From positions 1 through 64,000 of the forward strand of contig NZ_BONF01000047.1 of assembly GCF_016862575.1 (NCBI RefSeq): a stretch of DNA of 64,000 nt, read 5' to 3'. The first letter of the stretch is position 1, and each line of letters begins with the position of its first letter. Under the pieces are notes generated by a model. It did not search any database, was not told the DNA's origin, and saw nothing but the letters and a program-made list of their open reading frames with translations. Positions 1-64,000 of the stretch are shown here, piece by piece. This DNA is from Catellatospora bangladeshensis. GTDB taxonomy: Bacteria > Actinomycetota > Actinomycetes > Mycobacteriales > Micromonosporaceae. The translations under genes were made by a program, and so were the position numbers.

Positions 1-12
1 GTGATCCGATGA
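1..12 (+). CDS. 3' end of an upstream gene (partial)
   Basis: The first twelve bases read GTG ATC CGA TGA in frame 1, so an upstream reading frame probably ends here. Its TGA overlaps the ATG of the next gene as ATGA, which is the same arrangement seen between the two NRPS genes downstream. This suggests the operon begins outside the window. Only four codons are visible, so the identity is unknown and the call is an inference from the overlap. Confidence 0.35.
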   Translation: MIR

Positions 13-3000
13 CGCCCCGCACCCTCCCGGAACTGCTGGCCGCCCTCGCCGCGGCGCGACCCGAACATGTGGCGCTGCGGCTGGTGACCGGCCCCGGGCA
101 GGGTGCGGGGCTCACCGCGCGTGACTGGCACACCCGGTCCGTGTCCGCCGGGCACGGCCTGCTCGGCAAGGGCGTCGCGCCCGGTGACCGGGTCGGGCTC
201 GTGTTCGGCGGGCACGGCTGGCTGGACTACGCGGTCGCGTACGCGGCCGTCACCGGCGTCGGCGCGGTCGCCGTGCCGATCAGCGCCAAGCTGCCCCCCG
301 CCCGCATCGCCGAGCTGCTGTCCCACAGCGGCGCGGCGGCCGTGGTCGGCGCGGACGGCTGGGCGCTGTCCGACCTGGACGGCCTCGGCGAAAAGCCGCT
401 GCCTGCCGTCGAGCCCGGACAGTGCGCGCAGATCGTCTACACCTCCGGCACCACCGGCACGCCCAAGGGCGTCACCGCGAGCCACGCCAACCTGACCCAC
501 GGGCTCGACCCGGCCCGGCCGCCGCTGGCCCATTCGCGCCACGCGCTGCACGCCTTCCCGCTGGGCACCAACGCCGCGCAGACCATGCTGGTCACCGCAC
601 TGGTCGCGCGGCCCACCGTGGTGGTGCTGCCCGAGTTCGATCCGGCCGCGTACGCCGAAACGGCACGGACCCTGGCCGCGGGCACCCTGTTCCTGGTGCC
701 CGCCATGGCGAGCGCGCTGCTGGAGGCGGGCGTGCTGGACGGGCTGGACGACGTGCAGCTCGTCTCGTGCACCGCCGCCGCGCTGCCGCCCGCGCTGGGC
801 CGTGCCCTGTCGGAGACGCTGCCCGAGGCCGTCATCGTCAACAACTACACGTCCACCGAGGCCGCGCCCGCGTACACCAGCATGGTCTTCGACCCGGACC
901 GGCCGGACTCGGTCGGCCGGGCCGAGGGCGGCGCGGAGCTGCGCATCCTCACCACCGACGGGGAGCCGGCCGGGCCGGGCGAGGTGGGCGAGGTGTGGCT
1001 GCACGCCGGTGACGCGGCCCGCGCCTACCACGCCGACCCGCACGGGAGTGCGGCCGTGTTCCGGGACGGCTGGGTGCGCATGGGCGACCTCGGCTACCGT
1101 GACGCCGCCGGTTACCTGTATCTCGTGGACCGGGAGTCCGACCTGGTCAACGCCGGGGCGCACCGGGTGTCCACGCTGCGCGTCGAGGCCGCCCTGTACG
1201 AGCACCCGCAGGTCACGGCCGCCGCCGTGCTCGGCCTGCCGCACCCGGTGATGGGCGCGACCGTGGCCGCCGCGGTGGTGCTGCGCGACCCGGCGGCCCT
1301 GGACGGGCTGCGCCCGTTCCTCGCCACCCGGCTCGCCGGGTACGAGCTGCCCACCCGCCTGATCGCGGTGCCCGAGCTGCCGCGCAACGACGGCGGCAAG
1401 GTGGTCAAGGGCGCGCTGCGGGAGCTGTTCGCGTCGGCCCCGGCCCGGGTGGCGCCGCGCACCGAGGCGGAACTCGCGCTGGCCGGGCTGTGGCGCGAGG
1501 TGCTGCGGGTGCCCGAGGTCGGCGCGGGCGACGACTTCTTCGCCCTCGGCGGTGACTCGATGCGCGCCACCCGCCTGGCCGCCGCCGCGTCCGAGCACTT
1601 CGGCGCTCCGGTCCCGGTCTCCCTCATCTTCGAGACCCCGGTCCTCGCTCCCCAGGCACTCCGCCTCGCGCAGCCCCCGGTGACCGGGCCGGCCGGCGGC
1701 GTCCGTCCGGCGAGCGAAGCTCCCGCCACGCGGTCGGCGACGGGCGAGAGTCTCGACCGCGAGGGCGGGGTGCCGCTGAGTTCGACGCAGGAGAGCATGC
1801 TGGCCTGGACGTGGGCCACGGGGGAGCCGCGCGACGTGGGGCCGATCAGCGTCGGCATGCGGGTGCGCGACGAGCTGGACCCCGACCTGCTGGAACGTGC
1901 CCTGGCCGAGGTGGTGCGGCGGCACGAGGCGCTGCGGACCGTGTTCGACCGCGACGCGGCCGGGATCGACCGGGCGCGGGTGCTGGCCGAGTGCCCGCCG
2001 GTGGTGACCGTGGCGGCGGCCCGGGATCTCGCGCACGCGGGCGAGCTGTGCCGGGCGGACCGGGAGCTGCGCTTCGACACCGGGCGGGGGCCGCTGGTGC
2101 GCGCGCTGGTGGCGAGCCTCGCGCCGGACGACCACGTGCTCGGGCTGGCCGTGCACCACCTGGTCTGCGACGGCGTGTCGATGGGCGTGCTGCTGCGCGA
2201 GCTGGGGCTGGCGTACGCGGCGCTGCGCGGCGGGCACCCGCTGCCACCGTCCGTGCCGGACACGGCGCTGCGGGACTTCGTCGCGTACACCCGGCGGCAG
2301 TGGTGCGTCACCCTGCCGCACTGGCACCGGGTGCTGGACGGCGCACCGGCGAACCTGGTGCCGTTCCGGGGCCGGGAGGTCGCGACCCGGCTGCGCAGCG
2401 GGCAGCGCGAGGTGCCGCTGCCCGCCGGGCTGGGCCCCGGGCTGCGCCGTGCCGCCGCCGCGCACGGCGCGACCCCGTTCATGCTGATCGCGGCGTGCTG
2501 GGCGGCGGCGCTGGCGGAGCGCACCGGCACGGACGACATCGTGCTGATGTCCCCGGTGCCCGGCCGGACCCGGCCCGGCAGCGAGGCGCTGATCGGCTGC
2601 CTGAGCCAGTCGCTGCTGCTACGGGTGGACACCTCCGGTGCGCCCGGCCACGACGGGCTGCTCGCCCGGACACGCCGGGTCGTGCTGGACGCGCTGGACC
2701 ACCAGCACTTCCCGTTCGTCGAGTTCTACCTGCGGCATCCCGGCGCGGCCTGGCTGCGGGTGGAGACCTGGGGCGGCCAGGCGCACCTGCCCGGCCTGGA
2801 GTCGGAGGCGTTCGACCTGCCCCGGGCGCTGGACGCGGACTGGCCCACCCCGGGCGGCGAGCCCGATCTCCAGTCGCCCGAACTCGCCGTGGTCGAGCAC
2901 CCGGACGGGAGCCTGGTCGGCCACCTGCTCTACAACCACCACGCGTTCTCGCCGTCCACCATGGACGAGCTCGCCGCCCGGGTCGCCGCGCTGCTGCGCG

Positions 3001-3050
3001 ACGCGGTACGCGAACTCGCCCCCGCCGCACCGCAGGAGGAGCACCGATGA
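9..3050 (+). CDS. Nonribosomal peptide synthetase, A-PCP-C
   Basis: This 1013-residue protein activates an acid or amino acid, holds it on a carrier and passes it on. The adenylation domain (about 1-475) has the P-loop YTSGTTGTPKGV near residue 145. Its NNYTSTEA and RESDLVNAGAHRV segments look more like an acyl- or aryl-CoA ligase than a standard amino-acid A domain, so the substrate may be a non-amino acid. The carrier domain (about 485-560) has GGDSM with phosphopantetheine Ser517. The condensation domain (about 595-1005) has HHLVCDG with catalytic His717. The ATG overlaps the preceding stop and the TGA overlaps the next ATG, so translation is probably coupled. No thioesterase is present. 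The substrate cannot be read with confidence. Confidence 0.88.
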   Translation: MTPRTLPELLAALAAARPEHVALRLVTGPGQGAGLTARDWHTRSVSAGHGLLGKGVAPGDRVGLVFGGHGWLDYAVAYAAVTGVGAVAVPISAKLPPARIAELLSHSGAAAVVGADGWALSDLDGLGEKPLPAVEPGQCAQIVYTSGTTGTPKGVTASHANLTHGLDPARPPLAHSRHALHAFPLGTNAAQTMLVTALVARPTVVVLPEFDPAAYAETARTLAAGTLFLVPAMASALLEAGVLDGLDDVQLVSCTAAALPPALGRALSETLPEAVIVNNYTSTEAAPAYTSMVFDPDRPDSVGRAEGGAELRILTTDGEPAGPGEVGEVWLHAGDAARAYHADPHGSAAVFRDGWVRMGDLGYRDAAGYLYLVDRESDLVNAGAHRVSTLRVEAALYEHPQVTAAAVLGLPHPVMGATVAAAVVLRDPAALDGLRPFLATRLAGYELPTRLIAVPELPRNDGGKVVKGALRELFASAPARVAPRTEAELALAGLWREVLRVPEVGAGDDFFALGGDSMRATRLAAAASEHFGAPVPVSLIFETPVLAPQALRLAQPPVTGPAGGVRPASEAPATRSATGESLDREGGVPLSSTQESMLAWTWATGEPRDVGPISVGMRVRDELDPDLLERALAEVVRRHEALRTVFDRDAAGIDRARVLAECPPVVTVAAARDLAHAGELCRADRELRFDTGRGPLVRALVASLAPDDHVLGLAVHHLVCDGVSMGVLLRELGLAYAALRGGHPLPPSVPDTALRDFVAYTRRQWCVTLPHWHRVLDGAPANLVPFRGREVATRLRSGQREVPLPAGLGPGLRRAAAAHGATPFMLIAACWAAALAERTGTDDIVLMSPVPGRTRPGSEALIGCLSQSLLLRVDTSGAPGHDGLLARTRRVVLDALDHQHFPFVEFYLRHPGAAWLRVETWGGQAHLPGLESEAFDLPRALDADWPTPGGEPDLQSPELAVVEHPDGSLVGHLLYNHHAFSPSTMDELAARVAALLRDAVRELAPAAPQEEHR

Positions 3051-6013
3051 GCACCGCCACCCCAGCCCAGCACGGCATGTGGCTGACCGAGCACCTGGGC
3101 CTGGCCGGTACGGCGTACCACATGCCGCTGCCCGTGTGGCTGGACGGCCCGCTGGACTCCGCGCGGCTCGCCGCGGCGTGCGCGGCGGTGGTGGCCCGGC
3201 ACGAGGTGCTGCGTACGGCGTTCGCCGAGGCCGACGGCGAGCTGCGGACCGTGCCCGCCGACCCGGTGCCCGCGCTGGTGCTCGGCGAGGCGCCCGCTGA
3301 TCTGGCCGAGTACATGCGGGAGCGGACGTCGGCGCCGTTCGGGCTGGACGGCGGGCCGCTGATCCGGTTCGAGCTGGTGCCCGCCGGGCCGGGGCGGCAC
3401 CTGCTGCTGATCGTCGCGCACCACCTGGTGTTCGACGGGGAGTCCAAGGAGATCCTGCTGGCCGACCTGGCCGCTGCCTACTCGGGCCGGGAGCTGCCGC
3501 CGCTCGGCCCGTCCGAGCCGCCGGTGCTGCCGGTGGAGGCGGCGGCCGCGCACTGGTCGGCGGCGTACGCCCCCGCGGCCGAGCCGAACCTGCCCGGCCT
3601 GCTCGGCCGCACCGGGCCCGCCGCGACCACGGGCGTGGCGGTGCCGGTCGAGCTGGACGCGGACCGGGTGCGGGCCGCCGCGCGGGAACTCGGCGCGACC
3701 GCGTTCGAGGTGGTGCTGGCCGGGCTGCTGACCCTGCTGGAGCGCTACGGCGACGCCGCGCCGGTGATCGGCGTGGACCTAGGCACCCGCACCGCGTCCG
3801 AGCACGACCGGATCGGCCTGTACGTCAACGAGCTGCCCGTGGCTGTGCCCGCCGACGCTGCGACTGCCTCCGGCGACGAGGTGACGGCGCGGGCACGGGC
3901 CGCCGCGGTGCGGCAGCGCCTGCGTGAGACCTACGCGGTGCGGACGGTGCCGCTGTCCTGGGCGGTGTCCGGGCTGTCCCCGCGCGCCGCGCTCACCCCG
4001 GTGTCGGTCAGCTACCGCCGCCGGGCCCGGCCCGAGCCGGTGTTCGCCGGGCTGGCCGCGCGGGTCGAGTGGACCGCGTACCACCACGCCGCCCGCAACG
4101 CGCTGCACGTGCAGGTGCTCGACGACCCGGCGGACGCGACGCTGCCCGTGCTGCTGCACGTCGACCCGGCGCGGCTGAGTCCCGCCGACGCGTCCCGGCT
4201 CGGCGGGCACCTGCGCGCGCTGCTGGACGGGTTCGCGTCCGACCCGGACGGGCCGGTGTCCGGGCACGAGCTGCTCGGCGCCGACGAGCAGGGGCTCACC
4301 GCGGCCTGGAACGACACCGCCCGGGTGTTCGCCGGGCCGGGCACGCTGCACGGGCTGGTGGACGCGGCGATCGCGGCGCACCCGGACGCGGTGGCGGTGG
4401 TCGCCGCGGACAGCGCGATGACGTACGCGCAGCTCGACGCGGAGGCCGGTGCCGTCGCGCGGGCGCTCGCCGGGCGCGGTATCGGGGCGGGCGACCTCGT
4501 CGCGGTGTGCCTGCCGCGTACCTCGCGCCTGCTCCCGGCGCTGCTCGGGGTCCTGCGCACGGGTGCGGCATACCTGCCGCTGGACCCGGAGCATCCGTCC
4601 GCCCGCCGCGCGGACCTGCTCGCCGACGCCCGCCCCGCGGCCCTGCTCGTGCCCGACGCCGACGGCGCGACGGTGCCCGCCGAACCGGCCGCACCCGCGC
4701 TCGGGCCGGCACCGGAAGGTGCGCCCGCACCGGCGGCACGGCATGACGCCGGGCTTGCCTACACGATCTACACCTCGGGCTCCACCGGGCGGCCGAAGGG
4801 GGTGCTGATCGAGCACCACGCGGTGGTGAACCTGCTGCACGCGCTGCGGGAGGTGCTGCCGACCGGGCCGGGCGACGCGTGGCTCGCGGTGGCCTCGGCC
4901 GCGTTCGACATGTCGGTGCCCGAGCTGTGGCTGCCGCTGGTCACCGGCGGCACGGTCGTGCTGGCCACCCAGGACCAGGCCCGCGACGGCGAGCTGCTGC
5001 TCAAGCTGCTGCGCGCCGGCGGGGTCACCCACGCCCACCTCACCCCGTCCACCTGGCGGCGGCTGCTCGACGCGGGCTTCGCCGAGCCGGGCGTGGTGGC
5101 GGTGTCCGGCGCCGAGGCGCTGCCCGAGCCGGTCGCGGCGGCGCTGCGGGAGCGGGCGGGGCGGCTGGTCAACCTGTACGGCCCGACCGAGACCACGGTC
5201 TGGTCGACGTGGGCCGACCTCACCTCGGGCGGCCCGGTGACCATCGGCCGGCCGCTGGCCAACACCACCGTGCACGTGCTGGACGCGGCGCTGCGGCCGG
5301 TGCCGCCGGGGGTGCTCGGGGAGCTGTGCCTGGGCGGGTCCGGGGTCGCCCGGGGTTACCTGAACCGGCCCGAGCTGACCGCCGAGCGCTTCGTGGACAC
5401 GGCCTGGGGGCGGCTCTACCGGACGGGAGACCGGGTGCGCCAGACCGCACAGGGCGTCCTGGAGTTCCACGGCCGGGTCGACGACCAGGTGAAACTGCGC
5501 GGCTACCGGGTCGAGCCGGGCGAGGTGGAGGCGCACCTGCGGGCTGCCGGGGCCGTGGCCGACGCGGCGGTGGCGCTGTCACCGTCGGGAGAGGAGCTGG
5601 TCGCGTACGTCGTCGGCGCGCCCGACGCGGCCGAGCTGCGGGAGCGGCTGACCGCCGCGCTGCCCGCGCACCTGGTGCCGTCGTCGTTCACGCTGGTGGC
5701 GCAGCTGCCGCGCAACGCCAACGGCAAGCTGGACCGGGCCGCGCTCGCGGACCTCACCGGCACGCCGCTCACCCCGCCGGAGCAGCCGCGCGCGTACACG
5801 GGCCTGGCACTGCAGGTGTACGAGATCTGGCGGGAGGTGCTCGGGCACGGTGAGATCGGGCCGGACGACGATCTGTTCGACCTCGGCGGGCACTCGCTGA
5901 CCGTCACGAAGATCGCCGCGCGGATGCGCCGCCGCCTGGGCGTCGACCTGCCGCTGCACGTCTTCTTCGACACCCCGACCATCAACGGCGTGGTCGCCGC
6001 CGCTGGCCGCTGA
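3047..6013 (+). CDS. Nonribosomal peptide synthetase, C-A-PCP
   Basis: This is a 988-residue elongation module. The condensation domain (about 1-425) carries HHLVFDG with His126 as catalytic base and Asp130. The adenylation domain (about 440-890) has YTSGSTGRPKG starting at residue 575, NLYGPTETT, a YRTGDRV segment and the NANGKLDR lysine motif, all typical of amino-acid-activating A domains. The carrier domain has GGHSL with Ser950. There is no thioesterase or reductase domain, and a terminator follows, so release must come from another protein or from upstream genes. The ATG at 3047 lies in ATGA with the previous stop. The protein begins with a C domain although its partner ends with one, so two C domains meet at this junction. 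Confidence 0.9.
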   Translation: MSTATPAQHGMWLTEHLGLAGTAYHMPLPVWLDGPLDSARLAAACAAVVARHEVLRTAFAEADGELRTVPADPVPALVLGEAPADLAEYMRERTSAPFGLDGGPLIRFELVPAGPGRHLLLIVAHHLVFDGESKEILLADLAAAYSGRELPPLGPSEPPVLPVEAAAAHWSAAYAPAAEPNLPGLLGRTGPAATTGVAVPVELDADRVRAAARELGATAFEVVLAGLLTLLERYGDAAPVIGVDLGTRTASEHDRIGLYVNELPVAVPADAATASGDEVTARARAAAVRQRLRETYAVRTVPLSWAVSGLSPRAALTPVSVSYRRRARPEPVFAGLAARVEWTAYHHAARNALHVQVLDDPADATLPVLLHVDPARLSPADASRLGGHLRALLDGFASDPDGPVSGHELLGADEQGLTAAWNDTARVFAGPGTLHGLVDAAIAAHPDAVAVVAADSAMTYAQLDAEAGAVARALAGRGIGAGDLVAVCLPRTSRLLPALLGVLRTGAAYLPLDPEHPSARRADLLADARPAALLVPDADGATVPAEPAAPALGPAPEGAPAPAARHDAGLAYTIYTSGSTGRPKGVLIEHHAVVNLLHALREVLPTGPGDAWLAVASAAFDMSVPELWLPLVTGGTVVLATQDQARDGELLLKLLRAGGVTHAHLTPSTWRRLLDAGFAEPGVVAVSGAEALPEPVAAALRERAGRLVNLYGPTETTVWSTWADLTSGGPVTIGRPLANTTVHVLDAALRPVPPGVLGELCLGGSGVARGYLNRPELTAERFVDTAWGRLYRTGDRVRQTAQGVLEFHGRVDDQVKLRGYRVEPGEVEAHLRAAGAVADAAVALSPSGEELVAYVVGAPDAAELRERLTAALPAHLVPSSFTLVAQLPRNANGKLDRAALADLTGTPLTPPEQPRAYTGLALQVYEIWREVLGHGEIGPDDDLFDLGGHSLTVTKIAARMRRRLGVDLPLHVFFDTPTINGVVAAAGR

Positions 6014-6020
6014 CGACATG

Positions 6021-6053
6021 GCGGAGCCCCACCCGCCGGGGGTGGGGCTCCGC
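6021..6053. terminator. Bidirectional hairpin terminator
   Basis: A perfect 13-bp stem (GCGGAGCCCCACC and its complement) closes a 7-nt loop at 6034-6040. It begins 7 nt after the second NRPS stop and lies between convergent genes, so it probably ends both transcripts. Confidence 0.85.
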
Positions 6054-6070
6054 TGCGTCAGCGCCGGGCC

Positions 6071-8827
6071 TCAGGGCCGCGGGTGGCCGCCGTAGTACTT
6101 CTTCTTGACCTCGACCTGCTCGTCGCGGTCGCCGCACTCGGTGCTCGCGGTCTCACCGTTCTCTCCGGTGTAGGTCGCGACCCACTGGTAGGTGCCGGGC
6201 CGCTCCGGGCGGAACGACTCCGACCGGTAGCGGCCGTCGCCGGACACGTCCACCGTGGAGGTGAACACCGGGCGGCGTTCGCAGCGCCGGTCGCCGGGGC
6301 CGTACAGCTGGAACGTGATGGTGCCGGTCTCGCTCTGCGCGCCGGTCAGGCTCGCCCGGTCGAAGACCTCGCCGCCCAGCTTCACATCGTCGGAGGCCCG
6401 GGTGACCAGGCTCGGCCCGGCGACGGGGCGGACGACGACGCTCTCGTTCTCGGCGTTGCACGGGCTGACGGCCTCGTCGTTGTTCGCGTCCCCGCTGTAG
6501 GTGGCGACCCAGCGGTAGGTGCCGGGCGCGGTCGGCTCGAAGGCCGCCGACGTGTACCGGGTGGTGCCCGGGACCAGGTCCACCTCGTCGGTGAACACGG
6601 GCCGGCCGGTGCAGGTCTCGTTGTCCGGCCCGAACAGCTCGAAGGTGATGGTGCCGGTCGGGTTCTGGCCGCCGGTCAGGCCGGCGGTGTCGGTCACGGT
6701 GCCGCCCAGCGTGATGTCGTCGGAGGCGTTCGTGACGATGGACGGCCCGCCGCGCGGATTCACCACGACCGACTCGTTCGCCGCGTTGCACGGGCTGGCC
6801 GCCGGGTCGTTGTTGGTGTCGCCGCCGTAGCCGGCGGTCCAGCGGTAGGTGCCGGGCGCGAGCGGCTCGTACGGGTCGGTGGTGTAGGTGCGGGTGCCGC
6901 TGACCACGACCACCTCGTCGGTGAACACCGGCATGCCGGTGCAGGTCGCGTCGCCCGGCCCGTAGAGGCGGAAGGTGATGATGCCCGTCGGGTTCTGGCC
7001 GCCGTTGAGGGTGGCCGTGTCGGTGACGGTGCCGCCGATCGTGATGTCGTCCGACGCGTCGGTGACCAGGCTCAGGCTGCCCTGCGGGGTGATCAGGACG
7101 GTCTCGTTCGCCGCGTTGCAGGAGCTGGTGGCGCCGAGGTTGTTCGCGTCTCCGCTGTAGACGGCGGTCCACCGGTAGAGGCCGCTCTGGACCGGGGTGG
7201 TGGCCTCCGACGTGTAGGCGGCGTTGCCGTTGTCCACGGCCACGTCGTCACTGAAGACGGGGGTGCCGGTGCAGTTGGCGTCGTTCGGGCCGTACAGGCG
7301 GAACGTGATGGTGCCGGTCGGGTTCTGGCCGCCGGACAGGGTCGCCGTGTCGGTGACCGTGCCGCCCACCGGCACGGTCGGCGAGGCCTGGGTGGCGAGG
7401 GTCGTCGTGGCCCGCGGGTTCACCACCACGGACTCGTTCTCGGCGTTGCAGGGGCTGATCAGCTCGTTGTTGTGGTCGTCACCGCTGTACTCGGCGGTCC
7501 ACCGGTAGGTGCCGGCCGCGGTCGGCGTGAAGGTCGGGGACGGGTACTCGCCGTTGCCGTGGTCGACCTCCACCGTGTAGTTGAACACCGGATCGCCGAC
7601 GCAGGTCGGGTTGTCGGGCCCGTACAGCCGGAAGGTGATGGTGCCGGTCGGGCTGGCGGCCTCGTCCAGGGTGGCGGTGTCGAACACCGTGCCGCCCAGC
7701 GTCACGGCGGGCGACGCCCGGGTGAAGAAGGTCGGGGTCACCGGCCCGGAGCAGCTCAGGATGCCCTCGAACGGGAAGGGGTGCATCTCGCCGCCGTTGT
7801 TGCGGGCGTCGCCGTGCACCAGTCCGCTGACGATGACCTGGCCCTCGATGTTGTTCGAGCTGCGGTCGGTCAGCGTGGCGTTGGGGGCGTACAGCGTGCC
7901 CTCCAGCGTGGCCGAGTTCGGCTGCATGAGGATGTTGAGCGCGGTCGGGAAGTTCCAGAGGATGTACGGATTCGCGTCGTCGCTGAGGCCCGCCTGGTTC
8001 GCCACCGTCCAGGCGAAGTTGTTCATGACGGCGGTGGTGTCGACGTTGACCAGCAGCGGCCGGTCCTCGGTCGGCTGGTTGCGGAACGTCAGGCTGGCGA
8101 GGTTGTTCAACTGCCCGGCGGTGAGGTTCAGGACGTTGGTGACGTCGTCGTCGAGCGTGAGGTATGCCTGCGTGCCCGCCGGGAAGTCCTCCGGCAGCGG
8201 GGTGTTCCCGGCGTCGGTGAGGGTGACGTTCTCGATGCAGCGGGACAGCGTGCTGGAGTCGCTGCGGAACTCGGTGAACGCGGTGGCGAAGTTGATCGGC
8301 GAGGCCGGGCCGACCGAGCCGACGGGCTGCGCGATGGTGAGGTCCACCCGCGGCGTCGAGTTGTACAGAGCTCCGTCGCGCACGATGCGGGTGTCCACGT
8401 TCGGCGTGTTGTTGTCGTCGGTGTCGCGTACGTCGACGCCGGTCAGGTCGCCGACCTTGACGTACCCGTCGCTCAGCACGGACAGCCGGGAGGCCGCGTC
8501 GCTGCCTGCGAGGTTGACCTGGCCGCCGACGACCAGCGCGCTGGGCCGGGCGTCGGTGCCGACGGTGAACGTGCCGACGTCGTTACCGGCCACCTGGTAG
8601 TTGCCGCCGATGGTGAGGTTCCCGCCGAGGGCGACCGGGCCCTCCGTCTCGTTGCTGGTGAGAGCGGCGTTGCCGAGGACGAAGACGTTGAAGCCCAACG
8701 CCGCCTCGGTGGGCTGGGTGGGGCTCATCGCGTGCGCGGGCTCCACTCCCAGCAGGGAGAGCATGGCTGTGGTGGCTACACACAGCGATGCGGTCGCGGC
8801 GATGCCGCGAGTCCGGAAAAGGTTCAT
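6071..8827 (-). CDS. Secreted choice-of-anchor-A protein with five Ig-like repeats
   Basis: This 918-residue exported protein is probably an adhesin or surface component. A Sec signal peptide covers about residues 1-33, ending AHA. The choice-of-anchor-A domain follows, starting at GFNVFVLGNA and running to about residue 355. Five tandem Ig-like repeats of about 109 residues (about 362-905) come next. Each has xxGGTVxDTAxLxGxQNPTGTITFRLYGP, a paired-Cys pattern and an AGTYRWxAxYSGD segment. The tail is basic (KKKYYGG), and no LPXTG motif or C-terminal membrane helix is visible, so the anchor is unclear. No good ribosome site precedes the ATG. The leader is AT-rich with a TATATAT run just before the start. 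The gene at 9807-11024 is a paralogue of the first domain. Confidence 0.85.
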   Translation of the reverse strand: MNLFRTRGIAATASLCVATTAMLSLLGVEPAHAMSPTQPTEAALGFNVFVLGNAALTSNETEGPVALGGNLTIGGNYQVAGNDVGTFTVGTDARPSALVVGGQVNLAGSDAASRLSVLSDGYVKVGDLTGVDVRDTDDNNTPNVDTRIVRDGALYNSTPRVDLTIAQPVGSVGPASPINFATAFTEFRSDSSTLSRCIENVTLTDAGNTPLPEDFPAGTQAYLTLDDDVTNVLNLTAGQLNNLASLTFRNQPTEDRPLLVNVDTTAVMNNFAWTVANQAGLSDDANPYILWNFPTALNILMQPNSATLEGTLYAPNATLTDRSSNNIEGQVIVSGLVHGDARNNGGEMHPFPFEGILSCSGPVTPTFFTRASPAVTLGGTVFDTATLDEAASPTGTITFRLYGPDNPTCVGDPVFNYTVEVDHGNGEYPSPTFTPTAAGTYRWTAEYSGDDHNNELISPCNAENESVVVNPRATTTLATQASPTVPVGGTVTDTATLSGGQNPTGTITFRLYGPNDANCTGTPVFSDDVAVDNGNAAYTSEATTPVQSGLYRWTAVYSGDANNLGATSSCNAANETVLITPQGSLSLVTDASDDITIGGTVTDTATLNGGQNPTGIITFRLYGPGDATCTGMPVFTDEVVVVSGTRTYTTDPYEPLAPGTYRWTAGYGGDTNNDPAASPCNAANESVVVNPRGGPSIVTNASDDITLGGTVTDTAGLTGGQNPTGTITFELFGPDNETCTGRPVFTDEVDLVPGTTRYTSAAFEPTAPGTYRWVATYSGDANNDEAVSPCNAENESVVVRPVAGPSLVTRASDDVKLGGEVFDRASLTGAQSETGTITFQLYGPGDRRCERRPVFTSTVDVSGDGRYRSESFRPERPGTYQWVATYTGENGETASTECGDRDEQVEVKKKYYGGHPRP

Positions 8828-8873
8828 GAGGCATATATAGCCCCATTTGCCCGGAAGAAATATCCGTTTGCCC

Positions 8874-8901
8874 TATTTACCTTCTTGGCACCGTTTGTCA
8901 A
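8874..8901 (-). promoter_or_regulatory. Candidate sigma-70 type promoter for the Ig-repeat surface protein
   Basis: Reading leftwards, TTGACA (8901-8896) is a perfect -35 hexamer. After 16 nt it is followed by TAAATA (8879-8874), a weak -10. The region is strikingly AT-rich for this genome. The leader would be about 45 nt long. Confidence 0.5.
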
Positions 8902-8906
8902 AATCG

Positions 8907-8943
8907 GCAGCGGCCGACCCTGCGGTTTCGGGTCGGCCGCTGC
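8907..8943 (-). terminator. Rho-independent terminator of the lipoprotein gene
   Basis: A perfect 14-bp stem (8907-8920 with 8930-8943) encloses a 9-nt loop. It is followed in the leftward direction by a GATTTT tract, so it fits an intrinsic terminator for the gene ending at 8954. Confidence 0.8.
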
Positions 8944-8953
8944 GCGGAACGTG

Positions 8954-9628
8954 CTAAGGGGTGTACGGCGCGTCGGTGTGGGACAGCTCGGTCAGGGTGC
9001 TGCCGCTGACGCCGTACACGGCGGTGCGGCGCACGGCGACGGTGGCGGATCCGGCGTCGTCGGGGCGGGTCAGGTAGACCACGGTGAGCTTGTGCCCGGC
9101 GATGCTCACCGACTCGATCGGATCGCGGTCGTCGAGCACGAAGTGGACGGTGCACTGTGCCCGGCTGCCGGGCTTGACGCACAGCATCACGCCCCACCAG
9201 CGTCCGGTGGTGTCCACGTAGCTGCTCATGATGGTGCCGACGGTGACCTTGCCCAGCTTGCCGCCGAGATCGCCGGTGGTGCACGCCTGCTGCACGGCGA
9301 GCGTCAGCCCGTCCTCGCCACCGAAGATGCCCTCGGTCAGCGGTGCGCCCGCGGAGCCGAACGCGTCATAGGGGTCGATGCTGCCGCGTACCATCGCGTC
9401 CTTGACCTGGGCGCAGGTCGGCACCTTGTTGACGGCCGCCTTCGGGCTCGGCGAGGCGGCGGGCGGCGAGGCCGCGGCCGACGGCGAACCGGCCGCCGAA
9501 GGGCTCACCACGGTGACCGCGCTGGGCGCGGCCGAGGGCGTGCCGGAGTCCTTGCACGCGGCCAGCAGGCCGGCCAGGACGGCCGCCGGGAGCAGGAGCA
9601 ATGCGGTGCGGCGGGGGCGGTGCGGCAT
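8954..9628 (-). CDS. Lipoprotein of unknown function
   Basis: This 224-residue protein has a type II signal peptide with lipobox LAAC (lipidated Cys25). A Ser/Ala/Pro-rich linker runs from about 28 to 65, and a globular C-terminal domain contains four cysteines (about residues 69-165) that could form disulfides. I recognise no catalytic motif. The start was placed at 9628, not at an upstream in-frame codon, because GAAGGA precedes it at good spacing and the signal peptide begins there. It is divergent from the choice-of-anchor-A gene at 9807, and its own terminator lies at 8907-8943. Being between two paralogous surface-protein genes suggests an envelope role, but that is only context. Confidence 0.75.
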   Translation of the reverse strand: MPHRPRRTALLLLPAAVLAGLLAACKDSGTPSAAPSAVTVVSPSAAGSPSAAASPPAASPSPKAAVNKVPTCAQVKDAMVRGSIDPYDAFGSAGAPLTEGIFGGEDGLTLAVQQACTTGDLGGKLGKVTVGTIMSSYVDTTGRWWGVMLCVKPGSRAQCTVHFVLDDRDPIESVSIAGHKLTVVYLTRPDDAGSATVAVRRTAVYGVSGSTLTELSHTDAPYTP

Positions 9629-9794
9629 GGGGTTCCTTCGGTGAGAGGTGCGCGGCCACTGCACAGTAGGGCCGCCGGGGCCGGGTGACCGAGCCCGAGT
9701 CCGGACCACGACACTGTGATCAGCTCCCGCGGCCCGGTTGGCGGTCGCCTGTCCGAACGTTGGCGAATCGCCTGAATCGCCCGTTTTGCCGCTA

Positions 9795-9800
9795 TAGGGT
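9795..9800 (+). promoter_or_regulatory. -10 box placing transcription start at the ATG (leaderless)
   Basis: TAGGGT ends 6 nt before the ATG at 9807, so the transcript should start at or next to the start codon. CTGAAT at 9772-9777 is a weak -35 candidate. Confidence 0.5.
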
Positions 9801-9806
9801 CACGAC

Positions 9807-11024
9807 ATGCGACAAAACGTGCATCGTGGCAGGTACGCCACAGCAGCCGCCCTCAGCGCCACGGCCGTGCTCGCGGCCGCCCTGCTCGGCCCGACCGACC
9901 CGGCGTCGGGCCGCGTCGCGAGCCTCGCGAACCCGGTCGCCGGTGCGCTCGGATTCAACGTGTTCGTGGCCGAGGACGCCTCCCTCGTCGCCAACTCGTT
10001 CGAGGGCCCGCTGGCGGTCGGCGAAGACCTGACCCTGGCCGGTGACGTGTTCACGGTCGCGGCCACCACGGCGGGCACCTTCCGGGTGGGCACGGACGCG
10101 CTGCCCAGCGCGCTCGTCGTCGGCGGGGAGATCGACTTCGCGGACAGCTCCGGCAGCGGGGTGCTGACCGTGCCCACCGAGGGGTACGCGAAGATCGGCG
10201 ACCTCGGTGACGCCACCGTGCACGACACCGACGGCACCGGCGCTCCGGCGAACACGCGGATCGTCGCGCAGGGCGCCGCCTACGGGAGCGCACCGCGCGC
10301 CGAACTGTCCGTGCGGCAGCCGGCGGCCTCGGTGGGGCCGGCCGCGCCGATCGACTTCGCGACCGCGTTCACGCAGTTCCGGGCCACTTCGGACGCGCTG
10401 TCGGGGTGCGGCGGCAACGTGGTGCTCACCGACGCCACCGGGCTGCCGCTGCCGCTGTACCTGCCGCCGGGCACGCATGCGTACCTCTCGCTCGCGCCGG
10501 GCGTCACCAACGTGCTCAATCTCGACCCGGGGCGGCTGGCGAACATCACGACGCTGACCTTCCAGCGGATCCCCACCCTGCCCCAGGCCGACGCGCCCCT
10601 GCTGATCAACGTGGTGCTGCCCGCCGCGGGCACGGCGTACTCGTGGACCGTGCCGCAGCTGGACGGGGTCGGCACGGCGCAGGCGCCGTACATCCTGTGG
10701 AACTTCCCGAACGCGGTGGCGGTGGCCCAGGACCCCGGTTCGCACACCATGGTCGGCACGTTCCTCGGGCCGCGCGCCAACTTCATCGACTTCAGCCCGG
10801 CCGCCAACGTCGGCCAGATCGTCAGCCGCCAGCTGGTGTACGGGGTGAACCAGGCGGGCGACCAGGACGCCGGCGAGGTGCACCACGCCCCGTTCGCCGC
10901 CGACCTGAGCTGCGCGGGCGGCCCGGGGACCCCCGGACCGAGCGCTTCGCCGAGCGGGACGCCGCAGCCGTCCGGGTCGCCGAGCTCCAGCCCGTACGGC
11001 GCCCCGCGCCCACCGCGCCCGTGA
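9807..11024 (+). CDS. Secreted choice-of-anchor-A family protein
   Basis: This 405-residue exported protein is paralogous to the N-terminal half of the protein encoded at 6071-8827. Shared segments include GALGFNVFV, PSALVVGGE, AAPIDFATAFTQFR and YILWNFPNA. A signal peptide occupies about residues 1-35. The domain runs to about 370 and is followed by a Ser/Pro/Gly-rich tail of about 35 residues instead of Ig-like repeats. No sortase signal or C-terminal membrane helix is visible. The gene appears leaderless. Function is inferred only as a surface or matrix protein. Confidence 0.85.
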   Translation: MRQNVHRGRYATAAALSATAVLAAALLGPTDPASGRVASLANPVAGALGFNVFVAEDASLVANSFEGPLAVGEDLTLAGDVFTVAATTAGTFRVGTDALPSALVVGGEIDFADSSGSGVLTVPTEGYAKIGDLGDATVHDTDGTGAPANTRIVAQGAAYGSAPRAELSVRQPAASVGPAAPIDFATAFTQFRATSDALSGCGGNVVLTDATGLPLPLYLPPGTHAYLSLAPGVTNVLNLDPGRLANITTLTFQRIPTLPQADAPLLINVVLPAAGTAYSWTVPQLDGVGTAQAPYILWNFPNAVAVAQDPGSHTMVGTFLGPRANFIDFSPAANVGQIVSRQLVYGVNQAGDQDAGEVHHAPFAADLSCAGGPGTPGPSASPSGTPQPSGSPSSSPYGAPRPPRP

Positions 11025-11043
11025 GCCCACGCCGCTGGAGGAG

Positions 11044-11095
11044 TTAAGAAGGGCACCTTCTTCTACGCATAGCGTTAAGAAGGTGCCCTTCCTTT
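11044..11095 (-). repeat. Dispersed palindromic element, family 1, copy A
   Basis: Arms AAGGGCACCTTCTT (11049-11062) and its complement (11077-11090) enclose a loop that itself pairs (ACGC-ATA-GCGT). Related copies lie at 22565, 55268 and 57871. The loop matches the copy at 57871 in reverse orientation. The element sits 20 nt after a stop codon and may act as a terminator. Confidence 0.85.
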
Positions 11096-11166
11096 GTTGT
11101 TGGGGGGTACGGAGGGTGGGGTGGGGGTTCGTCGTTCGGGACGAACGCGGTGAGCTGGGCCGAACC

Positions 11167-11172
11167 TAGGGT
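11167..11172 (+). promoter_or_regulatory. -10 box of a leaderless transcript
   Basis: TAGGGT ends 7 nt before the ATG at 11180. No Shine-Dalgarno sequence is seen, which supports this start over upstream in-frame codons. A small hairpin (GTTCGTC/GACGAAC, 11127-11147) lies upstream. Confidence 0.5.
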
Positions 11173-11179
11173 GTGGCCC

Positions 11180-12559
11180 ATGTCGAAGCTGAGTGGGATC
11201 GATGAGTGGCTGCAGCGGCGCCTGCCGGAGCTGGTGGCCGAGCATGGGGTGGGCGCGGCGGTGGCCGTGTCCGCCGGGGGTGAGGTCGTCGAGCACGCCG
11301 CGGGTGTGCTGAGCAAGGCGACCGGCGTCGAGGCGACGACGGACTCGGTCTTCCAGATCGGGTCCGTGACGAAGGTCTGGACGGTGACGCTGCTGATGCA
11401 GCTCGCCGACGAGGGCCTGCTCGACGTGGACGCGCCGGTGCGGCGCTACCTGCCGGAGTTCGTCATCGCCGACGAGGCGGCCGCGGCCGCGATCACGGTG
11501 CGGCAGCTGATGAGCCACACGGCCGGGTTCGAGGGCGACATCTTCACCGACACCGGCCGCGGCGACGACTGCGTGGAGAAGTACGTCGCCACGCTCGGCG
11601 GCACCGCGCAGCTGTTCCCGCCGGGCGAGCTGTTCTCCTACAACAACGCCGGGTACTGCGTGCTCGGGCGGATCGCCGAGGTGCTGCGCGGCAAGCCGTA
11701 CGACGACTGCGTACGCGAGCACCTGTTCGCGCCGCTGGGGCTGGTGCACGCGGCCAACGGGCCGTACGAGGCGATCCTGCACCGGGCCGCGGTCGGGCAC
11801 GTGCAGCCCGGGCCGGACGCCGACCCGGTGCCCGCGCCGGTGTGGGCGCTGGCCCGCTCGAACGCCCCGGCGGGGTCGATGCTCACGATGAGCGCACGCA
11901 GCCTGGTCGCGTTCGCGCAGATGCACCTGAACGGCGGCCGCGCGGCGGACGGCACGGTCGTGCTCAGCGAGGCGAGCGTGGCCGCGATGCAGCAGCGGCA
12001 GGTCGACGTGCCGTGCGCGGGGCTGATGGGCGACGCCTGGGGCCTGGGCTGGGAGCTGTTCGACTGGGCGGGCGGGCCGGTCGTCGGCCACGACGGCAAC
12101 ACCATCGGGCAGGCGTCGTTCCTGCGCGTCGTGCCGGGCACGGACGTCGCGGTGGCGCTGCTGACCAACGGCGGCAACCCGTTCGCGCTGTACGCGGAGA
12201 TCTTCCGGCACGTGCTGCGGGAGCTGGCCGGAGTCGAGCTGCCCGAGCTGCCGGTGCTGCCGTCGCGGCCGCAGCAGGTGGACGGGGCGCGGTACGTCGG
12301 CACGTACGCGTCCGAGGTGAACGAGCTGACCGTGAGCCAGGACGCCGACGGGCGGCTCTGGATGGACCTGGTCCCGCTGGGCCTGATGGCCGAGCTGGGC
12401 GGGCAGCCCGAGCGCACCGAGCTGGTGCACCTGCACGGCGACATCTTCCTGCCCACGCAGGCGCAGCTGGGCATCCACCTGCCGCACGCGTTCGTCGGCG
12501 ACGACGGCGCCGGCAACGCCATGTACGTGCACAGCGGGCGGGCGACCCGCCGGGTCTGA
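11180..12559 (+). CDS. Beta-lactamase-family (S12/class C) serine hydrolase
   Basis: This 459-residue enzyme has the penicillin-recognising serine fold. The nucleophile motif is S62-V-T-K65, the second motif is Y154-N-N156, and the third is the GHDGNT stretch at His304. These families hydrolyse peptides with D-residues, esters or beta-lactams; the substrate here is unknown. No signal peptide is seen, so it is probably cytoplasmic. A C-terminal beta-rich domain follows about residue 365. It is closely similar over its full length to the C-terminal part of the fusion protein at 18440-21775, including FTDTGRGDDC and LLHRAAVGHV. Its position directly before a peptide ABC importer suggests that it processes imported peptides. 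Confidence 0.85.
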   Translation: MSKLSGIDEWLQRRLPELVAEHGVGAAVAVSAGGEVVEHAAGVLSKATGVEATTDSVFQIGSVTKVWTVTLLMQLADEGLLDVDAPVRRYLPEFVIADEAAAAAITVRQLMSHTAGFEGDIFTDTGRGDDCVEKYVATLGGTAQLFPPGELFSYNNAGYCVLGRIAEVLRGKPYDDCVREHLFAPLGLVHAANGPYEAILHRAAVGHVQPGPDADPVPAPVWALARSNAPAGSMLTMSARSLVAFAQMHLNGGRAADGTVVLSEASVAAMQQRQVDVPCAGLMGDAWGLGWELFDWAGGPVVGHDGNTIGQASFLRVVPGTDVAVALLTNGGNPFALYAEIFRHVLRELAGVELPELPVLPSRPQQVDGARYVGTYASEVNELTVSQDADGRLWMDLVPLGLMAELGGQPERTELVHLHGDIFLPTQAQLGIHLPHAFVGDDGAGNAMYVHSGRATRRV

Positions 12560-12568
12560 GCGTCCGGG

Positions 12569-12602
12569 GTTCGGTGCGGCGTACGGAAGCGCCGCGCCGA
12601 AC
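12569..12602 (+). terminator. Hairpin after the serine hydrolase gene
   Basis: A 12-bp stem (12569-12580 with 12591-12602, one G-U pair in RNA) closes a 10-nt loop, 10 nt after the stop codon. There is no U tract, so it could instead stabilise mRNA ends. Confidence 0.5.
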
Positions 12603-12681
12603 TCGTCATCCGGCACCAACACGGCAGCGCCCGGCTTGGGCAGGCTGCGCCCCACAGACTTCCCCCTCGGAGGCACCCACC

Positions 12682-14265
12682 ATGAGATCGATAGTCACAG
12701 TCACGGCGGCCGGGGCGCTCGCGCTTACCTTGGCCGCGTGCGGCGGCACGGACACCCCCGCCGGCGGCGACTCCTTCGCCGACGGCAAGACCTTCACACT
12801 GGTGCTCAGCTCCGACCCGGGCACCCTCGACCCGCACTTCACCTCCATCTCGGCGGCGGGGCAGGTCGACCGCTTCCTGTACGACTCGCTGCTCAACCTC
12901 GACGAGAAGGGCGCCGCGGTCGCGGGCCTGGCCGAGAAGTGGGAGTCGACCACCACCAGCGCCAAGTACACCCTGCGCAAGGGCGTCACCTGCGCCGACG
13001 GCACGCCGCTGACCGCCACCGACGTGGCCGCGAACATCACGTTCGTGGGTGATCCGAAGAACGCGTCCACCCGTCTCGGCGTCTTCGTGCCGCCGGGCGC
13101 GACCGCGGTCGGCGACGACGCGGCGGGCACGGTCACGGTCACCTCGCCCGCGCCGGACCCGTTCCTCGACCGCAACGTGGGCAGCCTGCACATCGTCTGC
13201 AAGAAGGGCATGGCCGCGCGCGACACGCTCAAGCAGGGCTCGGACGGCACCGGCATGTACACCATGACCGAGGCCGTCACCGGCGACCACTACACGCTGA
13301 CCCGGCGCAAGGAGTACGCGTGGGGCCCCGGCGACTGGAAGGCCGACCAGCGCGGCCTGCCGGACAAGGTGGTGCTGCGGGTCGTCGGCAACGAGACCAC
13401 CACGGTGAACCTGCTGCTGTCCGGCGAGGTCAACGCGGCGATCGTGGTGGGGCCGGACCGGCAGCGGCTGCAGGCCGCCAAGCTGCACGAGCGGCCGACC
13501 GTCGCGCCGCTGGGCGAGCTGTGGTTCAACCAGAAGGCCGGCATGCCGGGCGCGGACGAGGCCGTGCGCCGCGCGCTGACCCAGGCGCTCAACCTGGACC
13601 AGCTCGGCCAGGTCGTGTCCAGCGGCAGCGGCAAGCGCTCGGCCGGCCTGGTCTCGCTGGGCGGGCCGTGCGGAGACGGCAACGCGTTGTCCCTGCTGCC
13701 CGCGTTCGACGCGAACGCGGCCAAGGCCGGGCTCGACGCGGCGGGCTGGACCGCCGGGGCGGACGGCGTCCGGGTCAAGGACGGCAAGAAGCTGGCCGTG
13801 CTGTTCTACTTCCCGACCAGCGTCGGCCCCGGTATGCAGGCCGGTGCCGAGCTGCTGCAGAAGGAGTGGTCGGCGCTGGGCGTCGAGGTCACCCTCAAGG
13901 CCGTCACCGACGCCGAGATCGGGCAGCTCGTGGTCGGCGGCCAGGGCGCGTGGCAGGCGGCGTTCATCCCGCTGGGCGTGCCGGTGCCGACCGCGCTGGT
14001 GGCGTTCCTGTCCGGGCCGAACCCGCCGAACGGCGTCAACCTGGCCTCGGTGAACAACGCCGAGTACGCGGCGCTGGCCAAGGAGGCGGCCGAGGTCCCC
14101 GGCACGCAGGGCTGCCCGAAGTGGACCGCCGCCGAGGACGCGCTGTTCAAGAAGGTGGACATCGTGCCGTTCGTCGACTCGTCGATCCCCACCTTCGGCA
14201 AGGGCGCCACGTTCGAGCTGAGCCAGGGCGCGGTGATCCCGGGCTCGATCCGGATGCTCGCCTGA
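12682..14265 (+). CDS. Peptide ABC transporter substrate-binding lipoprotein
   Basis: This 527-residue protein belongs to extracellular solute-binding family 5 (DppA/OppA type). The signal peptide ends in lipobox LAAC with lipidated Cys20. The conserved opening of the mature domain is FTLVLSSDPGTLDPHF, followed by the hallmark GVTCADGTPLTATDVAANI near residue 105. It should capture oligopeptides or similar solutes outside the membrane for the permeases encoded at 14465-17434. GGAGG lies 8 nt before the ATG. A strong hairpin separates it from the permease genes, which fits the common pattern of higher expression of the binding protein. Confidence 0.92.
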   Translation: MRSIVTVTAAGALALTLAACGGTDTPAGGDSFADGKTFTLVLSSDPGTLDPHFTSISAAGQVDRFLYDSLLNLDEKGAAVAGLAEKWESTTTSAKYTLRKGVTCADGTPLTATDVAANITFVGDPKNASTRLGVFVPPGATAVGDDAAGTVTVTSPAPDPFLDRNVGSLHIVCKKGMAARDTLKQGSDGTGMYTMTEAVTGDHYTLTRRKEYAWGPGDWKADQRGLPDKVVLRVVGNETTTVNLLLSGEVNAAIVVGPDRQRLQAAKLHERPTVAPLGELWFNQKAGMPGADEAVRRALTQALNLDQLGQVVSSGSGKRSAGLVSLGGPCGDGNALSLLPAFDANAAKAGLDAAGWTAGADGVRVKDGKKLAVLFYFPTSVGPGMQAGAELLQKEWSALGVEVTLKAVTDAEIGQLVVGGQGAWQAAFIPLGVPVPTALVAFLSGPNPPNGVNLASVNNAEYAALAKEAAEVPGTQGCPKWTAAEDALFKKVDIVPFVDSSIPTFGKGATFELSQGAVIPGSIRMLA

Positions 14266-14281
14266 GCCGTCCCTGAGAAAG

Positions 14282-14337
14282 GCGCCGAGCGCCGTACGAC
14301 CCGCTTCGCACCGGTGGGTTCGTACGGCGCTCGGCGC
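14282..14337 (+). terminator. Large hairpin between binding-protein and permease genes
   Basis: Perfect 18-bp arms (14282-14299 with 14320-14337) enclose about 20 nt. It starts 17 nt after the stop and could cause partial termination or stabilise the upstream mRNA. Confidence 0.7.
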
Positions 14338-14464
14338 GTTCCCGGATGCGGTGGTGGTGCGGCCGGACGAGGGGAGGGGGTGGGGCTTGTGCGGGCGTAC
14401 CAAGACCGCTGGTCCGCCCGCCCGGCAGGATCGGGGCACCGAACCCGAGGATGTGACGGAGGCC

Positions 14465-15463
14465 ATGCCGGTGACCAGTGCGACCGCCCCGTCCGGCCCG
14501 CTCGCGGCCCTGGCCGGCAACGCGTGGCTGCGGTTCGCCGCGCGGCGGCTCGGCCGGCTGCTCGTCTCGGTGTGGGTGCTGCTCACCTTCGCCTTCCTGA
14601 TGATCCACCTGATCCCGGGTGACCCGGTCCGGGCCGCGCTGGGTGTATCCGCGCCGGCTGAGCTGGTCGAGGCCCGGCGGGAGGCGCTGGGCCTGAACGA
14701 CCCGCTGTGGCAGCAGTACGCCGACTACCTGCGCGGCCTGCTGCACGGCGACCTGGGCACCTCGATGCTGACCGGACTGCCGGTGTCGCAGACCATCGGC
14801 GAGCGGCTGCCCGCCACGGTCGAGCTGGCCGGGCTCGCGTTCGCCGGCGCGGCGCTGGTGTCGGTGCCGCTGGGGCTGCTGATGGCGGTGCTGACCCGCG
14901 GCGGGCGGCGGCGGCCGGTGGAGCTGGCGTTCACCTCGGGCAGCGTGGTGCTGGCCGTGGTGCCGGAGTTCCTGCTCGCGGTCGGCCTGGTGTACGTGTT
15001 CAGCGTCGAGCTGGGCTGGGCGCCAGTGGCGATGCGCCAGGGCGCCGACTCGTACGTGCTGCCGGTGCTCGCGCTGGCGGTCGGCCCGGCCGCGATCCTG
15101 GCCCGGATCCTGCGCGTGGAGACCCTCGGCGTCCTGCAGGCCGAGTACGTGCGCACCGCGCGGGCCAAGCGGCTGCCGGACCCGAAGGTGTACCTGCGGC
15201 ACGTGCTGCCCAACGCGCTGACCGCGACCATCACCCTGGGCGGCCTGCTGCTCAGCACCATGGTCGCCGGGACGGTGCTGGTGGAGAACGTGTTCGCCTG
15301 GCCGGGCCTGGGCGGCACCATCGTCGGCTCGATCCTGGCCAAGGACTACCCCGTGGTGCAGGGCGTGGTGCTCGTGTACGGGCTGGGCGTGCTGCTGGTC
15401 AACCTCCTGGTCGACGTGGCACTGGCGCTGCTCGACCCGCGTTCCACGATCAGGGAGAGCTGA
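14465..15463 (+). CDS. Peptide ABC transporter permease (DppB type)
   Basis: This inner-membrane permease has about 332 residues and the DppB layout. A first helix near residues 25-50 ends in the family motif HLIPGDPVR, and five more helices follow. The cytoplasmic EAA loop ([14 protein letters not shown], then HVLPNAL) docks the ATPases. The start is uncertain: ATG 14465 has GGAGG only 3 nt upstream, whereas GTG 14471 in the same frame has better spacing (9 nt). The stop is followed 3 nt later by the next gene, so these are one operon. Confidence 0.9.
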
Positions 15464-15466
15464 ACG

Positions 15467-17434
15467 ATGACCTGGCGGGCGAGATGGCTCGGCGTGCTGC
15501 GTACGCCGGTGGGCGCGAGCGCGGCGGCGCTGCTGGGCGCGGTGCTGCTGCTGGCGGTGCTGGCCCCGGTGCTGTGGGGCGCGCGCGCCGAGGCGATGGA
15601 CACGGCGCAGATCCTGCGCCCCGCGTCAGGCGCGCACTGGGCGGGCACCGATGGGCTCGGCCGCGACATCTTCGCCCGGGTGCTGGTCGCGACGGGGACC
15701 TCGGTGCGGCTGGCGCTGGCGGCGACGGCGCTCGCGGTCGCGGCCGGGCTGGTGCTCGGCACGGCGCCGCTGCTGCTCGGGGTGCGGCTGGGCCGGCTGG
15801 TCACCGCCGTGGTGCACATCGCGGTGGCGTTCCCGGGCATCCTGCTCGCGCTGTCGTTCGCGGTGGTGTTCGGCGCCGGGGCGCGCGGCGCGGTGCTGGC
15901 CATCGGCTTCGCGGGGGCGCCGTCGTTCGCGCGGCTCACCCAGACGCTGACCGCCGCGGTCGCCAACCGCGACTTCGTCGCCGCCGCGCGCATCGCCGGG
16001 GTCGGGCGGGTGCGGGTGCTGCTGCGCCACGTGCTGCCCAACGTCGGCGAGCCGCTGGTGGTGAACGCGACCATCGGCGCGGGCGGCGCGCTGCTGGCCT
16101 TCGCCGGGCTGTCCTTCCTCGGCCTGGGCGTGCAGCCGCCCGGCTACGACTGGGGCCGCCTGCTCGGCGAGGGCCTCAACGGTATCTACCTGAACCCGGC
16201 CGCGGCGCTGATCCCCGGCGCGGCGGTGGTCGTGGCGGGTCTCGCGTTCAACATGTTCGGCGAGGCGGTGGCCAAGGGCCTCGGCGTGCCCACCGGCGGG
16301 ACGTTCCGGAGTCTCGGCCGCCGCGCCGAGCCCGCGCCCGCCGCGGTCGCTCCCGCGCCGTCCGACGTGCTGCTGAACGTGGAGGAGCTGCGGGTCTCGT
16401 TCCCCGGCAAGGACGGTCCGGTGACGCCGGTGCGCGGGGTCAGCCTGACCGTGCGCCGCGGCGAGACCGTCGGGATCGTGGGCGAGTCCGGTTCGGGCAA
16501 GAGCCTGACCGCGCTCGCGATCGCGCAGCTCATCGAGCAGCCGGGCCGGGTCGGCGCGCGGCGGCTGGACTTCCTCGGCGCCGACCTGCTGACGGCCGGG
16601 CCGCGTACCCTGCGGCGGCTGCTCGGCACCTCGCTGGCGATGGTGTTCCAGGACCCGGCGACCTCGTTCAACCCGACCCGGCGCATAGGCACCCAGCTGG
16701 CCGAGGTCGCCCGCGAGCACCTGGGCGCGGGCCGCCGGGCGGCGCACGAGCGGGCCGTGGACCGGCTCCAGGCGGTGCACATCCCGGCGGCGCGGCGGCG
16801 GGCGCGGCAGTTCCCGCACGAGTTCTCGGGCGGCATGCGGCAGCGGGCGATGATCGGCATGGGCCTGATGGGTAGTCCGCAGCTCATCATCGCGGACGAG
16901 CCGACCACCGCGCTGGATGTGACCGTGCAGCAGCGGGTGCTGCGGCTGCTGGCCGAGCTGCGCGCCGCCGAGGGCGTGGCGATTCTGCTGATCAGCCACG
17001 ACATCGGCGTCATCGAGCAGGTGTGCGACCGGGTGCTGGTCATGTACGCCGGGCGCATCGTGGAGGACCTCCCCGCCGCCGAGCTGCGGAGCGCGGCGCG
17101 GCACCCGTACACCCGGGCGCTGCTCGCCGCCGTTCCGGACCTGGCCACCGACCGCGACCGGCCGCTGCCGGTCATCCCGGGGCGGCCCGCGGACCCGGCC
17201 GCGCCGCCGCCCGGCTGCGCGTTCGCGCCGCGCTGCCCGCTGGCCGACGACCACTGCCTGACCGAAGACCCGGCGCTGGTAAGCGACGATGCGGGCCGCC
17301 GCGTGGCCTGCTGGCATGCCGACCGATACTCCCCGCCGAGCGCCTTTGCTCTGCACACAAATACGCACGGTGCGTATTTGTGTGCAGAGCAAAGCGAAGC
17401 GGTGGTCACCGCTGGACCGGAGCACGAAGCATGA
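15467..17434 (+). CDS. Permease-ATPase fusion of a peptide ABC importer (DppC-DppD)
   Basis: This 655-residue protein joins a DppC-like permease (about 1-280, first helix LLGAVLLLAVLAPVLW, EAA loop around 165-190) to a DppD-like ATPase (about 300-640). The ATPase has Walker A GESGSGKS, signature FSGGMRQRA, Walker B LIIADEPTTALD and the C-terminal HPYTRALL and CxFAPRCPLA peptide-importer motif. The conserved region ends near CWHAD (residues 617-621). The tail after it contains a perfect palindrome (17344-17394, residues 626-643) with unusually AT-rich codons. The stop overlaps the next ATG. Confidence 0.9.
   Translation: MTWRARWLGVLRTPVGASAAALLGAVLLLAVLAPVLWGARAEAMDTAQILRPASGAHWAGTDGLGRDIFARVLVATGTSVRLALAATALAVAAGLVLGTAPLLLGVRLGRLVTAVVHIAVAFPGILLALSFAVVFGAGARGAVLAIGFAGAPSFARLTQTLTAAVANRDFVAAARIAGVGRVRVLLRHVLPNVGEPLVVNATIGAGGALLAFAGLSFLGLGVQPPGYDWGRLLGEGLNGIYLNPAAALIPGAAVVVAGLAFNMFGEAVAKGLGVPTGGTFRSLGRRAEPAPAAVAPAPSDVLLNVEELRVSFPGKDGPVTPVRGVSLTVRRGETVGIVGESGSGKSLTALAIAQLIEQPGRVGARRLDFLGADLLTAGPRTLRRLLGTSLAMVFQDPATSFNPTRRIGTQLAEVAREHLGAGRRAAHERAVDRLQAVHIPAARRRARQFPHEFSGGMRQRAMIGMGLMGSPQLIIADEPTTALDVTVQQRVLRLLAELRAAEGVAILLISHDIGVIEQVCDRVLVMYAGRIVEDLPAAELRSAARHPYTRALLAAVPDLATDRDRPLPVIPGRPADPAAPPPGCAFAPRCPLADDHCLTEDPALVSDDAGRRVACWHADRYSPPSAFALHTNTHGAYLCAEQSEAVVTAGPEHEA
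17344..17394. repeat. Perfect 51-bp palindrome inside a coding sequence
   Basis: Arms of 25 bp (17344-17368 and 17370-17394) match without error around a single central G. It is read in frame as part of the C-terminal tail of the permease-ATPase protein, and 9 of its roughly 17 codons end in A or T, unlike the flanking gene. It ends 36 nt before the start of the next ATPase gene. Confidence 0.9.
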
Positions 17435-18384
17435 GTGAGCTGACCTTCGAGAACGTCTCCGTGCGGTACGGCACCGGGCGGCGGGCGCTGACCGCCGTCG
17501 AGGGCGTCGACCTGACCGTGCCGGCCGGTTCGGTGGTCGGGCTGGTGGGCGAGTCCGGGTCGGGCAAGTCCTCGCTGGCCCGTGCCGCCGTGGGCCTGCA
17601 CCCGGTGAGCGCCGGGCGGATCCTGCTGGACGGGCGGCCGCTGCGCCGCGACGGCCGGGTGGACGGGCGGCGGCCGCTGCAGATGGTGTTCCAGGACCCG
17701 TACTCCTCGCTCGACCCGCGCATGACCATCGGCGCGTCGATCGCCGAGGCGCTGCCACGCGAGGTGGCACGCGGCTCGGCGGCGCGCCGCGACGAGGTGG
17801 CGCGCCTGCTGGCGCTCGTGGACCTGGGCGCGGAGCGGGCGGCGAGCTATCCCGGGCAGCTGTCCGGCGGGCAGCGGCAGCGGGTCGCGCTGGCCCGCGC
17901 CCTGGCCGGGCGGCCCGAGGTGGTCATCGCCGACGAGATCACCTCGGCACTGGACGTGTCCATCCAGGGCACCGTGCTGAACCTGGTCCGCGACCTGCAG
18001 CGGCGGCTGCGGCTGTCGATGCTGTTCATCTCGCACGATCTGGCCGTGGTGCGCTACGTCGCCGACCACGTCGCCGTCATGTACCTGGGCCGGATCGTCG
18101 AGTTCGGACCGGCGGAGCAGGTGCTGGGGGAGCCGCGGCACCCGTACACCCGGGAGCTGCTCGCCGCCGCCGGCCGCACCGCCGGAGCGGGGCTGCCCGC
18201 CGCGGTCGCCGACGCGGAACCGGCCGACCCGCACCACCCGCCGCCCGGCTGCCGCTTCCACCCGCGCTGCCCGGTGGGGCCGCTGGTGCACGCCGACCGC
18301 ACGGTCTGCCGCGAGCGCGAACCCGCGCCGACCGGCGACCGGCACCGGACTGCCTGCCACTTCGCGCCGGGCGGTGCGATGTGA
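17431..18384 (+). CDS. Peptide ABC transporter ATPase (DppF type)
   Basis: This 317-residue ATPase powers the importer together with the fused ATPase encoded just upstream. It has Walker A GESGSGKSS near residue 38, QMVFQDPYSSLDP, signature LSGGQRQRVALAR, Walker B VVIADEITSALD, the H-loop FISHDLAVV and the C-terminal peptide-importer region with HPYTRELLAAAG and CRFHPRCPVG. The ATG overlaps the upstream stop as ATGA. A large palindrome within the upstream gene could affect its translation. Confidence 0.92.
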   Translation: MSELTFENVSVRYGTGRRALTAVEGVDLTVPAGSVVGLVGESGSGKSSLARAAVGLHPVSAGRILLDGRPLRRDGRVDGRRPLQMVFQDPYSSLDPRMTIGASIAEALPREVARGSAARRDEVARLLALVDLGAERAASYPGQLSGGQRQRVALARALAGRPEVVIADEITSALDVSIQGTVLNLVRDLQRRLRLSMLFISHDLAVVRYVADHVAVMYLGRIVEFGPAEQVLGEPRHPYTRELLAAAGRTAGAGLPAAVADAEPADPHHPPPGCRFHPRCPVGPLVHADRTVCREREPAPTGDRHRTACHFAPGGAM

Positions 18385-18439
18385 CCAGATCACGACGTGC
18401 AGACGAGACGATGAGAAGACCTGAGCGAGGGAGAAGCCG

Positions 18440-21400
18440 GTGACCACACGGCAGTGCATCGACGACCTGACCAGCTTCGCGGTGCCCGAGCAGCCCGCGC
18501 TGTCGCCCGACGGCGGCTCGATCCTGTACGTGCTGCGTACGGCCGACGCCGCGGGGGACCGGAACCTGCGCTCGATCTGGCGGGTGGACGCCCGCGACGG
18601 CGAGGCCGTGCAGCTCACCCGGGGTAAGGCCGACGCCGCCCCGGCCTGGTCGCCCGACGGCGCCCGGGTGGCGTTCCTGCGCGGCCAGGACGGTCCGGCC
18701 CAGCTGTGGGTGCTGCCCGCCGCCGGCGGGGAGGCCGAGCAGCTGACCACGCTGCCGCTCGGCGCGGGCGCGCCGGTGTGGAGCCCCGACGGCACGAAGA
18801 TCGCCTTCGCGGCGGCCGTCGACATCACGGCGGACGCGGGCGAGGACGACGCCGCGCGCACCCGCCGGGGTAAGGCGCCGATCGTCACCGAACGCGTCGA
18901 CTACCAGGCCGACGGCGCGGGGCTGCTGCGCGGCATGCGCAAGCACCTGCACGTGCTCGACCTGGCCACCGGGCAGGTGCGCCAGGTGACCGAGGGCGAC
19001 TGGCACGCCGGTGACCCGTCGTGGTCACCCGACAGCACCAGGCTCGCCTTCGGCGCGGGCACCGCCGCCGACGCGGACCTGAACATCCGGGTGCCGCTGC
19101 ACGTCCTCGACCTGACCGACCCGGCCGCGCGCCCGGCTCAGGTCGGGCTGGCCGAGGGTGTCGCCGGGCCCGCGATCTGGACCGCGGACGGCGAGGCGCT
19201 GCTGGTCGTCGGCACGGTGGCAGGCCCGACGGGGCACGCCGGGCTGCTGCGGCTGCCGCTGTCCGGCGGCGAGCCGGTGAACCTGGCCGCGTCCCTGGAC
19301 CGCAACGTGATGGCGGGCGGTCCCGGCTACCCGGGGGCGGCGCCGCGCCTAGTCGACGGCGGACGCACGGTGCTGTTCTGCGCCCGCGACCGGGGCTGCA
19401 CCCACCTCTATGCGGTCGGCGTGGACGGCGGCGAGCCGCGCCTGGTCGTCGGCGGTGCGGGCCGGGTCGTCTCCGGCCTTTCCGTCGCCGGTGACACCGC
19501 TGCGATCGCGCTGGCCACGCCGGAGTCGTACGGCGAGATCGTGTCCGTGGACCTGGCGGCCGGGACCGAGAGCGTGCGCACCCAGCACGGGCCGGACCTG
19601 TCCGGGCTGTTCGCGCGGCGGGAGCGGGAGTTCACGATCTCGGACGGCACGGTGGTGCACGGCTGGCTGATCCGCGACGAGAACGTGGCCGGTCCGGGGC
19701 CGCTGCTGCTGGACATCCACGGCGGCCCGCACAACGCGTGGAACGGTGCCGCCGACGAGATCCACCTCTACCACCAGGAGCTGGCCGCGCGCGGCTGGGC
19801 GGTGCTGCTGCTCAACCCGCGTGCCAGCGACGGCTACGGCGCCGAGTTCTTCGACGCGGCGATCGGCGCGTGGGGCGACGGCGACGCCAGGGACTTCCTG
19901 GAGCCGCTGGACCAGCTCGTCGCCGAGGGCGTGGCCGACCCGGAGCGGCTCGCGGTCACCGGCTACAGCTACGGCGGCTTCATGACCTGCTACCTGACCA
20001 GCCGCGACGGCCGGTTCGCGGCGGCCGTCGCCGGGGGCGTCGTCGCCGACCTGGACAGCATGGCGGGCACCTCCGACGCGGGGCACTTCCTGGCCGTGCA
20101 CGAGCTGGGCGGCCAGCCGTGGGGCGACACCGAGCGGTACGCGGCGATGTCGCCGTACGCGCGGGTGGACCAGGTGACCACGCCCACGCTGGTCATCCAC
20201 GGGGCGGCGGACGTGCGCTGCCCGATCGGGCAGGCGCAGCAGTGGCACGCCGCGCTGCGGGCGCAGGGGGTGCCGACCGAGCTGGTGCTCTATCCGGACG
20301 GCTCGCACCTGTTCATCCTGGACGGGCCGCCGTCGCACCGCGTCGACTTCAACCGGCGCGTGGTCGACTGGGTCGAGACGTACGCCGCGGGCGGCCGCCG
20401 GGCCGTGGACGGCGCGCACTGGCAGCGGCGGCTGGCGGTGCTCGCCGCCAAGCACGGGGTCACCGGCGCGGCGCTGGGCATCCTGCGCGTCGGCGCGGAC
20501 GGGCGGCCCGACGAGCTGGCCGAGGCCGCGTACGGCCTGCTCAACATCGACAGCGGTGTGACGGCGACGGCCGACAGCGTGTTCCAGATCGGGTCGATCT
20601 CCAAGGTATGGACGGCGACCGTGGTGCAGCAGCTCGTCGAGGAGGGCCTGCTCGATCTCGACGCGCCGGTCGCCCAGGTGCTGCCCGAGCTGCGGCTGTC
20701 CGACCCGGACGTGACCAAGCAGGTCACCATGCGGCACCTGCTCACCCACACCAGCGGCATCGACGGCGACGTGTTCACCGACACCGGGCGCGGCGACGAC
20801 TGCCTGGAGAAGTACACCGCGCTGCTGGCCGAGGTGGCGCAGAACCACCCGCTCGGCGCGACCTGGTCCTACTGCAACTCCGGGTTCTCGCTGGCCGGGT
20901 ACGTCATCGAGAAACTGACCGGCCTCACCTGGGACGCGGCGATGCGGCAGCGGCTGTTCACGCCGCTGGGCCTGGCCCGCACCGGTACCCTGCCGGAGGA
21001 CGCGCTGCTGCACCGGGCCGCCGTCGGCCACGTCGACGGGCCCGACGGGCAGCGCATGCGGGCGCCGGTCTGGGGCCTGCCCCGGGCGGTCGGCCCGGCC
21101 GGCCTGATCAGCGCGCCCGTCGCCGACGTGCTCGCCTTCGCCCGGCTGCACCTGACCGGCGGCCTGGCCGCCGACGGCACCCGGCTGCTCAGCGAGCAGG
21201 GCGTGGCCGCGATGGCGGACAAGCACGCCGACCTGCCCGACAAGCATTCCCTCGGCGACTCGTGGGGGCTGGGCTGGATCCGCTACGGCTGGGACGGGCG
21301 CCGGCTGATCGGCCACGACGGCAACACCATCGGGCAGGGCGCGTTCCTGCGGCTGCTGCCCGAGCAGGGGCTGGCCGTCACGCTGCTCACCAACGGCGGC

Positions 21401-21775
21401 AAGTCGCGCGACCTGTACGAGGACCTGTACCGGGAGATCTTCGCGGAGCTGGCGGGGGTGGACATGCCGCGCACGCTCACCCCGCCCGCGACGCCGGTCA
21501 CCGCCCACCTCGGCCCGCACCTGGGCACCTACGAGCGCGCCGGATCGCGGATGGAGGTGCTCGACGGCGGCACGCTGCGCATCACGGTCACCGGGCCGCT
21601 GGCCGAGCTGAGCCCGAACCCGACCCAGGAGTTCCCGATGACGGCGCTGGCCGACGACCTCTACCTGGTACGAATGCCCGGCCAGCAGACGTACATCCCG
21701 GTGACCTTCTACGCCCTGCCCACCGGCGAGCGGTACCTGCACTTCGGCGCGCGCGCCACGCCTAAGGTCGGCTGA
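18440..21775 (+). CDS. S9 prolyl-oligopeptidase fused to a beta-lactamase-family hydrolase
   Basis: This 1111-residue protein has two complete serine-hydrolase units. Residues about 1-385 form a WD40-like propeller (WSPDGAR, WSPDGTK, WSPDSTR). Residues about 390-655 form an alpha/beta-hydrolase S9C peptidase with HGGP, nucleophile GYS510YGG, Asp591 and His623. Residues about 665-1111 form a class-C/S12 domain with S719-I-S-K722, Y811-C-N813 and the GHDGNT motif at His959. That domain is closely similar to the stand-alone enzyme encoded at 11180-12559. No signal peptide is seen, so it should act in the cytoplasm on peptides delivered by the importer genes upstream. The GTG start at 18440 has GAGGGAG upstream. 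Its TGA overlaps the next ATG by one base. Confidence 0.9.
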   Translation: MTTRQCIDDLTSFAVPEQPALSPDGGSILYVLRTADAAGDRNLRSIWRVDARDGEAVQLTRGKADAAPAWSPDGARVAFLRGQDGPAQLWVLPAAGGEAEQLTTLPLGAGAPVWSPDGTKIAFAAAVDITADAGEDDAARTRRGKAPIVTERVDYQADGAGLLRGMRKHLHVLDLATGQVRQVTEGDWHAGDPSWSPDSTRLAFGAGTAADADLNIRVPLHVLDLTDPAARPAQVGLAEGVAGPAIWTADGEALLVVGTVAGPTGHAGLLRLPLSGGEPVNLAASLDRNVMAGGPGYPGAAPRLVDGGRTVLFCARDRGCTHLYAVGVDGGEPRLVVGGAGRVVSGLSVAGDTAAIALATPESYGEIVSVDLAAGTESVRTQHGPDLSGLFARREREFTISDGTVVHGWLIRDENVAGPGPLLLDIHGGPHNAWNGAADEIHLYHQELAARGWAVLLLNPRASDGYGAEFFDAAIGAWGDGDARDFLEPLDQLVAEGVADPERLAVTGYSYGGFMTCYLTSRDGRFAAAVAGGVVADLDSMAGTSDAGHFLAVHELGGQPWGDTERYAAMSPYARVDQVTTPTLVIHGAADVRCPIGQAQQWHAALRAQGVPTELVLYPDGSHLFILDGPPSHRVDFNRRVVDWVETYAAGGRRAVDGAHWQRRLAVLAAKHGVTGAALGILRVGADGRPDELAEAAYGLLNIDSGVTATADSVFQIGSISKVWTATVVQQLVEEGLLDLDAPVAQVLPELRLSDPDVTKQVTMRHLLTHTSGIDGDVFTDTGRGDDCLEKYTALLAEVAQNHPLGATWSYCNSGFSLAGYVIEKLTGLTWDAAMRQRLFTPLGLARTGTLPEDALLHRAAVGHVDGPDGQRMRAPVWGLPRAVGPAGLISAPVADVLAFARLHLTGGLAADGTRLLSEQGVAAMADKHADLPDKHSLGDSWGLGWIRYGWDGRRLIGHDGNTIGQGAFLRLLPEQGLAVTLLTNGGKSRDLYEDLYREIFAELAGVDMPRTLTPPATPVTAHLGPHLGTYERAGSRMEVLDGGTLRITVTGPLAELSPNPTQEFPMTALADDLYLVRMPGQQTYIPVTFYALPTGERYLHFGARATPKVG

Positions 21776-22932
21776 TGACGATCGCATCGATGACCGAGGC
21801 GCTGCCCGTCCTGCTGTCCGACATCGAGGAGCTGGTCACCTGCGAGTCCCCGTCGCAGGACCTGGCCGCGGTGGCGCGCAGCGCCGAGGTCGTGGCCCGC
21901 CTCGGCGCCCGCCGCCTGGGCGCCGAGCCGGAACGGATCGTGCTCGACGGGCGTACGCACCTGCGCTGGCGCTTCGGCGCCGGGCCGACACGGGTGCTGC
22001 TGCTCGGCCACCACGACACGGTGTGGCCGCTCGGCTCGCTGGCCACCCACCCCTTCTCGGTGGACGGCGGCGTGCTGCGCGGTCCGGGCTGCTTCGACAT
22101 GAAGGCCGGCCTCGCCATGATCTTCCACGCGGTGGCCGCGCTGCCGTCGCGGGACGGCGTGACGATCCTGGTCAACGGCGACGAGGAACTCGGCTCGCCC
22201 AGCTCCCGCAGCCTCATCGAGACCGAGGCGGCAGGGTGCGCCGCCGCCCTGGTCCTGGAGGCCTCCGCCCCCGGCGGCGCCCTGAAGACCGAGCGCAAGG
22301 GCGTCTCGCTCTACCGGGTCCGCGTAACCGGCCGCGCCGCCCACGCGGGCCTCGAACCCGAACGCGGCGTCAACGCCACCATCGAGCTGGCCCGCCAGGT
22401 CCTCGCCGTCGCGGCGCTGGCGGACCCCGACCAGGGCACCACCGTCACCCCCACCCTCATGTCCTCGGGCACCACCACCAACACCGTCCCCGCCCTCGGC
22501 GAGTTCGCCATCGACGTCCGCGTACGCACCGTCGCCGAACAAACCCGCATCCACACCGCCTTGGAAAGGAAGGGCACCTTCTTATCGTTTTCCGATGTAG
22601 AAGGTGCCCTTCCTAACCAGGCCGGGGTCGAGGTGCTCGGGGGGCCGAACCGGCCGCCGCTGGACGGGGCGTCGTCGGCCGGGCTCTACACCCGCGCCCA
22701 GAAGCTCGCCGCCGAGCTGCGGCTGCCGCCGCTGACCTGCGCGGCGGTCGGCGGGGCGTCGGACGGCAACTTCACCGCCGGCGTCGGCACGCCCACCCTG
22801 GACGGGCTGGGTGCGGTCGGCGGCGGCGCGCACGCCGACGACGAGCACGTCCTGATCGACGCCCTGCCCGGTCGCACGGCCCTGCTCACCGCGTTGATCG
22901 CCGACCTCCTCGCCGGCGGCCGGGCGGCCTGA
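21775..22932 (+). CDS. M20 family metallopeptidase (glutamate carboxypeptidase-like) with a palindrome insertion
   Basis: This 385-residue peptidase probably completes peptide breakdown. The di-zinc motifs are present: GH79-H-D81-TVW, FD108MKAG, general base E137 with E138, a dimerisation-domain GRAAHAGLEPERG, and GGASDGNF near the end. It starts in TGATG with the upstream fusion gene, so the two are coupled. Residues 265-281 (RKGTFLSFSD and on to PN) are encoded by a dispersed palindromic element and look foreign between IHTALE and the conserved GGPNRPPL segment. The insertion keeps the frame and introduces a TTA leucine codon at 22582. Whether the enzyme stays active is unknown. Confidence 0.88.
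   Translation: MTIASMTEALPVLLSDIEELVTCESPSQDLAAVARSAEVVARLGARRLGAEPERIVLDGRTHLRWRFGAGPTRVLLLGHHDTVWPLGSLATHPFSVDGGVLRGPGCFDMKAGLAMIFHAVAALPSRDGVTILVNGDEELGSPSSRSLIETEAAGCAAALVLEASAPGGALKTERKGVSLYRVRVTGRAAHAGLEPERGVNATIELARQVLAVAALADPDQGTTVTPTLMSSGTTTNTVPALGEFAIDVRVRTVAEQTRIHTALERKGTFLSFSDVEGALPNQAGVEVLGGPNRPPLDGASSAGLYTRAQKLAAELRLPPLTCAAVGGASDGNFTAGVGTPTLDGLGAVGGGAHADDEHVLIDALPGRTALLTALIADLLAGGRAA
22565..22616 (+). repeat. Dispersed palindromic element, family 1, copy B (inside the M20 gene)
   Basis: Arms of 16 bp (22567-22582 and 22599-22614) match perfectly, and the loop has an inner ATCG/CGAT stem. The loop resembles that of the copy at 55268. The element lies entirely inside the peptidase reading frame without creating a stop. 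Confidence 0.92.
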
Positions 22933-22963
22933 GGCGCGTCCGGTTTCGCGCTGGGCGCGCCTA

Positions 22964-23038
22964 GATCGTTCGACTTGCCAGGCACACGGGCGAAAGCGCG
23001 TTCAAGATACGCCCAGGTGCCTGGCAAGTCGGACGATC
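22964..23038. repeat. Intergenic inverted repeat, family 2, copy 1
   Basis: Arms of 29 nt (22964-22992 and 23010-23038) pair with three mismatches, with core GACTTGCC-GGCA then GGGCG. A diverged relative lies at 58793-58877. It follows the M20 gene by about 30 nt and may terminate its transcript. Confidence 0.8.
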
Positions 23039-23114
23039 ATGGGGTTGGTGTGGGGCGACGAAGCGGAGGGGTGGTCTCGTCGCGGGGGACGAACTAGGGT
23101 GGCCGTCCTGCTCC

Positions 23115-23120
23115 TATGTT
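23115..23120 (+). promoter_or_regulatory. -10 box of a leaderless transcript
   Basis: TATGTT ends 6 nt before the GTG at 23127. No ribosome site precedes that GTG. A second TAnnnT match (TAGGGT) lies at 23095-23100. Confidence 0.45.
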
Positions 23121-23126
23121 CGGACG

Positions 23127-24794
23127 GTGCTGACCACGGTGAAGGCGAATCTGCGCTCCCAGGCGACCCTCGGCCGCGTGCTCGACGATCTCGGCGCGAC
23201 CCTGCTCGAACTCGTGCACGGCGAGCCGGATGCGGCCGGTGACATCGGCGGCGTGGCCATCCACGATCCGCTGGAGGAGCCGGTGCTGCCCCAGCGCGCC
23301 CTGGTGCTCGGCGTAGGGCTGCGCGAACCGGCCGACATCGCGCGGCTGCTGCGTACGCTCGCCGGGCAGGGTGCGGCCGGGCTGGTGCTGCGAGCGCCGG
23401 TGCCGCGCGACGCGGAGCTGGCGCGGGCCGCCGCCGAGTCGGGCGTGGCGCTGCTCGCGCTGACCCGCGGCGCGTCCTGGGCGCAGCTCGCCGCGCTGCT
23501 GCGGGCGCTGCTGGCCGAGGGCGACGTCGGCGACGCGGGGCCGCAGACCATCGGCGGCATGCCGTCCGGCGACCTGTTCGCCCTGGCCAACGCGGTCGGC
23601 GCGCTGCTCGATGCGCCGGTGACCATCGAGGACCGCAGCTCGCGGGTGCTGGCCTTCTCCGGCCGCCAGGACGAGGCCGACCCGTCACGGGTCGAGACGA
23701 TCCTCGGCCGCCAGGTGCCCGAGCAGTACTCCCGCCTGCTCACCGAGCGCGGTGTGTTCCGCGACCTGTACCGCAGCGACGAGCCGGTGTTCGTCGAGCC
23801 GCCGGGCCTGCCGGGCGGGTTCACCGTGCCACGGGTCGCGGTGGCGGTGCGCGCCGGCGACGAGGTGCTCGGCTCGATCTGGGCGGCCGTGCGCGAGCCG
23901 CTCAGCCCCGAGCGCAGCCAGGCGCTGCGCGACGCGGCCCGGCTGGTGGCGCTGCACATGCTGCGCATCCGGGCCGGTGCCGACGTGGAGCGCCGGCTGC
24001 GGGCCGACCTGCTGAGCACCGCGCTGGAGGGCGGCGCCGGGGCGCGCGAGGCGCTGCACCGGCTGGGCCTGGCCGACCAGCCCGTGGTGGTGCTGGCCCT
24101 GGCCACCCTGCGCGCCGACCGGGGCGAGTCGCTGGGCACCGACGTCAACCTGGCCACCGAGCGCCAGCGCCTGGCCGACGGCCTGGCCATGCACCTGACC
24201 GCGGTGCATCCCCGCTGCGTCGCGGCCCTGGTCGGCGATGTCGCGTACGGCCTGATCCCGGTCGCGCGGGAGGGCGACGGCGAGCAGCGCGCGCTGCGTA
24301 TCGCCACCGACTTCCTGGACCGGGTCGGCGACCGGGTGCGCGCGGTGATCGGGATCGGTTCGGTCGCGGCCGACGCGGGCGGCCTGGCCGAGGCGCGCGC
24401 CGGGGCCGACCGGGCGCTGCGGGTGCTGCGTTCCGGCTCGGCGGGCGGCGGGCACCGGGTCGCCCGGCTGTCGGACGTGCACGTCGAGTCGCTGCTGCTG
24501 GAGCTGCGTGACCTGGTCGCGGCGCGCGGGGACCGGCCGACCGGGCCGGTGGCGCGGCTGTTCGCGTACGACGAGCAGCACAACGCAAACCTGGTGGACA
24601 CGCTGCGGGCGTGGCTGGACGCGTTCGGCGACGTGATCGCGGCCTCGGCGGCGATGTACGTGCACCCGAACACGTTCCGCTACCGGCTGCGCCGCCTCGC
24701 CGAGGTCGGCGGCATCGACCTCACCGATCCCGAGGCCCGCTTCGCCGCGATGCTCCAGCTCCGCGTCCTGCCGCCCGGCAACCGCCCCGCCTAG
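23127..24794 (+). CDS. PucR/CdaR-family transcriptional regulator
   Basis: This 555-residue regulator has an N-terminal PucR-like purine-catabolism domain (about 10-130), a middle sensory region (about 150-290), a degenerate GGDEF-like region (about 300-450) and a C-terminal CdaR-type helix-turn-helix. The helix-turn-helix begins NLVDTLRAWLD and contains AAMYVHPNTFRYRLRR (about 505-550). Such proteins usually activate neighbouring catabolic or transport genes in response to a small molecule. Its position right after the peptide import/hydrolysis block makes that block the likely target, by inference. It begins with GTG and is probably leaderless. Confidence 0.85.
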   Translation: MLTTVKANLRSQATLGRVLDDLGATLLELVHGEPDAAGDIGGVAIHDPLEEPVLPQRALVLGVGLREPADIARLLRTLAGQGAAGLVLRAPVPRDAELARAAAESGVALLALTRGASWAQLAALLRALLAEGDVGDAGPQTIGGMPSGDLFALANAVGALLDAPVTIEDRSSRVLAFSGRQDEADPSRVETILGRQVPEQYSRLLTERGVFRDLYRSDEPVFVEPPGLPGGFTVPRVAVAVRAGDEVLGSIWAAVREPLSPERSQALRDAARLVALHMLRIRAGADVERRLRADLLSTALEGGAGAREALHRLGLADQPVVVLALATLRADRGESLGTDVNLATERQRLADGLAMHLTAVHPRCVAALVGDVAYGLIPVAREGDGEQRALRIATDFLDRVGDRVRAVIGIGSVAADAGGLAEARAGADRALRVLRSGSAGGGHRVARLSDVHVESLLLELRDLVAARGDRPTGPVARLFAYDEQHNANLVDTLRAWLDAFGDVIAASAAMYVHPNTFRYRLRRLAEVGGIDLTDPEARFAAMLQLRVLPPGNRPA

Positions 24795-24815
24795 CCGCCC
24801 GCCCGGCCGCCTCGC

Positions 24816-26531
24816 CTAGCCGCGCAGCGCGGCCCAGCGTTCGTGCAGGAGCTTGGTGAGGAAGTCGAGGTCGTCGCGGCGGGCGCGGTAGGCCGCGCTG
24901 CTGGCGACCATCGCGCCGTGCACCGTCTCGGCGAAGGGGTCGGCGCCCGCGGCGAGCAGCCGGTGGATCAGCGACACGTCGCCGCCGTTCATGACGGCCA
25001 CGTACAGCGGGGTGCGGCCGGCGCGGTCGCGTGCGTCCACGGGCACCCCGGCGGCGTCCAGCAGCGGCAGCAGCCGCTCGTGGTCCACCCACATCGCGGT
25101 GTGCCGCAGCGACCAGCCGCTGCCGTCGCGCATGTGCGGGTCGATCACGCCGCGCGCCAGGCCGTCGAGCAGCCAGTCGGTGTCGCCGTCGAGCATGCGC
25201 TCGCGGATCAGCGCCCGCTGCGCGACCAGCGCCCTCGGCAGCCGCCCGGCCCCGGTCAGCCACGCCTCCCGCGCCGCGAAACAGCCCGCGCTCGCCCCGC
25301 CCATGGCCCGCAGCGTCTGCTCCCGCCGCAGTTCCTCGTCGGTATGGTCGTCCAGCCGCAGCGCACCCTCGCGCACGCCGAGCACGTGCCACGCCCCCTG
25401 GCAGCGGATCCGCGCCGGGTCTCCCGGCTGCCCCCGCCGTCGCCCCGCCCGCCGCGTCTCCTCATGGAGTGTCCGCGCATCGTGCGCGCCGACGTGCGGC
25501 GGGTTCGTGGTCGTCGTGCTGTCAGCGGCTGTGGCGGCGGCCGGAGACTCCGGGGTCGCGGCACCGGGCCGGGCGGGCAGCAGCGCCTCGCGCAGCAGGG
25601 GGTGCAGGTCGTCGGGAGTCAGGCGGCCGGTGTACAGCAGCGCGAGGTCGGCCGGGACGGGGCCGCTGGCGACGCGGGGATACAGGTCGTAGAAGTCGTG
25701 GGCGTCGCCCGCCGCGGCGGTCAGCGTCTCGGCCACGGTCACGTCGACGTGCGCGCCGAACTGGGTGCTGGCCTGCGTCGTGCCGAACGCGGCGGCGGCC
25801 GCGCGCAACTCCGCGGCCAGGCCGACGGGGCAGGTCGGCGGGGCGGTGTCGGCCTGCAACGGCTTCGTCTCGGTGAACGGGATGTCGAACCCGCAGGCCC
25901 GCCACGCGGCGGCGTACTCGCCCGCGGCGAGCATCAGGTAGATCCGCTCGGTGGCGGCGGCCTCGTCGGCGCCCCGGCCGAGTTCGGACCAGGGCAGCGG
26001 GGTGCCGTCGGGACGCAGCAGCGGCGGGCGCTCGGCGGAGCAGCCCCAGGCGGCGCGCAGGCCGGCGGTGGCGCGCACGTCCCAGGTATGGCGGGGTGCG
26101 ACGTACCACCGGTGGTCGGCCATCTCGGCGACGGTGGCCACGGTCAGCCGCAGGCGCTGCGGTCCGGTGGGCGACAGCGGCAGCCGCACCCGGAGCAGCG
26201 GCGCGTCCGGCTCGACGGTGTCCGGGACGAGCACGGCGCTGGTGCGGGCCCGGTAGGTCGTCATGCCGCCGGGATGCCGGGGCAGGTGCCAGACCAGCAG
26301 GTCCAGTGCGAGGTGGCGCAGGTCGTCTGCGATCCGCGCGGCCGCCTCGGCGCCGTGCCGGTCCCGTACGGCGGCCAGGTCGAGTTCCAGGTCGGCGGGC
26401 ACCACGGCCGCGGCGGTGCGCCAGTCACCGGCCGCTCGGGCGCGGGCGGCAGCCGCGACGGCGCCGGGGGAGGGCATGCGGGCGCGGATGCGGCGCCACT
26501 GCGCCAGGTCGTCGCGCAGGGACGTGATCAT
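24816..26531 (-). CDS. Ankyrin-repeat protein of unknown function
   Basis: This protein of about 571 residues has a long N-terminal region with no domain I recognise, rich in Arg and Ala. A low-complexity Ala/Thr/Pro segment lies near 330-370, and about three ankyrin-like repeats (about 455-555) follow, including DGSGWSLRHTAMWVDHERLLPLL and RAGRTPLYVAVMNGGDVSLIHRLLAAGADP-type units. Such repeats bind proteins. The start at 26531 was chosen because GGAGG lies 7 nt upstream. A tRNA-like sequence occupies the leader on the same strand, ending 24 nt before the ATG. The gene converges on the regulator at 24794. Confidence 0.75.
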   Translation of the reverse strand: MITSLRDDLAQWRRIRARMPSPGAVAAAARARAAGDWRTAAAVVPADLELDLAAVRDRHGAEAAARIADDLRHLALDLLVWHLPRHPGGMTTYRARTSAVLVPDTVEPDAPLLRVRLPLSPTGPQRLRLTVATVAEMADHRWYVAPRHTWDVRATAGLRAAWGCSAERPPLLRPDGTPLPWSELGRGADEAAATERIYLMLAAGEYAAAWRACGFDIPFTETKPLQADTAPPTCPVGLAAELRAAAAAFGTTQASTQFGAHVDVTVAETLTAAAGDAHDFYDLYPRVASGPVPADLALLYTGRLTPDDLHPLLREALLPARPGAATPESPAAATAADSTTTTNPPHVGAHDARTLHEETRRAGRRRGQPGDPARIRCQGAWHVLGVREGALRLDDHTDEELRREQTLRAMGGASAGCFAAREAWLTGAGRLPRALVAQRALIRERMLDGDTDWLLDGLARGVIDPHMRDGSGWSLRHTAMWVDHERLLPLLDAAGVPVDARDRAGRTPLYVAVMNGGDVSLIHRLLAAGADPFAETVHGAMVASSAAYRARRDDLDFLTKLLHERWAALRG

Positions 26532-26554
26532 CCGCACACCTCCAGCTGAAAGGC

Positions 26555-26630
26555 GGCAGGCCGGCCGGATTCGAACCGGCGTCCTCCAACTGCGCGAAGT
26601 GGCGCGACGACCTCTGCGCTACGGCCTGCC
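26555..26630 (-). tRNA. tRNA-like gene or tRNA-derived leader, atypical anticodon arm
   Basis: On the minus strand the T arm is perfect (GCCGG-TTCGAAT-CCGGC). The acceptor pairs CAGGCCG with CGGCCTG and extends to 9 bp with flanking GG/CC. T8-A9 and a GG-containing D loop are present. The D stem is only 3 bp in the canonical register. The anticodon stem (CCACT/GTTGG) has a C-U mismatch and a U-G pair, and position 33 is C instead of the near-invariant U. A nominal anticodon GCG (Arg codon CGC) would be unusual in bacteria. CCA is not encoded. A TAGTGT -10 box lies 7 nt upstream. It could be a decayed tRNA or a leader element. Confidence 0.45.
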
Positions 26631-26753
26631 GACCGGCACACTACACACCGATCCCGACAGTCCCGGCGCGCGCGGGTGGGGCTCGCGCGGCATGACACGC
26701 GGGCCTATGGTGTGCGCTGTTGTGATTCGGGTTCAGGTTGGTATCGGAAGGTC

Positions 26754-28757
26754 ATGAGCAGCGACACCGCCACGACGGGCGACGCCGTCGAGTACGCCAT
26801 TCCCGCCGTCGTGGACAGCCCGGTCCGGACCCCGGACCCTGCGGGAGGGCTGAGCCGCTGGCTGCTGCAGCACCGCGTGCAGCCGGTCGGTCCCGAGTCC
26901 GACGAGAATCACGCCACGCCGCAGGCGTGGTGGAAGGTGATGTGCCTGACCGGCGTCGACTACTTCTCCACGCTGGCCTACCTGCCGGCGATCGCGGCGA
27001 CGGCGGCGGGGGCGCTGTCGCCGCTGGCGACGTTGCTGATCGTGGCGCTGACGCTGCTGGGCATGCTGCCGATGTACCGGCGGGTGGCCAGGGAGAGCCC
27101 GCACGGGCAGGGTTCGGTGGCGATGCTGGAGGACCTGCTGCCGTTCTGGCGGGGCAAGATCTTCGTGCTGGTGCTGCTCGGGTTCGTGGCCACCTCGTGG
27201 ATCATCACGATCACCCTGTCGGCTGCCGACGCGTCGGTGCACCTGCTGGAGAATCCCCTGGCCCCGCACTTCCTGGAGGGCCACGCGGTCGCGATCACGG
27301 TCATCCTGCTGCTGATCCTGGGCGGGGTGTTCCTGCTCGGCTTCAGCGAGGCGGTCGGTGTGGCGATCCCGCTGGTGGCGGTGTTCCTCGGCCTCAACGC
27401 GATCATCGTGGTGGCGGGCCTGGTGGAGGTGTTCACCACGCCGGGGGCCTGGTCGGGCTGGACCGATGCACTGACCAGCGGCGGCGGCGGCTTCGGCGGC
27501 GTGATGGGCCCCGCGATCCTCGCGTTCCCGCTGCTGGTGCTGGGCCTGTCCGGGTTCGAGACCGGCGTGAGCATGATGCCCCTCGTGAAGGCCGACGGAG
27601 CGGACACGCGGCAGCGGCTGATCGCGCGGATCGGCAACACCCGTAAGCTGCTCACCGTCGCCGCGCTGATCATGTCGGTGTACCTGCTGGCTACGAGCTT
27701 CGTCACCACGGTGCTGATCCCGGCGGAGGAGTTCCAGCCGGGCGGGGCGGCCAACGGCCGGGCGCTGGCCTTCCTGGCGCACGAGCACCTGGGTGAGGGC
27801 TTCGGCACCGTCTACGACGTCAGCACGATCCTGATCCTGTGGTTCGCGGGCGCGTCGGCGATGGCGGGGCTGGTCAACATCGTGCCGCGCTACCTGCCGT
27901 CCTACGGCATGGCGCCGGAGTGGGGCCGCGCGGTCCGGCCGGTGGTGCTGGTCTACACCGTCGTGTGCGTCGGCGTGACGATCGCGTTCGGGGCCGACGT
28001 CGAGGCGCAGGCGGGCGCGTACGCCACCGGCATCCTGGCGATGATGGTGTCCGGCAGCGTCGCGGTGACGATCTCGGCCTGGCGGCACCGGCGGCGGGCG
28101 GCCACCGCCGGGTTCGCCGTGCTCACCCTGATCCTGCTGTACGCCCTCGGCGAGAACATCCACGAGAAGCCGGACGGCATCGCGATCTCGGCCATGTTCA
28201 TCGGCGCGATCGTCGTGATCTCGCTGGTCTCGCGCGCGACCCGGACCACCGAGCTGCGCGTCGAGCACATCGAGTTCGACAACCGCGCGCGGCGGTTCGT
28301 CACCGAGTCGCTGGCGCACGACGGCGCGCTGAACCTGATCGCCAACCGCCGTCAGGACGGTGACATCGCCGAGTACGCGGCCAAGGAGGCCGAGCAGCGC
28401 GGCATGAACCCGGTGCCCGGGCGCGCGGACGTGCTGTTCCTGGAGATCGACGTGGTGGACCCGTCGCAGTTCACCAACGTGCTGCACGTCACCGGCGCGC
28501 AGGTGGGGCCGTACCGCGTCCTGCGGGTGAACGCCCCGGCCGCGCCGAACGCGATCGCCGCGGTGCTGCTCGCGCTGCGCGACGCGACCGGGGTGCGCCC
28601 GCACTGCTACTTCGAGTGGTCCGAGGGCTCGCCGCTGACCCACCTGTTCCGCTACCTGATCCTGGGCCGCGGCGACACCCCGCCCGTGGTCCGGGAGATC
28701 CTGCGGCAGCGTGAGGTGGAGCCCGCCCGCCGTCCGGGCATCCACGTCGGCGGCTGA
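26754..28757 (+). CDS. APC-superfamily permease with C-terminal cytoplasmic domain
   Basis: This integral membrane transporter of 667 residues has about 12 helices between residues 55 and 505, beginning with [18 protein letters not shown] soluble C-terminal domain of about 150 residues follows (from [15 protein letters not shown]), containing [16 protein letters not shown]. The architecture resembles amino-acid/polyamine permeases and, with its large cytoplasmic domain, KUP/KimA-like potassium importers. I cannot choose between substrates. GGAAGG lies just before the ATG. A TATGGT box at 26706-26711 could be its -10. It is divergent from the tRNA-like sequence. Confidence 0.75.
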
Positions 28758-28790
28758 ACGCGGCCCCCGCCGGGGAGCGCGGAGGCGGAC

Positions 28791-29147
28791 GTGTGTGCTA
28801 CAACCTTTCGCGTGACCGCGACACCTCCTCAGCTCAGCCACCTCATCGCCGCCGCGGACGGTGAGGTGCGGGTCGCGCTGGCCGGCGAGGTCGATCTCGC
28901 CGTGGCCGACGAGCTGCACCGGTGGCTCACCGGGGCGGCGGGGGACCACCCGGGGCTGCCCGTGGTCGTGGACATGAGCGGCGTGACGTTCATCGACTCG
29001 TCGGGGATCAGGGCGTTCGTGCGCGCCCGCGCGGACGTCACCGCGGCCGGGTGCGGCATGCGGCTGGTCAACACGACGGGCATGGCGCTGCGGGTGCTGC
29101 AGGTCGCCGGGGTGTACACGCACCTGAGCGGCGAGCCCGCCGAGTGA
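28791..29147 (+). CDS. STAS-domain anti-sigma factor antagonist
   Basis: This 118-residue single-domain protein is of the SpoIIAA/RsbV type. It has VALAGEVDLAVADEL and the phosphorylation loop DMSGVTFIDSSGIRAF, where a serine in DSSG is the usual kinase target. In partner switching it binds an anti-sigma kinase and frees a sigma factor. The GTG start has GGAGG five bases upstream. The next gene encodes a HATPase-type protein on the same strand, so they may form a switch pair. Confidence 0.88.
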   Translation: MCATTFRVTATPPQLSHLIAAADGEVRVALAGEVDLAVADELHRWLTGAAGDHPGLPVVVDMSGVTFIDSSGIRAFVRARADVTAAGCGMRLVNTTGMALRVLQVAGVYTHLSGEPAE

Positions 29148-29274
29148 GCCGCTCACGGCCGCGGAGGTGAGCTGACCTCGCCTCTGAGGTGCGCGCCTGT
29201 TACCTTTGGCCCGTGCACCAGGCGGCCGTAGTGATCATGGCTCTCCATGTCGCCAGGCCGCAGGGGTCTGCCGC

Positions 29275-30213
29275 ATGAGGCCCGGCGCGCCTGCGGGCTT
29301 CGTCCACGAGGCCGCGTTCCCCGGCTCCGACCGGGAGTTCCTGGACGTCGTCGTGCCGTTCGTGCGCCGTGGGCTGGCCGCGGACGAGCCGGTGGTGGTC
29401 GCGTACGGCCCCCGGCAGCGCGAGCTGCTGTCCGGCGCGCTGGGGCCGGACAGCGGGGTGCTGTTCCTCGACGGCGGCGAGCAGTACGCGCGCCCGGCGC
29501 TCGCGCTCAAGCAGTACCGGGAGCTGTTCGGCGACCTGCTGGCGAGCGGCGCGCAGCGGATCCGGGTCACCGGTGAGGTGTCGTACCACGGGCTGCGCGA
29601 GCAGTGGGACTGGTGGGCGCGCTACGAGTCGGCGGTCAACACCGCGTGGGCCGGGCTGCCGGTGTGGGCCCTGTGCCCCTACGACGTCCGCCACACCCCG
29701 CCGCGCGTGGTCGACGACGTGCGCCGCACCCACCCGTACCGCGCGGTGCCCGGCGGCCACTACCGCGACCCGGCGTACCAGGAGCCGGGCGAGTTCGTCC
29801 CCGGGGTCGGGGCGTGGCGGGACCCGCTGGAGCAGGATGCGCCCGTCCTCGACCTGGCCGATCCGCAGCCCGGCCCGGCCCGCGACGCGGTCGCGGCCCT
29901 GCGGCAGGCGGCCGGGGTCAGCGTCGACGACCTCCAGGCGCTGCTGGTCGCGGTCAGCGAGGCGGTGACCAACGCCTGGCTGCACGGCCGCCCGCCGGTG
30001 CGGCTGCGAGCCTGGACCGGACCGGGGCGGCTGGTGGTCAGCGTCGCCGACGCCGGGCCCGGCCCCGCCGACCCGATGGCCGGCCTGGTGCCCGGCCCCC
30101 GCCCCGGCGGCATGGGTCTGTGGCTCGCCCATCAGCTGTGTACGCATGTGTCGCTGCAGCGTGACCCGCACGGTTTCACGGTGCGCCTGGCCGCCGGGCG
30201 GCTCGGCGGCTGA
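29275..30213 (+). CDS. MEDS sensor domain fused to an anti-sigma HATPase
   Basis: This 312-residue protein has an N-terminal MEDS-type sensory domain (about 5-175: GFVHEAAFPGSDREFLDVVVPF, then WDWWARYESAVNTAW) and a C-terminal GHKL ATPase of the RsbW class (about 195-305). The ATPase has N-box SEAVTNAWLHG, G1 box DAGPGP and G2 box GGMGLWLAHQL. It probably phosphorylates a STAS antagonist such as the one encoded upstream. The start at 29275 was chosen for its AGGGG ribosome site and because the MEDS domain begins there. Confidence 0.85.
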   Translation: MRPGAPAGFVHEAAFPGSDREFLDVVVPFVRRGLAADEPVVVAYGPRQRELLSGALGPDSGVLFLDGGEQYARPALALKQYRELFGDLLASGAQRIRVTGEVSYHGLREQWDWWARYESAVNTAWAGLPVWALCPYDVRHTPPRVVDDVRRTHPYRAVPGGHYRDPAYQEPGEFVPGVGAWRDPLEQDAPVLDLADPQPGPARDAVAALRQAAGVSVDDLQALLVAVSEAVTNAWLHGRPPVRLRAWTGPGRLVVSVADAGPGPADPMAGLVPGPRPGGMGLWLAHQLCTHVSLQRDPHGFTVRLAAGRLGG

Positions 30214-30369
30214 GCGGCGCGCCGCCGACTGGTGCCGAGGCGGGTGCTAAGCGACAATCCTGCGGTGGAGCACGGCGCCGATCCGGGCCGGCATCGAGCT
30301 TCCTCGTGGTACGCGGGCCGTGACCGGCCCGTACGGCCGTTCTATCCCCGAGTGCTCAGGAGCAGCCAC

Positions 30370-32046
30370 GTGTCCGATGTCGATGTCGAGCCGGTGTCCG
30401 CGTCCCCGGACCGGGTTCCGCCCCAGCCGCAGGCACCGGAGCCGGCGGCGCCGTGGTGGCGGGGCGTCCGGCTGCCGTACGCCCTGACCGGCGTGCTGCT
30501 GCTGGTGATGACCTGGTTCACGATCGCGCAGGGCCGCTTCCACGGCCGCACCTACGACGAGTACATGCAGGACGACTACGGCGCCCGGGTGCTGAAGTTC
30601 TACCTGTCCGGCACCGAGGACCGCTCCTTCCTCGACTTCCCGGACTACCTCTACATGCCGCAGCACGGCGCCGGGTTCGAGCTGATCGTGGCGTTCTTCC
30701 AGCACCTCACCGGCGAGGTGTGGCAGACCCGCACGATCGTCAACGGGCTGTTCGGCGTACTCGGCATGCTGATCATCGGGCTGGCCGCGCGGGAGCTGGC
30801 CGGCCGCGGGGTGACCGGGGCGTGGGCCGGGTTCGCCGCCGCGCTCGGGCTCGCGCTGTACCCGCGCTACACCGGCCAGATGATGAACAACTCCAAGGAC
30901 ATCCCGCTGGCCGTGGCGATGGTGCTGGTGCTCTGGCTGGTGCTGCGGCTGATGCGCCGCTGGCAGGAGCCCGACCGGCGCGGCGAGGTGCTGGAGCTGG
31001 GCGCGATCGGCGCGGCCATCGGATTCGCGGCCTCGATCCGGGTCAACGCGCTGCTGTGGTTCGGGCTGCTGGCGCTGGTGGCGGGCGGCTACTGGATGCT
31101 GCACGGCCGTAGGCTGCGCGGCCGGGAGCTGCGGTCGGAGATCACCAACCAGATCACCGCGCTGCTGGCCATCGGCACCACCGCCTACCTGGTGATGTCG
31201 CTGCTGTGGCCGTACCTGCTGACCAACCCGACCGACGGCCTGCTCGCCTCGGTCGAGTCGATGGCGAAGTACGACTGGGACAACGAGATCCGCTTCGGCG
31301 GCGAGATGGTGCGCTCCACCCAGCTGCCCTGGTACTACGCGCCCTGGTGGCTGGTGATCGGCTCGCCACTGCCGGTGGTGGCGCTCACCGCGGCGGCGGT
31401 GGTGGCCGGGGCGGTGGCGCTGGTCCGGCGCACCGGCGTGGACGGGCGGCTGCTGCTGGTCGGCGCGTACATCCTGGTGCCGCTCGCGCTGATCATCGGG
31501 GCGCACTCGACGCTGTACAACAGCCTGCGGCAGTTCCTGTTCGTGGCCCCGGGCCTGATCGTGCTCGGCGCGGTGCTGCTGGTGCGCTGGATCCGGCAGG
31601 CGTTCGCGTCCGGGCGCACCGCGCTGGCCTGGTCGCTGCTCGTCCTGGCGGTGCTCGGCCAGGTCGAGGTGCTCTACGCCTCCGCCCGCATCTACCCGTA
31701 CGAGTACTCGTACTTCAACCCGCTGGTCGGCGGCTACGCCGAGGCCCGGCACGACTACGAGAGCACCTACTACGGCTCGTGCACCCGGGCCGCCGCCGTC
31801 TGGCTGGGGGAGAACTACCAGCGCTACACCGCCGACCCGGCGCCCACGTTCCGCGACGAGCACCAGTGGAACTCGCTGGCCGAGGTGGACCTGCCGGACA
31901 ACTTCGTCGGGATCGGCGACGGCCAGCCGTACTTCCGGATCGTCACCGGCGAGGCCGGGCCCGGCTACCGGGAGATCCACGCCGTCGTCGTCGAGGGCGA
32001 GCCGGTCTGCCGGGTGGCCGTCGTCGACTACGCGCCCGGCGGCTGA
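30370..32046 (+). CDS. Multi-pass membrane protein, GT-C (PMT/ArnT-like) glycosyltransferase candidate
   Basis: This 558-residue protein has about ten transmembrane helices. After the first helix (near residue 40) comes RTYDEYMQDDYG, an acidic D-E motif in the first extracytoplasmic loop of the kind used by lipid-linked-sugar-dependent GT-C enzymes. PRYTGQMMNNSKDIPLA and the C-terminal extracytoplasmic tail with YYGSCTRAAAVWL are also notable. Sugar donor and acceptor are unknown. The GTG at 30370 with AGGAG eight bases upstream was preferred over a longer in-frame start that lacks a ribosome site. Confidence 0.7.
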   Translation: MSDVDVEPVSASPDRVPPQPQAPEPAAPWWRGVRLPYALTGVLLLVMTWFTIAQGRFHGRTYDEYMQDDYGARVLKFYLSGTEDRSFLDFPDYLYMPQHGAGFELIVAFFQHLTGEVWQTRTIVNGLFGVLGMLIIGLAARELAGRGVTGAWAGFAAALGLALYPRYTGQMMNNSKDIPLAVAMVLVLWLVLRLMRRWQEPDRRGEVLELGAIGAAIGFAASIRVNALLWFGLLALVAGGYWMLHGRRLRGRELRSEITNQITALLAIGTTAYLVMSLLWPYLLTNPTDGLLASVESMAKYDWDNEIRFGGEMVRSTQLPWYYAPWWLVIGSPLPVVALTAAAVVAGAVALVRRTGVDGRLLLVGAYILVPLALIIGAHSTLYNSLRQFLFVAPGLIVLGAVLLVRWIRQAFASGRTALAWSLLVLAVLGQVEVLYASARIYPYEYSYFNPLVGGYAEARHDYESTYYGSCTRAAAVWLGENYQRYTADPAPTFRDEHQWNSLAEVDLPDNFVGIGDGQPYFRIVTGEAGPGYREIHAVVVEGEPVCRVAVVDYAPGG

Positions 32047-32063
32047 CCAGCGGTTACTGGTGG

Positions 32064-32090
32064 CATGGCGCGGGGTATCCCCGCGCCATG
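32064..32090 (+). promoter_or_regulatory. Perfect hairpin that contains the start codon of the next gene
   Basis: CATGGCGCGGGG (32064-32075) pairs perfectly with 32079-32090 around a 3-nt TAT loop. The ATG of the zinc peptidase gene is the last three bases of the right arm. It follows the upstream stop by 18 nt, so it could end that transcript, mask the start codon, or both. Confidence 0.6.
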
Positions 32091-33011
32091 ACCCTCAACG
32101 AGAACGCGGATATCGACACCAGCCAGGTGACCGACGCCCGGGGTGGCGGCGGTGGGGGCCGGAGCTTCGGCGGTGGCGGCATCCCCATCCCGATCCCCAC
32201 GAGCGGCGGCGGGATCATCGGCACGCTGCTGGTGATCGGCCTGGCGCTGGCCGGGGCGTTCCTCGGCCCGCAGATGCTCGGCGGCGGTGGCGACGCCGGC
32301 GGTCCCGGCGTCAGCGAGACCTGCTCGACGGCGAACCCGGACCGGCTGGAGCACTCGGAGTGCCGCAACGCGCTCTACATCAACTCGATCCAGGCGTACT
32401 GGCGCGAGGCGATGCCGCAGACGTTCGGCCAGGCGTACCAGCAGACCGACACGGTCTTCTTCTCCCAGGCGGTGAACACCGCCTGCGGCTCGGCCGACAG
32501 CGGCGTGGGGCCGTTCTACTGCCCCGCCGACAACCAGGTCTACATCGACCTGTCCTTCTACGACGAGCTGGCCAGCCGGTTCGGCGCGGACGGCCAGTTC
32601 GCCCAGCCGTACGTGCTGGCCCACGAGTACGGCCACCACCTGCAGAACCTGCTCGGCACGTCGGAGCAGGTGCAGCGCGAGTCCCAGCGCGACCCCGGCA
32701 ACGCCAACGCGCTGTCGGTGAAGCTGGAGCTGCAGGCCGACTGCCTGGCCGGGGTATGGGCCAAGCACGCGACCGAGACCGAGGACGCCAAGGGCCAGCC
32801 GATCTTCAAGTCGGTCACCCAGCAGGACATCGACCAGGCGCTCGAAGCGGCTGCCGCGATCGGCGACGACAAGATCATGGAGCGCTCCGGCGCGCCGGTG
32901 GACGAGTCCAAGTTCACCCACGGCACGGCCAAGCAGCGCAGCGACTGGTTCAACACCGGCTACCGCACCGGTGACGGCCGCCAGTGCGACACCTTCACCA
33001 AGGGCGTCTGA
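32088..33011 (+). CDS. YpfJ-family neutral zinc metallopeptidase, membrane-anchored
   Basis: This 307-residue protein begins with a Gly-rich segment, then has one transmembrane helix (about 41-60, GIIGTLLVIGLALAGAFLGP) and an extracytoplasmic domain. The domain carries the zincin motif H179-E180-YGH183H and a downstream ELQADCLAG, in which the Glu is the likely third ligand. Paired cysteines (SETCS, SECRN, NTACG, FYCPA) fit an exported fold. The natural substrate of this family is not known to me. The start is placed at the ATG within a hairpin; no Shine-Dalgarno sequence is visible. Confidence 0.88.
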   Translation: MTLNENADIDTSQVTDARGGGGGGRSFGGGGIPIPIPTSGGGIIGTLLVIGLALAGAFLGPQMLGGGGDAGGPGVSETCSTANPDRLEHSECRNALYINSIQAYWREAMPQTFGQAYQQTDTVFFSQAVNTACGSADSGVGPFYCPADNQVYIDLSFYDELASRFGADGQFAQPYVLAHEYGHHLQNLLGTSEQVQRESQRDPGNANALSVKLELQADCLAGVWAKHATETEDAKGQPIFKSVTQQDIDQALEAAAAIGDDKIMERSGAPVDESKFTHGTAKQRSDWFNTGYRTGDGRQCDTFTKGV

Positions 33012-33027
33012 CCGCCCGCCCCCTAGG

Positions 33028-33092
33028 ATGATCGCCGGTTCGTGTCGAAAGGTCGGGTCTGACCGCACCTTTCGACACGAACCGGCGATCAT
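33028..33092. repeat. Intergenic perfect inverted repeat
   Basis: Perfect 26-bp arms (33028-33053 and 33067-33092) surround a 13-nt centre. The outer ends read ATGATCG/CGATCAT, like the outer end of the repeat at 22964-23038, but the cores differ. It probably serves as a terminator after 33011. Confidence 0.85.
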
Positions 33093-33109
33093 GCTGGTCA
33101 GGCTGGGAC

Positions 33110-33138
33110 TTGTGGCGCAGGTAACCGGTTCCTATAGT
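33110..33138 (+). promoter_or_regulatory. Sigma-70 type promoter of the oxidoreductase gene
   Basis: TTGTGG (33110-33115) and TATAGT (33133-33138) are spaced by 17 nt. Transcription should begin near 33145, giving a leader of about 29 nt that contains GGAGG. Confidence 0.6.
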
Positions 33139-33173
33139 GGCCCGGAGCTGATCATCGCCCCGGAGGTCCCACC

Positions 33174-34469
33174 GTGCAGCCAGTCCGACTCGCTCTCATC
33201 GGCGCCGGTGACCGCGGCAACGCGTACTCGCGGTGGGCGCTGGCGCACCCGGACCGGGCGCGGGTGGTCGCCGTCGCCGAACCGGACGCCGAGCGCCGGG
33301 AGCGCTTCGCGCGGGACCACGACATCGCCCCGGCCGCGCAGCACCCCGGCTGGGCGGAGCTGCTGGCCGATCCGGCGCTGGACGTCGACGCGGTCCTCAT
33401 CGCCACCCAGGACTCCGGGCACGCCGCCCCCGCCATCGCCGCCGCGCGGCGCGGGCTGCACATCATGCTGGAGAAGCCGCTCGCGCCGACCCCCGAGGAG
33501 TGTGTGCGCATCGTCGACGCGGTCGCCGAGGCGGGCGTGATGCTGGCCGTGTGCCATGTGCTGCGCTACGCGCCGTACACCCGGCTGGTCAAGAGCCTGC
33601 TCGACGGCGGCGCGATCGGCGAGGTGATGTCGGTGCAGCACCACGAGCCGGTCGGGTTCTGGCACCAGGCGCACTCGTTCGTACGCGGCAACTGGCGCCG
33701 CGAGGACCTGTCCAGCTTCATGCTGCTGGCCAAGTCGTGCCACGACATCGACTGGCTCCAGCACGTCGTCGGCCGCGACATCACCCGCGTGTCCAGCTTC
33801 GGCGGGCTGCGCCACTTCCGCCCCGAGCACCGCCCCGAAGGCGCCGCCGACCGCTGCCTCGACTGCGCGGTCGAGCCGGGCTGTCCCTACTCCGCCCCGC
33901 GCCTCTACCGCGACCGGCTCGCCCGCGGCGACCACGGCTGGCCGCTGAGCGTGGTCACGCCTGTGTTCACCGAGGAGGCGCTGACCGCCGCGCTGCGCGA
34001 GGGGCCCTACGGGCGCTGCGTGTACGCCTGCGACAACGACGTGGTCGACCACCAGGTGGTGGCGATGGAGTTCGCCGGCGGGGTCAGTGCGGTGTTCACC
34101 ATGAACGCGTTCAACACCGGCGGCCACCGCCGCACCCGGATCTTCGGCACCCGCGGCGAGCTGGTCTGCGAGGGCACCGCGATCACCGTTCACGACTTCG
34201 TCACCGGCACCGCGACCAGCCACGACCCGGCCACGGCCGGCGGGGCGGACGCCGCGGGCGGGCACGGCGGCGGCGACGCCGGGCTGATGGACGCGTTCAC
34301 CGCAGCGGTGGCCACCGGCGAGCGCGACCGCATCCTGTCCGGCCCGGCCGCGACGCTCAACTCCCACCTGGCCACGTTCGCCGCGGAGCAGGCCCGGCAC
34401 GAGGGCGCCGTGATCACCGTGCGGAGGCCGGGCAGCACCCCCGCGCCCACCCCGTCGTTTGGAGGTTAG
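33174..34469 (+). CDS. Gfo/Idh/MocA family oxidoreductase
   Basis: This 431-residue NAD(P)-dependent sugar or inositol dehydrogenase-like enzyme has an N-terminal Rossmann motif ALIGAGDRGNAY (residues about 6-17), the conserved MLEKPLAP (about 100) and a C-terminal substrate domain. An inserted segment RCLDCAVEPGCPYSAPRLY has three cysteines and is found in a subset of the family. The substrate is unknown. GGAGG lies seven bases before the GTG start. The AraC-family gene 50 nt downstream may regulate it. Confidence 0.9.
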   Translation: MQPVRLALIGAGDRGNAYSRWALAHPDRARVVAVAEPDAERRERFARDHDIAPAAQHPGWAELLADPALDVDAVLIATQDSGHAAPAIAAARRGLHIMLEKPLAPTPEECVRIVDAVAEAGVMLAVCHVLRYAPYTRLVKSLLDGGAIGEVMSVQHHEPVGFWHQAHSFVRGNWRREDLSSFMLLAKSCHDIDWLQHVVGRDITRVSSFGGLRHFRPEHRPEGAADRCLDCAVEPGCPYSAPRLYRDRLARGDHGWPLSVVTPVFTEEALTAALREGPYGRCVYACDNDVVDHQVVAMEFAGGVSAVFTMNAFNTGGHRRTRIFGTRGELVCEGTAITVHDFVTGTATSHDPATAGGADAAGGHGGGDAGLMDAFTAAVATGERDRILSGPAATLNSHLATFAAEQARHEGAVITVRRPGSTPAPTPSFGG

Positions 34470-34519
34470 GCACGCCTGACACCGACAGCGCGGGCGGGCC
34501 GTGGCGTCGGGGGTGGGTA

Positions 34520-35497
34520 ATGACAGACGGCGGGTCACCGCGGGTGCGCGCGCTGGAGTACACGACACGGGACCTGGAGGTGGCACACCAGGTCCTGCGC
34601 GACACGTACGTCGACCACCGGCATCGCCTGTTCGGCCCATCCGGGGAGTTCGTGTACCGGCAGCACACCGTGGGCGCCGGGGAGCTGGCCATGGACAGCG
34701 TGCGGCACACGGCCGCCGTGGAGAACACCGTCGACCCGCTGACGTACCTGATGTTCGGCGTGCCGCTGAGCCCGTCGATCACCATCCGGGCCGGGCGCGC
34801 CGAGCTGCGGCCGGGCCGCGGCGAGGCGTTCCTCTACCCGACGGGTGTCCCGTTCACCGTGCGCTGGAGTGAGCTGGACGTGCGGCTGCTGCGCCTGCCC
34901 ATCGAGCGGGTTGCCCGGGTCGCGGCCCGGTCCACCGGCATCGCGGTGGCCGACTTCCGCTTCGACGGCCTGTCGCCGGTGTCGCCGCACGCGGCCCGGC
35001 ACTGGCGCGACACCATGGCCTACCTGTACCACGTGCTTTCCGCGCCGGACTCGGCGCTGGCCAACCCGCTGGTGTACAGCGCCGCGGTGGACCTGGCCGC
35101 CTCCGTCGCCGTCGCCACCTTCCCGAACACCGCCACGTCGGTCGGGCACCTGGCCGAGCCGGGCCGGGTGGCGCCGGCCGCACTGCGCCGCGCCGTGGCG
35201 TTCATCGACGCGCACGCGCACGAGCCGGTCACCGTCGAGGACATCGCCGAGGCGGCCGGGATCTCCTCCCGCGGGCTGCAGGCCGCGTTCAGCCGGCATG
35301 CCGACACGACCCCGATGTCGTACCTGCGGCGGGTGCGGCTGGAGCGGGCCCACCGCGACCTGCTCGCGGCCGACCCGGCGCGCGGCGACACCGTCGCCGA
35401 CGTGGCCCGGCGCTGGGGCTTCGCCAGCCTGAGCCGGTTCGCCGCGGTGTACCGCGAGGAGTACGGCAGATCACCGCGGCACACCTTGCGCACCTAG
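34520..35497 (+). CDS. AraC-family transcriptional regulator
   Basis: This 325-residue protein has an N-terminal cupin-like ligand-sensing region and a C-terminal double helix-turn-helix (about 225-320). The latter includes VEDIAEAAGISSRGLQAAF and VADVARRWGFASLSRFAAVYREEYGRSP-type segments. Ligand and targets are unknown; the oxidoreductase just upstream is a plausible target. The ribosome site is weak (a G-rich run), so the start is moderately certain. Confidence 0.88.
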   Translation: MTDGGSPRVRALEYTTRDLEVAHQVLRDTYVDHRHRLFGPSGEFVYRQHTVGAGELAMDSVRHTAAVENTVDPLTYLMFGVPLSPSITIRAGRAELRPGRGEAFLYPTGVPFTVRWSELDVRLLRLPIERVARVAARSTGIAVADFRFDGLSPVSPHAARHWRDTMAYLYHVLSAPDSALANPLVYSAAVDLAASVAVATFPNTATSVGHLAEPGRVAPAALRRAVAFIDAHAHEPVTVEDIAEAAGISSRGLQAAFSRHADTTPMSYLRRVRLERAHRDLLAADPARGDTVADVARRWGFASLSRFAAVYREEYGRSPRHTLRT

Positions 35498-35555
35498 GGC
35501 AACCGCACCCGGACCCCAGCCGGTATCTCCCTACAGGACGGACGGGGAGGTTCGG

Positions 35556-36386
35556 GTGCGCCGGAGGACATTGATCACCGCTGTGGGGCTGCTGCTCGTG
35601 GCGGGCTGCGGCGCACCCGCTCCACCGGCGTCGCCCGCGCCGCCGTCGGTGCTGCGGCTCGACCTGGCCAACGGGCCGGACCGGCCGCTGCCGACCGAGG
35701 TGCGCCTGCCGGGCGGTGGCGGGCGGCATCCGCTGCTCGTGTTCGTGCACGGTTACACCTGCCACGTCGCGGAGTACACCGACCTGCTGGACCACTGGGC
35801 GAAGGCCGGATTCGCGGTGGCCGCGCCGACGTTCCCGTACACCCACGGCGCCGCCGCGAAGCTCGACATCATGGACCTGCTCAAGCAGCCGGCCGACGTC
35901 ACGGCCGTCATCGACGCCCTGCTGGCCCGCGCGGAGCAGCCGGGTGACCCGCTGCACGGCCGCCTCGACCCGGCCCGCATCGCGGCGGGCGGGCACTCGC
36001 TCGGCGGGATGACGACCGTCGGCGCGCTCGGCAGGTGGCGCGACCCGCGGCTCAAGGCCGGGATCGTGCTGGCCGGCAGCGCGCGTGACGTGGGCACCGG
36101 ATTCCAGGGCGAGCCCGCGCCGCTGCTGTTCGTGCACGGGCTCGGCGACCGGGTGGTCACCATCGACCAGGGGCGGGCGGCGTACGAGGCGGTGCCCTGG
36201 CCAAAGGCGTTCCTGACGCTGCCGCTGGGCACCCACCGCAACCCGTTCATGTTCCCGTCCGACCCGGACTGGGCGCGGGTCGCCGACGCCACCACGGACT
36301 TCCTGCGCTGGCGGCTGACCGGGGACAGCTCGGCCCGCACCAGGCTGACCGCCCTCGGCCCGGACTTCGACGACCGCCTCGGCTGA
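35556..36386 (+). CDS. Lipoprotein alpha/beta hydrolase (dienelactone-hydrolase/chlorophyllase-like)
   Basis: This 276-residue exported lipoprotein has lipobox VAGC (lipidated Cys18) and a Pro/Ala linker. Its alpha/beta-hydrolase fold has FVHGYTCH for the oxyanion region, nucleophile GHS148LGG, Asp198 (GLGDRVV) and His227 (GTHRNP). The likely activity is ester hydrolysis outside the membrane. The GTG start has GGGAGG five bases upstream. Confidence 0.85.
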   Translation: MRRRTLITAVGLLLVAGCGAPAPPASPAPPSVLRLDLANGPDRPLPTEVRLPGGGGRHPLLVFVHGYTCHVAEYTDLLDHWAKAGFAVAAPTFPYTHGAAAKLDIMDLLKQPADVTAVIDALLARAEQPGDPLHGRLDPARIAAGGHSLGGMTTVGALGRWRDPRLKAGIVLAGSARDVGTGFQGEPAPLLFVHGLGDRVVTIDQGRAAYEAVPWPKAFLTLPLGTHRNPFMFPSDPDWARVADATTDFLRWRLTGDSSARTRLTALGPDFDDRLG

Positions 36387-36398
36387 CCTCCGCCCGGC

Positions 36399-37418
36399 TC
36401 AGGGCCGCAGGTGGCGCACCCGCTCCCAGGCCGGATCCGTGCTGGTGCGGACCTTCGCCCGGCCCTCCCGCCACGATCCGGCGTGCTTCTCCAGGGGCTT
36501 GGCCGCGAAGCGGGTCGAGTCGCCGTAGATGTGCAGCGTACGGACGTTCTCCCCGGTCTCGTGCGCGATCAGCTCGGCACCGTCGAGCAGCGGGGCCAGG
36601 CTGTCCTCGAAGGCGCGCAGCGCGTCCAGCGAGTCCTGCTCCGGCAGGCCGTTGCCGGTCGCCCGGAACGGCAGCGTCACCCCGACGTGGGTGTCGTACG
36701 ACGGCCGGCGGGCGGGCTTGAGCGGCTGCTGGACCGTCGCGATGCGGGGCACGGCGGCCGTCTCCGGGGTGCCGAGCACCGCCCAGCTGTCCTCGTCGAA
36801 CTGACCGGCGAGCGCGGACACCGCCTCGGCCAGCGCCGTCCCGGGCAGCGCCCCGTCCAGTTCGGCGACGGTGGCGTCGATGGTGCCGATCCAGATCTCC
36901 ACCCCGTCCTCGCCGAGCAGCCAGGTGAGCGACAGGTACGCCAGGCGCAGGCGGTGCTGCTCGGGCATGGAGACGAAGGCCGGGTGGTACACCACGACGT
37001 CGTACTCGTGGCGCGGCTCGTCGAGCGCGAACCCGTAGCGCAGCTCGGCGAGCTGGAGCCGCACCCCGTCCGCCTCGAACGCCCCGTCGAGCATCTCCGG
37101 CTCGGCCTGGCGGGCGCCGTGATACTCCCAGGTGGCGTCGGGTGCGGGCGCGGCCAGCTGCCAGCGGTGCGCGATCGCGCGCAGCGCCGGGTCGCCGGCC
37201 GCGCTGACGATGAACGCGTGCTGCGCGGTGCGGCCCTTGCTGAACTCCCACTCCAGGTCGCTGTGGATGGCGTCCACCCGCTTGGACACCTCGCGGACCA
37301 GGTCGTGGTCGACCTCCTTCGCCGCGAACGCGGCCTCGGCGCGGGCACGCAACCCCGGCCAGGCGGCCCAGAAGTCCCTGATGCCGGAGGACGGGTCACG
37401 ACGGCGCGAGAAGATCAT
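36399..37418 (-). CDS. Conserved hypothetical protein, possible DUF695-like C-terminus
   Basis: This 339-residue soluble protein has no signal peptide or membrane helix. The first half contains RTAQHAFIVSAAGDPALRAIAHRWQ and a YDVVVYHPAF segment. The second half (THVGVTLPFRATGNGLPEQD) resembles DUF695-type domains, with low certainty. I recognise no catalytic residues. A TAAGCT box eight bases upstream suggests a leaderless transcript. Confidence 0.7.
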   Translation of the reverse strand: MIFSRRRDPSSGIRDFWAAWPGLRARAEAAFAAKEVDHDLVREVSKRVDAIHSDLEWEFSKGRTAQHAFIVSAAGDPALRAIAHRWQLAAPAPDATWEYHGARQAEPEMLDGAFEADGVRLQLAELRYGFALDEPRHEYDVVVYHPAFVSMPEQHRLRLAYLSLTWLLGEDGVEIWIGTIDATVAELDGALPGTALAEAVSALAGQFDEDSWAVLGTPETAAVPRIATVQQPLKPARRPSYDTHVGVTLPFRATGNGLPEQDSLDALRAFEDSLAPLLDGAELIAHETGENVRTLHIYGDSTRFAAKPLEKHAGSWREGRAKVRTSTDPAWERVRHLRP

Positions 37419-37426
37419 GGCGAGGG

Positions 37427-37432
37427 AGCTTA
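37427..37432 (-). promoter_or_regulatory. -10 box of a leaderless transcript
   Basis: On the minus strand TAAGCT ends 8 nt before the ATG at 37418, and no ribosome site is present. Confidence 0.4.
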
Positions 37433-37498
37433 CGGGCTCGGCTGCCCCCGCGGAAGGCCAGGCCGGACATTGTCGGACCGGCGTGTGATGCTGGGGCG

Positions 37499-37801
37499 GT
37501 GATCGTGGACTTCGAGGCCGAGCTGTGGCTGTGGGATGCCCGCCGCGACGAGAGCTGGACGTTCGTCAGCCTGCCCGCCGAGGCGTCCGAGGACGTCCGC
37601 GAGCTGGCCACCGGGCCGCGCCGTGGCTTCGGCGCGGTGCGGGTGAAGGTCACCATCGGCACCAGCACCTGGGCCACCTCGATCTTCCCGGACAGCGGGA
37701 GCGGCTGCTACGTGCTGCCGGTCAAGCGGGCCGTACGCAAGGCGCAGCGCCTCGACGTGGGCGACACCGCCGCGGTGCGGGTCGAACTCGTCGACCTCTG
37801 A
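37499..37801 (+). CDS. DUF1905-family small protein
   Basis: This 100-residue beta-rich protein matches the DUF1905 pattern: DFEAELWLWDARRDESWTFVSLP, FGAVRVKVTIGTSTWATSIFP, then a final VGDTAAVRVELVDL. The function of the family is not established. It is divergent from the gene at 36399-37418 and starts with GTG. Confidence 0.82.
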   Translation: MIVDFEAELWLWDARRDESWTFVSLPAEASEDVRELATGPRRGFGAVRVKVTIGTSTWATSIFPDSGSGCYVLPVKRAVRKAQRLDVGDTAAVRVELVDL

Positions 37802-37817
37802 GACCGCCCGGCGCGGT

Positions 37818-38189
37818 TCAGTAGATCCGCACCAGGGTGAGCCCGACGAAATAGGCGGCGCCCGGACAGAGCAGCAGGCCAGCGACCCAGCCGGTGAGCA
37901 CGCCCAGCCCGATCCCGCCGTTGCGGCGCACCGCACCGGCGATGCCGTACCCGAGTGCGACGGTCGCCAGCACGGCCTGCCCGGAGATCAGCGCAGGGAG
38001 ATACACGTCGAGTGGCGCGGGGTGCTCGCCGAAGCCGCCATCGACCGCCTCTTTCGGGTAGAGCAGGGCGAGCGGCCATGCCACCAGGATCGTCGCCAGG
38101 TGCGCGCCGAGCGCCAGTGCGATCCCGGCGCGGAGGCGGCGGCTGCGCGGTCCGGCTTCAGGCGGCGCCGGCGTTCGGCCGTGGTCCAT
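37818..38189 (-). CDS. Small membrane protein of unknown function
   Basis: This 123-residue protein has three predicted helices (about 20-43, 63-87, 95-120) separated by short loops. There is no recognisable motif. AGGAG lies eight bases before the ATG. It converges on the DUF1905 gene. Confidence 0.7.
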   Translation of the reverse strand: MDHGRTPAPPEAGPRSRRLRAGIALALGAHLATILVAWPLALLYPKEAVDGGFGEHPAPLDVYLPALISGQAVLATVALGYGIAGAVRRNGGIGLGVLTGWVAGLLLCPGAAYFVGLTLVRIY

Positions 38190-38276
38190 TCACATGTCTC
38201 CTAGGCGTGGGTGCGATCAGCGTAGGGCGGTCGCGCCGGTGGGGCCATGGCCGTGCGGGGGACCGCGGCCGGTGGT

Positions 38277-38282
38277 TAGGGT
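38277..38282 (+). promoter_or_regulatory. -10 box of a leaderless transcript
   Basis: TAGGGT ends 6 nt before the ATG at 38289, with no ribosome site between. Confidence 0.5.
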
Positions 38283-38288
38283 CGGCGG

Positions 38289-38720
38289 ATGGGTTTCTGG
38301 GAGATCGGCGCGCCGGGCGTGCTGCGGCTGCCGTCGGGGCGGTTGGTGCGCGGGCGCGGCCTGAGCCGGCCGCTGCCGGACGGGCCGCTGCCCGAGTACG
38401 GCGTCTACCTGCTCGGGCACGAGCCGCCGGGCACCGCCTGGGACGCGCGATGGGTGCGCTGGCCCGACTTCCGGCTGCCCGCCGACCCGGCCGCGCTGCC
38501 CGAGGTGCTGGCCGAGGCCCTGCGCCGGGCAGAAGGGAAGCGGGTCGAGTTCGCCTGTGCCGGTGGGCGCGGCCGGACCGGCACCGCGCTGGCCTGCCTG
38601 GCCGTGCTCGACGGGGTGCCCGCGGCCGAGGCGGTCGGCTGGGTGCGGGCCCATTACGACCGCCGGGCCGTGGAGACGCCGTGGCAGCGGCGCTTCGTCG
38701 AGCGGTTCGGAGCCGCCTGA
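38289..38720 (+). CDS. Small protein tyrosine/dual-specificity phosphatase
   Basis: This 143-residue protein has a PTP-type CX5R loop (C90-A-G-G-R-G-R96-T-G) with catalytic Cys90 and phosphate-binding Arg96. A WPD-loop-like WPDF supplies general acid Asp60 about 30 residues earlier, as in classical PTPs. It is short for the family but carries both key elements. The substrate could be a phosphoprotein or phosphoinositide. The transcript is probably leaderless. Confidence 0.85.
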   Translation: MGFWEIGAPGVLRLPSGRLVRGRGLSRPLPDGPLPEYGVYLLGHEPPGTAWDARWVRWPDFRLPADPAALPEVLAEALRRAEGKRVEFACAGGRGRTGTALACLAVLDGVPAAEAVGWVRAHYDRRAVETPWQRRFVERFGAA

Positions 38721-38798
38721 ACAGGGGTGTCGCCGGGCGGTGCCGGGCAGTACATTGCACGGCATTCGATCAACCTCGTATCGATTGAGGACACCCCC

Positions 38799-39296
38799 AT
38801 GAGCGCCAACCTGCCCCTGCGCGAGCGCCGGATCGACGTCTTCTTCGCGGTCGTGTTCAGCGCGTTCACGATCACCTCGCTGATCGCCGACCTGATGCCG
38901 ACCCTCGGCTTCGACTTCAGCGAGCCGTCGGACAACTTCATCCTCAACGCCAATCACTGGTACGCCCACGACACCGACCCGCTGTTCATGGACCCGCCGG
39001 TGTGGATGCGCATCGTGACCGGCCTGTCCGCGCTGGTCTACATGCCGTTCTACGTGGTGCTGGTATACGCGCTGCTGCGCGGCCGCAACTGGATCCAGCT
39101 CCCGGCGGTGATCTACGCGACGATGATCTCGACGATCACCGGGATCATCGTGTTCGGGGTGGAGTTCTTCGGCGAGCCGCAGTGGCAGACCCCGAACCCG
39201 GCCAAGTTCCTCGCCTTCAACCTGCCGTACGTGCTGCTCCCGCTGCTGCTCCTGGTGCGTATGCGCAAGCCGGAGCCGTTCACCCGCCGGTTCTGA
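38799..39296 (+). CDS. EXPERA-domain membrane protein, TMEM97/sigma-2-receptor-like
   Basis: This 165-residue protein has four predicted helices (about 13-33, 70-92, 99-120, 137-157). It follows the eukaryotic EXPERA (EBP/TM6SF2/TMEM97) pattern closely: RRIDVFF start, WYAxxxDPL, PPVWMR, a RGRNWIQLPAVIYATM segment and a terminal PYVLLPLLLL helix. Asp31 in helix 1 and Asp65 before PPVW match in position the two acidic ligand-pocket residues of TMEM97 as I recall them (Asp29 and Glu73). Sterol-like ligand binding is plausible but unproven. The start was chosen for TGAGG eight bases upstream. Confidence 0.75.
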   Translation: MSANLPLRERRIDVFFAVVFSAFTITSLIADLMPTLGFDFSEPSDNFILNANHWYAHDTDPLFMDPPVWMRIVTGLSALVYMPFYVVLVYALLRGRNWIQLPAVIYATMISTITGIIVFGVEFFGEPQWQTPNPAKFLAFNLPYVLLPLLLLVRMRKPEPFTRRF

Positions 39297-39385
39297 GAGA
39301 CTGGTGGCGGCGCGGCCGGCATGCGCTCGGCGGCGTCCCGGCATACGGTGAGGGCATCGATCTGATCCGATCCGGGAGGGAACCT

Positions 39386-41203
39386 GTGAGACCGCGTCAC
39401 CACCGTGCGCTCGCCCTGCTCGCCGCCACCGCCCTGGCCTCGACGGTCCTCACCGCACCGGCGTACGCCGGATCGCCCTCGCCGCCGCCGTCGGCCCCGC
39501 CCAAGCAGCCGACCGCCGTCGGGTACGGCGGGGCGGTGGCCACCGTGGACGCCGACGCCACCGCGGCCGGCCTGGAAGTGCTGCGCAAGGGCGGCAACGC
39601 GGTCGACGCCGCGATCGCCGCGGCCGCCACGCTCGGGGTCACCGAGCCGTTCTCGGCGGGCATCGGCGGCGGCGGGTTCTTCGTCTACTACAGCGCCCGC
39701 GACCGGCGTGTGTACACCATCGACGGCCGCGAGACCGCGCCGATGACGATGACCGAGACCGCGTTCGTGGACCCGGCCACCGGGCTGCCGTTCGCGTTCC
39801 CGGAGGCGCGGGTCAGCGGCATCTCCGCGGGCGTGCCCGGCACCCTGGCCACCTGGGAGAAGGCGCTGCGCAGCTGGGGCACCACCGACCTGGCCGACGC
39901 GCTGCGCCCGGCGGCGAAGGTCGCCGACAAGGGCTTCCTGGTCGACAACACGTTCCGCACCCAGATCAGCGACAACGCGGCCGCGTTCGGGCAGTTCTCG
40001 TCCACGGCGGAGCTTTACCTGCCTGGCGGGCAGCCGCCCGCGGCCGGTTCGGTGTTCCGCAACCCGGACCTCGCCGACACCTACCGGCTGATCGCCCGCC
40101 ACGGCACCGGCGTGTTCTACCGGGGCGCGGTGGCCCGCGACATCGTGGACACCGTGCAGCACCCGCCGGTGGCCGACGTGCCCGTCGGCACCTGGGCCTA
40201 CCCGATCCGCCCCGGCACCATGGCGCTGTCCGACCTGGCGGCGTACCGGGTGCGCACGCCCGAGCCGACGCGGATCCGCTACCGCGGCTACGAGGTGTAC
40301 GGCATGCCGACCCCGTCCAGCGGCGGGCAGGCCGTCGGGGAGGCGCTCAACATCCTGGAGCAGACCGACCTGAGCGCGCTGTCGCACACCGAGGCGCTGC
40401 ACCACTACCTGGAGTCGAGCGCGCTCGCGTTCGCCGACCGCAACCGCTACGTCGGCGACCAGACGCCCCGGGCGCTGCTGGACGAGCTGCTGTCGGACGG
40501 GTTCGCCAAGGAGCGGGCGTGCCAGATCAACCCGGCGCAGGCGCTGGTCAAGCCGGTCGCGCCGGGTCAGCCCGACGGGACCTACACCGGCTGCGGCACG
40601 GTCGCGCCGGGCGCCGCCGTGCTGGAGGGCCAGTCGACGACCAACCTGACCGTGGCCGACCGCTGGGGCAACGTCGTCGAGTACACGCTGACCATCGAGC
40701 AGACCGGCGGCAACGGCATGGTGGTGCCGGGCCGCGGCTTCCTGCTCAACAACGAGATGACCGACTTCAACTTCACCCCGACGCAGGGCACCGCCCCGGA
40801 CCCGAACCTGCCCGCTCCGGGCAAGCGGCCGCGCAGCTCGATGGCGCCGACGATCGTCCTGAAGGACGGTAAGCCGTTCCTGGCCGTGGGCACGCCCGGC
40901 GGCTCGACGATCATCACGACGGTGCTGCAGATCCTGGTGAACCGCCTGGACCTGGGCATGACCCTGCCGGAGGCGGTGGCCGCCGCGCGGGCGACGCAGC
41001 GCAACTCGGCTTCGGTGCTGGCCGAGGCGGAGTTCGCCCCGGACATCCCCGGGCTGACCGCGCTGGGTCACGTGTTCGGGCCCAGCCCGGAGATCGGGGC
41101 CGCGACCGGCATCGAGTTCCTCGGCCACGGCAGGCTGCTCGCGGCCGCCGAGCCGGTACGCCGGGGCGGCGGCGCCGCCGGAGTCGTGTGGCCGACGCCC
41201 TGA
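39386..41203 (+). CDS. ggt: Gamma-glutamyltransferase
   Basis: This 605-residue exported enzyme cleaves or transfers the gamma-glutamyl group of glutathione and related peptides. A Sec signal peptide ends AYA near residue 28. The N-terminal subunit has GGNAVDAAIAAAATLGVTEPFSAGIGGGGFF-type sequence and the substrate Arg in DGRETAP. The autocleavage nucleophile is Thr418 (STTNLT), followed by LLNNEMTDF and the GTPGGSTI segment. Length and motifs fit a complete enzyme. The GTG start has GGGAGGG five bases upstream. Confidence 0.93.
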   Translation: MRPRHHRALALLAATALASTVLTAPAYAGSPSPPPSAPPKQPTAVGYGGAVATVDADATAAGLEVLRKGGNAVDAAIAAAATLGVTEPFSAGIGGGGFFVYYSARDRRVYTIDGRETAPMTMTETAFVDPATGLPFAFPEARVSGISAGVPGTLATWEKALRSWGTTDLADALRPAAKVADKGFLVDNTFRTQISDNAAAFGQFSSTAELYLPGGQPPAAGSVFRNPDLADTYRLIARHGTGVFYRGAVARDIVDTVQHPPVADVPVGTWAYPIRPGTMALSDLAAYRVRTPEPTRIRYRGYEVYGMPTPSSGGQAVGEALNILEQTDLSALSHTEALHHYLESSALAFADRNRYVGDQTPRALLDELLSDGFAKERACQINPAQALVKPVAPGQPDGTYTGCGTVAPGAAVLEGQSTTNLTVADRWGNVVEYTLTIEQTGGNGMVVPGRGFLLNNEMTDFNFTPTQGTAPDPNLPAPGKRPRSSMAPTIVLKDGKPFLAVGTPGGSTIITTVLQILVNRLDLGMTLPEAVAAARATQRNSASVLAEAEFAPDIPGLTALGHVFGPSPEIGAATGIEFLGHGRLLAAAEPVRRGGGAAGVVWPTP

Positions 41204-41214
41204 CCGTGTCGTGA

Positions 41215-41261
41215 CCGGAGCGCCGTTCCCGCACCCCCGTGCTGCGGGAACGGCGCTCCGG
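41215..41261. terminator. Bidirectional hairpin terminator
   Basis: Perfect 19-bp arms (41215-41233 and 41243-41261) enclose a 9-nt loop between the convergent gamma-glutamyltransferase and hydrolase genes. Confidence 0.88.
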
Positions 41262-41269
41262 CCGTGCCG

Positions 41270-41956
41270 TCAGGCGCCGGTGGCGGCTGCGGCGATCAGG
41301 CGGGCCAGCTCGTCCGGCCGGCTGAACATGGGCCAGTGCCCGGAGTCGATGTCGGCGAAGTCGACGTGCTTGGCACGAGCGAGTTCGGGCAGGTCACCGG
41401 CGGCGATCCACTCTCGGGCCTGGTCGGGGGTGAACTCGGGGCAGATCATCAGGACCGGCACGTCGTAGCGCCGCTCGTCGGTCAGCCGTACCACGCCGGT
41501 GGCCACCTCGCCTGGGACGTCGACCATGGTGCTCGCGATGGCGGCCAGGGCCTGCTCGTCCAGGTCGGCGGTGTCCGCGCCCGCGAACGGGCCCCAGCCG
41601 GGGAACGGCATGACCCCGTTCTCCACCTCGAAGAAGGCGGCGTAGGGCTGCCCGTCGGCGTTGGGGAAGCCGCCGATGAGCGCGACCTTGGCGACCCGCT
41701 CGGGGCGGGCGTCGGCGGCCAGCCAGGCCAGGGTGCAGGCGGCCGAGTGGCCGACGACCATGGGGTTGCCGTCGGCCGCGTCGACGGCGGCGAGCACCGC
41801 CGCGACCTGGTCGTCGAGGGTGGCGTCAGTCGCGCCGTCGCCCTGGCCGGGCAGCGTGATGGGCACGGGCCGGTGGCCGAGGTCCGCCAGCGCGGGCGCG
41901 ACGCCGTCCCAGGCGGAGCCGTCCAGCCACAGGCCGGCGATGAGCAGGATGTCCAC
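41270..41956 (-). CDS. Alpha/beta hydrolase
   Basis: This 228-residue enzyme of the esterase/RsbQ-like group has the oxyanion segment IAGLWLDGSAWD, nucleophile GHS71AAC and catalytic His207 (SGHWPMFSRP). It has no signal peptide. The GTG start has GAAAGG about eight bases upstream. A WYL regulator is encoded divergently 149 nt away and may control it. Confidence 0.88.
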   Translation of the reverse strand: MDILLIAGLWLDGSAWDGVAPALADLGHRPVPITLPGQGDGATDATLDDQVAAVLAAVDAADGNPMVVGHSAACTLAWLAADARPERVAKVALIGGFPNADGQPYAAFFEVENGVMPFPGWGPFAGADTADLDEQALAAIASTMVDVPGEVATGVVRLTDERRYDVPVLMICPEFTPDQAREWIAAGDLPELARAKHVDFADIDSGHWPMFSRPDELARLIAAAATGA

Positions 41957-42092
41957 GTCGGTTGCCTTTCTCCAGTGCGTTCAGATCACGTTCGGCGGCG
42001 ACGGGCGAGGTCCCGGCCCCTTGAACGCGGTCACGAGCACCAACCTAGGCCCAATTCCGGACGATCGGCTTCCGGTACGCGAGGAGGTTGCC

Positions 42093-42098
42093 TAGTCT
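42093..42098 (+). promoter_or_regulatory. -10 box that favours the GTG start at 42106
   Basis: TAGTCT ends 7 nt before GTG 42106. A GAGGAG run lies upstream, but it is too close to the TTG at 42088 to serve it, so the leaderless GTG is preferred. Confidence 0.45.
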
Positions 42099-42105
42099 TC
42101 GGAAC

Positions 42106-43074
42106 GTGTCGACCGAGACGAGCCCGACCGCGCGCGCCCTGCTCACGCTGGAGGTGCTGCAGACCCGGCCCGGCACGACCGCCACTGAACTGGCCGAACG
42201 CCTCGGCGTGACCGAGCGGGCCGCGCGCCGCTACGTCGGCATCCTGCGCGAGGCGGGCATTCCGGTCGAGTCGGCCCGCGGCCCGCACGGCGGTTATCGG
42301 CTGCGGCGCGGGGCACGGCTGCCCCCGGTGGTGTTCACCCAGGCCGAGGCGCTGGGACTGGTCATGGCGGTGCTCGACGGACATCCGGCGGCGGCCGACG
42401 CCGACGACCCGGTCGGCGCGGCGCTCGGCAAGGTGATCCAGGCGCTGCCGGAGGGGATCGGCCGCCAGGCGGCGGTGCTGCGCGAGCACGCGGCCGCCAC
42501 CCCGGACCGGTATCCGGCCCGGCCCGAGCCCGCCACGACCAGCGCGCTCGTGGCCGCGTCGGCCGCGCGGCGGCGGGTGAGCGTGACCTACCGCAGCGAG
42601 AGCGGCCGGGAGTGGGACGCCGACGTGGACCCGTGGGCGGTGGTGGTCCGGCACGGGCGGTGGTACCTGCTGTGCCGTTCGCATCGCGCGGACGCGGTGC
42701 GCACCTACCGCATCGACCGGATCCGCGCCGTGCGGCAGACCGGCGGCCTGTTCGTGCCGCCGGACGATCTGGACCCGGTCGCCGCGCTGGAGGACAACCT
42801 CGGCGTCGGCTGGGAGTTCGCCGTCCGGGTGCGCTTCGATGCGCCGACGGACCAGGTGGCGCGGTGGATCCGGCCGCCCATGGGACGGCTCGAACCGGAC
42901 GGGGACGGGTGCGTGCTCGTCGGCAGCACCAGCAACCCCGCGATGTACGCGCAGGAGTGGCTGGCGACGGTGCCCCTGCCGTTCCGTGTCGAGCAGGGCC
43001 CGGAGCTGCGCGCGGCGGTCGCCGAGGTCGCGGCCCGGTTCGCCGCCGCCCTGCGCCCGCCGGAGGACGCCTGA
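42106..43074 (+). CDS. HTH-WYL transcriptional regulator
   Basis: This 322-residue protein has an N-terminal HTH_11/DeoR-type winged helix (about 8-62, TATELAERLGVTERAARRYVGIL) and a WYL domain (about 145-215) with GRWYLLCRSHRADAVRTYRID, followed by a C-terminal WCX-like extension. WYL proteins respond to ligands or nucleic acids. It is divergent from the hydrolase gene at 41270-41956. Confidence 0.88.
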   Translation: MSTETSPTARALLTLEVLQTRPGTTATELAERLGVTERAARRYVGILREAGIPVESARGPHGGYRLRRGARLPPVVFTQAEALGLVMAVLDGHPAAADADDPVGAALGKVIQALPEGIGRQAAVLREHAAATPDRYPARPEPATTSALVAASAARRRVSVTYRSESGREWDADVDPWAVVVRHGRWYLLCRSHRADAVRTYRIDRIRAVRQTGGLFVPPDDLDPVAALEDNLGVGWEFAVRVRFDAPTDQVARWIRPPMGRLEPDGDGCVLVGSTSNPAMYAQEWLATVPLPFRVEQGPELRAAVAEVAARFAAALRPPEDA

Positions 43075-43163
43075 GCGGCGAGCAGGTCGGCGAAACCGCC
43101 GAGCCGGACCGGCGCCGGGCGAGATCATGACAACGTGACGGAACAGCCGATCGGGGACATGCC

Positions 43164-44573
43164 GTGGTGAGCCGGCCGAACACGGCCTCGCTGCCGCCGC
43201 GGCCCGGCCCGTCGCCGCGCGTGTCCATCCCGGTGCCGCACGTGTCGTTCCCGCTGCAGCGCTTCCTGGCCACCGAGGCCGGCGGCGGCCTGCTGCTGCT
43301 GATCGCCACCGTGCTGGCGCTGATCTGGGCGAACATCCCCGGCGGCGGGTACGAGGAGTTCTGGCACACCGAGGCGTCCGTGCGCGTCGGCGACCTGGCC
43401 ATCGACCTTGACCTGCGGCACTGGGTCAACGACCTGGCGATGGCGCTGTTCTTCCTCACCGTCGGGCTGGAGATCAGCCGTGAGGTCACCGTGGGGGAGC
43501 TGAGACGGCCGCGCACCGTGGTGGTGCCCGTGCTGGGCGCGATCGGCGGCCTGGTCCTGCCCGCGCTGATCTACGTGGCGTTCAACCCGTCCCCGCCCGC
43601 GCTGCACGGCTGGGGCGTGCCGATCTCCACGGACACCGCGTTCCTGGTCGGCGTGCTGGCGCTGTTCGGGCCGCGCTGTCCGGACCAGCTGCGGCTGTTC
43701 CTGCTGACCCTCGCGATCGCCGACGACATCGGGGCGATTCTCGTGCTCGCCGTGTTCTACACCGACTCGGTGTCGGTGCCCGCGCTGCTGGCGGCGTTCG
43801 TGCTCACGCTGGCGCTGGTGGCGCTGCGCTGGGCCCGGGTCTGGCAGCTGCAGCCGTACGTGGTGGTCGGCATGCTGCTGTGGGTGGCGGTGTTCGTCTC
43901 GGGCGTGCACGCGACGCTGGCCGGGGTGGTGGTCGGCCTGCTGGTGCCCGCCACGCCCGTCGAGCCGGAGCAGGTCGAGCGGCTGCGCTACTTCGGCCGG
44001 GCGGTGATCGAGCGCGCCGACGCGGTGCGGGCGCGGCTGGCCGCGGCGGCCGCGCGGGCCACCGTGCCGCCCAACGACCGGCTGCAGGACGCGCTGCACC
44101 CGGTGAGCGCGTTCCTGGTGATCCCGGTGTTCGGCCTGGCCAACGCGGGCGTGCGGCTGGACGCCGAGACGGTGAGCCGGGCGATGACCTCGCCGGTGAC
44201 CATCGGCATCGTGGTGGCGCTGGTGGTCGGCAAGTCCGTCGGCATCAGCATCGGCGCGGCGATCGGGCTGCGCACCGGCTGGGGCGAGCTGCCCGGCCGG
44301 GTGCGCTACGGCCACCTCCTCGGCGGCGCGCTGCTGGCCGGCATCGGCTTCACCATCTCGCTGTTCATCGCTGATCTGGCCTTCGACGACCCGCTGCTGC
44401 AGGCCGAGGCGAAGATCGGCGTGCTGGCGGGTTCGCTGCTGGCGGCGGTGCTCGGCTCGCTGGCGCTGCGCTGCCTCGGCGAGCGCCTGCCCCTGTGCAC
44501 CGTCGACGACGACGAGGCCATGCCCGAGCTGCCCACCGGCCCCTGGCGCGATCCCACGCTCAGCGAGCGCTGA
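43164..44573 (+). CDS. nhaA: Na+/H+ antiporter NhaA
   Basis: This 469-residue antiporter exchanges sodium for protons at the membrane. It has 11-12 helices with the NhaA hallmarks STDTAF (Asp157) and IADDIGA (Asp187-Asp188), which match E. coli Asp133 and Asp163-Asp164. The start could be either of two adjacent GTG codons (43164 or 43167). It ends two bases before the convergent DsbA-like gene. Confidence 0.93.
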   Translation: MVSRPNTASLPPRPGPSPRVSIPVPHVSFPLQRFLATEAGGGLLLLIATVLALIWANIPGGGYEEFWHTEASVRVGDLAIDLDLRHWVNDLAMALFFLTVGLEISREVTVGELRRPRTVVVPVLGAIGGLVLPALIYVAFNPSPPALHGWGVPISTDTAFLVGVLALFGPRCPDQLRLFLLTLAIADDIGAILVLAVFYTDSVSVPALLAAFVLTLALVALRWARVWQLQPYVVVGMLLWVAVFVSGVHATLAGVVVGLLVPATPVEPEQVERLRYFGRAVIERADAVRARLAAAAARATVPPNDRLQDALHPVSAFLVIPVFGLANAGVRLDAETVSRAMTSPVTIGIVVALVVGKSVGISIGAAIGLRTGWGELPGRVRYGHLLGGALLAGIGFTISLFIADLAFDDPLLQAEAKIGVLAGSLLAAVLGSLALRCLGERLPLCTVDDDEAMPELPTGPWRDPTLSER

Positions 44574-44575
44574 GG

Positions 44576-45079
44576 TCAGTGGTGCATCCCCAGCGCGCTG
44601 CGGAGCGCGGAGATCTCGACCTTGCCCTGGTAGAGCCGGCCGTCGGCGAAGAGGGTGGGGGTGCCGCGTACGCCCGCGGCCACGCCCGAGTTGTAGTCGG
44701 CGGCGATGGCGGGCTGGAAGGGCTGGGCGGACTCGCCGGTCACCGAGCCCACGCCCAGCATCGCGGCGTAGTTCTCCAGGTCCGGGTCGGTGAGCCGGCT
44801 CTGGTGGGCGAACAGCAGGTCGTGCATCTCCCAGAAGCGGTCACCGGCGGCCTCGGCGGCCAGCGCGGCGGTCAGCGCGAACGGGTGCACCGTGAACAGC
44901 GGGAAGTGCCGGTAGACCAGCCGCACCATACCGCCCGACTCGTCGATCAGCCGCCGCAGCACGGGCGCGGCGGCCCCGCAGTACGGGCACTCGAAGTCGC
45001 CGTACTCCACCAGCGTGATCGGGGCGTCGGCCTGGCCGTAGACGTGCCGGTCCAGGTCGACCGCGACGGTCTCGGTCAC
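44576..45079 (-). CDS. DsbA-family thiol:disulfide oxidoreductase
   Basis: This 167-residue thioredoxin-fold protein has the active site FEC31PYC34 and a cis-proline loop RGTPTLF near residue 140, both typical of the DsbA/thioredoxin_4 group. No signal peptide is seen, so it is probably cytoplasmic or part of a membrane complex. It converges almost directly on nhaA. A TAGTCT box six bases before the GTG suggests a leaderless transcript. Confidence 0.9.
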   Translation of the reverse strand: MTETVAVDLDRHVYGQADAPITLVEYGDFECPYCGAAAPVLRRLIDESGGMVRLVYRHFPLFTVHPFALTAALAAEAAGDRFWEMHDLLFAHQSRLTDPDLENYAAMLGVGSVTGESAQPFQPAIAADYNSGVAAGVRGTPTLFADGRLYQGKVEISALRSALGMHH

Positions 45080-45085
45080 CCTGCC

Positions 45086-45091
45086 AGACTA
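45086..45091 (-). promoter_or_regulatory. -10 box of a leaderless transcript
   Basis: On the minus strand TAGTCT ends 6 nt before the GTG at 45079. It is the same hexamer as the one before the WYL gene. Confidence 0.45.
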
Positions 45092-45105
45092 GATCGACTG
45101 GGCGG

Positions 45106-45693
45106 TCACGCGTCGGCGATCAGCCCGGCGTAGTCGGCGGCGCGCAGCGGGTCCTGGCTCAGCGACGCGTCCGGCAGCGGCACCCCGATCGCCGCGCCCC
45201 GGCGGGTGAACACGACGCGCTCGATGCCGGCCCGGCTGGTCAGCGTGCACACGATCTGGCCGAAGGCGAGCACGTCGTCGTTGCGGCCGGTGCCCTCGAT
45301 CGCGGCCGGGATCTCGACGTACGCGGTCACGCCCCAGACGTCCACCGACACCACCACGTCGCTGCCGGCCAGCGCGCTGCGCAGCCCGCGAGCCTGCTCG
45401 GCCTCGGTCGGCCCGGCCAGCAGGTCGGCCAGCAGGTGCTGCGGATCGGGCTCGCGGGGCAGCCGCCGCTGCACCGCGACCAGCGCACCGTCCCGCACCA
45501 GGTAGAGCCGCTCGGACGCAGGCCCGGAGGCGGCGACGGCCGGGGCGGTGGACGGGGTGCGGCCGGGCACGGGCTGCTCGATGACGCGCGGCGCGTCCTC
45601 GGTCGGCACCCCGCATCCGGCCGCGCCCGCCGTCGTGGCCAGGAGCAGCGCCGCGAGCAGCGAGCGCCACCGCGCGTTCCGGTAGCCGGTCAT
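45106..45693 (-). CDS. GerMN-domain lipoprotein
   Basis: This 195-residue lipoprotein has lipidated Cys27 in GAAGC and a single GerMN-like domain (about 65-180: RLYLVRDGALVAVQRRLP, then LLAGPTEAEQARGLRSAL). It is the last gene of a response regulator-kinase-lipoprotein operon, overlapping the kinase stop as ATGA. The order matches MtrA-MtrB-LpqB, but LpqB is much longer because it has a C-terminal propeller that is absent here. It may modulate the kinase from outside the membrane. Confidence 0.82.
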   Translation of the reverse strand: MTGYRNARWRSLLAALLLATTAGAAGCGVPTEDAPRVIEQPVPGRTPSTAPAVAASGPASERLYLVRDGALVAVQRRLPREPDPQHLLADLLAGPTEAEQARGLRSALAGSDVVVSVDVWGVTAYVEIPAAIEGTGRNDDVLAFGQIVCTLTSRAGIERVVFTRRGAAIGVPLPDASLSQDPLRAADYAGLIADA

Positions 45694-47048
45694 GAGGGCA
45701 CCCGGGGCAGGACGACCTCGAAGCGGGCCCCGCCGCCGGGCCGGTCGGCGACCCCGGCCCGGCCGCCGTGCGCTTCGGCGTGCTGGGCGACCAGTGCCAG
45801 TCCCAGGCCGGTGCCGTCGCCGTCGCCGCGGGCGCCGGAGCGGCCGCGCACGAACCGGTCGAAGATCGCCTCCCGGTCGTCGGGGCTGACCCCCGGGCCG
45901 TCGTCGTCGACCTGGATCAGGTAGGCGCCGTCGCGGCGGGCCAGCCGCACCGCGACCACCCCGCCGCCGTGGCGCTGCGCGTTGTCGAGCAGGTTGGCCA
46001 GGATCTGCTCGATGCGGCGGCGGTCCACCTGCCAGATCGCGTCGGTGGCCGGAGCGGTGCCGACGAGATCGGGCGGCAGCCCGCGCGCCTGGCACAGCCG
46101 CCGGGCCAGCGCGGGCACGTCCACGGCCGCGCGGTCGGCGTGGCGGTCGCTGCGGGACAGTTCGATCAGGTCGGTGACCAGCACCTGGAACCGGGCCACC
46201 TCCTCGGCCAGCAGGGCGGCCGCGGTCGCGGTGCGCTGGTCGAGGTGCGCCCGGCGGCGGGCCAGCACGCTGGCCGCGTTGGCCAGGGTCTGCAGCGGCG
46301 AGCGCAGCTCGTGGCTGACGTCGGCGGCGAACCGGCGGTCGCGCTCCATGCGCCGGGAGAGCTGGTCGACCATCAGGTTGAACGAGGTGGTGAGCCGTTC
46401 CAGCTCCGGTTCGGCGGCCGGGTCGAGCCGGGTGCTGTGGTCCCCGGCGGCGATCTCGCGGGCGGCGTCGGCGATGGAGGTGAGCGGGCGCAGCACCCGC
46501 CGGGCGGCCCACGAGCCCAGCAGCGCCCCGGCCCCGGTCGTGACGGCCGCGACCATGGTCAGCACCAGTGCCAGCACCTTCAGCGAGCGGTCCAGCTCCC
46601 GCATGAAGTCGACCTCGTAGAGGTAGGTGTCGCCGCTCAGCGGCATCGCGACGACCATGGCCGGGGTGCCCGCGACGCGCACCCGCTGGATCGCCGGGCG
46701 GCCCTGCTCGGCGAGGCCGACCAGCTCCACGGGGATGTCCTCGATGGTGTTCGCGGTGTCGGCCTTGCTGGAGTACCAGCGCCCGTCGCGGCGGATCAGC
46801 GCACGCCGGTTGGGGCCGGTGTCCAGCGAGCTGAGCGCGGCCAGCGCGTCCGGCGGCTCGGCGTCCAGGCCGGCCGCCACGATCCGGGCGTCCTGCGCCA
46901 CCGCGCGCACCGCCGACGCCTCCCGCTCGGCCAGCAGGAAACGCTCCGTGAGCTGGTACGACAGCACCCCCACCACGGTGGACGCGCCCAGCGCCCCCAC
47001 CGCGAAGCCCGCGGTGACCCGTGCCCGCAGCCCCGGCCGCCGGATCAT
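45690..47048 (-). CDS. Sensor histidine kinase
   Basis: This 452-residue two-component kinase has a first helix about 10-33, an extracytoplasmic sensor to about 175, a second helix about 180-200, a HAMP domain, an H-box VSH246ELRSP and an ATPase domain. The ATPase domain has N-box NLLDNAQRHGG, G1 DDDGPG and G2 GTGLGLALV. It overlaps both neighbours by ATGA, so response regulator, kinase and lipoprotein are translated together. The signal is unknown; the lipoprotein partner hints at envelope state. Confidence 0.92.
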   Translation of the reverse strand: MIRRPGLRARVTAGFAVGALGASTVVGVLSYQLTERFLLAEREASAVRAVAQDARIVAAGLDAEPPDALAALSSLDTGPNRRALIRRDGRWYSSKADTANTIEDIPVELVGLAEQGRPAIQRVRVAGTPAMVVAMPLSGDTYLYEVDFMRELDRSLKVLALVLTMVAAVTTGAGALLGSWAARRVLRPLTSIADAAREIAAGDHSTRLDPAAEPELERLTTSFNLMVDQLSRRMERDRRFAADVSHELRSPLQTLANAASVLARRRAHLDQRTATAAALLAEEVARFQVLVTDLIELSRSDRHADRAAVDVPALARRLCQARGLPPDLVGTAPATDAIWQVDRRRIEQILANLLDNAQRHGGGVVAVRLARRDGAYLIQVDDDGPGVSPDDREAIFDRFVRGRSGARGDGDGTGLGLALVAQHAEAHGGRAGVADRPGGGARFEVVLPRVPS

Positions 47049-47719
47049 CGCTGCAGTTTGTAGCCGAGGCCGCGTACGGTCACCAGCCGCGCGGGGGCGC
47101 CCGGGTCGTCCTCCAGCTTGTGCCGCAGCCGTCCGACGTGGACGTCGACCAGGCGCTCGTCGCCGAAGTCGTACTCCCACACCCGTTCCAGCAGCTGCTG
47201 GCGGGACAGCACCTGCCCGGCGTGCTCGGCCAGCTCGCACAGCAGCCGGAACTCGGTGCGGGTCAGCGCCAGCGGCTGCCCGCGCAGCAGCACCTCGCCC
47301 GCCTGCGGGCGGATCTCCAGCTCGCCGATCAGCGTGGCGCGCGGACCGGCGCCGGCGGCCCGCGCCCGGCGGCGCAGCGCCCGCAGCCGGGCGGTCAGCT
47401 CCTTGGTGGCCACCGGCTTGACCACGTAGTCGTCGGCACCTGCCTCCAGCGCGGCCACGATGTCGTGCGTGTCGTCGCGGGCGCTGACCACCACGATCGG
47501 CACGTCGTCGGCGCGGCGCAGCTCGCGGATGCACTCGAAGCCGTCGATGCCGGGCAGCATCAGGTCCACCAGCACCGTGTCGGCGGGCTCGCGCCGCTGG
47601 CGCAGCAGGCCCTCCTCCGCGGTGGCCGCGGCGTGCACCGTGTATCCCTCGTCCTCCAGCGCCAGGGTCAGCGAGAGGCGGATACGGTCGTCGTCTTCGA
47701 TGACCAGTACGGCAACCAT
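47045..47719 (-). CDS. OmpR-family response regulator
   Basis: This 224-residue regulator has a receiver domain with the acidic pair at 9-10, phosphoacceptor Asp52 (VDLMLPG), conserved Ser and Lys103, and a winged-helix DNA-binding domain (about 128-222, LTRTEFRLLCELAEHAGQVL, then VHVGRLRHKLEDD). It pairs with the kinase encoded next. The start at 47719 is where the receiver fold begins; upstream in-frame codons encode no domain. Confidence 0.92.
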   Translation of the reverse strand: MVAVLVIEDDDRIRLSLTLALEDEGYTVHAAATAEEGLLRQRREPADTVLVDLMLPGIDGFECIRELRRADDVPIVVVSARDDTHDIVAALEAGADDYVVKPVATKELTARLRALRRRARAAGAGPRATLIGELEIRPQAGEVLLRGQPLALTRTEFRLLCELAEHAGQVLSRQQLLERVWEYDFGDERLVDVHVGRLRHKLEDDPGAPARLVTVRGLGYKLQR

Positions 47720-47726
47720 CCCCGCA

Positions 47727-49202
47727 TCATCGCCCGGCGGCCCGGCGCGCGGCCAGTGGCAGCCAGCCCGGCTCGTGCCCGCCGGGGCGGGTGTGGCCGG
47801 GCGCGGCGGGCAGCCGCCGGGTGCGGGTGGCACGTGCCCCGGTCGTGGCCGGGCCGGGCAGCGGACCGGCGTCGGGCAGCGCCGCGCCGCGCGCGCGGAC
47901 CGCGTACAGCAGGCGCTGTGCCCAGGTCTCCGGCGCGACGGGCGGGTCCGCGTCGCGGGCCAGCGGCGCGGGGCCCCGCAGTCCGGCGGCGCGCGCGACG
48001 GCCTCGGCGTAGGCGACGGTGTCGTGCGGGTTGACCACGATCGCGCCCGGCAGCGCGCCCGAGGTGCTGCTCGACTCGCTGGTCACGACGGTCGCGCCCA
48101 GGTCGCCGTGGGCGGCGGCGAACTCGTGGGCGGCGGCCACGGCGCCGTGGTGGGTCGGCGTGGCCAGCATCCCGTCGCAGGCGAGATAGAGCGCGGTGAG
48201 GTCACGGCGGTCCGGATCGCTGCGTACGTAATGGACGACCGCCTGCCCGACGCTGGCGTGACTGCCGTTGATCTTCGCGATGAGGCGCTCGGTCCGCTCG
48301 CGCTGGGCGTGCTCGGCCGGCGTACGCGGCTGCCCGCATGCCACGTGCAGCAGCGTGACGGTGCCCGGGGCCGGGCGGTGCCGGGCCAGGAAACGATCGA
48401 AGGCGTGCAGGCGCTGCTCGACGCCGTCGGCGGGATCCCAGCCCGCCACCGACAGCAGCACCGGGCCGGTCACCCGCAGCGCCGCTCGCAGCCGTGCGGC
48501 CAGGGCCTGCACCTGCGGTGACGCGGCGAGCCGGCGGACCGCGGCGGTGTCGGCGGGCAGCGGGTACGCGACCACGCGCACCCCGCGGTGCCCGGCGGCG
48601 ATGCGATCGTCGCGGACCGGCAGGCCGTGCACCCGCCCGGCCAGGTCCAGCAGGTTGTCCACGGCGCGCGGGTGGGGCAGGGCGACCACGTCCGCGCCGA
48701 GCAGCCCGGACAGCAGTGCCCGGTGCTCGGGCAGCCGGGCGTAGGTCTCCGCGGGCGGGAACGCGCAGTGCAGCTGTACCGCGATGGTGAGGTCGGGCCG
48801 CAGGCGGCGCAGCATGCGGGGCAGCAGCTGCAGCTGATGGCCGTGCACCCACACGGTCGCGGCCCCGGCGGCCGAGGAGGCCACCGCGGCGGCGACGCGG
48901 CGGTTGACGGACAGGTAGCTCTCGAACCAGCCGGGCGGGAAGTCGGCGGGCTGGTGATGGTCGAGGGAGTGCAGCAGGCGTGCGCCCAGTGCCGCGGCGT
49001 CCGCGCCGGGCGGCGGCGCGACCCCGATCACGCCCTCGCCCGCGCCCCTGCCGCAGGCCGGTGCCCAGGCGCCGGACTGTGCCGCGACCAGCGGCCGGAG
49101 CGACGCGAGCGCGGCGTCGACGGGCTCGCGGGCGTCGTCGGGATCGGTCGGCGGCAGCCGGTCGGCCGCCACGACGAGGCCGTACCGTCGCCCACGCGTC
49201 AT
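47727..49202 (-). CDS. Degenerate GT20 (OtsA-like) glycosyltransferase-fold protein
   Basis: This 491-residue protein follows trehalose-6-phosphate synthase over most of its length: ADRLP start, WVHGHQLQLLPRMLRRLRPD, LHCAFPPAETY, LLGADVVALPHPRAVDNLL, then VNPHDT. Several residues essential in OtsA are changed. The HDYHL Asp becomes GHQL. The donor-site RLDYTKG becomes GWDPADG, losing the Arg and Lys. The RDGMNLV loop becomes HHGAVAA. It is therefore probably not a trehalose-6-phosphate synthase. It may be a pseudo-enzyme, a carbohydrate sensor or an enzyme with changed chemistry. GGGAGG precedes the ATG, and the two-component genes follow eight bases downstream. Confidence 0.72.
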   Translation of the reverse strand: MTRGRRYGLVVAADRLPPTDPDDAREPVDAALASLRPLVAAQSGAWAPACGRGAGEGVIGVAPPPGADAAALGARLLHSLDHHQPADFPPGWFESYLSVNRRVAAAVASSAAGAATVWVHGHQLQLLPRMLRRLRPDLTIAVQLHCAFPPAETYARLPEHRALLSGLLGADVVALPHPRAVDNLLDLAGRVHGLPVRDDRIAAGHRGVRVVAYPLPADTAAVRRLAASPQVQALAARLRAALRVTGPVLLSVAGWDPADGVEQRLHAFDRFLARHRPAPGTVTLLHVACGQPRTPAEHAQRERTERLIAKINGSHASVGQAVVHYVRSDPDRRDLTALYLACDGMLATPTHHGAVAAAHEFAAAHGDLGATVVTSESSSTSGALPGAIVVNPHDTVAYAEAVARAAGLRGPAPLARDADPPVAPETWAQRLLYAVRARGAALPDAGPLPGPATTGARATRTRRLPAAPGHTRPGGHEPGWLPLAARRAAGR

Positions 49203-49408
49203 CGCGCACCTCCCGTGGCTGGGGAATCGAGGATTCCCGGACGGTACGGCGGTAATCCCGCGGATTCATGACAGTTGTGTGACAGATCCGTTCACGCACG
49301 TTCCGTCTCGGATTCACGCCCGGGCGGGCGTACGCCTACCGGGGGATCCCGCCGGGTGGGGCGGGCCGGTAGCGTCGGTCCCGGTCCCCGTATCGGGAGG
49401 TATCGGAA

Positions 49409-49879
49409 TTGTCAGGCATGCCATTGCACGACCTGCGCCGCGTGCCCGACGAGACGCTGTTCGTCCGGCTCACCGTGCTGCACCGGGAGTTCCCCGCCGA
49501 CTTCGACGCCGAGGACTACGACTACCGCCGTGCCATCTGGGAAGCGGCGACCAAGGCGCTGCAGGCCGAGATCCGCCGCCGCCGGGCCGCGCCGCCCGCC
49601 TGGTGGATCGCCGAGCACGGCGAACCCGCCGCGATCCGGCAGCGGCGCTTCGGCACGATCACGGTGTACCTGGTCGCCGGGGCGATGGCGGTGGTGGCCT
49701 CGGGCCTGCCCGCGCTGTCGGTGCTGCTCATGCTGACCGTCGCGGTCAGCGGTGCCGCCTGGCTGGTCCCCGAGGTGCTGCGCAATCACCGCCAGACCTT
49801 CCTGCGGCCCATCCCGCGCCCGCGCATCCCCCCCGCGGTGACCGCCCCTCCGTCCGGCCGCCGCCACCCGGCCACGTAG
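49409..49879 (+). CDS. Small two-helix membrane protein upstream of the CHAT gene
   Basis: This 156-residue protein has a soluble acidic and then basic N-terminus, two adjacent transmembrane helices (about 81-99 and 101-121) and a Pro/Arg-rich tail. No known domain. A TTG start is chosen because GGGAGG lies eight bases before it; an in-frame ATG at 49418 is possible but badly spaced. TAGCGT at 49369-49374 could be the -10 box. It is 106 nt upstream of the CHAT gene on the same strand. Confidence 0.65.
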   Translation: MSGMPLHDLRRVPDETLFVRLTVLHREFPADFDAEDYDYRRAIWEAATKALQAEIRRRRAAPPAWWIAEHGEPAAIRQRRFGTITVYLVAGAMAVVASGLPALSVLLMLTVAVSGAAWLVPEVLRNHRQTFLRPIPRPRIPPAVTAPPSGRRHPAT

Positions 49880-49985
49880 TCTGCACAATGTGGACGGACG
49901 GTCTGCCGACACTCCTCATGCGAGGGAACAGGCCAGTTCGGGCGCGCGGTAGCGTCAGCGCCACGGGGCCGTTCGAGGAGGTTGT

Positions 49986-52772
49986 GTGGGCATCGGCGGT
50001 GCCGATCCGGTGGGCGAGATCGCCCGCATCGTCGCGGACCTGCACGTACGCGACCTGGTGCAGGCGTACGACGTCGACTACGACGTGCCCTTCCGGCACG
50101 GCCTGGCCGGCGGCGTGCTCCAGCTGAAGCAGGCGTTCCGGCCGGTGCCCGGCGCGGGCGCGGGCCGCCTGGCACGCCGCGTCGGCGCCTACTGGTGCGA
50201 CATCGTGCGCGCCGACGTCGAGCTGGACCTCCAGCAGGGCCTGGCCCTGGTCGACGCGTCGCGCGCGGACGCCGCCCGGCTCACCGAGCTGCTCGATCCC
50301 TCCGATGAGGACCTGTTCCCGGCGTACGCGGCGGCCCGCTGGCACGACGGCGCGGGCCGGGTGCTCTACCGCAGCGGCAGCCACGCCCGGGGGCGTATGC
50401 ACTTCACCACCGGCCTGGAGGTCGCCGAGCGGCACGGCCTGTGGTGGTGCCTGCCCGACCAGCGCTCCAACGTGCTGCGGGCGCGGCTGGAGGAGGCCCG
50501 CCAGGCCGCGCCGGAGGTGATGGCCCGGCGCACCGCCGAGATCATCGCGGAGATGGCCGCCGAGGCGGCGCGCTGCGAGCAGGCCGCCGACGAGGCCGGG
50601 GTGCCGCGCGACGGGAACGCCCTGCCGCTGGACCGCCGCTGGCGGGAGTTCCTGCGCGGCTACTCCAACGTGCTGCACAACCTGTCGTTCGCGCTGCACC
50701 ACGACCGGCAGCCGGTGGCGGCGCTGGGCCGGTCGCTGCGCTCGCTGGCCGTCTCGGAGGCGCTGGGGGACAGCTACCGCCAGGCGCAGTCGCTGAACCA
50801 CCAGGCGATCGTCATCGGCGCGCACCACGTGGCGCTCCACCGTGATCCGGCGGAGGCGGACGCGCTCTACCGGCGCATCCTGCACCTGCGCTGGGCGCGC
50901 GGGCGCCGCATCGCCCAGCAGCAGCTGGCCCGGCGCAAGGGCGGCTTCGAGGGCGCCGCGGAGCTGGCCGGGCTCCTGGCCGAGCTGGCCGCCGAGTCGG
51001 CCGCCACCGGCGGCGCCGCCGGTCTGGACATCGACCTGCGCTCCTTCACGGTCTCCTGCTACCAGGGCGTCTCCGCCGGGCTGCCGGACACCGAGGAGGG
51101 CCGGGCGGCCCGCGCCGACGCGGCCGGGCGCGAGCTGGAGATGGCCCGTTCGGTGCGGCAGGTCATCGCGCTGCCTGCGTACAAGCGGGCGTACGGCGGC
51201 GCGGTGCGGCCGGTGTACTCGCGGCGTATCGCGCACCTGATCGAGCAGCCCGCCACCGGCTCCGGCGACCGTGACCGCTACGAGGAGATCCTGTCGCTGA
51301 CCGAGGAGTCGTCCGGCCGCGAGCTGCTCGACCTCATGTCGACGGCGGCCCTGCCGCAGCTGGACCTCGCTGAGGACGAGGAGGCCGCCCCGGCCGACGG
51401 GTCTGGGAGCGAGGCGGCCGGTGGCTCCGGCGAGGCGGCGCAGGCGGTGCCGTCTGCCAGGGGGCAGGCGGCGGCTGCGCAGCCGCGGGCCGAGCAGCCG
51501 GGAGGCGACGAGCCCGAGTCCGAGCAGCCCGAGAGCGACGGGACCCGCGGCGGGCGCCGCGACGGGCTGCGCCGCGCCGCCGACCCGGCGGAGGTGGAGG
51601 CCGACCGGGTCGCGCTGCTGGAGCGGGAGAGCCGGTTCGAGGAGCAGTTCCTGCGCCGCCCGCTGGAGGCCGCGCCGCACGACCCGGACGTGGCCCGCCG
51701 GGCGGAGATGTTCGTCATCAACCACCCCGGCACCGCACTGGTCCGCTACTTCACCTACGGGCAGGGCGCGGGCCTGACGCTCGGCGCCTTCGTGATCCGC
51801 GACGGGCTGCGCCGCCCGGTGGTGTGCGGGCCGTACGCGCCGGTGCAGGAGCTGATCAACGAGCTGGCCGCGCGGCGCTCGCCGCGCGAGGAGCACAGCC
51901 GCCGCATCTGGCGGCTGCTGGTGGAGCCGCTGCTGGGCGACCTCGGCGACCCGTCCACGCTGGACCACCTGGTGGTGGTGCCGACCGACGGCCTGTTCTC
52001 GCTGCCGCTGCACATCGCCTCCCCGGACGGGTACGCACCGGGTTCGGTGCCGCTGGGCGCGCAGGTGCCACTGTCGCTGTCGGTGAGCGTGACCGCGTTC
52101 GTCACCCGCGGCCGTTACCTGCTGCGCCGCCAGCGGGTCAGCGGCAGCGACGACCTGGCCGCGCTGGTCGTGGACGATCCAGTGATCAGCGGTAAGGAGC
52201 TGGTCGGCACCGGCTGGCCGGAGCACCGGATGCTGGTCGCCGGGCGGCTGCCCAAGGGGCTCGGCGTGGACGTGCGGCGGCACCGTGCCGACTGGGACGG
52301 CCTGGCCGCCGCGGTCGGCACCCGCCCGGAGTTCTTCGTGTACGCCGGGCACGGCCGCTATCTCGCCGAGTACGGCGAGCTGGGCCCGTTCCTGCAGATC
52401 GACGACCGGCACGGGCGGCCGGACCGGCTCACCCCGTTCGACGTGGCGCTGCGGCTGCGGCTGGCCGGCAACCGGCTGACCATCCTCGGCGCGTGCCTGG
52501 CCGGGCAGGGCGCGCAGACCACCGGCGGAGATGTGGTCGGGTTCGTGCGCTCGTTCATCGCCGCCGGTGCGGGCGCGCTGGCCCTGCCGCTGTGGCGGGT
52601 GCTGGACGGGGCGATGGCCGAGACCGGGCGCCACCTGCTGGCGAGCAGCCGGGCCGCCGTCACGCAGGACGGGGTGTTCGACGTGGTCCGGGCGCTGCAC
52701 GAGCACTACCGCGCGACGGTCGCCGAGGGGGACGGCTGGATCGAGTTCATGCCGCTGGCCCTGTACACCTGA
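49986..52772 (+). CDS. CHAT-domain caspase-like protease with TPR-like N-terminus
   Basis: This 928-residue protein has a helical, TPR-like N-terminal half (to about 460), a low-complexity acidic/Gly/Ala linker (about 461-525) and a C-terminal CHAT domain (about 600-928). The likely catalytic dyad is His789 in EFFVYAGHGRY and Cys837 in LTILGACLAGQG, as expected for CHAT proteases of the caspase clan. The domain also has LVVVPTDGLFSLPLHIA and a final AGAGALALPLW. CHAT proteins are often conflict or cell-death effectors activated through their helical repeats. AGGAGG lies four bases before the GTG. A TAGCGT box sits at 49950-49955. The small gene 73 nt downstream is a likely partner. Confidence 0.85.
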   Translation: MGIGGADPVGEIARIVADLHVRDLVQAYDVDYDVPFRHGLAGGVLQLKQAFRPVPGAGAGRLARRVGAYWCDIVRADVELDLQQGLALVDASRADAARLTELLDPSDEDLFPAYAAARWHDGAGRVLYRSGSHARGRMHFTTGLEVAERHGLWWCLPDQRSNVLRARLEEARQAAPEVMARRTAEIIAEMAAEAARCEQAADEAGVPRDGNALPLDRRWREFLRGYSNVLHNLSFALHHDRQPVAALGRSLRSLAVSEALGDSYRQAQSLNHQAIVIGAHHVALHRDPAEADALYRRILHLRWARGRRIAQQQLARRKGGFEGAAELAGLLAELAAESAATGGAAGLDIDLRSFTVSCYQGVSAGLPDTEEGRAARADAAGRELEMARSVRQVIALPAYKRAYGGAVRPVYSRRIAHLIEQPATGSGDRDRYEEILSLTEESSGRELLDLMSTAALPQLDLAEDEEAAPADGSGSEAAGGSGEAAQAVPSARGQAAAAQPRAEQPGGDEPESEQPESDGTRGGRRDGLRRAADPAEVEADRVALLERESRFEEQFLRRPLEAAPHDPDVARRAEMFVINHPGTALVRYFTYGQGAGLTLGAFVIRDGLRRPVVCGPYAPVQELINELAARRSPREEHSRRIWRLLVEPLLGDLGDPSTLDHLVVVPTDGLFSLPLHIASPDGYAPGSVPLGAQVPLSLSVSVTAFVTRGRYLLRRQRVSGSDDLAALVVDDPVISGKELVGTGWPEHRMLVAGRLPKGLGVDVRRHRADWDGLAAAVGTRPEFFVYAGHGRYLAEYGELGPFLQIDDRHGRPDRLTPFDVALRLRLAGNRLTILGACLAGQGAQTTGGDVVGFVRSFIAAGAGALALPLWRVLDGAMAETGRHLLASSRAAVTQDGVFDVVRALHEHYRATVAEGDGWIEFMPLALYT

Positions 52773-52845
52773 CAGACCCGCCGAGCACGGCGGGGCGGGG
52801 GCCGGCCGGGTTCGGCACGTACCGACTATCTGGAGTGGATCCCCT

Positions 52846-53301
52846 GTGAGCAGGATGGTTCTGGACGACCTGTCCGACGACGAGCTGGCGGAGCTGACGG
52901 CGCTGGCCGAGCAGCACGACGTGGAGCTGATGCGGGAGGGCGACCGGGGCGAGCCGGTCACCATCGCGATCCTGGTGGGCAGCGCGCTGGCGATCGGCGC
53001 GGTGATGCACGAGTTCGAGCGGCGCAAGGGCGGTCAGGTGATCGACCTGCGCCCGGACGCGCCGAAGCCGGCCTACCGCGACAAGGACCTGCAGTACGGC
53101 CTGGTCATGATCCGTTCGGCGGACGGCGTGGTCCGGGTGGAGGTGCACGAGCCCAAGGGCATGCTGGGGCAGGTCCTTGACGCGATCAACGGCATCGTGG
53201 GCACGCTGACCGGCCAGGAGCCGGACGGCCTGCTGCAGCAGCTGCAGAACGCCGTCGGCGACCGCGCCACGGTCACCCGGGATCCCCGCGACCAGCCCTG
53301 A
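52846..53301 (+). CDS. Small membrane-associated partner of the CHAT protease
   Basis: This 151-residue protein has an acidic helix (DLSDDELAELTALAEQ), one hydrophobic segment (about 38-55, VTIAILVGSALAIGAVMH), a basic turn and beta-type strands (about 83-102, LQYGLVMIRSADGVVRVEV). An amphipathic C-terminal helix follows (about 105-138). The layout of hydrophobic segment then beta strands resembles small constant components that accompany effector proteins in actinobacterial conflict systems, but I cannot assign a family. It lies directly downstream of the CHAT gene and could be its substrate, regulator or membrane anchor. GTG start with GGAGTGG upstream. Confidence 0.65.
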   Translation: MSRMVLDDLSDDELAELTALAEQHDVELMREGDRGEPVTIAILVGSALAIGAVMHEFERRKGGQVIDLRPDAPKPAYRDKDLQYGLVMIRSADGVVRVEVHEPKGMLGQVLDAINGIVGTLTGQEPDGLLQQLQNAVGDRATVTRDPRDQP

Positions 53302-53313
53302 GCTTTCCGGCCG

Positions 53314-53354
53314 TGACCGAAGCTCTCGCCACCCTGTGCCGGGAGCTTCGGTCA
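53314..53354. terminator. Bidirectional hairpin closing the CHAT locus
   Basis: Perfect 12-bp arms (53314-53325 and 53343-53354) sit between the convergent small genes. The right arm overlaps the stop codon of the minus-strand gene. Confidence 0.75.
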
Positions 53355-53624
53355 GGCCAGCGCGTTGCGGTTGGCGGGCCGGACCGGCAGGCGCCGCCAG
53401 TTGCGGCGCGTCGTGCGGCGGCGCAGCGGGACGACGACCGCCCGGCGGCGCAGCCCGGTCCGCAGCACCCGCACCTGGCGGCGTACGCCGCGGGCCAGCT
53501 CCCGCCCGGTGCGCAGCCGCCGCCCGGCGTCGGCCCGCAGCCGGTCGGCGCGGCGGCGCAGCACGAGCAGCACCACGTACGCGCCCGCCAGCACGCCGCC
53601 GAGCACGACCTCCGACGCCGCCAT
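53352..53624 (-). CDS. Small Arg-rich single-pass membrane protein
   Basis: This 90-residue protein has one transmembrane helix (about 5-22) followed by a tail in which roughly a third of the residues are arginine. No cysteine or known motif. GGGAGG precedes the ATG. It converges on the CHAT partner gene. The coding call rests on the ribosome site, the helix and the codon-position bias, so it is moderate. Confidence 0.5.
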   Translation of the reverse strand: MAASEVVLGGVLAGAYVVLLVLRRRADRLRADAGRRLRTGRELARGVRRQVRVLRTGLRRRAVVVPLRRRTTRRNWRRLPVRPANRNALA

Positions 53625-53753
53625 CCGTGCCGCCCCTCCCGAGTGCCTGCGAACGGTGTCCCCCCATCGCACCAACGACAAACACCGATGGCGGTTGTTT
53701 CCTTCCCGAGAACGGTTCGCGGGGTCACCCGGGCGGCGTGACGGGGCGCACTC

Positions 53754-53784
53754 TTGCCCTGACACCGGCGGCAATGTTTAGCGT
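53754..53784 (+). promoter_or_regulatory. MerR-type promoter and operator
   Basis: TTGCCC (53754-53759) and TAGCGT (53779-53784) are separated by 19 nt, the long spacer typical of MerR-controlled promoters. A dyad TTGCC-N11-GGCAA (53754-53758, 53770-53774) overlaps the -35 and spacer. The adjacent merR gene is its likely target. Confidence 0.5.
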
Positions 53785-53811
53785 GGTCCGGGACAGGGGT
53801 GAGGGGGACGG

Positions 53812-54210
53812 ATGCGGATCGGCGAGCTGGCCCAGCGGGCCGGGACGAGCACCCGGACGCTGCGCTACTACGAGGAGCACGGGCTGGTCCGCTCGCAGCG
53901 GGCGGCCAACGGCTACCGGGCCTTCGACGAGGCGGAGCTGCGGGTGGTCCGGGAGATCCGGGAGCTGCTCGCGATCGGGTTCGACCTGGAGGACATCCGG
54001 CCGTTCGTGGCGTGCCTGCGCGCCGGGCACGACTCCGGCGGGGTCTGCCCGGACTCGGTGGCGGTGCTGCGCCGCAAGCTGGCCGAGGTCGACGCGTACC
54101 TCGACCGGCTCGGTGCGGTGCGCGAGCAGCTGCACGGCCAGCTCACCCAGGCGATCGCCCGACGGGAGAAGGCATGTCCGAGAAGATCCAAACCGCCGAC
54201 GGGGTCCTGA
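53812..54210 (+). CDS. MerR-family transcriptional regulator
   Basis: This 132-residue regulator has an N-terminal winged helix (MRIGELAQRAGTSTRTLRYYEEHGLV), a long dimerisation helix and Cys69 and Cys79 in a VACLRAGHDSGGVCP loop. That loop could bind metal or sense redox state, and a further Cys lies near residue 121. GAGGGGG precedes the ATG. Its last 37 nt overlap the thioredoxin gene, so the two are co-expressed. Confidence 0.9.
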   Translation: MRIGELAQRAGTSTRTLRYYEEHGLVRSQRAANGYRAFDEAELRVVREIRELLAIGFDLEDIRPFVACLRAGHDSGGVCPDSVAVLRRKLAEVDAYLDRLGAVREQLHGQLTQAIARREKACPRRSKPPTGS

Positions 54211-54524
54211 CCGTCACCGACGACACGTTCGCCGAGCTGGTGTTGCGTGCCGAGCGGCCGGTGCTGCTGGACGTGTGGGCCGAGTGGTGCCCGCCGTGCA
54301 AGGCCATCTCGCGCACGCTGGCGGAGCTGTCCGCCGAGTTCGCCGGCCGGATCACGGTGGCCGCGCTCGACGCCGACGCCAATCCGGCGACCGCGCGGGC
54401 GTACCGCGTGCTGTCCATGCCGACGCTGCTGGTGTTCCGCGGCGGAGAGGTCGTCGCGTCGTCGGTCGGCGCCCGGCCGAAGGCGGCGCTGCGCGAGTTC
54501 CTGGAGCGGCACGCCACCGCCTGA
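54174..54524 (+). CDS. Thioredoxin
   Basis: This 116-residue protein has active site W38-C39-P-P-C42-K and the cis-proline segment SMPTLLVF. It reduces disulfides in the cytoplasm. It is one residue variant from canonical WCGPC (Gly to Pro), which can shift redox potential. GGGAGAAGG lies just before the ATG, inside the upstream merR gene, so it is probably controlled by that MerR regulator. Confidence 0.93.
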   Translation: MSEKIQTADGVLTVTDDTFAELVLRAERPVLLDVWAEWCPPCKAISRTLAELSAEFAGRITVAALDADANPATARAYRVLSMPTLLVFRGGEVVASSVGARPKAALREFLERHATA

Positions 54525-54548
54525 CCTCGGCTTTGACATGATCAGCTG

Positions 54549-55256
54549 ATGGGGCAGGCGTACGCGGTCACCGCCGAGTTCTACGACCTCCTGCAGGCGG
54601 CCGAGCAGCTCGGCGTGACCGAGCGCCTGCTGGACCGCTGGCTCGGGCAGCCCGAGGTCGGCGTGCTCGACGTCGGCGCGGGCACCGGCCTGGCCACCGC
54701 CCGGCTCGCCGCCCGCTGCGCCGTGCTGGTGCACGCGGTGGAACCCGCGGCAGGGATGCGGGCGGTGCTGCTCAGCCGGCTCGCCGGGCAGCCCGACCTG
54801 CTGGCCCGGGTGCGGGTGCACGCCCGCGGGGTGCAGGAGCTGGGGCTGCGCCGGGTCGCGGACTTCGGCTGGTGCCTGAACACCATGGCGGGCCTGGCCG
54901 CCGACGAGCGCGCCGGGGCCCTGGCCGCGCTGGCCGGCGCGCTGGTGCCGGGCGCGCGCCTGGTGGTGCAGCGCCCGCCCTCCGAGGCTGCCGACGCCCG
55001 CCGGGACCTGCCGTCCTGGCGACTCGGCGGTGACCTCTACACCGGCGAGGTGACGACGGTCCGTACCGGCCCGCGCGGGGTGCGCTGGCGCTTCGACTAC
55101 CGGGTCAGCCGCGACGGGGCGCTGGTGCGGGAGGCGTCCGAGGTGTTCGACGGCCACCTGGCCAGCGAGCCCGAGTTCGACGCCGAGCTGGCCGCCGCCG
55201 GGTTCGCCGTGGTCGCCGCCGACACCCCGGACATCGTCGTCGCCCGGCGCAGCTGA
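54549..55256 (+). CDS. Class I SAM-dependent methyltransferase
   Basis: This 235-residue protein has motif I DVGAGTG (residues 41-47), the acidic motif II HAVEPAAGM and a downstream WCLNTMAGLAAD region. The N-terminal YAVTAEFYDLL is typical of small-molecule methyltransferases. The substrate is unknown. It follows the thioredoxin gene by 24 nt. Confidence 0.85.
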   Translation: MGQAYAVTAEFYDLLQAAEQLGVTERLLDRWLGQPEVGVLDVGAGTGLATARLAARCAVLVHAVEPAAGMRAVLLSRLAGQPDLLARVRVHARGVQELGLRRVADFGWCLNTMAGLAADERAGALAALAGALVPGARLVVQRPPSEAADARRDLPSWRLGGDLYTGEVTTVRTGPRGVRWRFDYRVSRDGALVREASEVFDGHLASEPEFDAELAAAGFAVVAADTPDIVVARRS

Positions 55257-55267
55257 AACCCGGCGGG

Positions 55268-55320
55268 GTTAGGAAGGTGCCCTTCCTCTACGGAAAACGA
55301 TAAGAAGGTGCCCTTCCTTT
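55268..55320 (-). repeat. Dispersed palindromic element, family 1, copy C
   Basis: The right arm (55303-55318) matches the family consensus. The left arm (55271-55287) has the same sequence with its central three bases inverted, so it is also a small palindrome by itself. The loop resembles copy B. Its edge supplies the TAA stop of the convergent VOC gene. Confidence 0.88.
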
Positions 55321-56065
55321 ACCAGGTGAGGATGCCGAAGAGGCCGCCCTGGGGGTCGGTGAGGATGGCGAGGCGGCCGTCGGAGTAGTCGCCGCGCATC
55401 ATCTGGACGGCGCCCAGCTCGATGGCGCGGTCGGCACTGGCGTCGGTGTCGGCGACGCCGAAGTACGGCATCCAGTGCGAGGGCATGCCCGCCGCGCCGG
55501 GGGGTTCGAAGATGCCGCCGACGGGCTGGCCGGCGACCGAGATCACCGAATACACCTCGCCGCCCATGTCGCGGTCCTCGTGGCTCATCGCGAAGACCGC
55601 GCCGTAGAACTCCTTCGCGCCGGCCGGGTCCGGCGTGTACAGCTCCACCCAGCTCAGCGCGCCGGGCTCGCGCATGATGCCGACGCCGTCGTGCGAGCCC
55701 GGCTGCCAGGTGGAGAAGAACGCCCCGGCCGGGTCGGTGAAGACGGCGAGGGTGCCCTGCTCCATCACCGCGTCCGGCGGCACGATCACCTTGCCGCCGC
55801 TCGCCTCCACGCGCCCGGCCGTGGCCGCCGAGTCCTCCGTGCCGAAGTAGACCGCCCACGACGTGCCCCGGGCCGCGTCCGTGGCCGGGCCGATCCCGGC
55901 GGCCATCCGGCCGTCCTTGGTGAAGAAGCCGTAGCCGCCCGCCTCCGGGCCGAGATCCTGGTGCGCCCAGCCGAACAGCGCGCCGTAGAACGCCACCGCA
56001 CCGGCTATGTCGGTCGTGCCGAGGTCCACCCACCGCGGGGCGCCCGGCTGATGTGTCAGCGTCAT
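55319..56065 (-). CDS. Two-domain VOC (glyoxalase-like) protein
   Basis: This 248-residue protein has two tandem VOC halves (about 1-125 and 126-248). Each has a start such as PRWVDLGTTDIAGAVAFYGALFGW or LSWVELYTPDPAGAKEFYGAVF. This family includes metal-dependent lyases, dioxygenases and binding proteins; the ligand here is unknown. The last codons are LTW followed by a TAA formed at the edge of a palindromic element. Confidence 0.87.
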   Translation of the reverse strand: MTLTHQPGAPRWVDLGTTDIAGAVAFYGALFGWAHQDLGPEAGGYGFFTKDGRMAAGIGPATDAARGTSWAVYFGTEDSAATAGRVEASGGKVIVPPDAVMEQGTLAVFTDPAGAFFSTWQPGSHDGVGIMREPGALSWVELYTPDPAGAKEFYGAVFAMSHEDRDMGGEVYSVISVAGQPVGGIFEPPGAAGMPSHWMPYFGVADTDASADRAIELGAVQMMRGDYSDGRLAILTDPQGGLFGILTW

Positions 56066-56157
56066 GGCCCCATCCTCACCCGCGTCGCCGGTGTGACGGC
56101 CGAGGTGACGGCCGTGTCATGTGACGGGTTCCCGCTGTTCGCGGTGGGCCGGTTCGC

Positions 56158-56163
56158 TAGCGT
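56158..56163 (+). promoter_or_regulatory. -10 box of a leaderless transcript
   Basis: TAGCGT ends 8 nt before the ATG at 56172. No ribosome site is seen. Confidence 0.45.
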
Positions 56164-56171
56164 GAGCGTTC

Positions 56172-56699
56172 ATGGACGACACGGGGGTCACGATCCGGAT
56201 CGCGGGCGCGGAGGCGATCGACGCGCTGGAGCCGCTGTGGCTGTCCCTGCACGAGCATCACCGCCGGATCGCACCCGACCTGGTGATGTACGCCGACGAG
56301 CGGTCCTGGCCGCTGCGCCGCGACCTGTACCGGCGCTGGATCACCGAGCCGGGCTCGTTCGTCCTGCTCGCCGAGGATGGGCCGGAGCTGGTCGGGTACG
56401 CCTTCACGCACGTCTTCGACGGCCCGGACGACACGTGGGTCTCCGGGGACCGGATCGCCGAGCTGGAGACGCTGTCGGTGGCGGCGAGCCACCGGGGCCG
56501 GGGTGTGGGCACCCGCCTGCTCGACGCCGTCGACGCCCGCCTGTCCGAACTGGGCGTCACGGATCTGTACATCTCGACGCTGGCCGACAACCACGCCGCC
56601 GCGCGCGTGTACGAGCGGCGCGGCCTGCGCCCGCTGATGGTCAAGTACGCGCGCCTCGCCGCGTCGCCGCGCTTCAGGTCCGGCCACGACCGCGCGTAG
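56172..56699 (+). CDS. GNAT-family acetyltransferase
   Basis: This 175-residue acetyltransferase has the acetyl-CoA loop SHRGRGVGTRLLDAV (about 107-121), preceded by ELETLSVA, and a C-terminal NHAAARVYERRGL segment. The acceptor is unknown. It is probably transcribed without a leader and is divergent from the VOC gene. Confidence 0.9.
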   Translation: MDDTGVTIRIAGAEAIDALEPLWLSLHEHHRRIAPDLVMYADERSWPLRRDLYRRWITEPGSFVLLAEDGPELVGYAFTHVFDGPDDTWVSGDRIAELETLSVAASHRGRGVGTRLLDAVDARLSELGVTDLYISTLADNHAAARVYERRGLRPLMVKYARLAASPRFRSGHDRA

Positions 56700-56791
56700 G
56701 CACGTTTTCGCAGGTCACGGGTGTGGCGATGCCGGACGGGTCGATGTCTCCGCCATAGGATCTTGCCGATCCTGAGGAAAGGTGACATCTG

Positions 56792-57871
56792 GTGAAAAAG
56801 TCGGATCGGGTGGTCGCGGTCGCCGCGACGCTGCTCGCCGCGACCCTGACCGTGCCGCTGGGCGGCGCCGCGTCCTGGGGCGCTCGCGCGGCCGGGGAAC
56901 AGGTCTACGCGTCGGCGGGCACGTACACCTTCGACATGCCGGGCGGCACGGCGGTGACGCTAGAGCTGTGGGGCGCGGGCGGCGGCGGGGGCGGCGGCTA
57001 CGCGGGCGGCGCGGGCGGCGGCGGTGGGGGCGGCGGCAAGTCGCTGTTCACCCGGGGCGGTGGCGGCGGCGCCGGGGGCAGTTCCGGCGGCGGCGGGGCG
57101 GGCGGCGGCTCGGGCGGCGCGGGCCAGTACGTGCGCTGCGAGCTGCCCGCCGACCTGCCCGCGACGCGGCTGTCCATCGTGGTCGGCCGGGGCGGCAGCG
57201 GCGGCCGGGGCGCGGCGGGCGCGACCGGCGGAGCCCCGAGCGCACCGGGCGGCAACGGCAATGCGGGCCAGACCGCCGAGCCGGGCGCCGAGGGCGGCGA
57301 CGGCGCCCTCACCGAGGTGAACGTGCTGCTCAACGGCGTACCGCTGCTGCTCGCCCAGGCCGCGGGCGGCAGCGGGGGACAGGGCGGCCGCAAGTTCTCC
57401 AACGGCGGACCGGGTGGCATGGACGCCACCGGCAGCCGTCCCGGCACCTCCCGCCCCGGCGGCCTGGGCAGCACCGCGCCCGGCGACGGCGGCGCGGGCG
57501 GCACGATGACCGTGGCGACGGCGAGCCTGTGCACCGCCGAGGACGGCTCGGCGGGCGAGCCCGGCAAGGCGGGCACCACCGGCGCGGCGGGCGGCTCGGG
57601 CGCGGACGGCGCGTCCAGCGGCGACGGCGGCGCGGGCGGCACCGGCGCGACCGTGACCGGCTCCGGCGGCGCGGGCGGGCCTGCCCCCGACGCCGAGCAC
57701 GGCGCGGGCGGTGCGGGCGGCTCCGGTGGCGCGGGCGGCCGGGGCGGCGACGGCGGCCGCGGCGCCTACCACCGCAGCCTCGCAGCCGAGGGCGGCTCCG
57801 CCGGCGGCAGCTCCCGCCCCGGCGCCACCGGCACCCCCGGCACCGACGGCTACGCCCGCCTCACCTGGTAA
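56792..57871 (+). CDS. Secreted glycine-rich protein
   Basis: This 359-residue protein has a signal peptide (about 1-34), a beta-type opening (YTFDMPGGTAVTLELWGAGG) and then long Gly/Ala-rich tracts. These are interrupted by short ordered segments containing two cysteines (YVRCELPADLP, TASLCTAEDG). The opening is typical of glycine-rich domains in secreted or fibre-like proteins. It is likely structural or a matrix component. AGGAAAGG precedes the GTG start. The final LTW codons and TAA abut a palindromic element. Confidence 0.8.
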   Translation: MKKSDRVVAVAATLLAATLTVPLGGAASWGARAAGEQVYASAGTYTFDMPGGTAVTLELWGAGGGGGGGYAGGAGGGGGGGGKSLFTRGGGGGAGGSSGGGGAGGGSGGAGQYVRCELPADLPATRLSIVVGRGGSGGRGAAGATGGAPSAPGGNGNAGQTAEPGAEGGDGALTEVNVLLNGVPLLLAQAAGGSGGQGGRKFSNGGPGGMDATGSRPGTSRPGGLGSTAPGDGGAGGTMTVATASLCTAEDGSAGEPGKAGTTGAAGGSGADGASSGDGGAGGTGATVTGSGGAGGPAPDAEHGAGGAGGSGGAGGRGGDGGRGAYHRSLAAEGGSAGGSSRPGATGTPGTDGYARLTW

Positions 57872-57926
57872 AAGAAAGGAAGGGCACCTTCTTAACGCTA
57901 TGCGTATAAGAAGGTGCCCTTCCTAA
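57871..57926 (+). repeat. Dispersed palindromic element, family 1, copy D
   Basis: Perfect 18-bp arms (57877-57894 and 57907-57924) and an inner ACGC/GCGT stem make this the most complete copy. It directly follows the stop codon of the glycine-rich gene and could terminate it. The loop matches copy A. Confidence 0.92.
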
Positions 57927-57989
57927 CGTGCGTCGTCTGTCGCGGCAGAAAGTTCCCGGCAAAGTGGTGAGGATGCACACGAACGTGGG

Positions 57990-58015
57990 GGAACCGCCGG
58001 TGCGGCGGCGGCGAC
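57990..58015 (+). promoter_or_regulatory. ECF-type promoter upstream of ycnI
   Basis: GGAACC (57990-57995) and CGAC (58012-58015) are separated by exactly 16 nt, identical to the promoter at 59567-59592. The leader to the ATG at 58097 would be about 75 nt. Confidence 0.55.
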
Positions 58016-58096
58016 TCGTGTGTCGCGGCGGTCCTGCCCGGACGCCGCCCGGCGCGCCGCGGGCGTGCCGTTCCTCCACACAGGAAGGGCACGCTG

Positions 58097-58780
58097 ATGA
58101 GGTTCGGTGTGAAGGCCGGGGTGGTCGCCGTCGCGGCGGCGCTGCTGGCCGGGCTGGCCGCGGTGCCGGCCGCGGCGCACGTGACGGTGAACCCGAAGGA
58201 GGTCACGGCGGGCGGCTACGCCCGGCTGACGTTCCGGGTGCCGAACGAGCGCGACGACGCCTCCACGGTGAAGGTCGAGGTGGTGCTGCCCGAGGACGCG
58301 CCGCTGGCGAGCGTCTCGATCAAGCCCGCGCCCGGCTGGACGGCCGTGGTGGAGAAGCGCACGCTGGCCACTCCGATCAAGAGCCACGACCGGGAGATCA
58401 CCCAGGTCGCCTCGAAGATCACCTGGACCGCGGACGCCTCCTCGGCGATCAGGCCGGGCCAGTTCCAGGAGTTCGACGTGTCCGCCGGGCCGGTGCCCGA
58501 GGTCGGCCAGCTGGTGTTCAAGTCGCTGCAGACCTACTCCAGCGGCGAGATCGTGCGCTGGATCGAGGAGGCCAAGCCGGGCGAGGAGGCCGAGCACCCG
58601 GCCCCGGTGCTGAAGGTGCTGCCCAAGGCGGGCGCGCCGAGTGCCCCGGCCCCGGCCGCCGCGGGCGCCGCCCCCGCCGGCGACGACCCCTGGCCGCTCG
58701 TCCTGAGCATCGCCGCCCTGGCCGTCGCGCTGGCCGCGCTCACCCTCGCCCTGCGCCGCCGCCCGGCCCCGCCGGCCTGA
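58097..58780 (+). CDS. ycnI: YcnI/DUF1775 copper-associated membrane protein
   Basis: This 227-residue protein has a signal peptide ending AAA just before His28. That histidine becomes the mature N-terminus and is the expected copper ligand in this family. A YcnI domain (about 28-165) with AHVTVNPKEVTAGGYARLTFRVPNE-type sequence and the conserved W in IVRWIEEAKPG follows. Then come a Pro/Ala linker and one C-terminal helix (about 200-220) as membrane anchor. Its role in copper handling is known for homologues and inferred here. GGAAGG precedes the ATG. Confidence 0.9.
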   Translation: MRFGVKAGVVAVAAALLAGLAAVPAAAHVTVNPKEVTAGGYARLTFRVPNERDDASTVKVEVVLPEDAPLASVSIKPAPGWTAVVEKRTLATPIKSHDREITQVASKITWTADASSAIRPGQFQEFDVSAGPVPEVGQLVFKSLQTYSSGEIVRWIEEAKPGEEAEHPAPVLKVLPKAGAPSAPAPAAAGAAPAGDDPWPLVLSIAALAVALAALTLALRRRPAPPA

Positions 58781-58792
58781 CGGCCATACCCC

Positions 58793-58877
58793 CCAAGATC
58801 ATCAGACTTGCCTGGCAACTGGGCGAACTCACGCGCAAGATTCGCCCGGCTGCCAGGCGAGTTCAAAGATCTTGAGG
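58793..58877. repeat. Intergenic inverted repeat, family 2, copy 2
   Basis: Imperfect arms of about 34 nt (27 matching) share the core GACTTGCCTGGCA then GGGCGAA with the repeat at 22964-23038. It lies between the convergent ycnI and sigma-factor genes and probably terminates both. Confidence 0.7.
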
Positions 58878-58896
58878 GGGTACGCCCGCCGCGGCG

Positions 58897-59487
58897 TCAC
58901 ACCGCGCGCAGGTGGCGGCGCGGGGTGGGGGTGCCGTCGGCGAGCGCGGCGGTGAGGTCGTCGCGGGCACGGGCGACCCGGGAACGGATGGTGCCGACCG
59001 GGCAGCCGACCACCTCGGCGGCCTCGGCGTAGGACAGCCCCAGCAGCTGGGTGGCCACGAACGCCTCGCGCCGGTCCGGGTCGAGCCCGCCGATCAGCTG
59101 GTCGAGCAGGATCTGCTCGTCGAACCGGGCCCCCGTTCCGGCCTGCGCGGCGTCGGCGACGCTCGCCCAGTCGGCGAGGTCGGCCGCGCGCGGGCGGCGC
59201 GACACCGAGCGCAGGTGGTCGACCACGGTGTGCCGGGCGATCGCGAGCAGCCAGGTGCGCGCCGAGGAGCGGCCCTCGAACGACGGCAGCGCCCGCATCG
59301 CCCGCAGGTAGGTGTCCTGGGCCAGGTCGTCGGCGTCGGCCGGGCCGGCCAGGTGCGCCACGAACCGGGTCACGTCCCGCTGGGTCGCCGCGACGAACGC
59401 CTCCGCGGCGCCGCGGTCGCCGCCCCGGGCAGCCAGGGCCAGCGCCGTGACGCGATCGTCGTCGCCGCCGTGGGAGCCGTAGGACAT
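58897..59487 (-). CDS. ECF RNA polymerase sigma factor
   Basis: This 196-residue sigma factor has region 2 (about 50-97: ADADDLAQDTYLRAMRALPSF, then ARTWLLAIARHTVVDHLR) and region 4 (about 145-180: LLGLSYAEAAEVVGCPVGTIRSRVARAR). It is divergent from a zinc-finger anti-sigma gene. A TACGCT box seven bases before the ATG suggests a leaderless vegetative promoter, so the sigma gene itself may not be strictly autoregulated, while the anti-sigma and ycnI genes carry ECF-type boxes. Confidence 0.92.
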   Translation of the reverse strand: MSYGSHGGDDDRVTALALAARGGDRGAAEAFVAATQRDVTRFVAHLAGPADADDLAQDTYLRAMRALPSFEGRSSARTWLLAIARHTVVDHLRSVSRRPRAADLADWASVADAAQAGTGARFDEQILLDQLIGGLDPDRREAFVATQLLGLSYAEAAEVVGCPVGTIRSRVARARDDLTAALADGTPTPRRHLRAV

Positions 59488-59494
59488 GACCGGA

Positions 59495-59500
59495 AGCGTA
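59495..59500 (-). promoter_or_regulatory. -10 box of the sigma-factor gene
   Basis: On the minus strand TACGCT ends 7 nt before the ATG at 59487, which predicts a leaderless transcript. Confidence 0.4.
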
Positions 59501-59566
59501 GCGTTCGCCGCCCGTCGATGCGATCCCCCCGGTGCGGGACGGCGCCGCAGGTCACAGCGTGGTCCG

Positions 59567-59602
59567 GGAACCAACTGGCGGCTACGGGCGACAATGTGTC
59601 GC
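59567..59602 (+). promoter_or_regulatory. ECF-type promoter of the anti-sigma gene with overlapping dyad
   Basis: GGAACC (59567-59572), 16 nt, then CGAC (59589-59592). A perfect dyad GCGACA-ATG-TGTCGC (59588-59602) covers the -10 and the expected transcription start. Confidence 0.6.
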
Positions 59603-59614
59603 ATGGGAGTGGGC

Positions 59615-60430
59615 ATGGATTGCGAGCAGGTACGCGAGCTGCTGTCGGCCCGCCTGGACGGCGAGGACGACCCGGCCGGCCGCGCAGCGGTCGACGCGCA
59701 CCTGACCGGCTGCGCGGGCTGCGCGCGGTGGCTGGAGCGCGCCGAGTCGGTGACCCGGCTCGCACGTACGGCCGCCGCCCTGCCCGTGCCCCCGCTGCGC
59801 CCTGACGCGCTGGCCGCCGTGCTGGCCGCGGCCCCCGCCCCCGCCCCGGCCCCGAAGCGGCGCCGCCTGGAGGTGGCGCGGCTGCTGCGGGTGCTGCTGC
59901 TGGCGGTGGGGCTGGGCCAGCTGCTGCTCGGCGTCGCACAGATCAGCAGCCTGGCCGCCGCCGACCGGCACGCCCACCCGGCCGTCGGCTCGGTGTCGTC
60001 CGGCCACCTGTGGCACGAGTCGGCCGCGTGGAACGTGGCCATCGGCGCGGCGCTGGCCTGGCTGGCGTGGCGGCGCACCCGCCCCGCCGCGCTGCTGCCC
60101 GTGATGACGGCGTTCGTGGTGATGCTGACCCTGCTCACCGCCAACGACGCGCTCGCCGGCCGGGTCGAGGGCGCGCGGATCATGTCGCACGGCCTGGTGC
60201 TGGCGGGATACGGCCTGCTGCTGGCGCTGAACCTGCGCCGCTTCCGGGGTGAGGAGCCGCCCGGCGCGCGGCGGCGGCCGCCGTCGGCGTGGTCGCTGCG
60301 CGGCGGCGACGAGGACGACGGCCCGCTCGCGCCGGTGTACCCGTTCCCGGTCCGGGTCGCGGTCACCGAGGCACCCGTCCGAGTCGGTGGACACGGACGG
60401 GTGGATTCTGCCCTCCGGCGCGCCGCCTGA
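59615..60430 (+). CDS. Membrane anti-sigma factor with zinc-finger (zf-HC2) domain
   Basis: This 271-residue protein has an N-terminal ZAS domain with HLTGCAGC (His then CxxC) and the early MDCEQVRELLSARLDGE that binds ECF sigma factors. Four or more helices follow between about 85 and 215, and a cytoplasmic tail is rich in Pro and Arg. It should hold the divergently encoded sigma factor inactive at the membrane. The ATG at 59615 is chosen because GGGAG lies five bases before it; ATGs at 59594 and 59603 are in frame. Confidence 0.87.
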   Translation: MDCEQVRELLSARLDGEDDPAGRAAVDAHLTGCAGCARWLERAESVTRLARTAAALPVPPLRPDALAAVLAAAPAPAPAPKRRRLEVARLLRVLLLAVGLGQLLLGVAQISSLAAADRHAHPAVGSVSSGHLWHESAAWNVAIGAALAWLAWRRTRPAALLPVMTAFVVMLTLLTANDALAGRVEGARIMSHGLVLAGYGLLLALNLRRFRGEEPPGARRRPPSAWSLRGGDEDDGPLAPVYPFPVRVAVTEAPVRVGGHGRVDSALRRAA

Positions 60431-60477
60431 CGGCGGTTCTTGTCCCACCCCTGCGGTAGACGTCGTGCGAAACGAAG

Positions 60478-60508
60478 TTGACGTCAACCTCGCTTGAGGT
60501 TCTACCGT
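60478..60508 (+). promoter_or_regulatory. MerR-type promoter of the ABC exporter
   Basis: TTGACG (60478-60483) and TACCGT (60503-60508) are separated by 19 nt. A perfect dyad AACCTC-GCTT-GAGGTT (60486-60501) fills the spacer, the classic MerR operator layout. GTTGACGTCAAC overlaps the -35. No merR gene is adjacent. Confidence 0.7.
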
Positions 60509-60564
60509 GGCCAGCGGCGGCACCCGCCCGCCGTGCGCCCGTACACAGGGGAGAGGCAAGCCCG

Positions 60565-62442
60565 ATGAGCATGGAGATGGCGGCGTGGAACTCGCTCTAC
60601 CACGCCATGAACGCCCAGGACGAGAAGCGGCCGTTCTCGCGTGCCACGCTGAAGCGCATCCTCGGCTTCGCCCGCCCGCACCGCGGGCAGCTGCTGGCCT
60701 TCCTCGCGCTGAGCGTGGTCGGCGCGGTCCTCGCGGTGGCGACCCCCGTGCTGGCCGGGCGCGTGGTCGACACCATCACCAACAACGGCGCGGCCGAGAC
60801 GGTGGTGTGGCTCGCGGTGATCATCGCGGTGCTGGCGCTGGCCGAGGCCGGGCTGAGCCTGGCCACCCGCTGGCTGTCCGCCACCATCGGTGAGGGCCTG
60901 ATCCTGGACCTGCGTACGGCGGTCTTCGACCACGTACAGCGGATGCCGGTCGCGTTCTTCACCCGCACCCGCACCGGCGCGCTGGTCAGCCGGCTCAACA
61001 ACGACGTGATCGGGGCGCAGCGGGCGTTCAGCGACACCCTGTCCGGGGTGGTGGCGAACCTGGTGATGCTCGCGCTGACGCTGGTCGTGATGATCCAGCT
61101 GTCCTGGCAGATCACCCTGCTGTCGCTGGTGCTGCTGCCGGTGTTCGTGCTGCCCGCCCGGCGCATGGGCAACCGGCTCGCCAAGCTGGAGCGCGAGGCC
61201 GCCGAGCACAACGCGACGATGAGCACCACCATGACCGAGCGCTTCTCCGCACCCGGCGCGACGCTGGTCAAGCTGTTCGGGCAGCCGGAGCGGGAGTCGG
61301 CGGAGTTCGCGGCGCGGGCGCGGCGGGTGCGCGACATCGGCGTACGCACCGCGATGGTGCAGTGGGTGTTCGTCACCGCGCTGATGCTGGTCTCCTCGCT
61401 CGCCCTGGCCCTGGTGTACGGCCTGGGCGGGGTGTTCGCGCTGCGCGGCACCCTGGACACCGGCGCGGTGGTCGCGCTGGCGCTGCTGCTGGCCCGCCTC
61501 TACGCTCCGCTGACCTCGCTGGCCAGCGCGCGGGTCGAGGTGATGAGCGCGCTGGTCAGCTTCGAGCGGGTGTTCGAGATCCTCGACCTCAAGCCGCTGA
61601 TCGCCGAGCCCGCGCAGCCCAAGCAGGTGCCGGACGGGCCGGTCTCGGTGCAGTTCGACGGCGTCGACTTCGCGTACCCGTCGGCGGACAAGGTGTCGCT
61701 GGCCTCGCTGGAGGAGGTCGCGGTGCTGGACACCCGGGGCGGGGCGCAGGTGCTGCACGACGTGTCGTTCACGGCCGAGCCGGGCCAGCTGGTCGCGCTC
61801 GTCGGCTCGTCCGGGGCGGGCAAGTCGACGATCGCGCAGCTGCTGCCGCGCCTGTACGACACCGACGGCGGCACGGTCCGGCTGGCCGGGGTCGACGTAC
61901 GCGACCTGCCCCAGCAGACGATCCGCGAGACGCTGGGCATGGTCACCCAGGACGGACACCTGTTCCACGAGTCGGTGCGGGCGAACCTGCTGCTGGCCCG
62001 GCCGCAGGCCACGGACGAGGAGCTGTGGGACGCGCTGCGCCGCGCGCGGCTGGCGGACCTGGTCGAGGCGCTGCCCGACGGGCTCGACACGATCGTGGGG
62101 GAGCGCGGCTACCGGCTGTCCGGCGGCGAGCGGCAGCGGCTGACCATCGCCCGGGTGCTGCTGGCCCGGCCGCGTGTGGTGGTGCTGGACGAGGCCACCG
62201 CGCACCTGGACTCCACGTCGGAGGCGGCGGTGCAGGAGGCGCTGGGCGAGGCGCTGGCCGGGCGGACCTCGGTGGTGATCGCGCACCGGCTGTCCACGGT
62301 GCGCCAGGCCGACCAGATCCTGGTCATCGAGGCCGGGCGGATCGTCGAGCGGGGCACCCACGCGGAACTGCTGGCGCGCAACGGCCGGTACACCGAGCTC
62401 TACCGCACCCAGTTCGACCAGCCGGTGCCCGCGGCGGCCTGA
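60565..62442 (+). CDS. ABC exporter, fused permease and ATPase half-transporter
   Basis: This 625-residue protein has a six-helix exporter domain (about 30-340, with VAFFTRTRTGALVSRLNNDV) and a nucleotide-binding domain (about 375-615). The latter has Walker A GSSGAGKST, signature RLSGGERQRLTIAR, Walker B VVVLDEATAHLD and H-loop AHRLS. It probably works as a dimer exporting a lipid, peptide or drug. The MerR-type promoter upstream suggests induction by a small molecule or redox stress, as for many multidrug exporters. GGGGAGAGG precedes the ATG. Confidence 0.92.
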   Translation: MSMEMAAWNSLYHAMNAQDEKRPFSRATLKRILGFARPHRGQLLAFLALSVVGAVLAVATPVLAGRVVDTITNNGAAETVVWLAVIIAVLALAEAGLSLATRWLSATIGEGLILDLRTAVFDHVQRMPVAFFTRTRTGALVSRLNNDVIGAQRAFSDTLSGVVANLVMLALTLVVMIQLSWQITLLSLVLLPVFVLPARRMGNRLAKLEREAAEHNATMSTTMTERFSAPGATLVKLFGQPERESAEFAARARRVRDIGVRTAMVQWVFVTALMLVSSLALALVYGLGGVFALRGTLDTGAVVALALLLARLYAPLTSLASARVEVMSALVSFERVFEILDLKPLIAEPAQPKQVPDGPVSVQFDGVDFAYPSADKVSLASLEEVAVLDTRGGAQVLHDVSFTAEPGQLVALVGSSGAGKSTIAQLLPRLYDTDGGTVRLAGVDVRDLPQQTIRETLGMVTQDGHLFHESVRANLLLARPQATDEELWDALRRARLADLVEALPDGLDTIVGERGYRLSGGERQRLTIARVLLARPRVVVLDEATAHLDSTSEAAVQEALGEALAGRTSVVIAHRLSTVRQADQILVIEAGRIVERGTHAELLARNGRYTELYRTQFDQPVPAAA

Positions 62443-62521
62443 CCGGATGGCTGTTTCGCCAAATAAGGGTCTGTTTGTCCGGATTGTGCCACGATGAGGC
62501 CTGATCGAGTGGAGGCCTCGA

Positions 62522-63982
62522 ATGACAGCAACATCGGCGCACCGACCCTGGTCGCCCACCCGCAGAAGCCTGCTCACCGCAGGGCTGTCCGCCCTCGCGC
62601 TGGTGACCACGGCGGCGGGAGCCGTCGCGGCTCCCGCCGCACCGCCCGTGGCACCCCCGCCCGCGAACGGCCTCGGACACCTGGACCCGCCCTTCGGCGC
62701 CAACGGGACCGTGGTCACCACCTTCCCCGACCTCGCGTCGGGCGCGAGCGCGATCGCCGTACACGGTGACGGGTTCGTCGCGGCAGGAGGGTCGCTGCAG
62801 GACGACTCGCCGGACTTCCTGCTCGCCCGCTACCGCGCCGACGGCAGGCTCGACCGCCGGTTCGGCACCGGCGGCCAGGTGGTGACCCCGTTCTCGGCGG
62901 TCGCCGGCGCCGGCGGCGCCGAGGGCGTGGCGGTCCAGCGCGACCGCCGCATCGTCGCGGTCGGCACGGCCGGGCTGGGCACGGACAGCGACATCGGCTT
63001 CGCGTTCGCGCGCTACCGCGAGGACGGCAGGCTGGACCGCGGCTTCGGCGGCGGCGACGGCATCGCGGTCCTGCCGGTCGGCCCGGCGGGCGACTCCGGC
63101 GCCGCCGACGTCGCCGTGCAGCGCGACGGCAGGATCGTCGCGGTCGGTGGCGCGAACGACGCCGCGGGCAACGCCGTCTTCGCGGCGGTGCGGCTGCTGC
63201 CCGACGGCAGGCCGGACCCCTCCTTCGGCGACGGCGGCACCGCCCTCGTGCTCATCCCCGGTGGCGACGCCGCGGCGTCCGCGGTCGCCCTGCAGCCCGA
63301 CGGCAGGATCGTGCTGGCGGGTACGGCCATCGGCCCCGGCCTGACCGGCCAGCAGTTCGCGGTGGTCCGGCTCACCGACCGCGGCGTGCCCGACAGCACG
63401 TTCGGCGAGGACGGGATCGCGGTCGCGCAGAACCAGCCCGAGCAGGGCAAGGGCGGCGCGGAGGACGTGGTCGTCGGCCGCGACGGCCGGATCCTGGTCG
63501 CCGGGCTCGGGCAGAACGCCGCCGGGCAGGGCGCCTTCGGGCTGGTGCGGTTCCTGCCGGACGGCTCGCCGGACCCGTCGTTCGGCGGCGGCACCGGCCT
63601 GGTGCTGACCGAGTTCCCGGAGGGCGAGTCGGTGGCCGCGAGCGTGCTGCTGCGGCGCGACGGTCGCATCGTCGCGGTGGGCAGCGCCGGGTTCCCGTCG
63701 CGGTTCGCGCTGGCCGGATACCTGCCCGACGGCACCCTGGACCCGGCCTTCGGCAGCTGCGGGCGTACCACGACGGTGATCGGCGAAGGGTCGGGCGCGA
63801 CCGGCGCGGTGCTGCTCGACCGGGGTGCGGTCGTCGCGGCCGGATCCACGTTCGACAGCACCCAGACGAACGGCGGCTTCGCGCTGGCCCGCTACCTGGG
63901 CGACCCGCGCCGGCCCCAGCGCCCGGCCGAGGCCGCCGCACCGGTGGCAGCGGGCCTGGCGGCACCGGTCTGCCTGGGCTAG
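62522..63982 (+). CDS. Secreted delta-60 repeat protein
   Basis: This 486-residue exported protein has a signal peptide with TRRSLLTAGLSALAL, which is Tat-like (twin Arg) though Sec is possible, ending near residue 38. Seven repeats of about 55-60 residues follow, each with GRxDxxFGxxG and AVQxDGRIVAVG units. This repeat forms a beta-propeller-like fold of unknown ligand. GGAGG lies six bases before the ATG. The protein ends in an Ala/Pro tail without an anchor. Confidence 0.88.
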   Translation: MTATSAHRPWSPTRRSLLTAGLSALALVTTAAGAVAAPAAPPVAPPPANGLGHLDPPFGANGTVVTTFPDLASGASAIAVHGDGFVAAGGSLQDDSPDFLLARYRADGRLDRRFGTGGQVVTPFSAVAGAGGAEGVAVQRDRRIVAVGTAGLGTDSDIGFAFARYREDGRLDRGFGGGDGIAVLPVGPAGDSGAADVAVQRDGRIVAVGGANDAAGNAVFAAVRLLPDGRPDPSFGDGGTALVLIPGGDAAASAVALQPDGRIVLAGTAIGPGLTGQQFAVVRLTDRGVPDSTFGEDGIAVAQNQPEQGKGGAEDVVVGRDGRILVAGLGQNAAGQGAFGLVRFLPDGSPDPSFGGGTGLVLTEFPEGESVAASVLLRRDGRIVAVGSAGFPSRFALAGYLPDGTLDPAFGSCGRTTTVIGEGSGATGAVLLDRGAVVAAGSTFDSTQTNGGFALARYLGDPRRPQRPAEAAAPVAAGLAAPVCLG

Positions 63983-64000
63983 CGGCCGCGGCGTGCCGAG

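Follow-up and report, generated by a model that had tools for sequence, protein, structure and literature searches.

In the window, by which we mean the whole 64,000-nucleotide stretch analyzed here, a gene for a predicted TPR-CHAT protease is followed by a gene for a small partner protein, and this two-gene cassette unites halves that are found apart in the other loci read. The best reading is that, in this genus, a regulator or sensor family whose usual companion is an M48-like peptidase came on one occasion to be linked with a CHAT protein of the CATRA type; the small protein is likely a control subunit that changed, in the course of evolution, between two kinds of protease. For bacterial CHAT and caspase-like systems, most of what is known concerns the enzymes, and usually not the switch that activates them.

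Extent of the cassette

The genome that holds the window comprises 8.8 Mb in 115 contigs. The CHAT gene (positions 49986-52772, forward strand) has a GTG start and encodes 928 amino acids according to the list of open reading frames. From its stop to the start of the partner gene (52846-53301, forward strand) there are 73 nt; the partner has 151 amino acids, with the frame taken from the same list and the start read in the sequence. A codon-position gene caller called both genes and the two small genes that flank them, one upstream (49409-49879, forward strand; 156 amino acids, with a hydrophobic segment and a hydropathy peak of 2.26) and one downstream (53352-53624, reverse strand; 90 amino acids, with a start that is hydrophobic by eye). 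The original prediction of a 151-residue partner with one hydrophobic segment, 73 nt after CHAT, is thus borne out by the open reading frames, the gene caller and the hydropathy of the segment (KD19 1.88).

Eleven genomes of the genus were searched with 9.7 kb of the window, and the partner was found in two, G000 and G051. Six genomes that keep the flanking order and lack the CHAT-partner pair were read, with G016, G118 and G133 left out at this site. In all six, the upstream 156-amino-acid gene (70-72% identity) stands beside a different gene, CHAT and partner are replaced by a gene of 324-330 amino acids on the opposite strand, which in the single genome scanned matches Pfam AAT/CBAH, and the place of the 90-amino-acid gene is taken by a short convergent gene. 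The 90-amino-acid protein has a BLAST match in one of the six (L112, 58%); the other five have a gene of 79-96 amino acids with a similar start in the same place, under the BLAST cut-off, and G125, G087, G109 and G071 are among the matches listed for the DNA of this gene region. At one site (L117) there is one extra short gene between the flanks. CHAT and partner are absent together from all six syntenic relatives, and their order is the same in both genomes in which they were read, with a spacing of 73 nt in the window and 71 nt in L029, the locus of G051.

As the flanks surround another gene in each of the six pair-less genomes, CHAT and partner form a cassette, and the true module consists of these two genes only, at 49986-53301. 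The two flanking small genes exist as described and belong to the genus backbone, not to the module in which the original prediction had placed them; the observation of a locus at 49409-53624 therefore stands, with a smaller module inside it. The idea of protease and small partner as a unit is supported, since they are present or absent together at the site and, outside the genus, a predicted peptidase gene adjoins the partner in 12 of the 15 loci.

Between the window and G051, CHAT differs by 22 nonsynonymous and 60 synonymous changes (dN/dS 0.13) and the partner by 10.5 and 13.5 (dN/dS 0.25); on these few substitutions, both genes look to be under purifying selection between the two related species. 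Both proteins have their closest named homologues in Catellatospora sp. NPDC049609 (partner 79-80%, CHAT 83-85%), from which the genus is taken to be Catellatospora-like.

A GC-rich hairpin at 53317-53351, between the convergent partner and 90-amino-acid genes, has a 12-bp outer stem and a folding energy of -24.7 kcal/mol (z -3.7), and is largely kept in G051. Its proposal as a bidirectional terminator is upheld as far as the hairpin itself is concerned; it has no T-run and was not among the hits of a simple terminator scan. It is a possible two-way terminator.

The CHAT protein and its relatives

The 928-residue protein, a predicted TPR-CHAT cysteine protease, matches Pfam CHAT (PF12770) over residues 637-879 with 59.6 bits (cut-off 24). 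Its layout comprises helical repeats (residues ~8-453), a low-confidence linker (~455-533) and the CHAT domain (~534-928); the helical repeats form a TPR-like superhelix at the N-terminal end, and the fold of the CHAT domain is caspase/separase-like. The His789/Cys837 dyad, reported as intact from the start, occurs in all but one of 40 rows in an alignment made up of the window, 34 of 56 CHAT homologue matches (alignment A5) and 5 loci. In the fortieth row (L044) the frame departs ahead of the dyad, and the CHAT domain there lies in two pieces.

The N-terminal 460 residues match 8 of 200 genomes of the family, four of which have long homologues outside the cassette. In the four loci L043-L046, CHAT is followed by a gene of 106-107 amino acids and then by a CATRA-N/CATRA-C gene over both cut-offs, and a divergent NUDIX gene lies upstream; Pfam recognizes CATASP in one of the four 106-107-amino-acid genes. 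In a fifth locus, carried by an Embleya plasmid, a NUDIX gene is annotated, and the CATRA position is occupied by a 244-amino-acid protein without Pfam match. CATRA is present in four and the partner in none of these five CHAT homologue loci outside the cassette. This count leaves aside L049 (G021), where the match of a 445-amino-acid protein is confined to residues 194-358, as well as L042, whose frame contains stops, L050 (E 1.8e-4) and L051 (E 1e-3).

The partner protein and its family

No model of Pfam, NCBIfam or PADLOC matches the partner above its cut-off. The partner has 28 homologues by sequence search and 289 by profile; Pfam domains are absent from the best 120 of the 289 profile matches, and a single sequence match (P0029) carries one (PF02441). 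Alignment A1 leaves out P0006, P0013 and P0029, and alignment A3 also P0014, P0016 and the partners of L020, L022, L023, L048, L118 and L119.

The AF2 monomer model is confident (pLDDT 87.8) and has an N-terminal ferredoxin-like domain (~residues 1-67) that contains the one hydrophobic segment, at residues 37-55. The segment is hydrophobic in all aligned members (KD19 at least 1.69 in 34 of 34), and the model resolves it into a strand (40-45) and a helix (47-61) within the globular domain. The membrane association that had been proposed for the partner is accordingly doubtful, and judged from the model it is probably not a membrane protein.

The strongest conserved stretch is the motif KGGQVIDLR at residues 61-69, which is modeled as well ordered. 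Residues 31-40 form an internal stretch of low confidence (mean pLDDT 61), within which G35-E36-P37 is conserved. Outside the CHAT-linked clade, 128 members, for a minority of which the neighborhood was read, have 38 conserved positions in common, and the window partner keeps 34 of these; the surface that these positions mark therefore likely serves beyond the active site of one protease.

The family is patchily distributed, with matches in 5 of 200, 3 of 397 and 1 of 394 genomes in three overlapping samples that each include G000, or in 4 of 199 (one of them G051), 2 of 396 and 0 of 393 without it; these surveys scored few candidates per genome.

Partner loci outside the genus

Profile and pattern searches yielded 15 partner loci outside the genus. 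Nine are in named genomes (Blastococcus, Geodermatophilus, Streptomyces, Paractinoplanes and five Nocardia), and the remaining six are in three genomes of the family, one of the order, and two plasmids (Gordonia pGKT2 and a Streptomyces plasmid); L047 (G383) equals L015 in contig size and genes and was counted once.

Directly downstream of the partner, 12 of the 15 loci encode a predicted zinc peptidase with an HExxH motif, with a 4-nt overlap of the two genes in L016, L017, L021 and L031. Ten of the 12 companions are the Paractinoplanes companion or its BLAST-detectable relatives; for those of L015 and L118 the assignment depends on the HExxH motif and on their scores for Pfam M48 (20.8 and 16.3, cut-off 20.3). 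The M48 cut-off is passed by four of the 12 (L015, L018, L019 and L020). As HExxH, WxxExxAD and GxHPPxxxR are invariant in all ten aligned companions (L118 and L119 are outside the alignment), we predict the companions to be M48-like zinc peptidases. In L022 the partner frame is broken and the companion is open. Three loci (L023, L030 and L048) have no peptidase beside the partner, and the partner frame of L023 is broken.

CHAT is found in none of the 15 loci, over 10-20 kb each. The original prediction took the partner to be dedicated to CHAT, and itself named partner homologues lying mostly away from CHAT genes as evidence to the contrary; this is what the loci contain, and the partner is not dedicated to CHAT. 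No zinc peptidase gene stands beside the CHAT-partner pair in L029, and in G051, a one-contig genome with the pair, the zinc companion has no match anywhere, which makes it unlikely that the partner of G051 works with a zinc peptidase encoded at a distance. The order of CHAT and partner is reversed relative to the partner/zinc-peptidase pairs.

In a quick tree of 77 of the 136 partner rows at hand, the six CHAT-linked partners group together in a single clade with an SH-aLRT support of 99 and a long stem (1.03), and the zinc-peptidase-linked partners are scattered over the rest of the tree. Within this clade the CHAT link was read directly in the window and L029 only; for P0003 and P0005 it would follow from the pairs P0003/P0031 and P0005/P0032 on contigs of the same size, and for P0002 and P0004 it is presumed solely from close kinship. 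Because long branches meet near the clade, its exact placement is unsure. A single switch from zinc peptidase to CHAT is the simplest reading, and only one genus shows the pairing with CHAT.

Possible roles of the partner

We tentatively favor, at somewhat below even probability, a partner that works as a regulatory or sensory subunit and gates the protease beside it, of whichever kind that is. The partner would bind the TPR superhelix or the CHAT domain and either hold the protease inactive or present its trigger. A cue sensed via the conserved surface KGGQVIDLR...YR...YG...DG...EP would free the protease, which would then cleave a further target, probably in a phage-defense or self-killing response; this step is modeled on CATRA, for which it is proposed, and on Craspase, for which it is shown in part. 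Regulation, cleavage and defense are thus functions that we infer for the cassette. As to its history, a CHAT of the CATRA lineage may have lost CATASP and CATRA and joined, once, a partner freed from a zinc peptidase. The surface is kept beside both protease types, and since the two protease folds are unrelated, a common function such as sensing, a shared target or self-assembly appears more likely than a fit to one active site. Counting against the regulator reading are the three of 15 loci without an adjoining peptidase, the M48 cut-off passed by only four of 12 companions, the CHAT pairing in one genus, the reversed gene order and the patchy distribution of the family in the surveys.

Much the same pattern of a constant protein with interchangeable proteases would be expected of a shared substrate, and the swap is explained almost as well if the partner is an effector released through cleavage by CHAT or the M48-like zinc peptidase. 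The CHAT protease of Craspase, once triggered, cuts the neighbor-encoded Csx30 (PMC9729208), and residues 31-40 of the partner offer a possible cut site, on which the conservation of G35-E36-P37 is neutral. We nevertheless consider this unlikely, as the strongest conserved stretch is well ordered in the model and two unrelated proteases would both have to cut one protein usefully. It is quite unlikely that the partner acts as an inhibitor or folding chaperone, in the manner of a protease propeptide. The small-residue-rich segment, its hydrophobicity in all aligned members and the two-gene layout recall EACC1 (PMC7159879), and by this analogy the partner could be a single-pass membrane anchor or signal for CHAT. 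This is improbable, as the AF2 model places the segment inside a globular domain, as a strand plus a helix of 15 residues, and the partner has no Pfam match to EACC1 at E up to 1 and an hhalign probability of 1.5%. That CHAT and partner are functionally unlinked insertions at one hotspot would fit a pairing restricted to one genus at a site occupied by another gene in relatives; we regard it as very improbable, as order and spacing are shared by both genomes, both genes look to be under purifying selection, they are absent together in all six relatives, and the partner family is peptidase-linked elsewhere.

Returning to the regulator reading, its wider form, in which the whole family is a protease-agnostic control subunit with a constant trigger and an interchangeable executioner (M48-like or TPR-CHAT), constituting a new conflict module, is possible and on balance doubtful. 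If true, a small family with a constant surface and a changing protease fold would separate trigger from executioner, and whether a single sensor governs two enzyme classes would become testable. The unnamed family (289 profile matches, no Pfam model) gains its first context here.

Comparison with known systems

Like EACC1 (PF19953), a proposed conflict system (PMC7159879), the cassette pairs a small alpha/beta protein bearing one small-residue-rich hydrophobic segment with a caspase-fold peptidase neighbor. Unlike EACC1, in which the small gene is 5' of the caspase gene, CHAT here precedes the partner. A single small-residue membrane helix of the EACC1 kind is compatible with the hydropathy of the partner, and the AF2 model disagrees. 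EACC1 has no match in the source genome in a search that matched 64 of 101 genomes; a second search also gave no match there and left its controls undetected too. Thirty EACC1 loci were looked for, the gene was called in 15, and 10 were aligned.

The TPR-CHAT fold is shared with Csx29 of Craspase (type III-E CRISPR). In contrast to Csx29, to which identity is 12%, the neighbors of the cassette, by gene list, form no type III-E CRISPR locus. At 5.6 kb from the cassette there is a gene for an ordinary ECF sigma factor. The usual companion of the partner family resembles M48/M78-like zinc peptidases in its HExxH, ExxAD and HPPxxxR motifs, and the CHAT cassette differs from the partner/zinc-peptidase pairs in having no zinc peptidase.

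CATRA ternary systems, proposed as conflict systems (PMC8195603), comprise CHAT or caspase, CATASP and CATRA (PF20269, PF20270, PF20271). CATRA has no Pfam match in the four genes scanned at the window locus, and tblastn with a CATRA protein gave no match in the syntenic L029 (19.5 kb). CATASP has no match beside the cassette; this miss says little, as Pfam recognizes CATASP in only one of four CATRA loci. The partner has a family of its own, distinct from the short helical gene at the CATASP position. The window CHAT is 41-44% identical to the CHAT of four CATRA loci, near full length in three and over residues 12-753 in the frame-broken L044. As in CATRA systems, then, the cassette carries a CHAT of this kind, and unlike in them, an unrelated 151-amino-acid partner stands where CATASP and CATRA would be.

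Six relatives of the same genus retain the flanking genes and lack the cassette, that is, the TPR-CHAT gene and the gene for its 151-aa partner. In these, the site is occupied by a gene for a protein of 324-330 aa (L112:3240-4220, and the corresponding place in L113-L117), which has a lipoprotein-like start and, in the single copy that was scanned, an AAT/CBAH match (Ntn-hydrolase-type). Elsewhere in the window, the ECF sigma factor gene on the minus strand (58897-59487), 5.6 kb from the cassette, shows no sign of being part of it. The product of a Gly-rich ORF of 359 aa (56792-57871), with an N-terminal hydrophobic stretch, is possibly a secreted repetitive protein.

The genome that contains the window has 13 CHAT matches, two of them near each other on contig C27 (G000:C27:58999-63881). 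At a CATRA locus of the same genus (L044:6099-8832, genome G118), which carries no partner gene, the CHAT domain of the CHAT gene is split across two frames; either this gene is disrupted or its sequence contains an error.

In the loci read outside the genus, the partner family is usually found directly upstream of a gene for a predicted M48-like zinc peptidase with an HExxH motif. In three Nocardia loci this companion is a tandem duplicate in a single chain of 803 aa (L018:10442-12853, L019:10472-12883 and L020:7078-9489); in its second copy HExxH is replaced by GRAYAH, and this copy is possibly a pseudo-protease half. The partner copy in a Nocardia asiatica record (L023:10001-10296) is frame-broken and has no adjoining peptidase gene, whereas P0097, a protein named Nocardia asiatica, is full length (167 aa). 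On the Gordonia plasmid pGKT2 (L118:1-6873), a DUF499 gene and a gene for a 1054-aa protein with a weak restriction-endonuclease-like match (E 0.1) precede the partner and HExxH genes, and the group may represent a plasmid-borne defence cluster.
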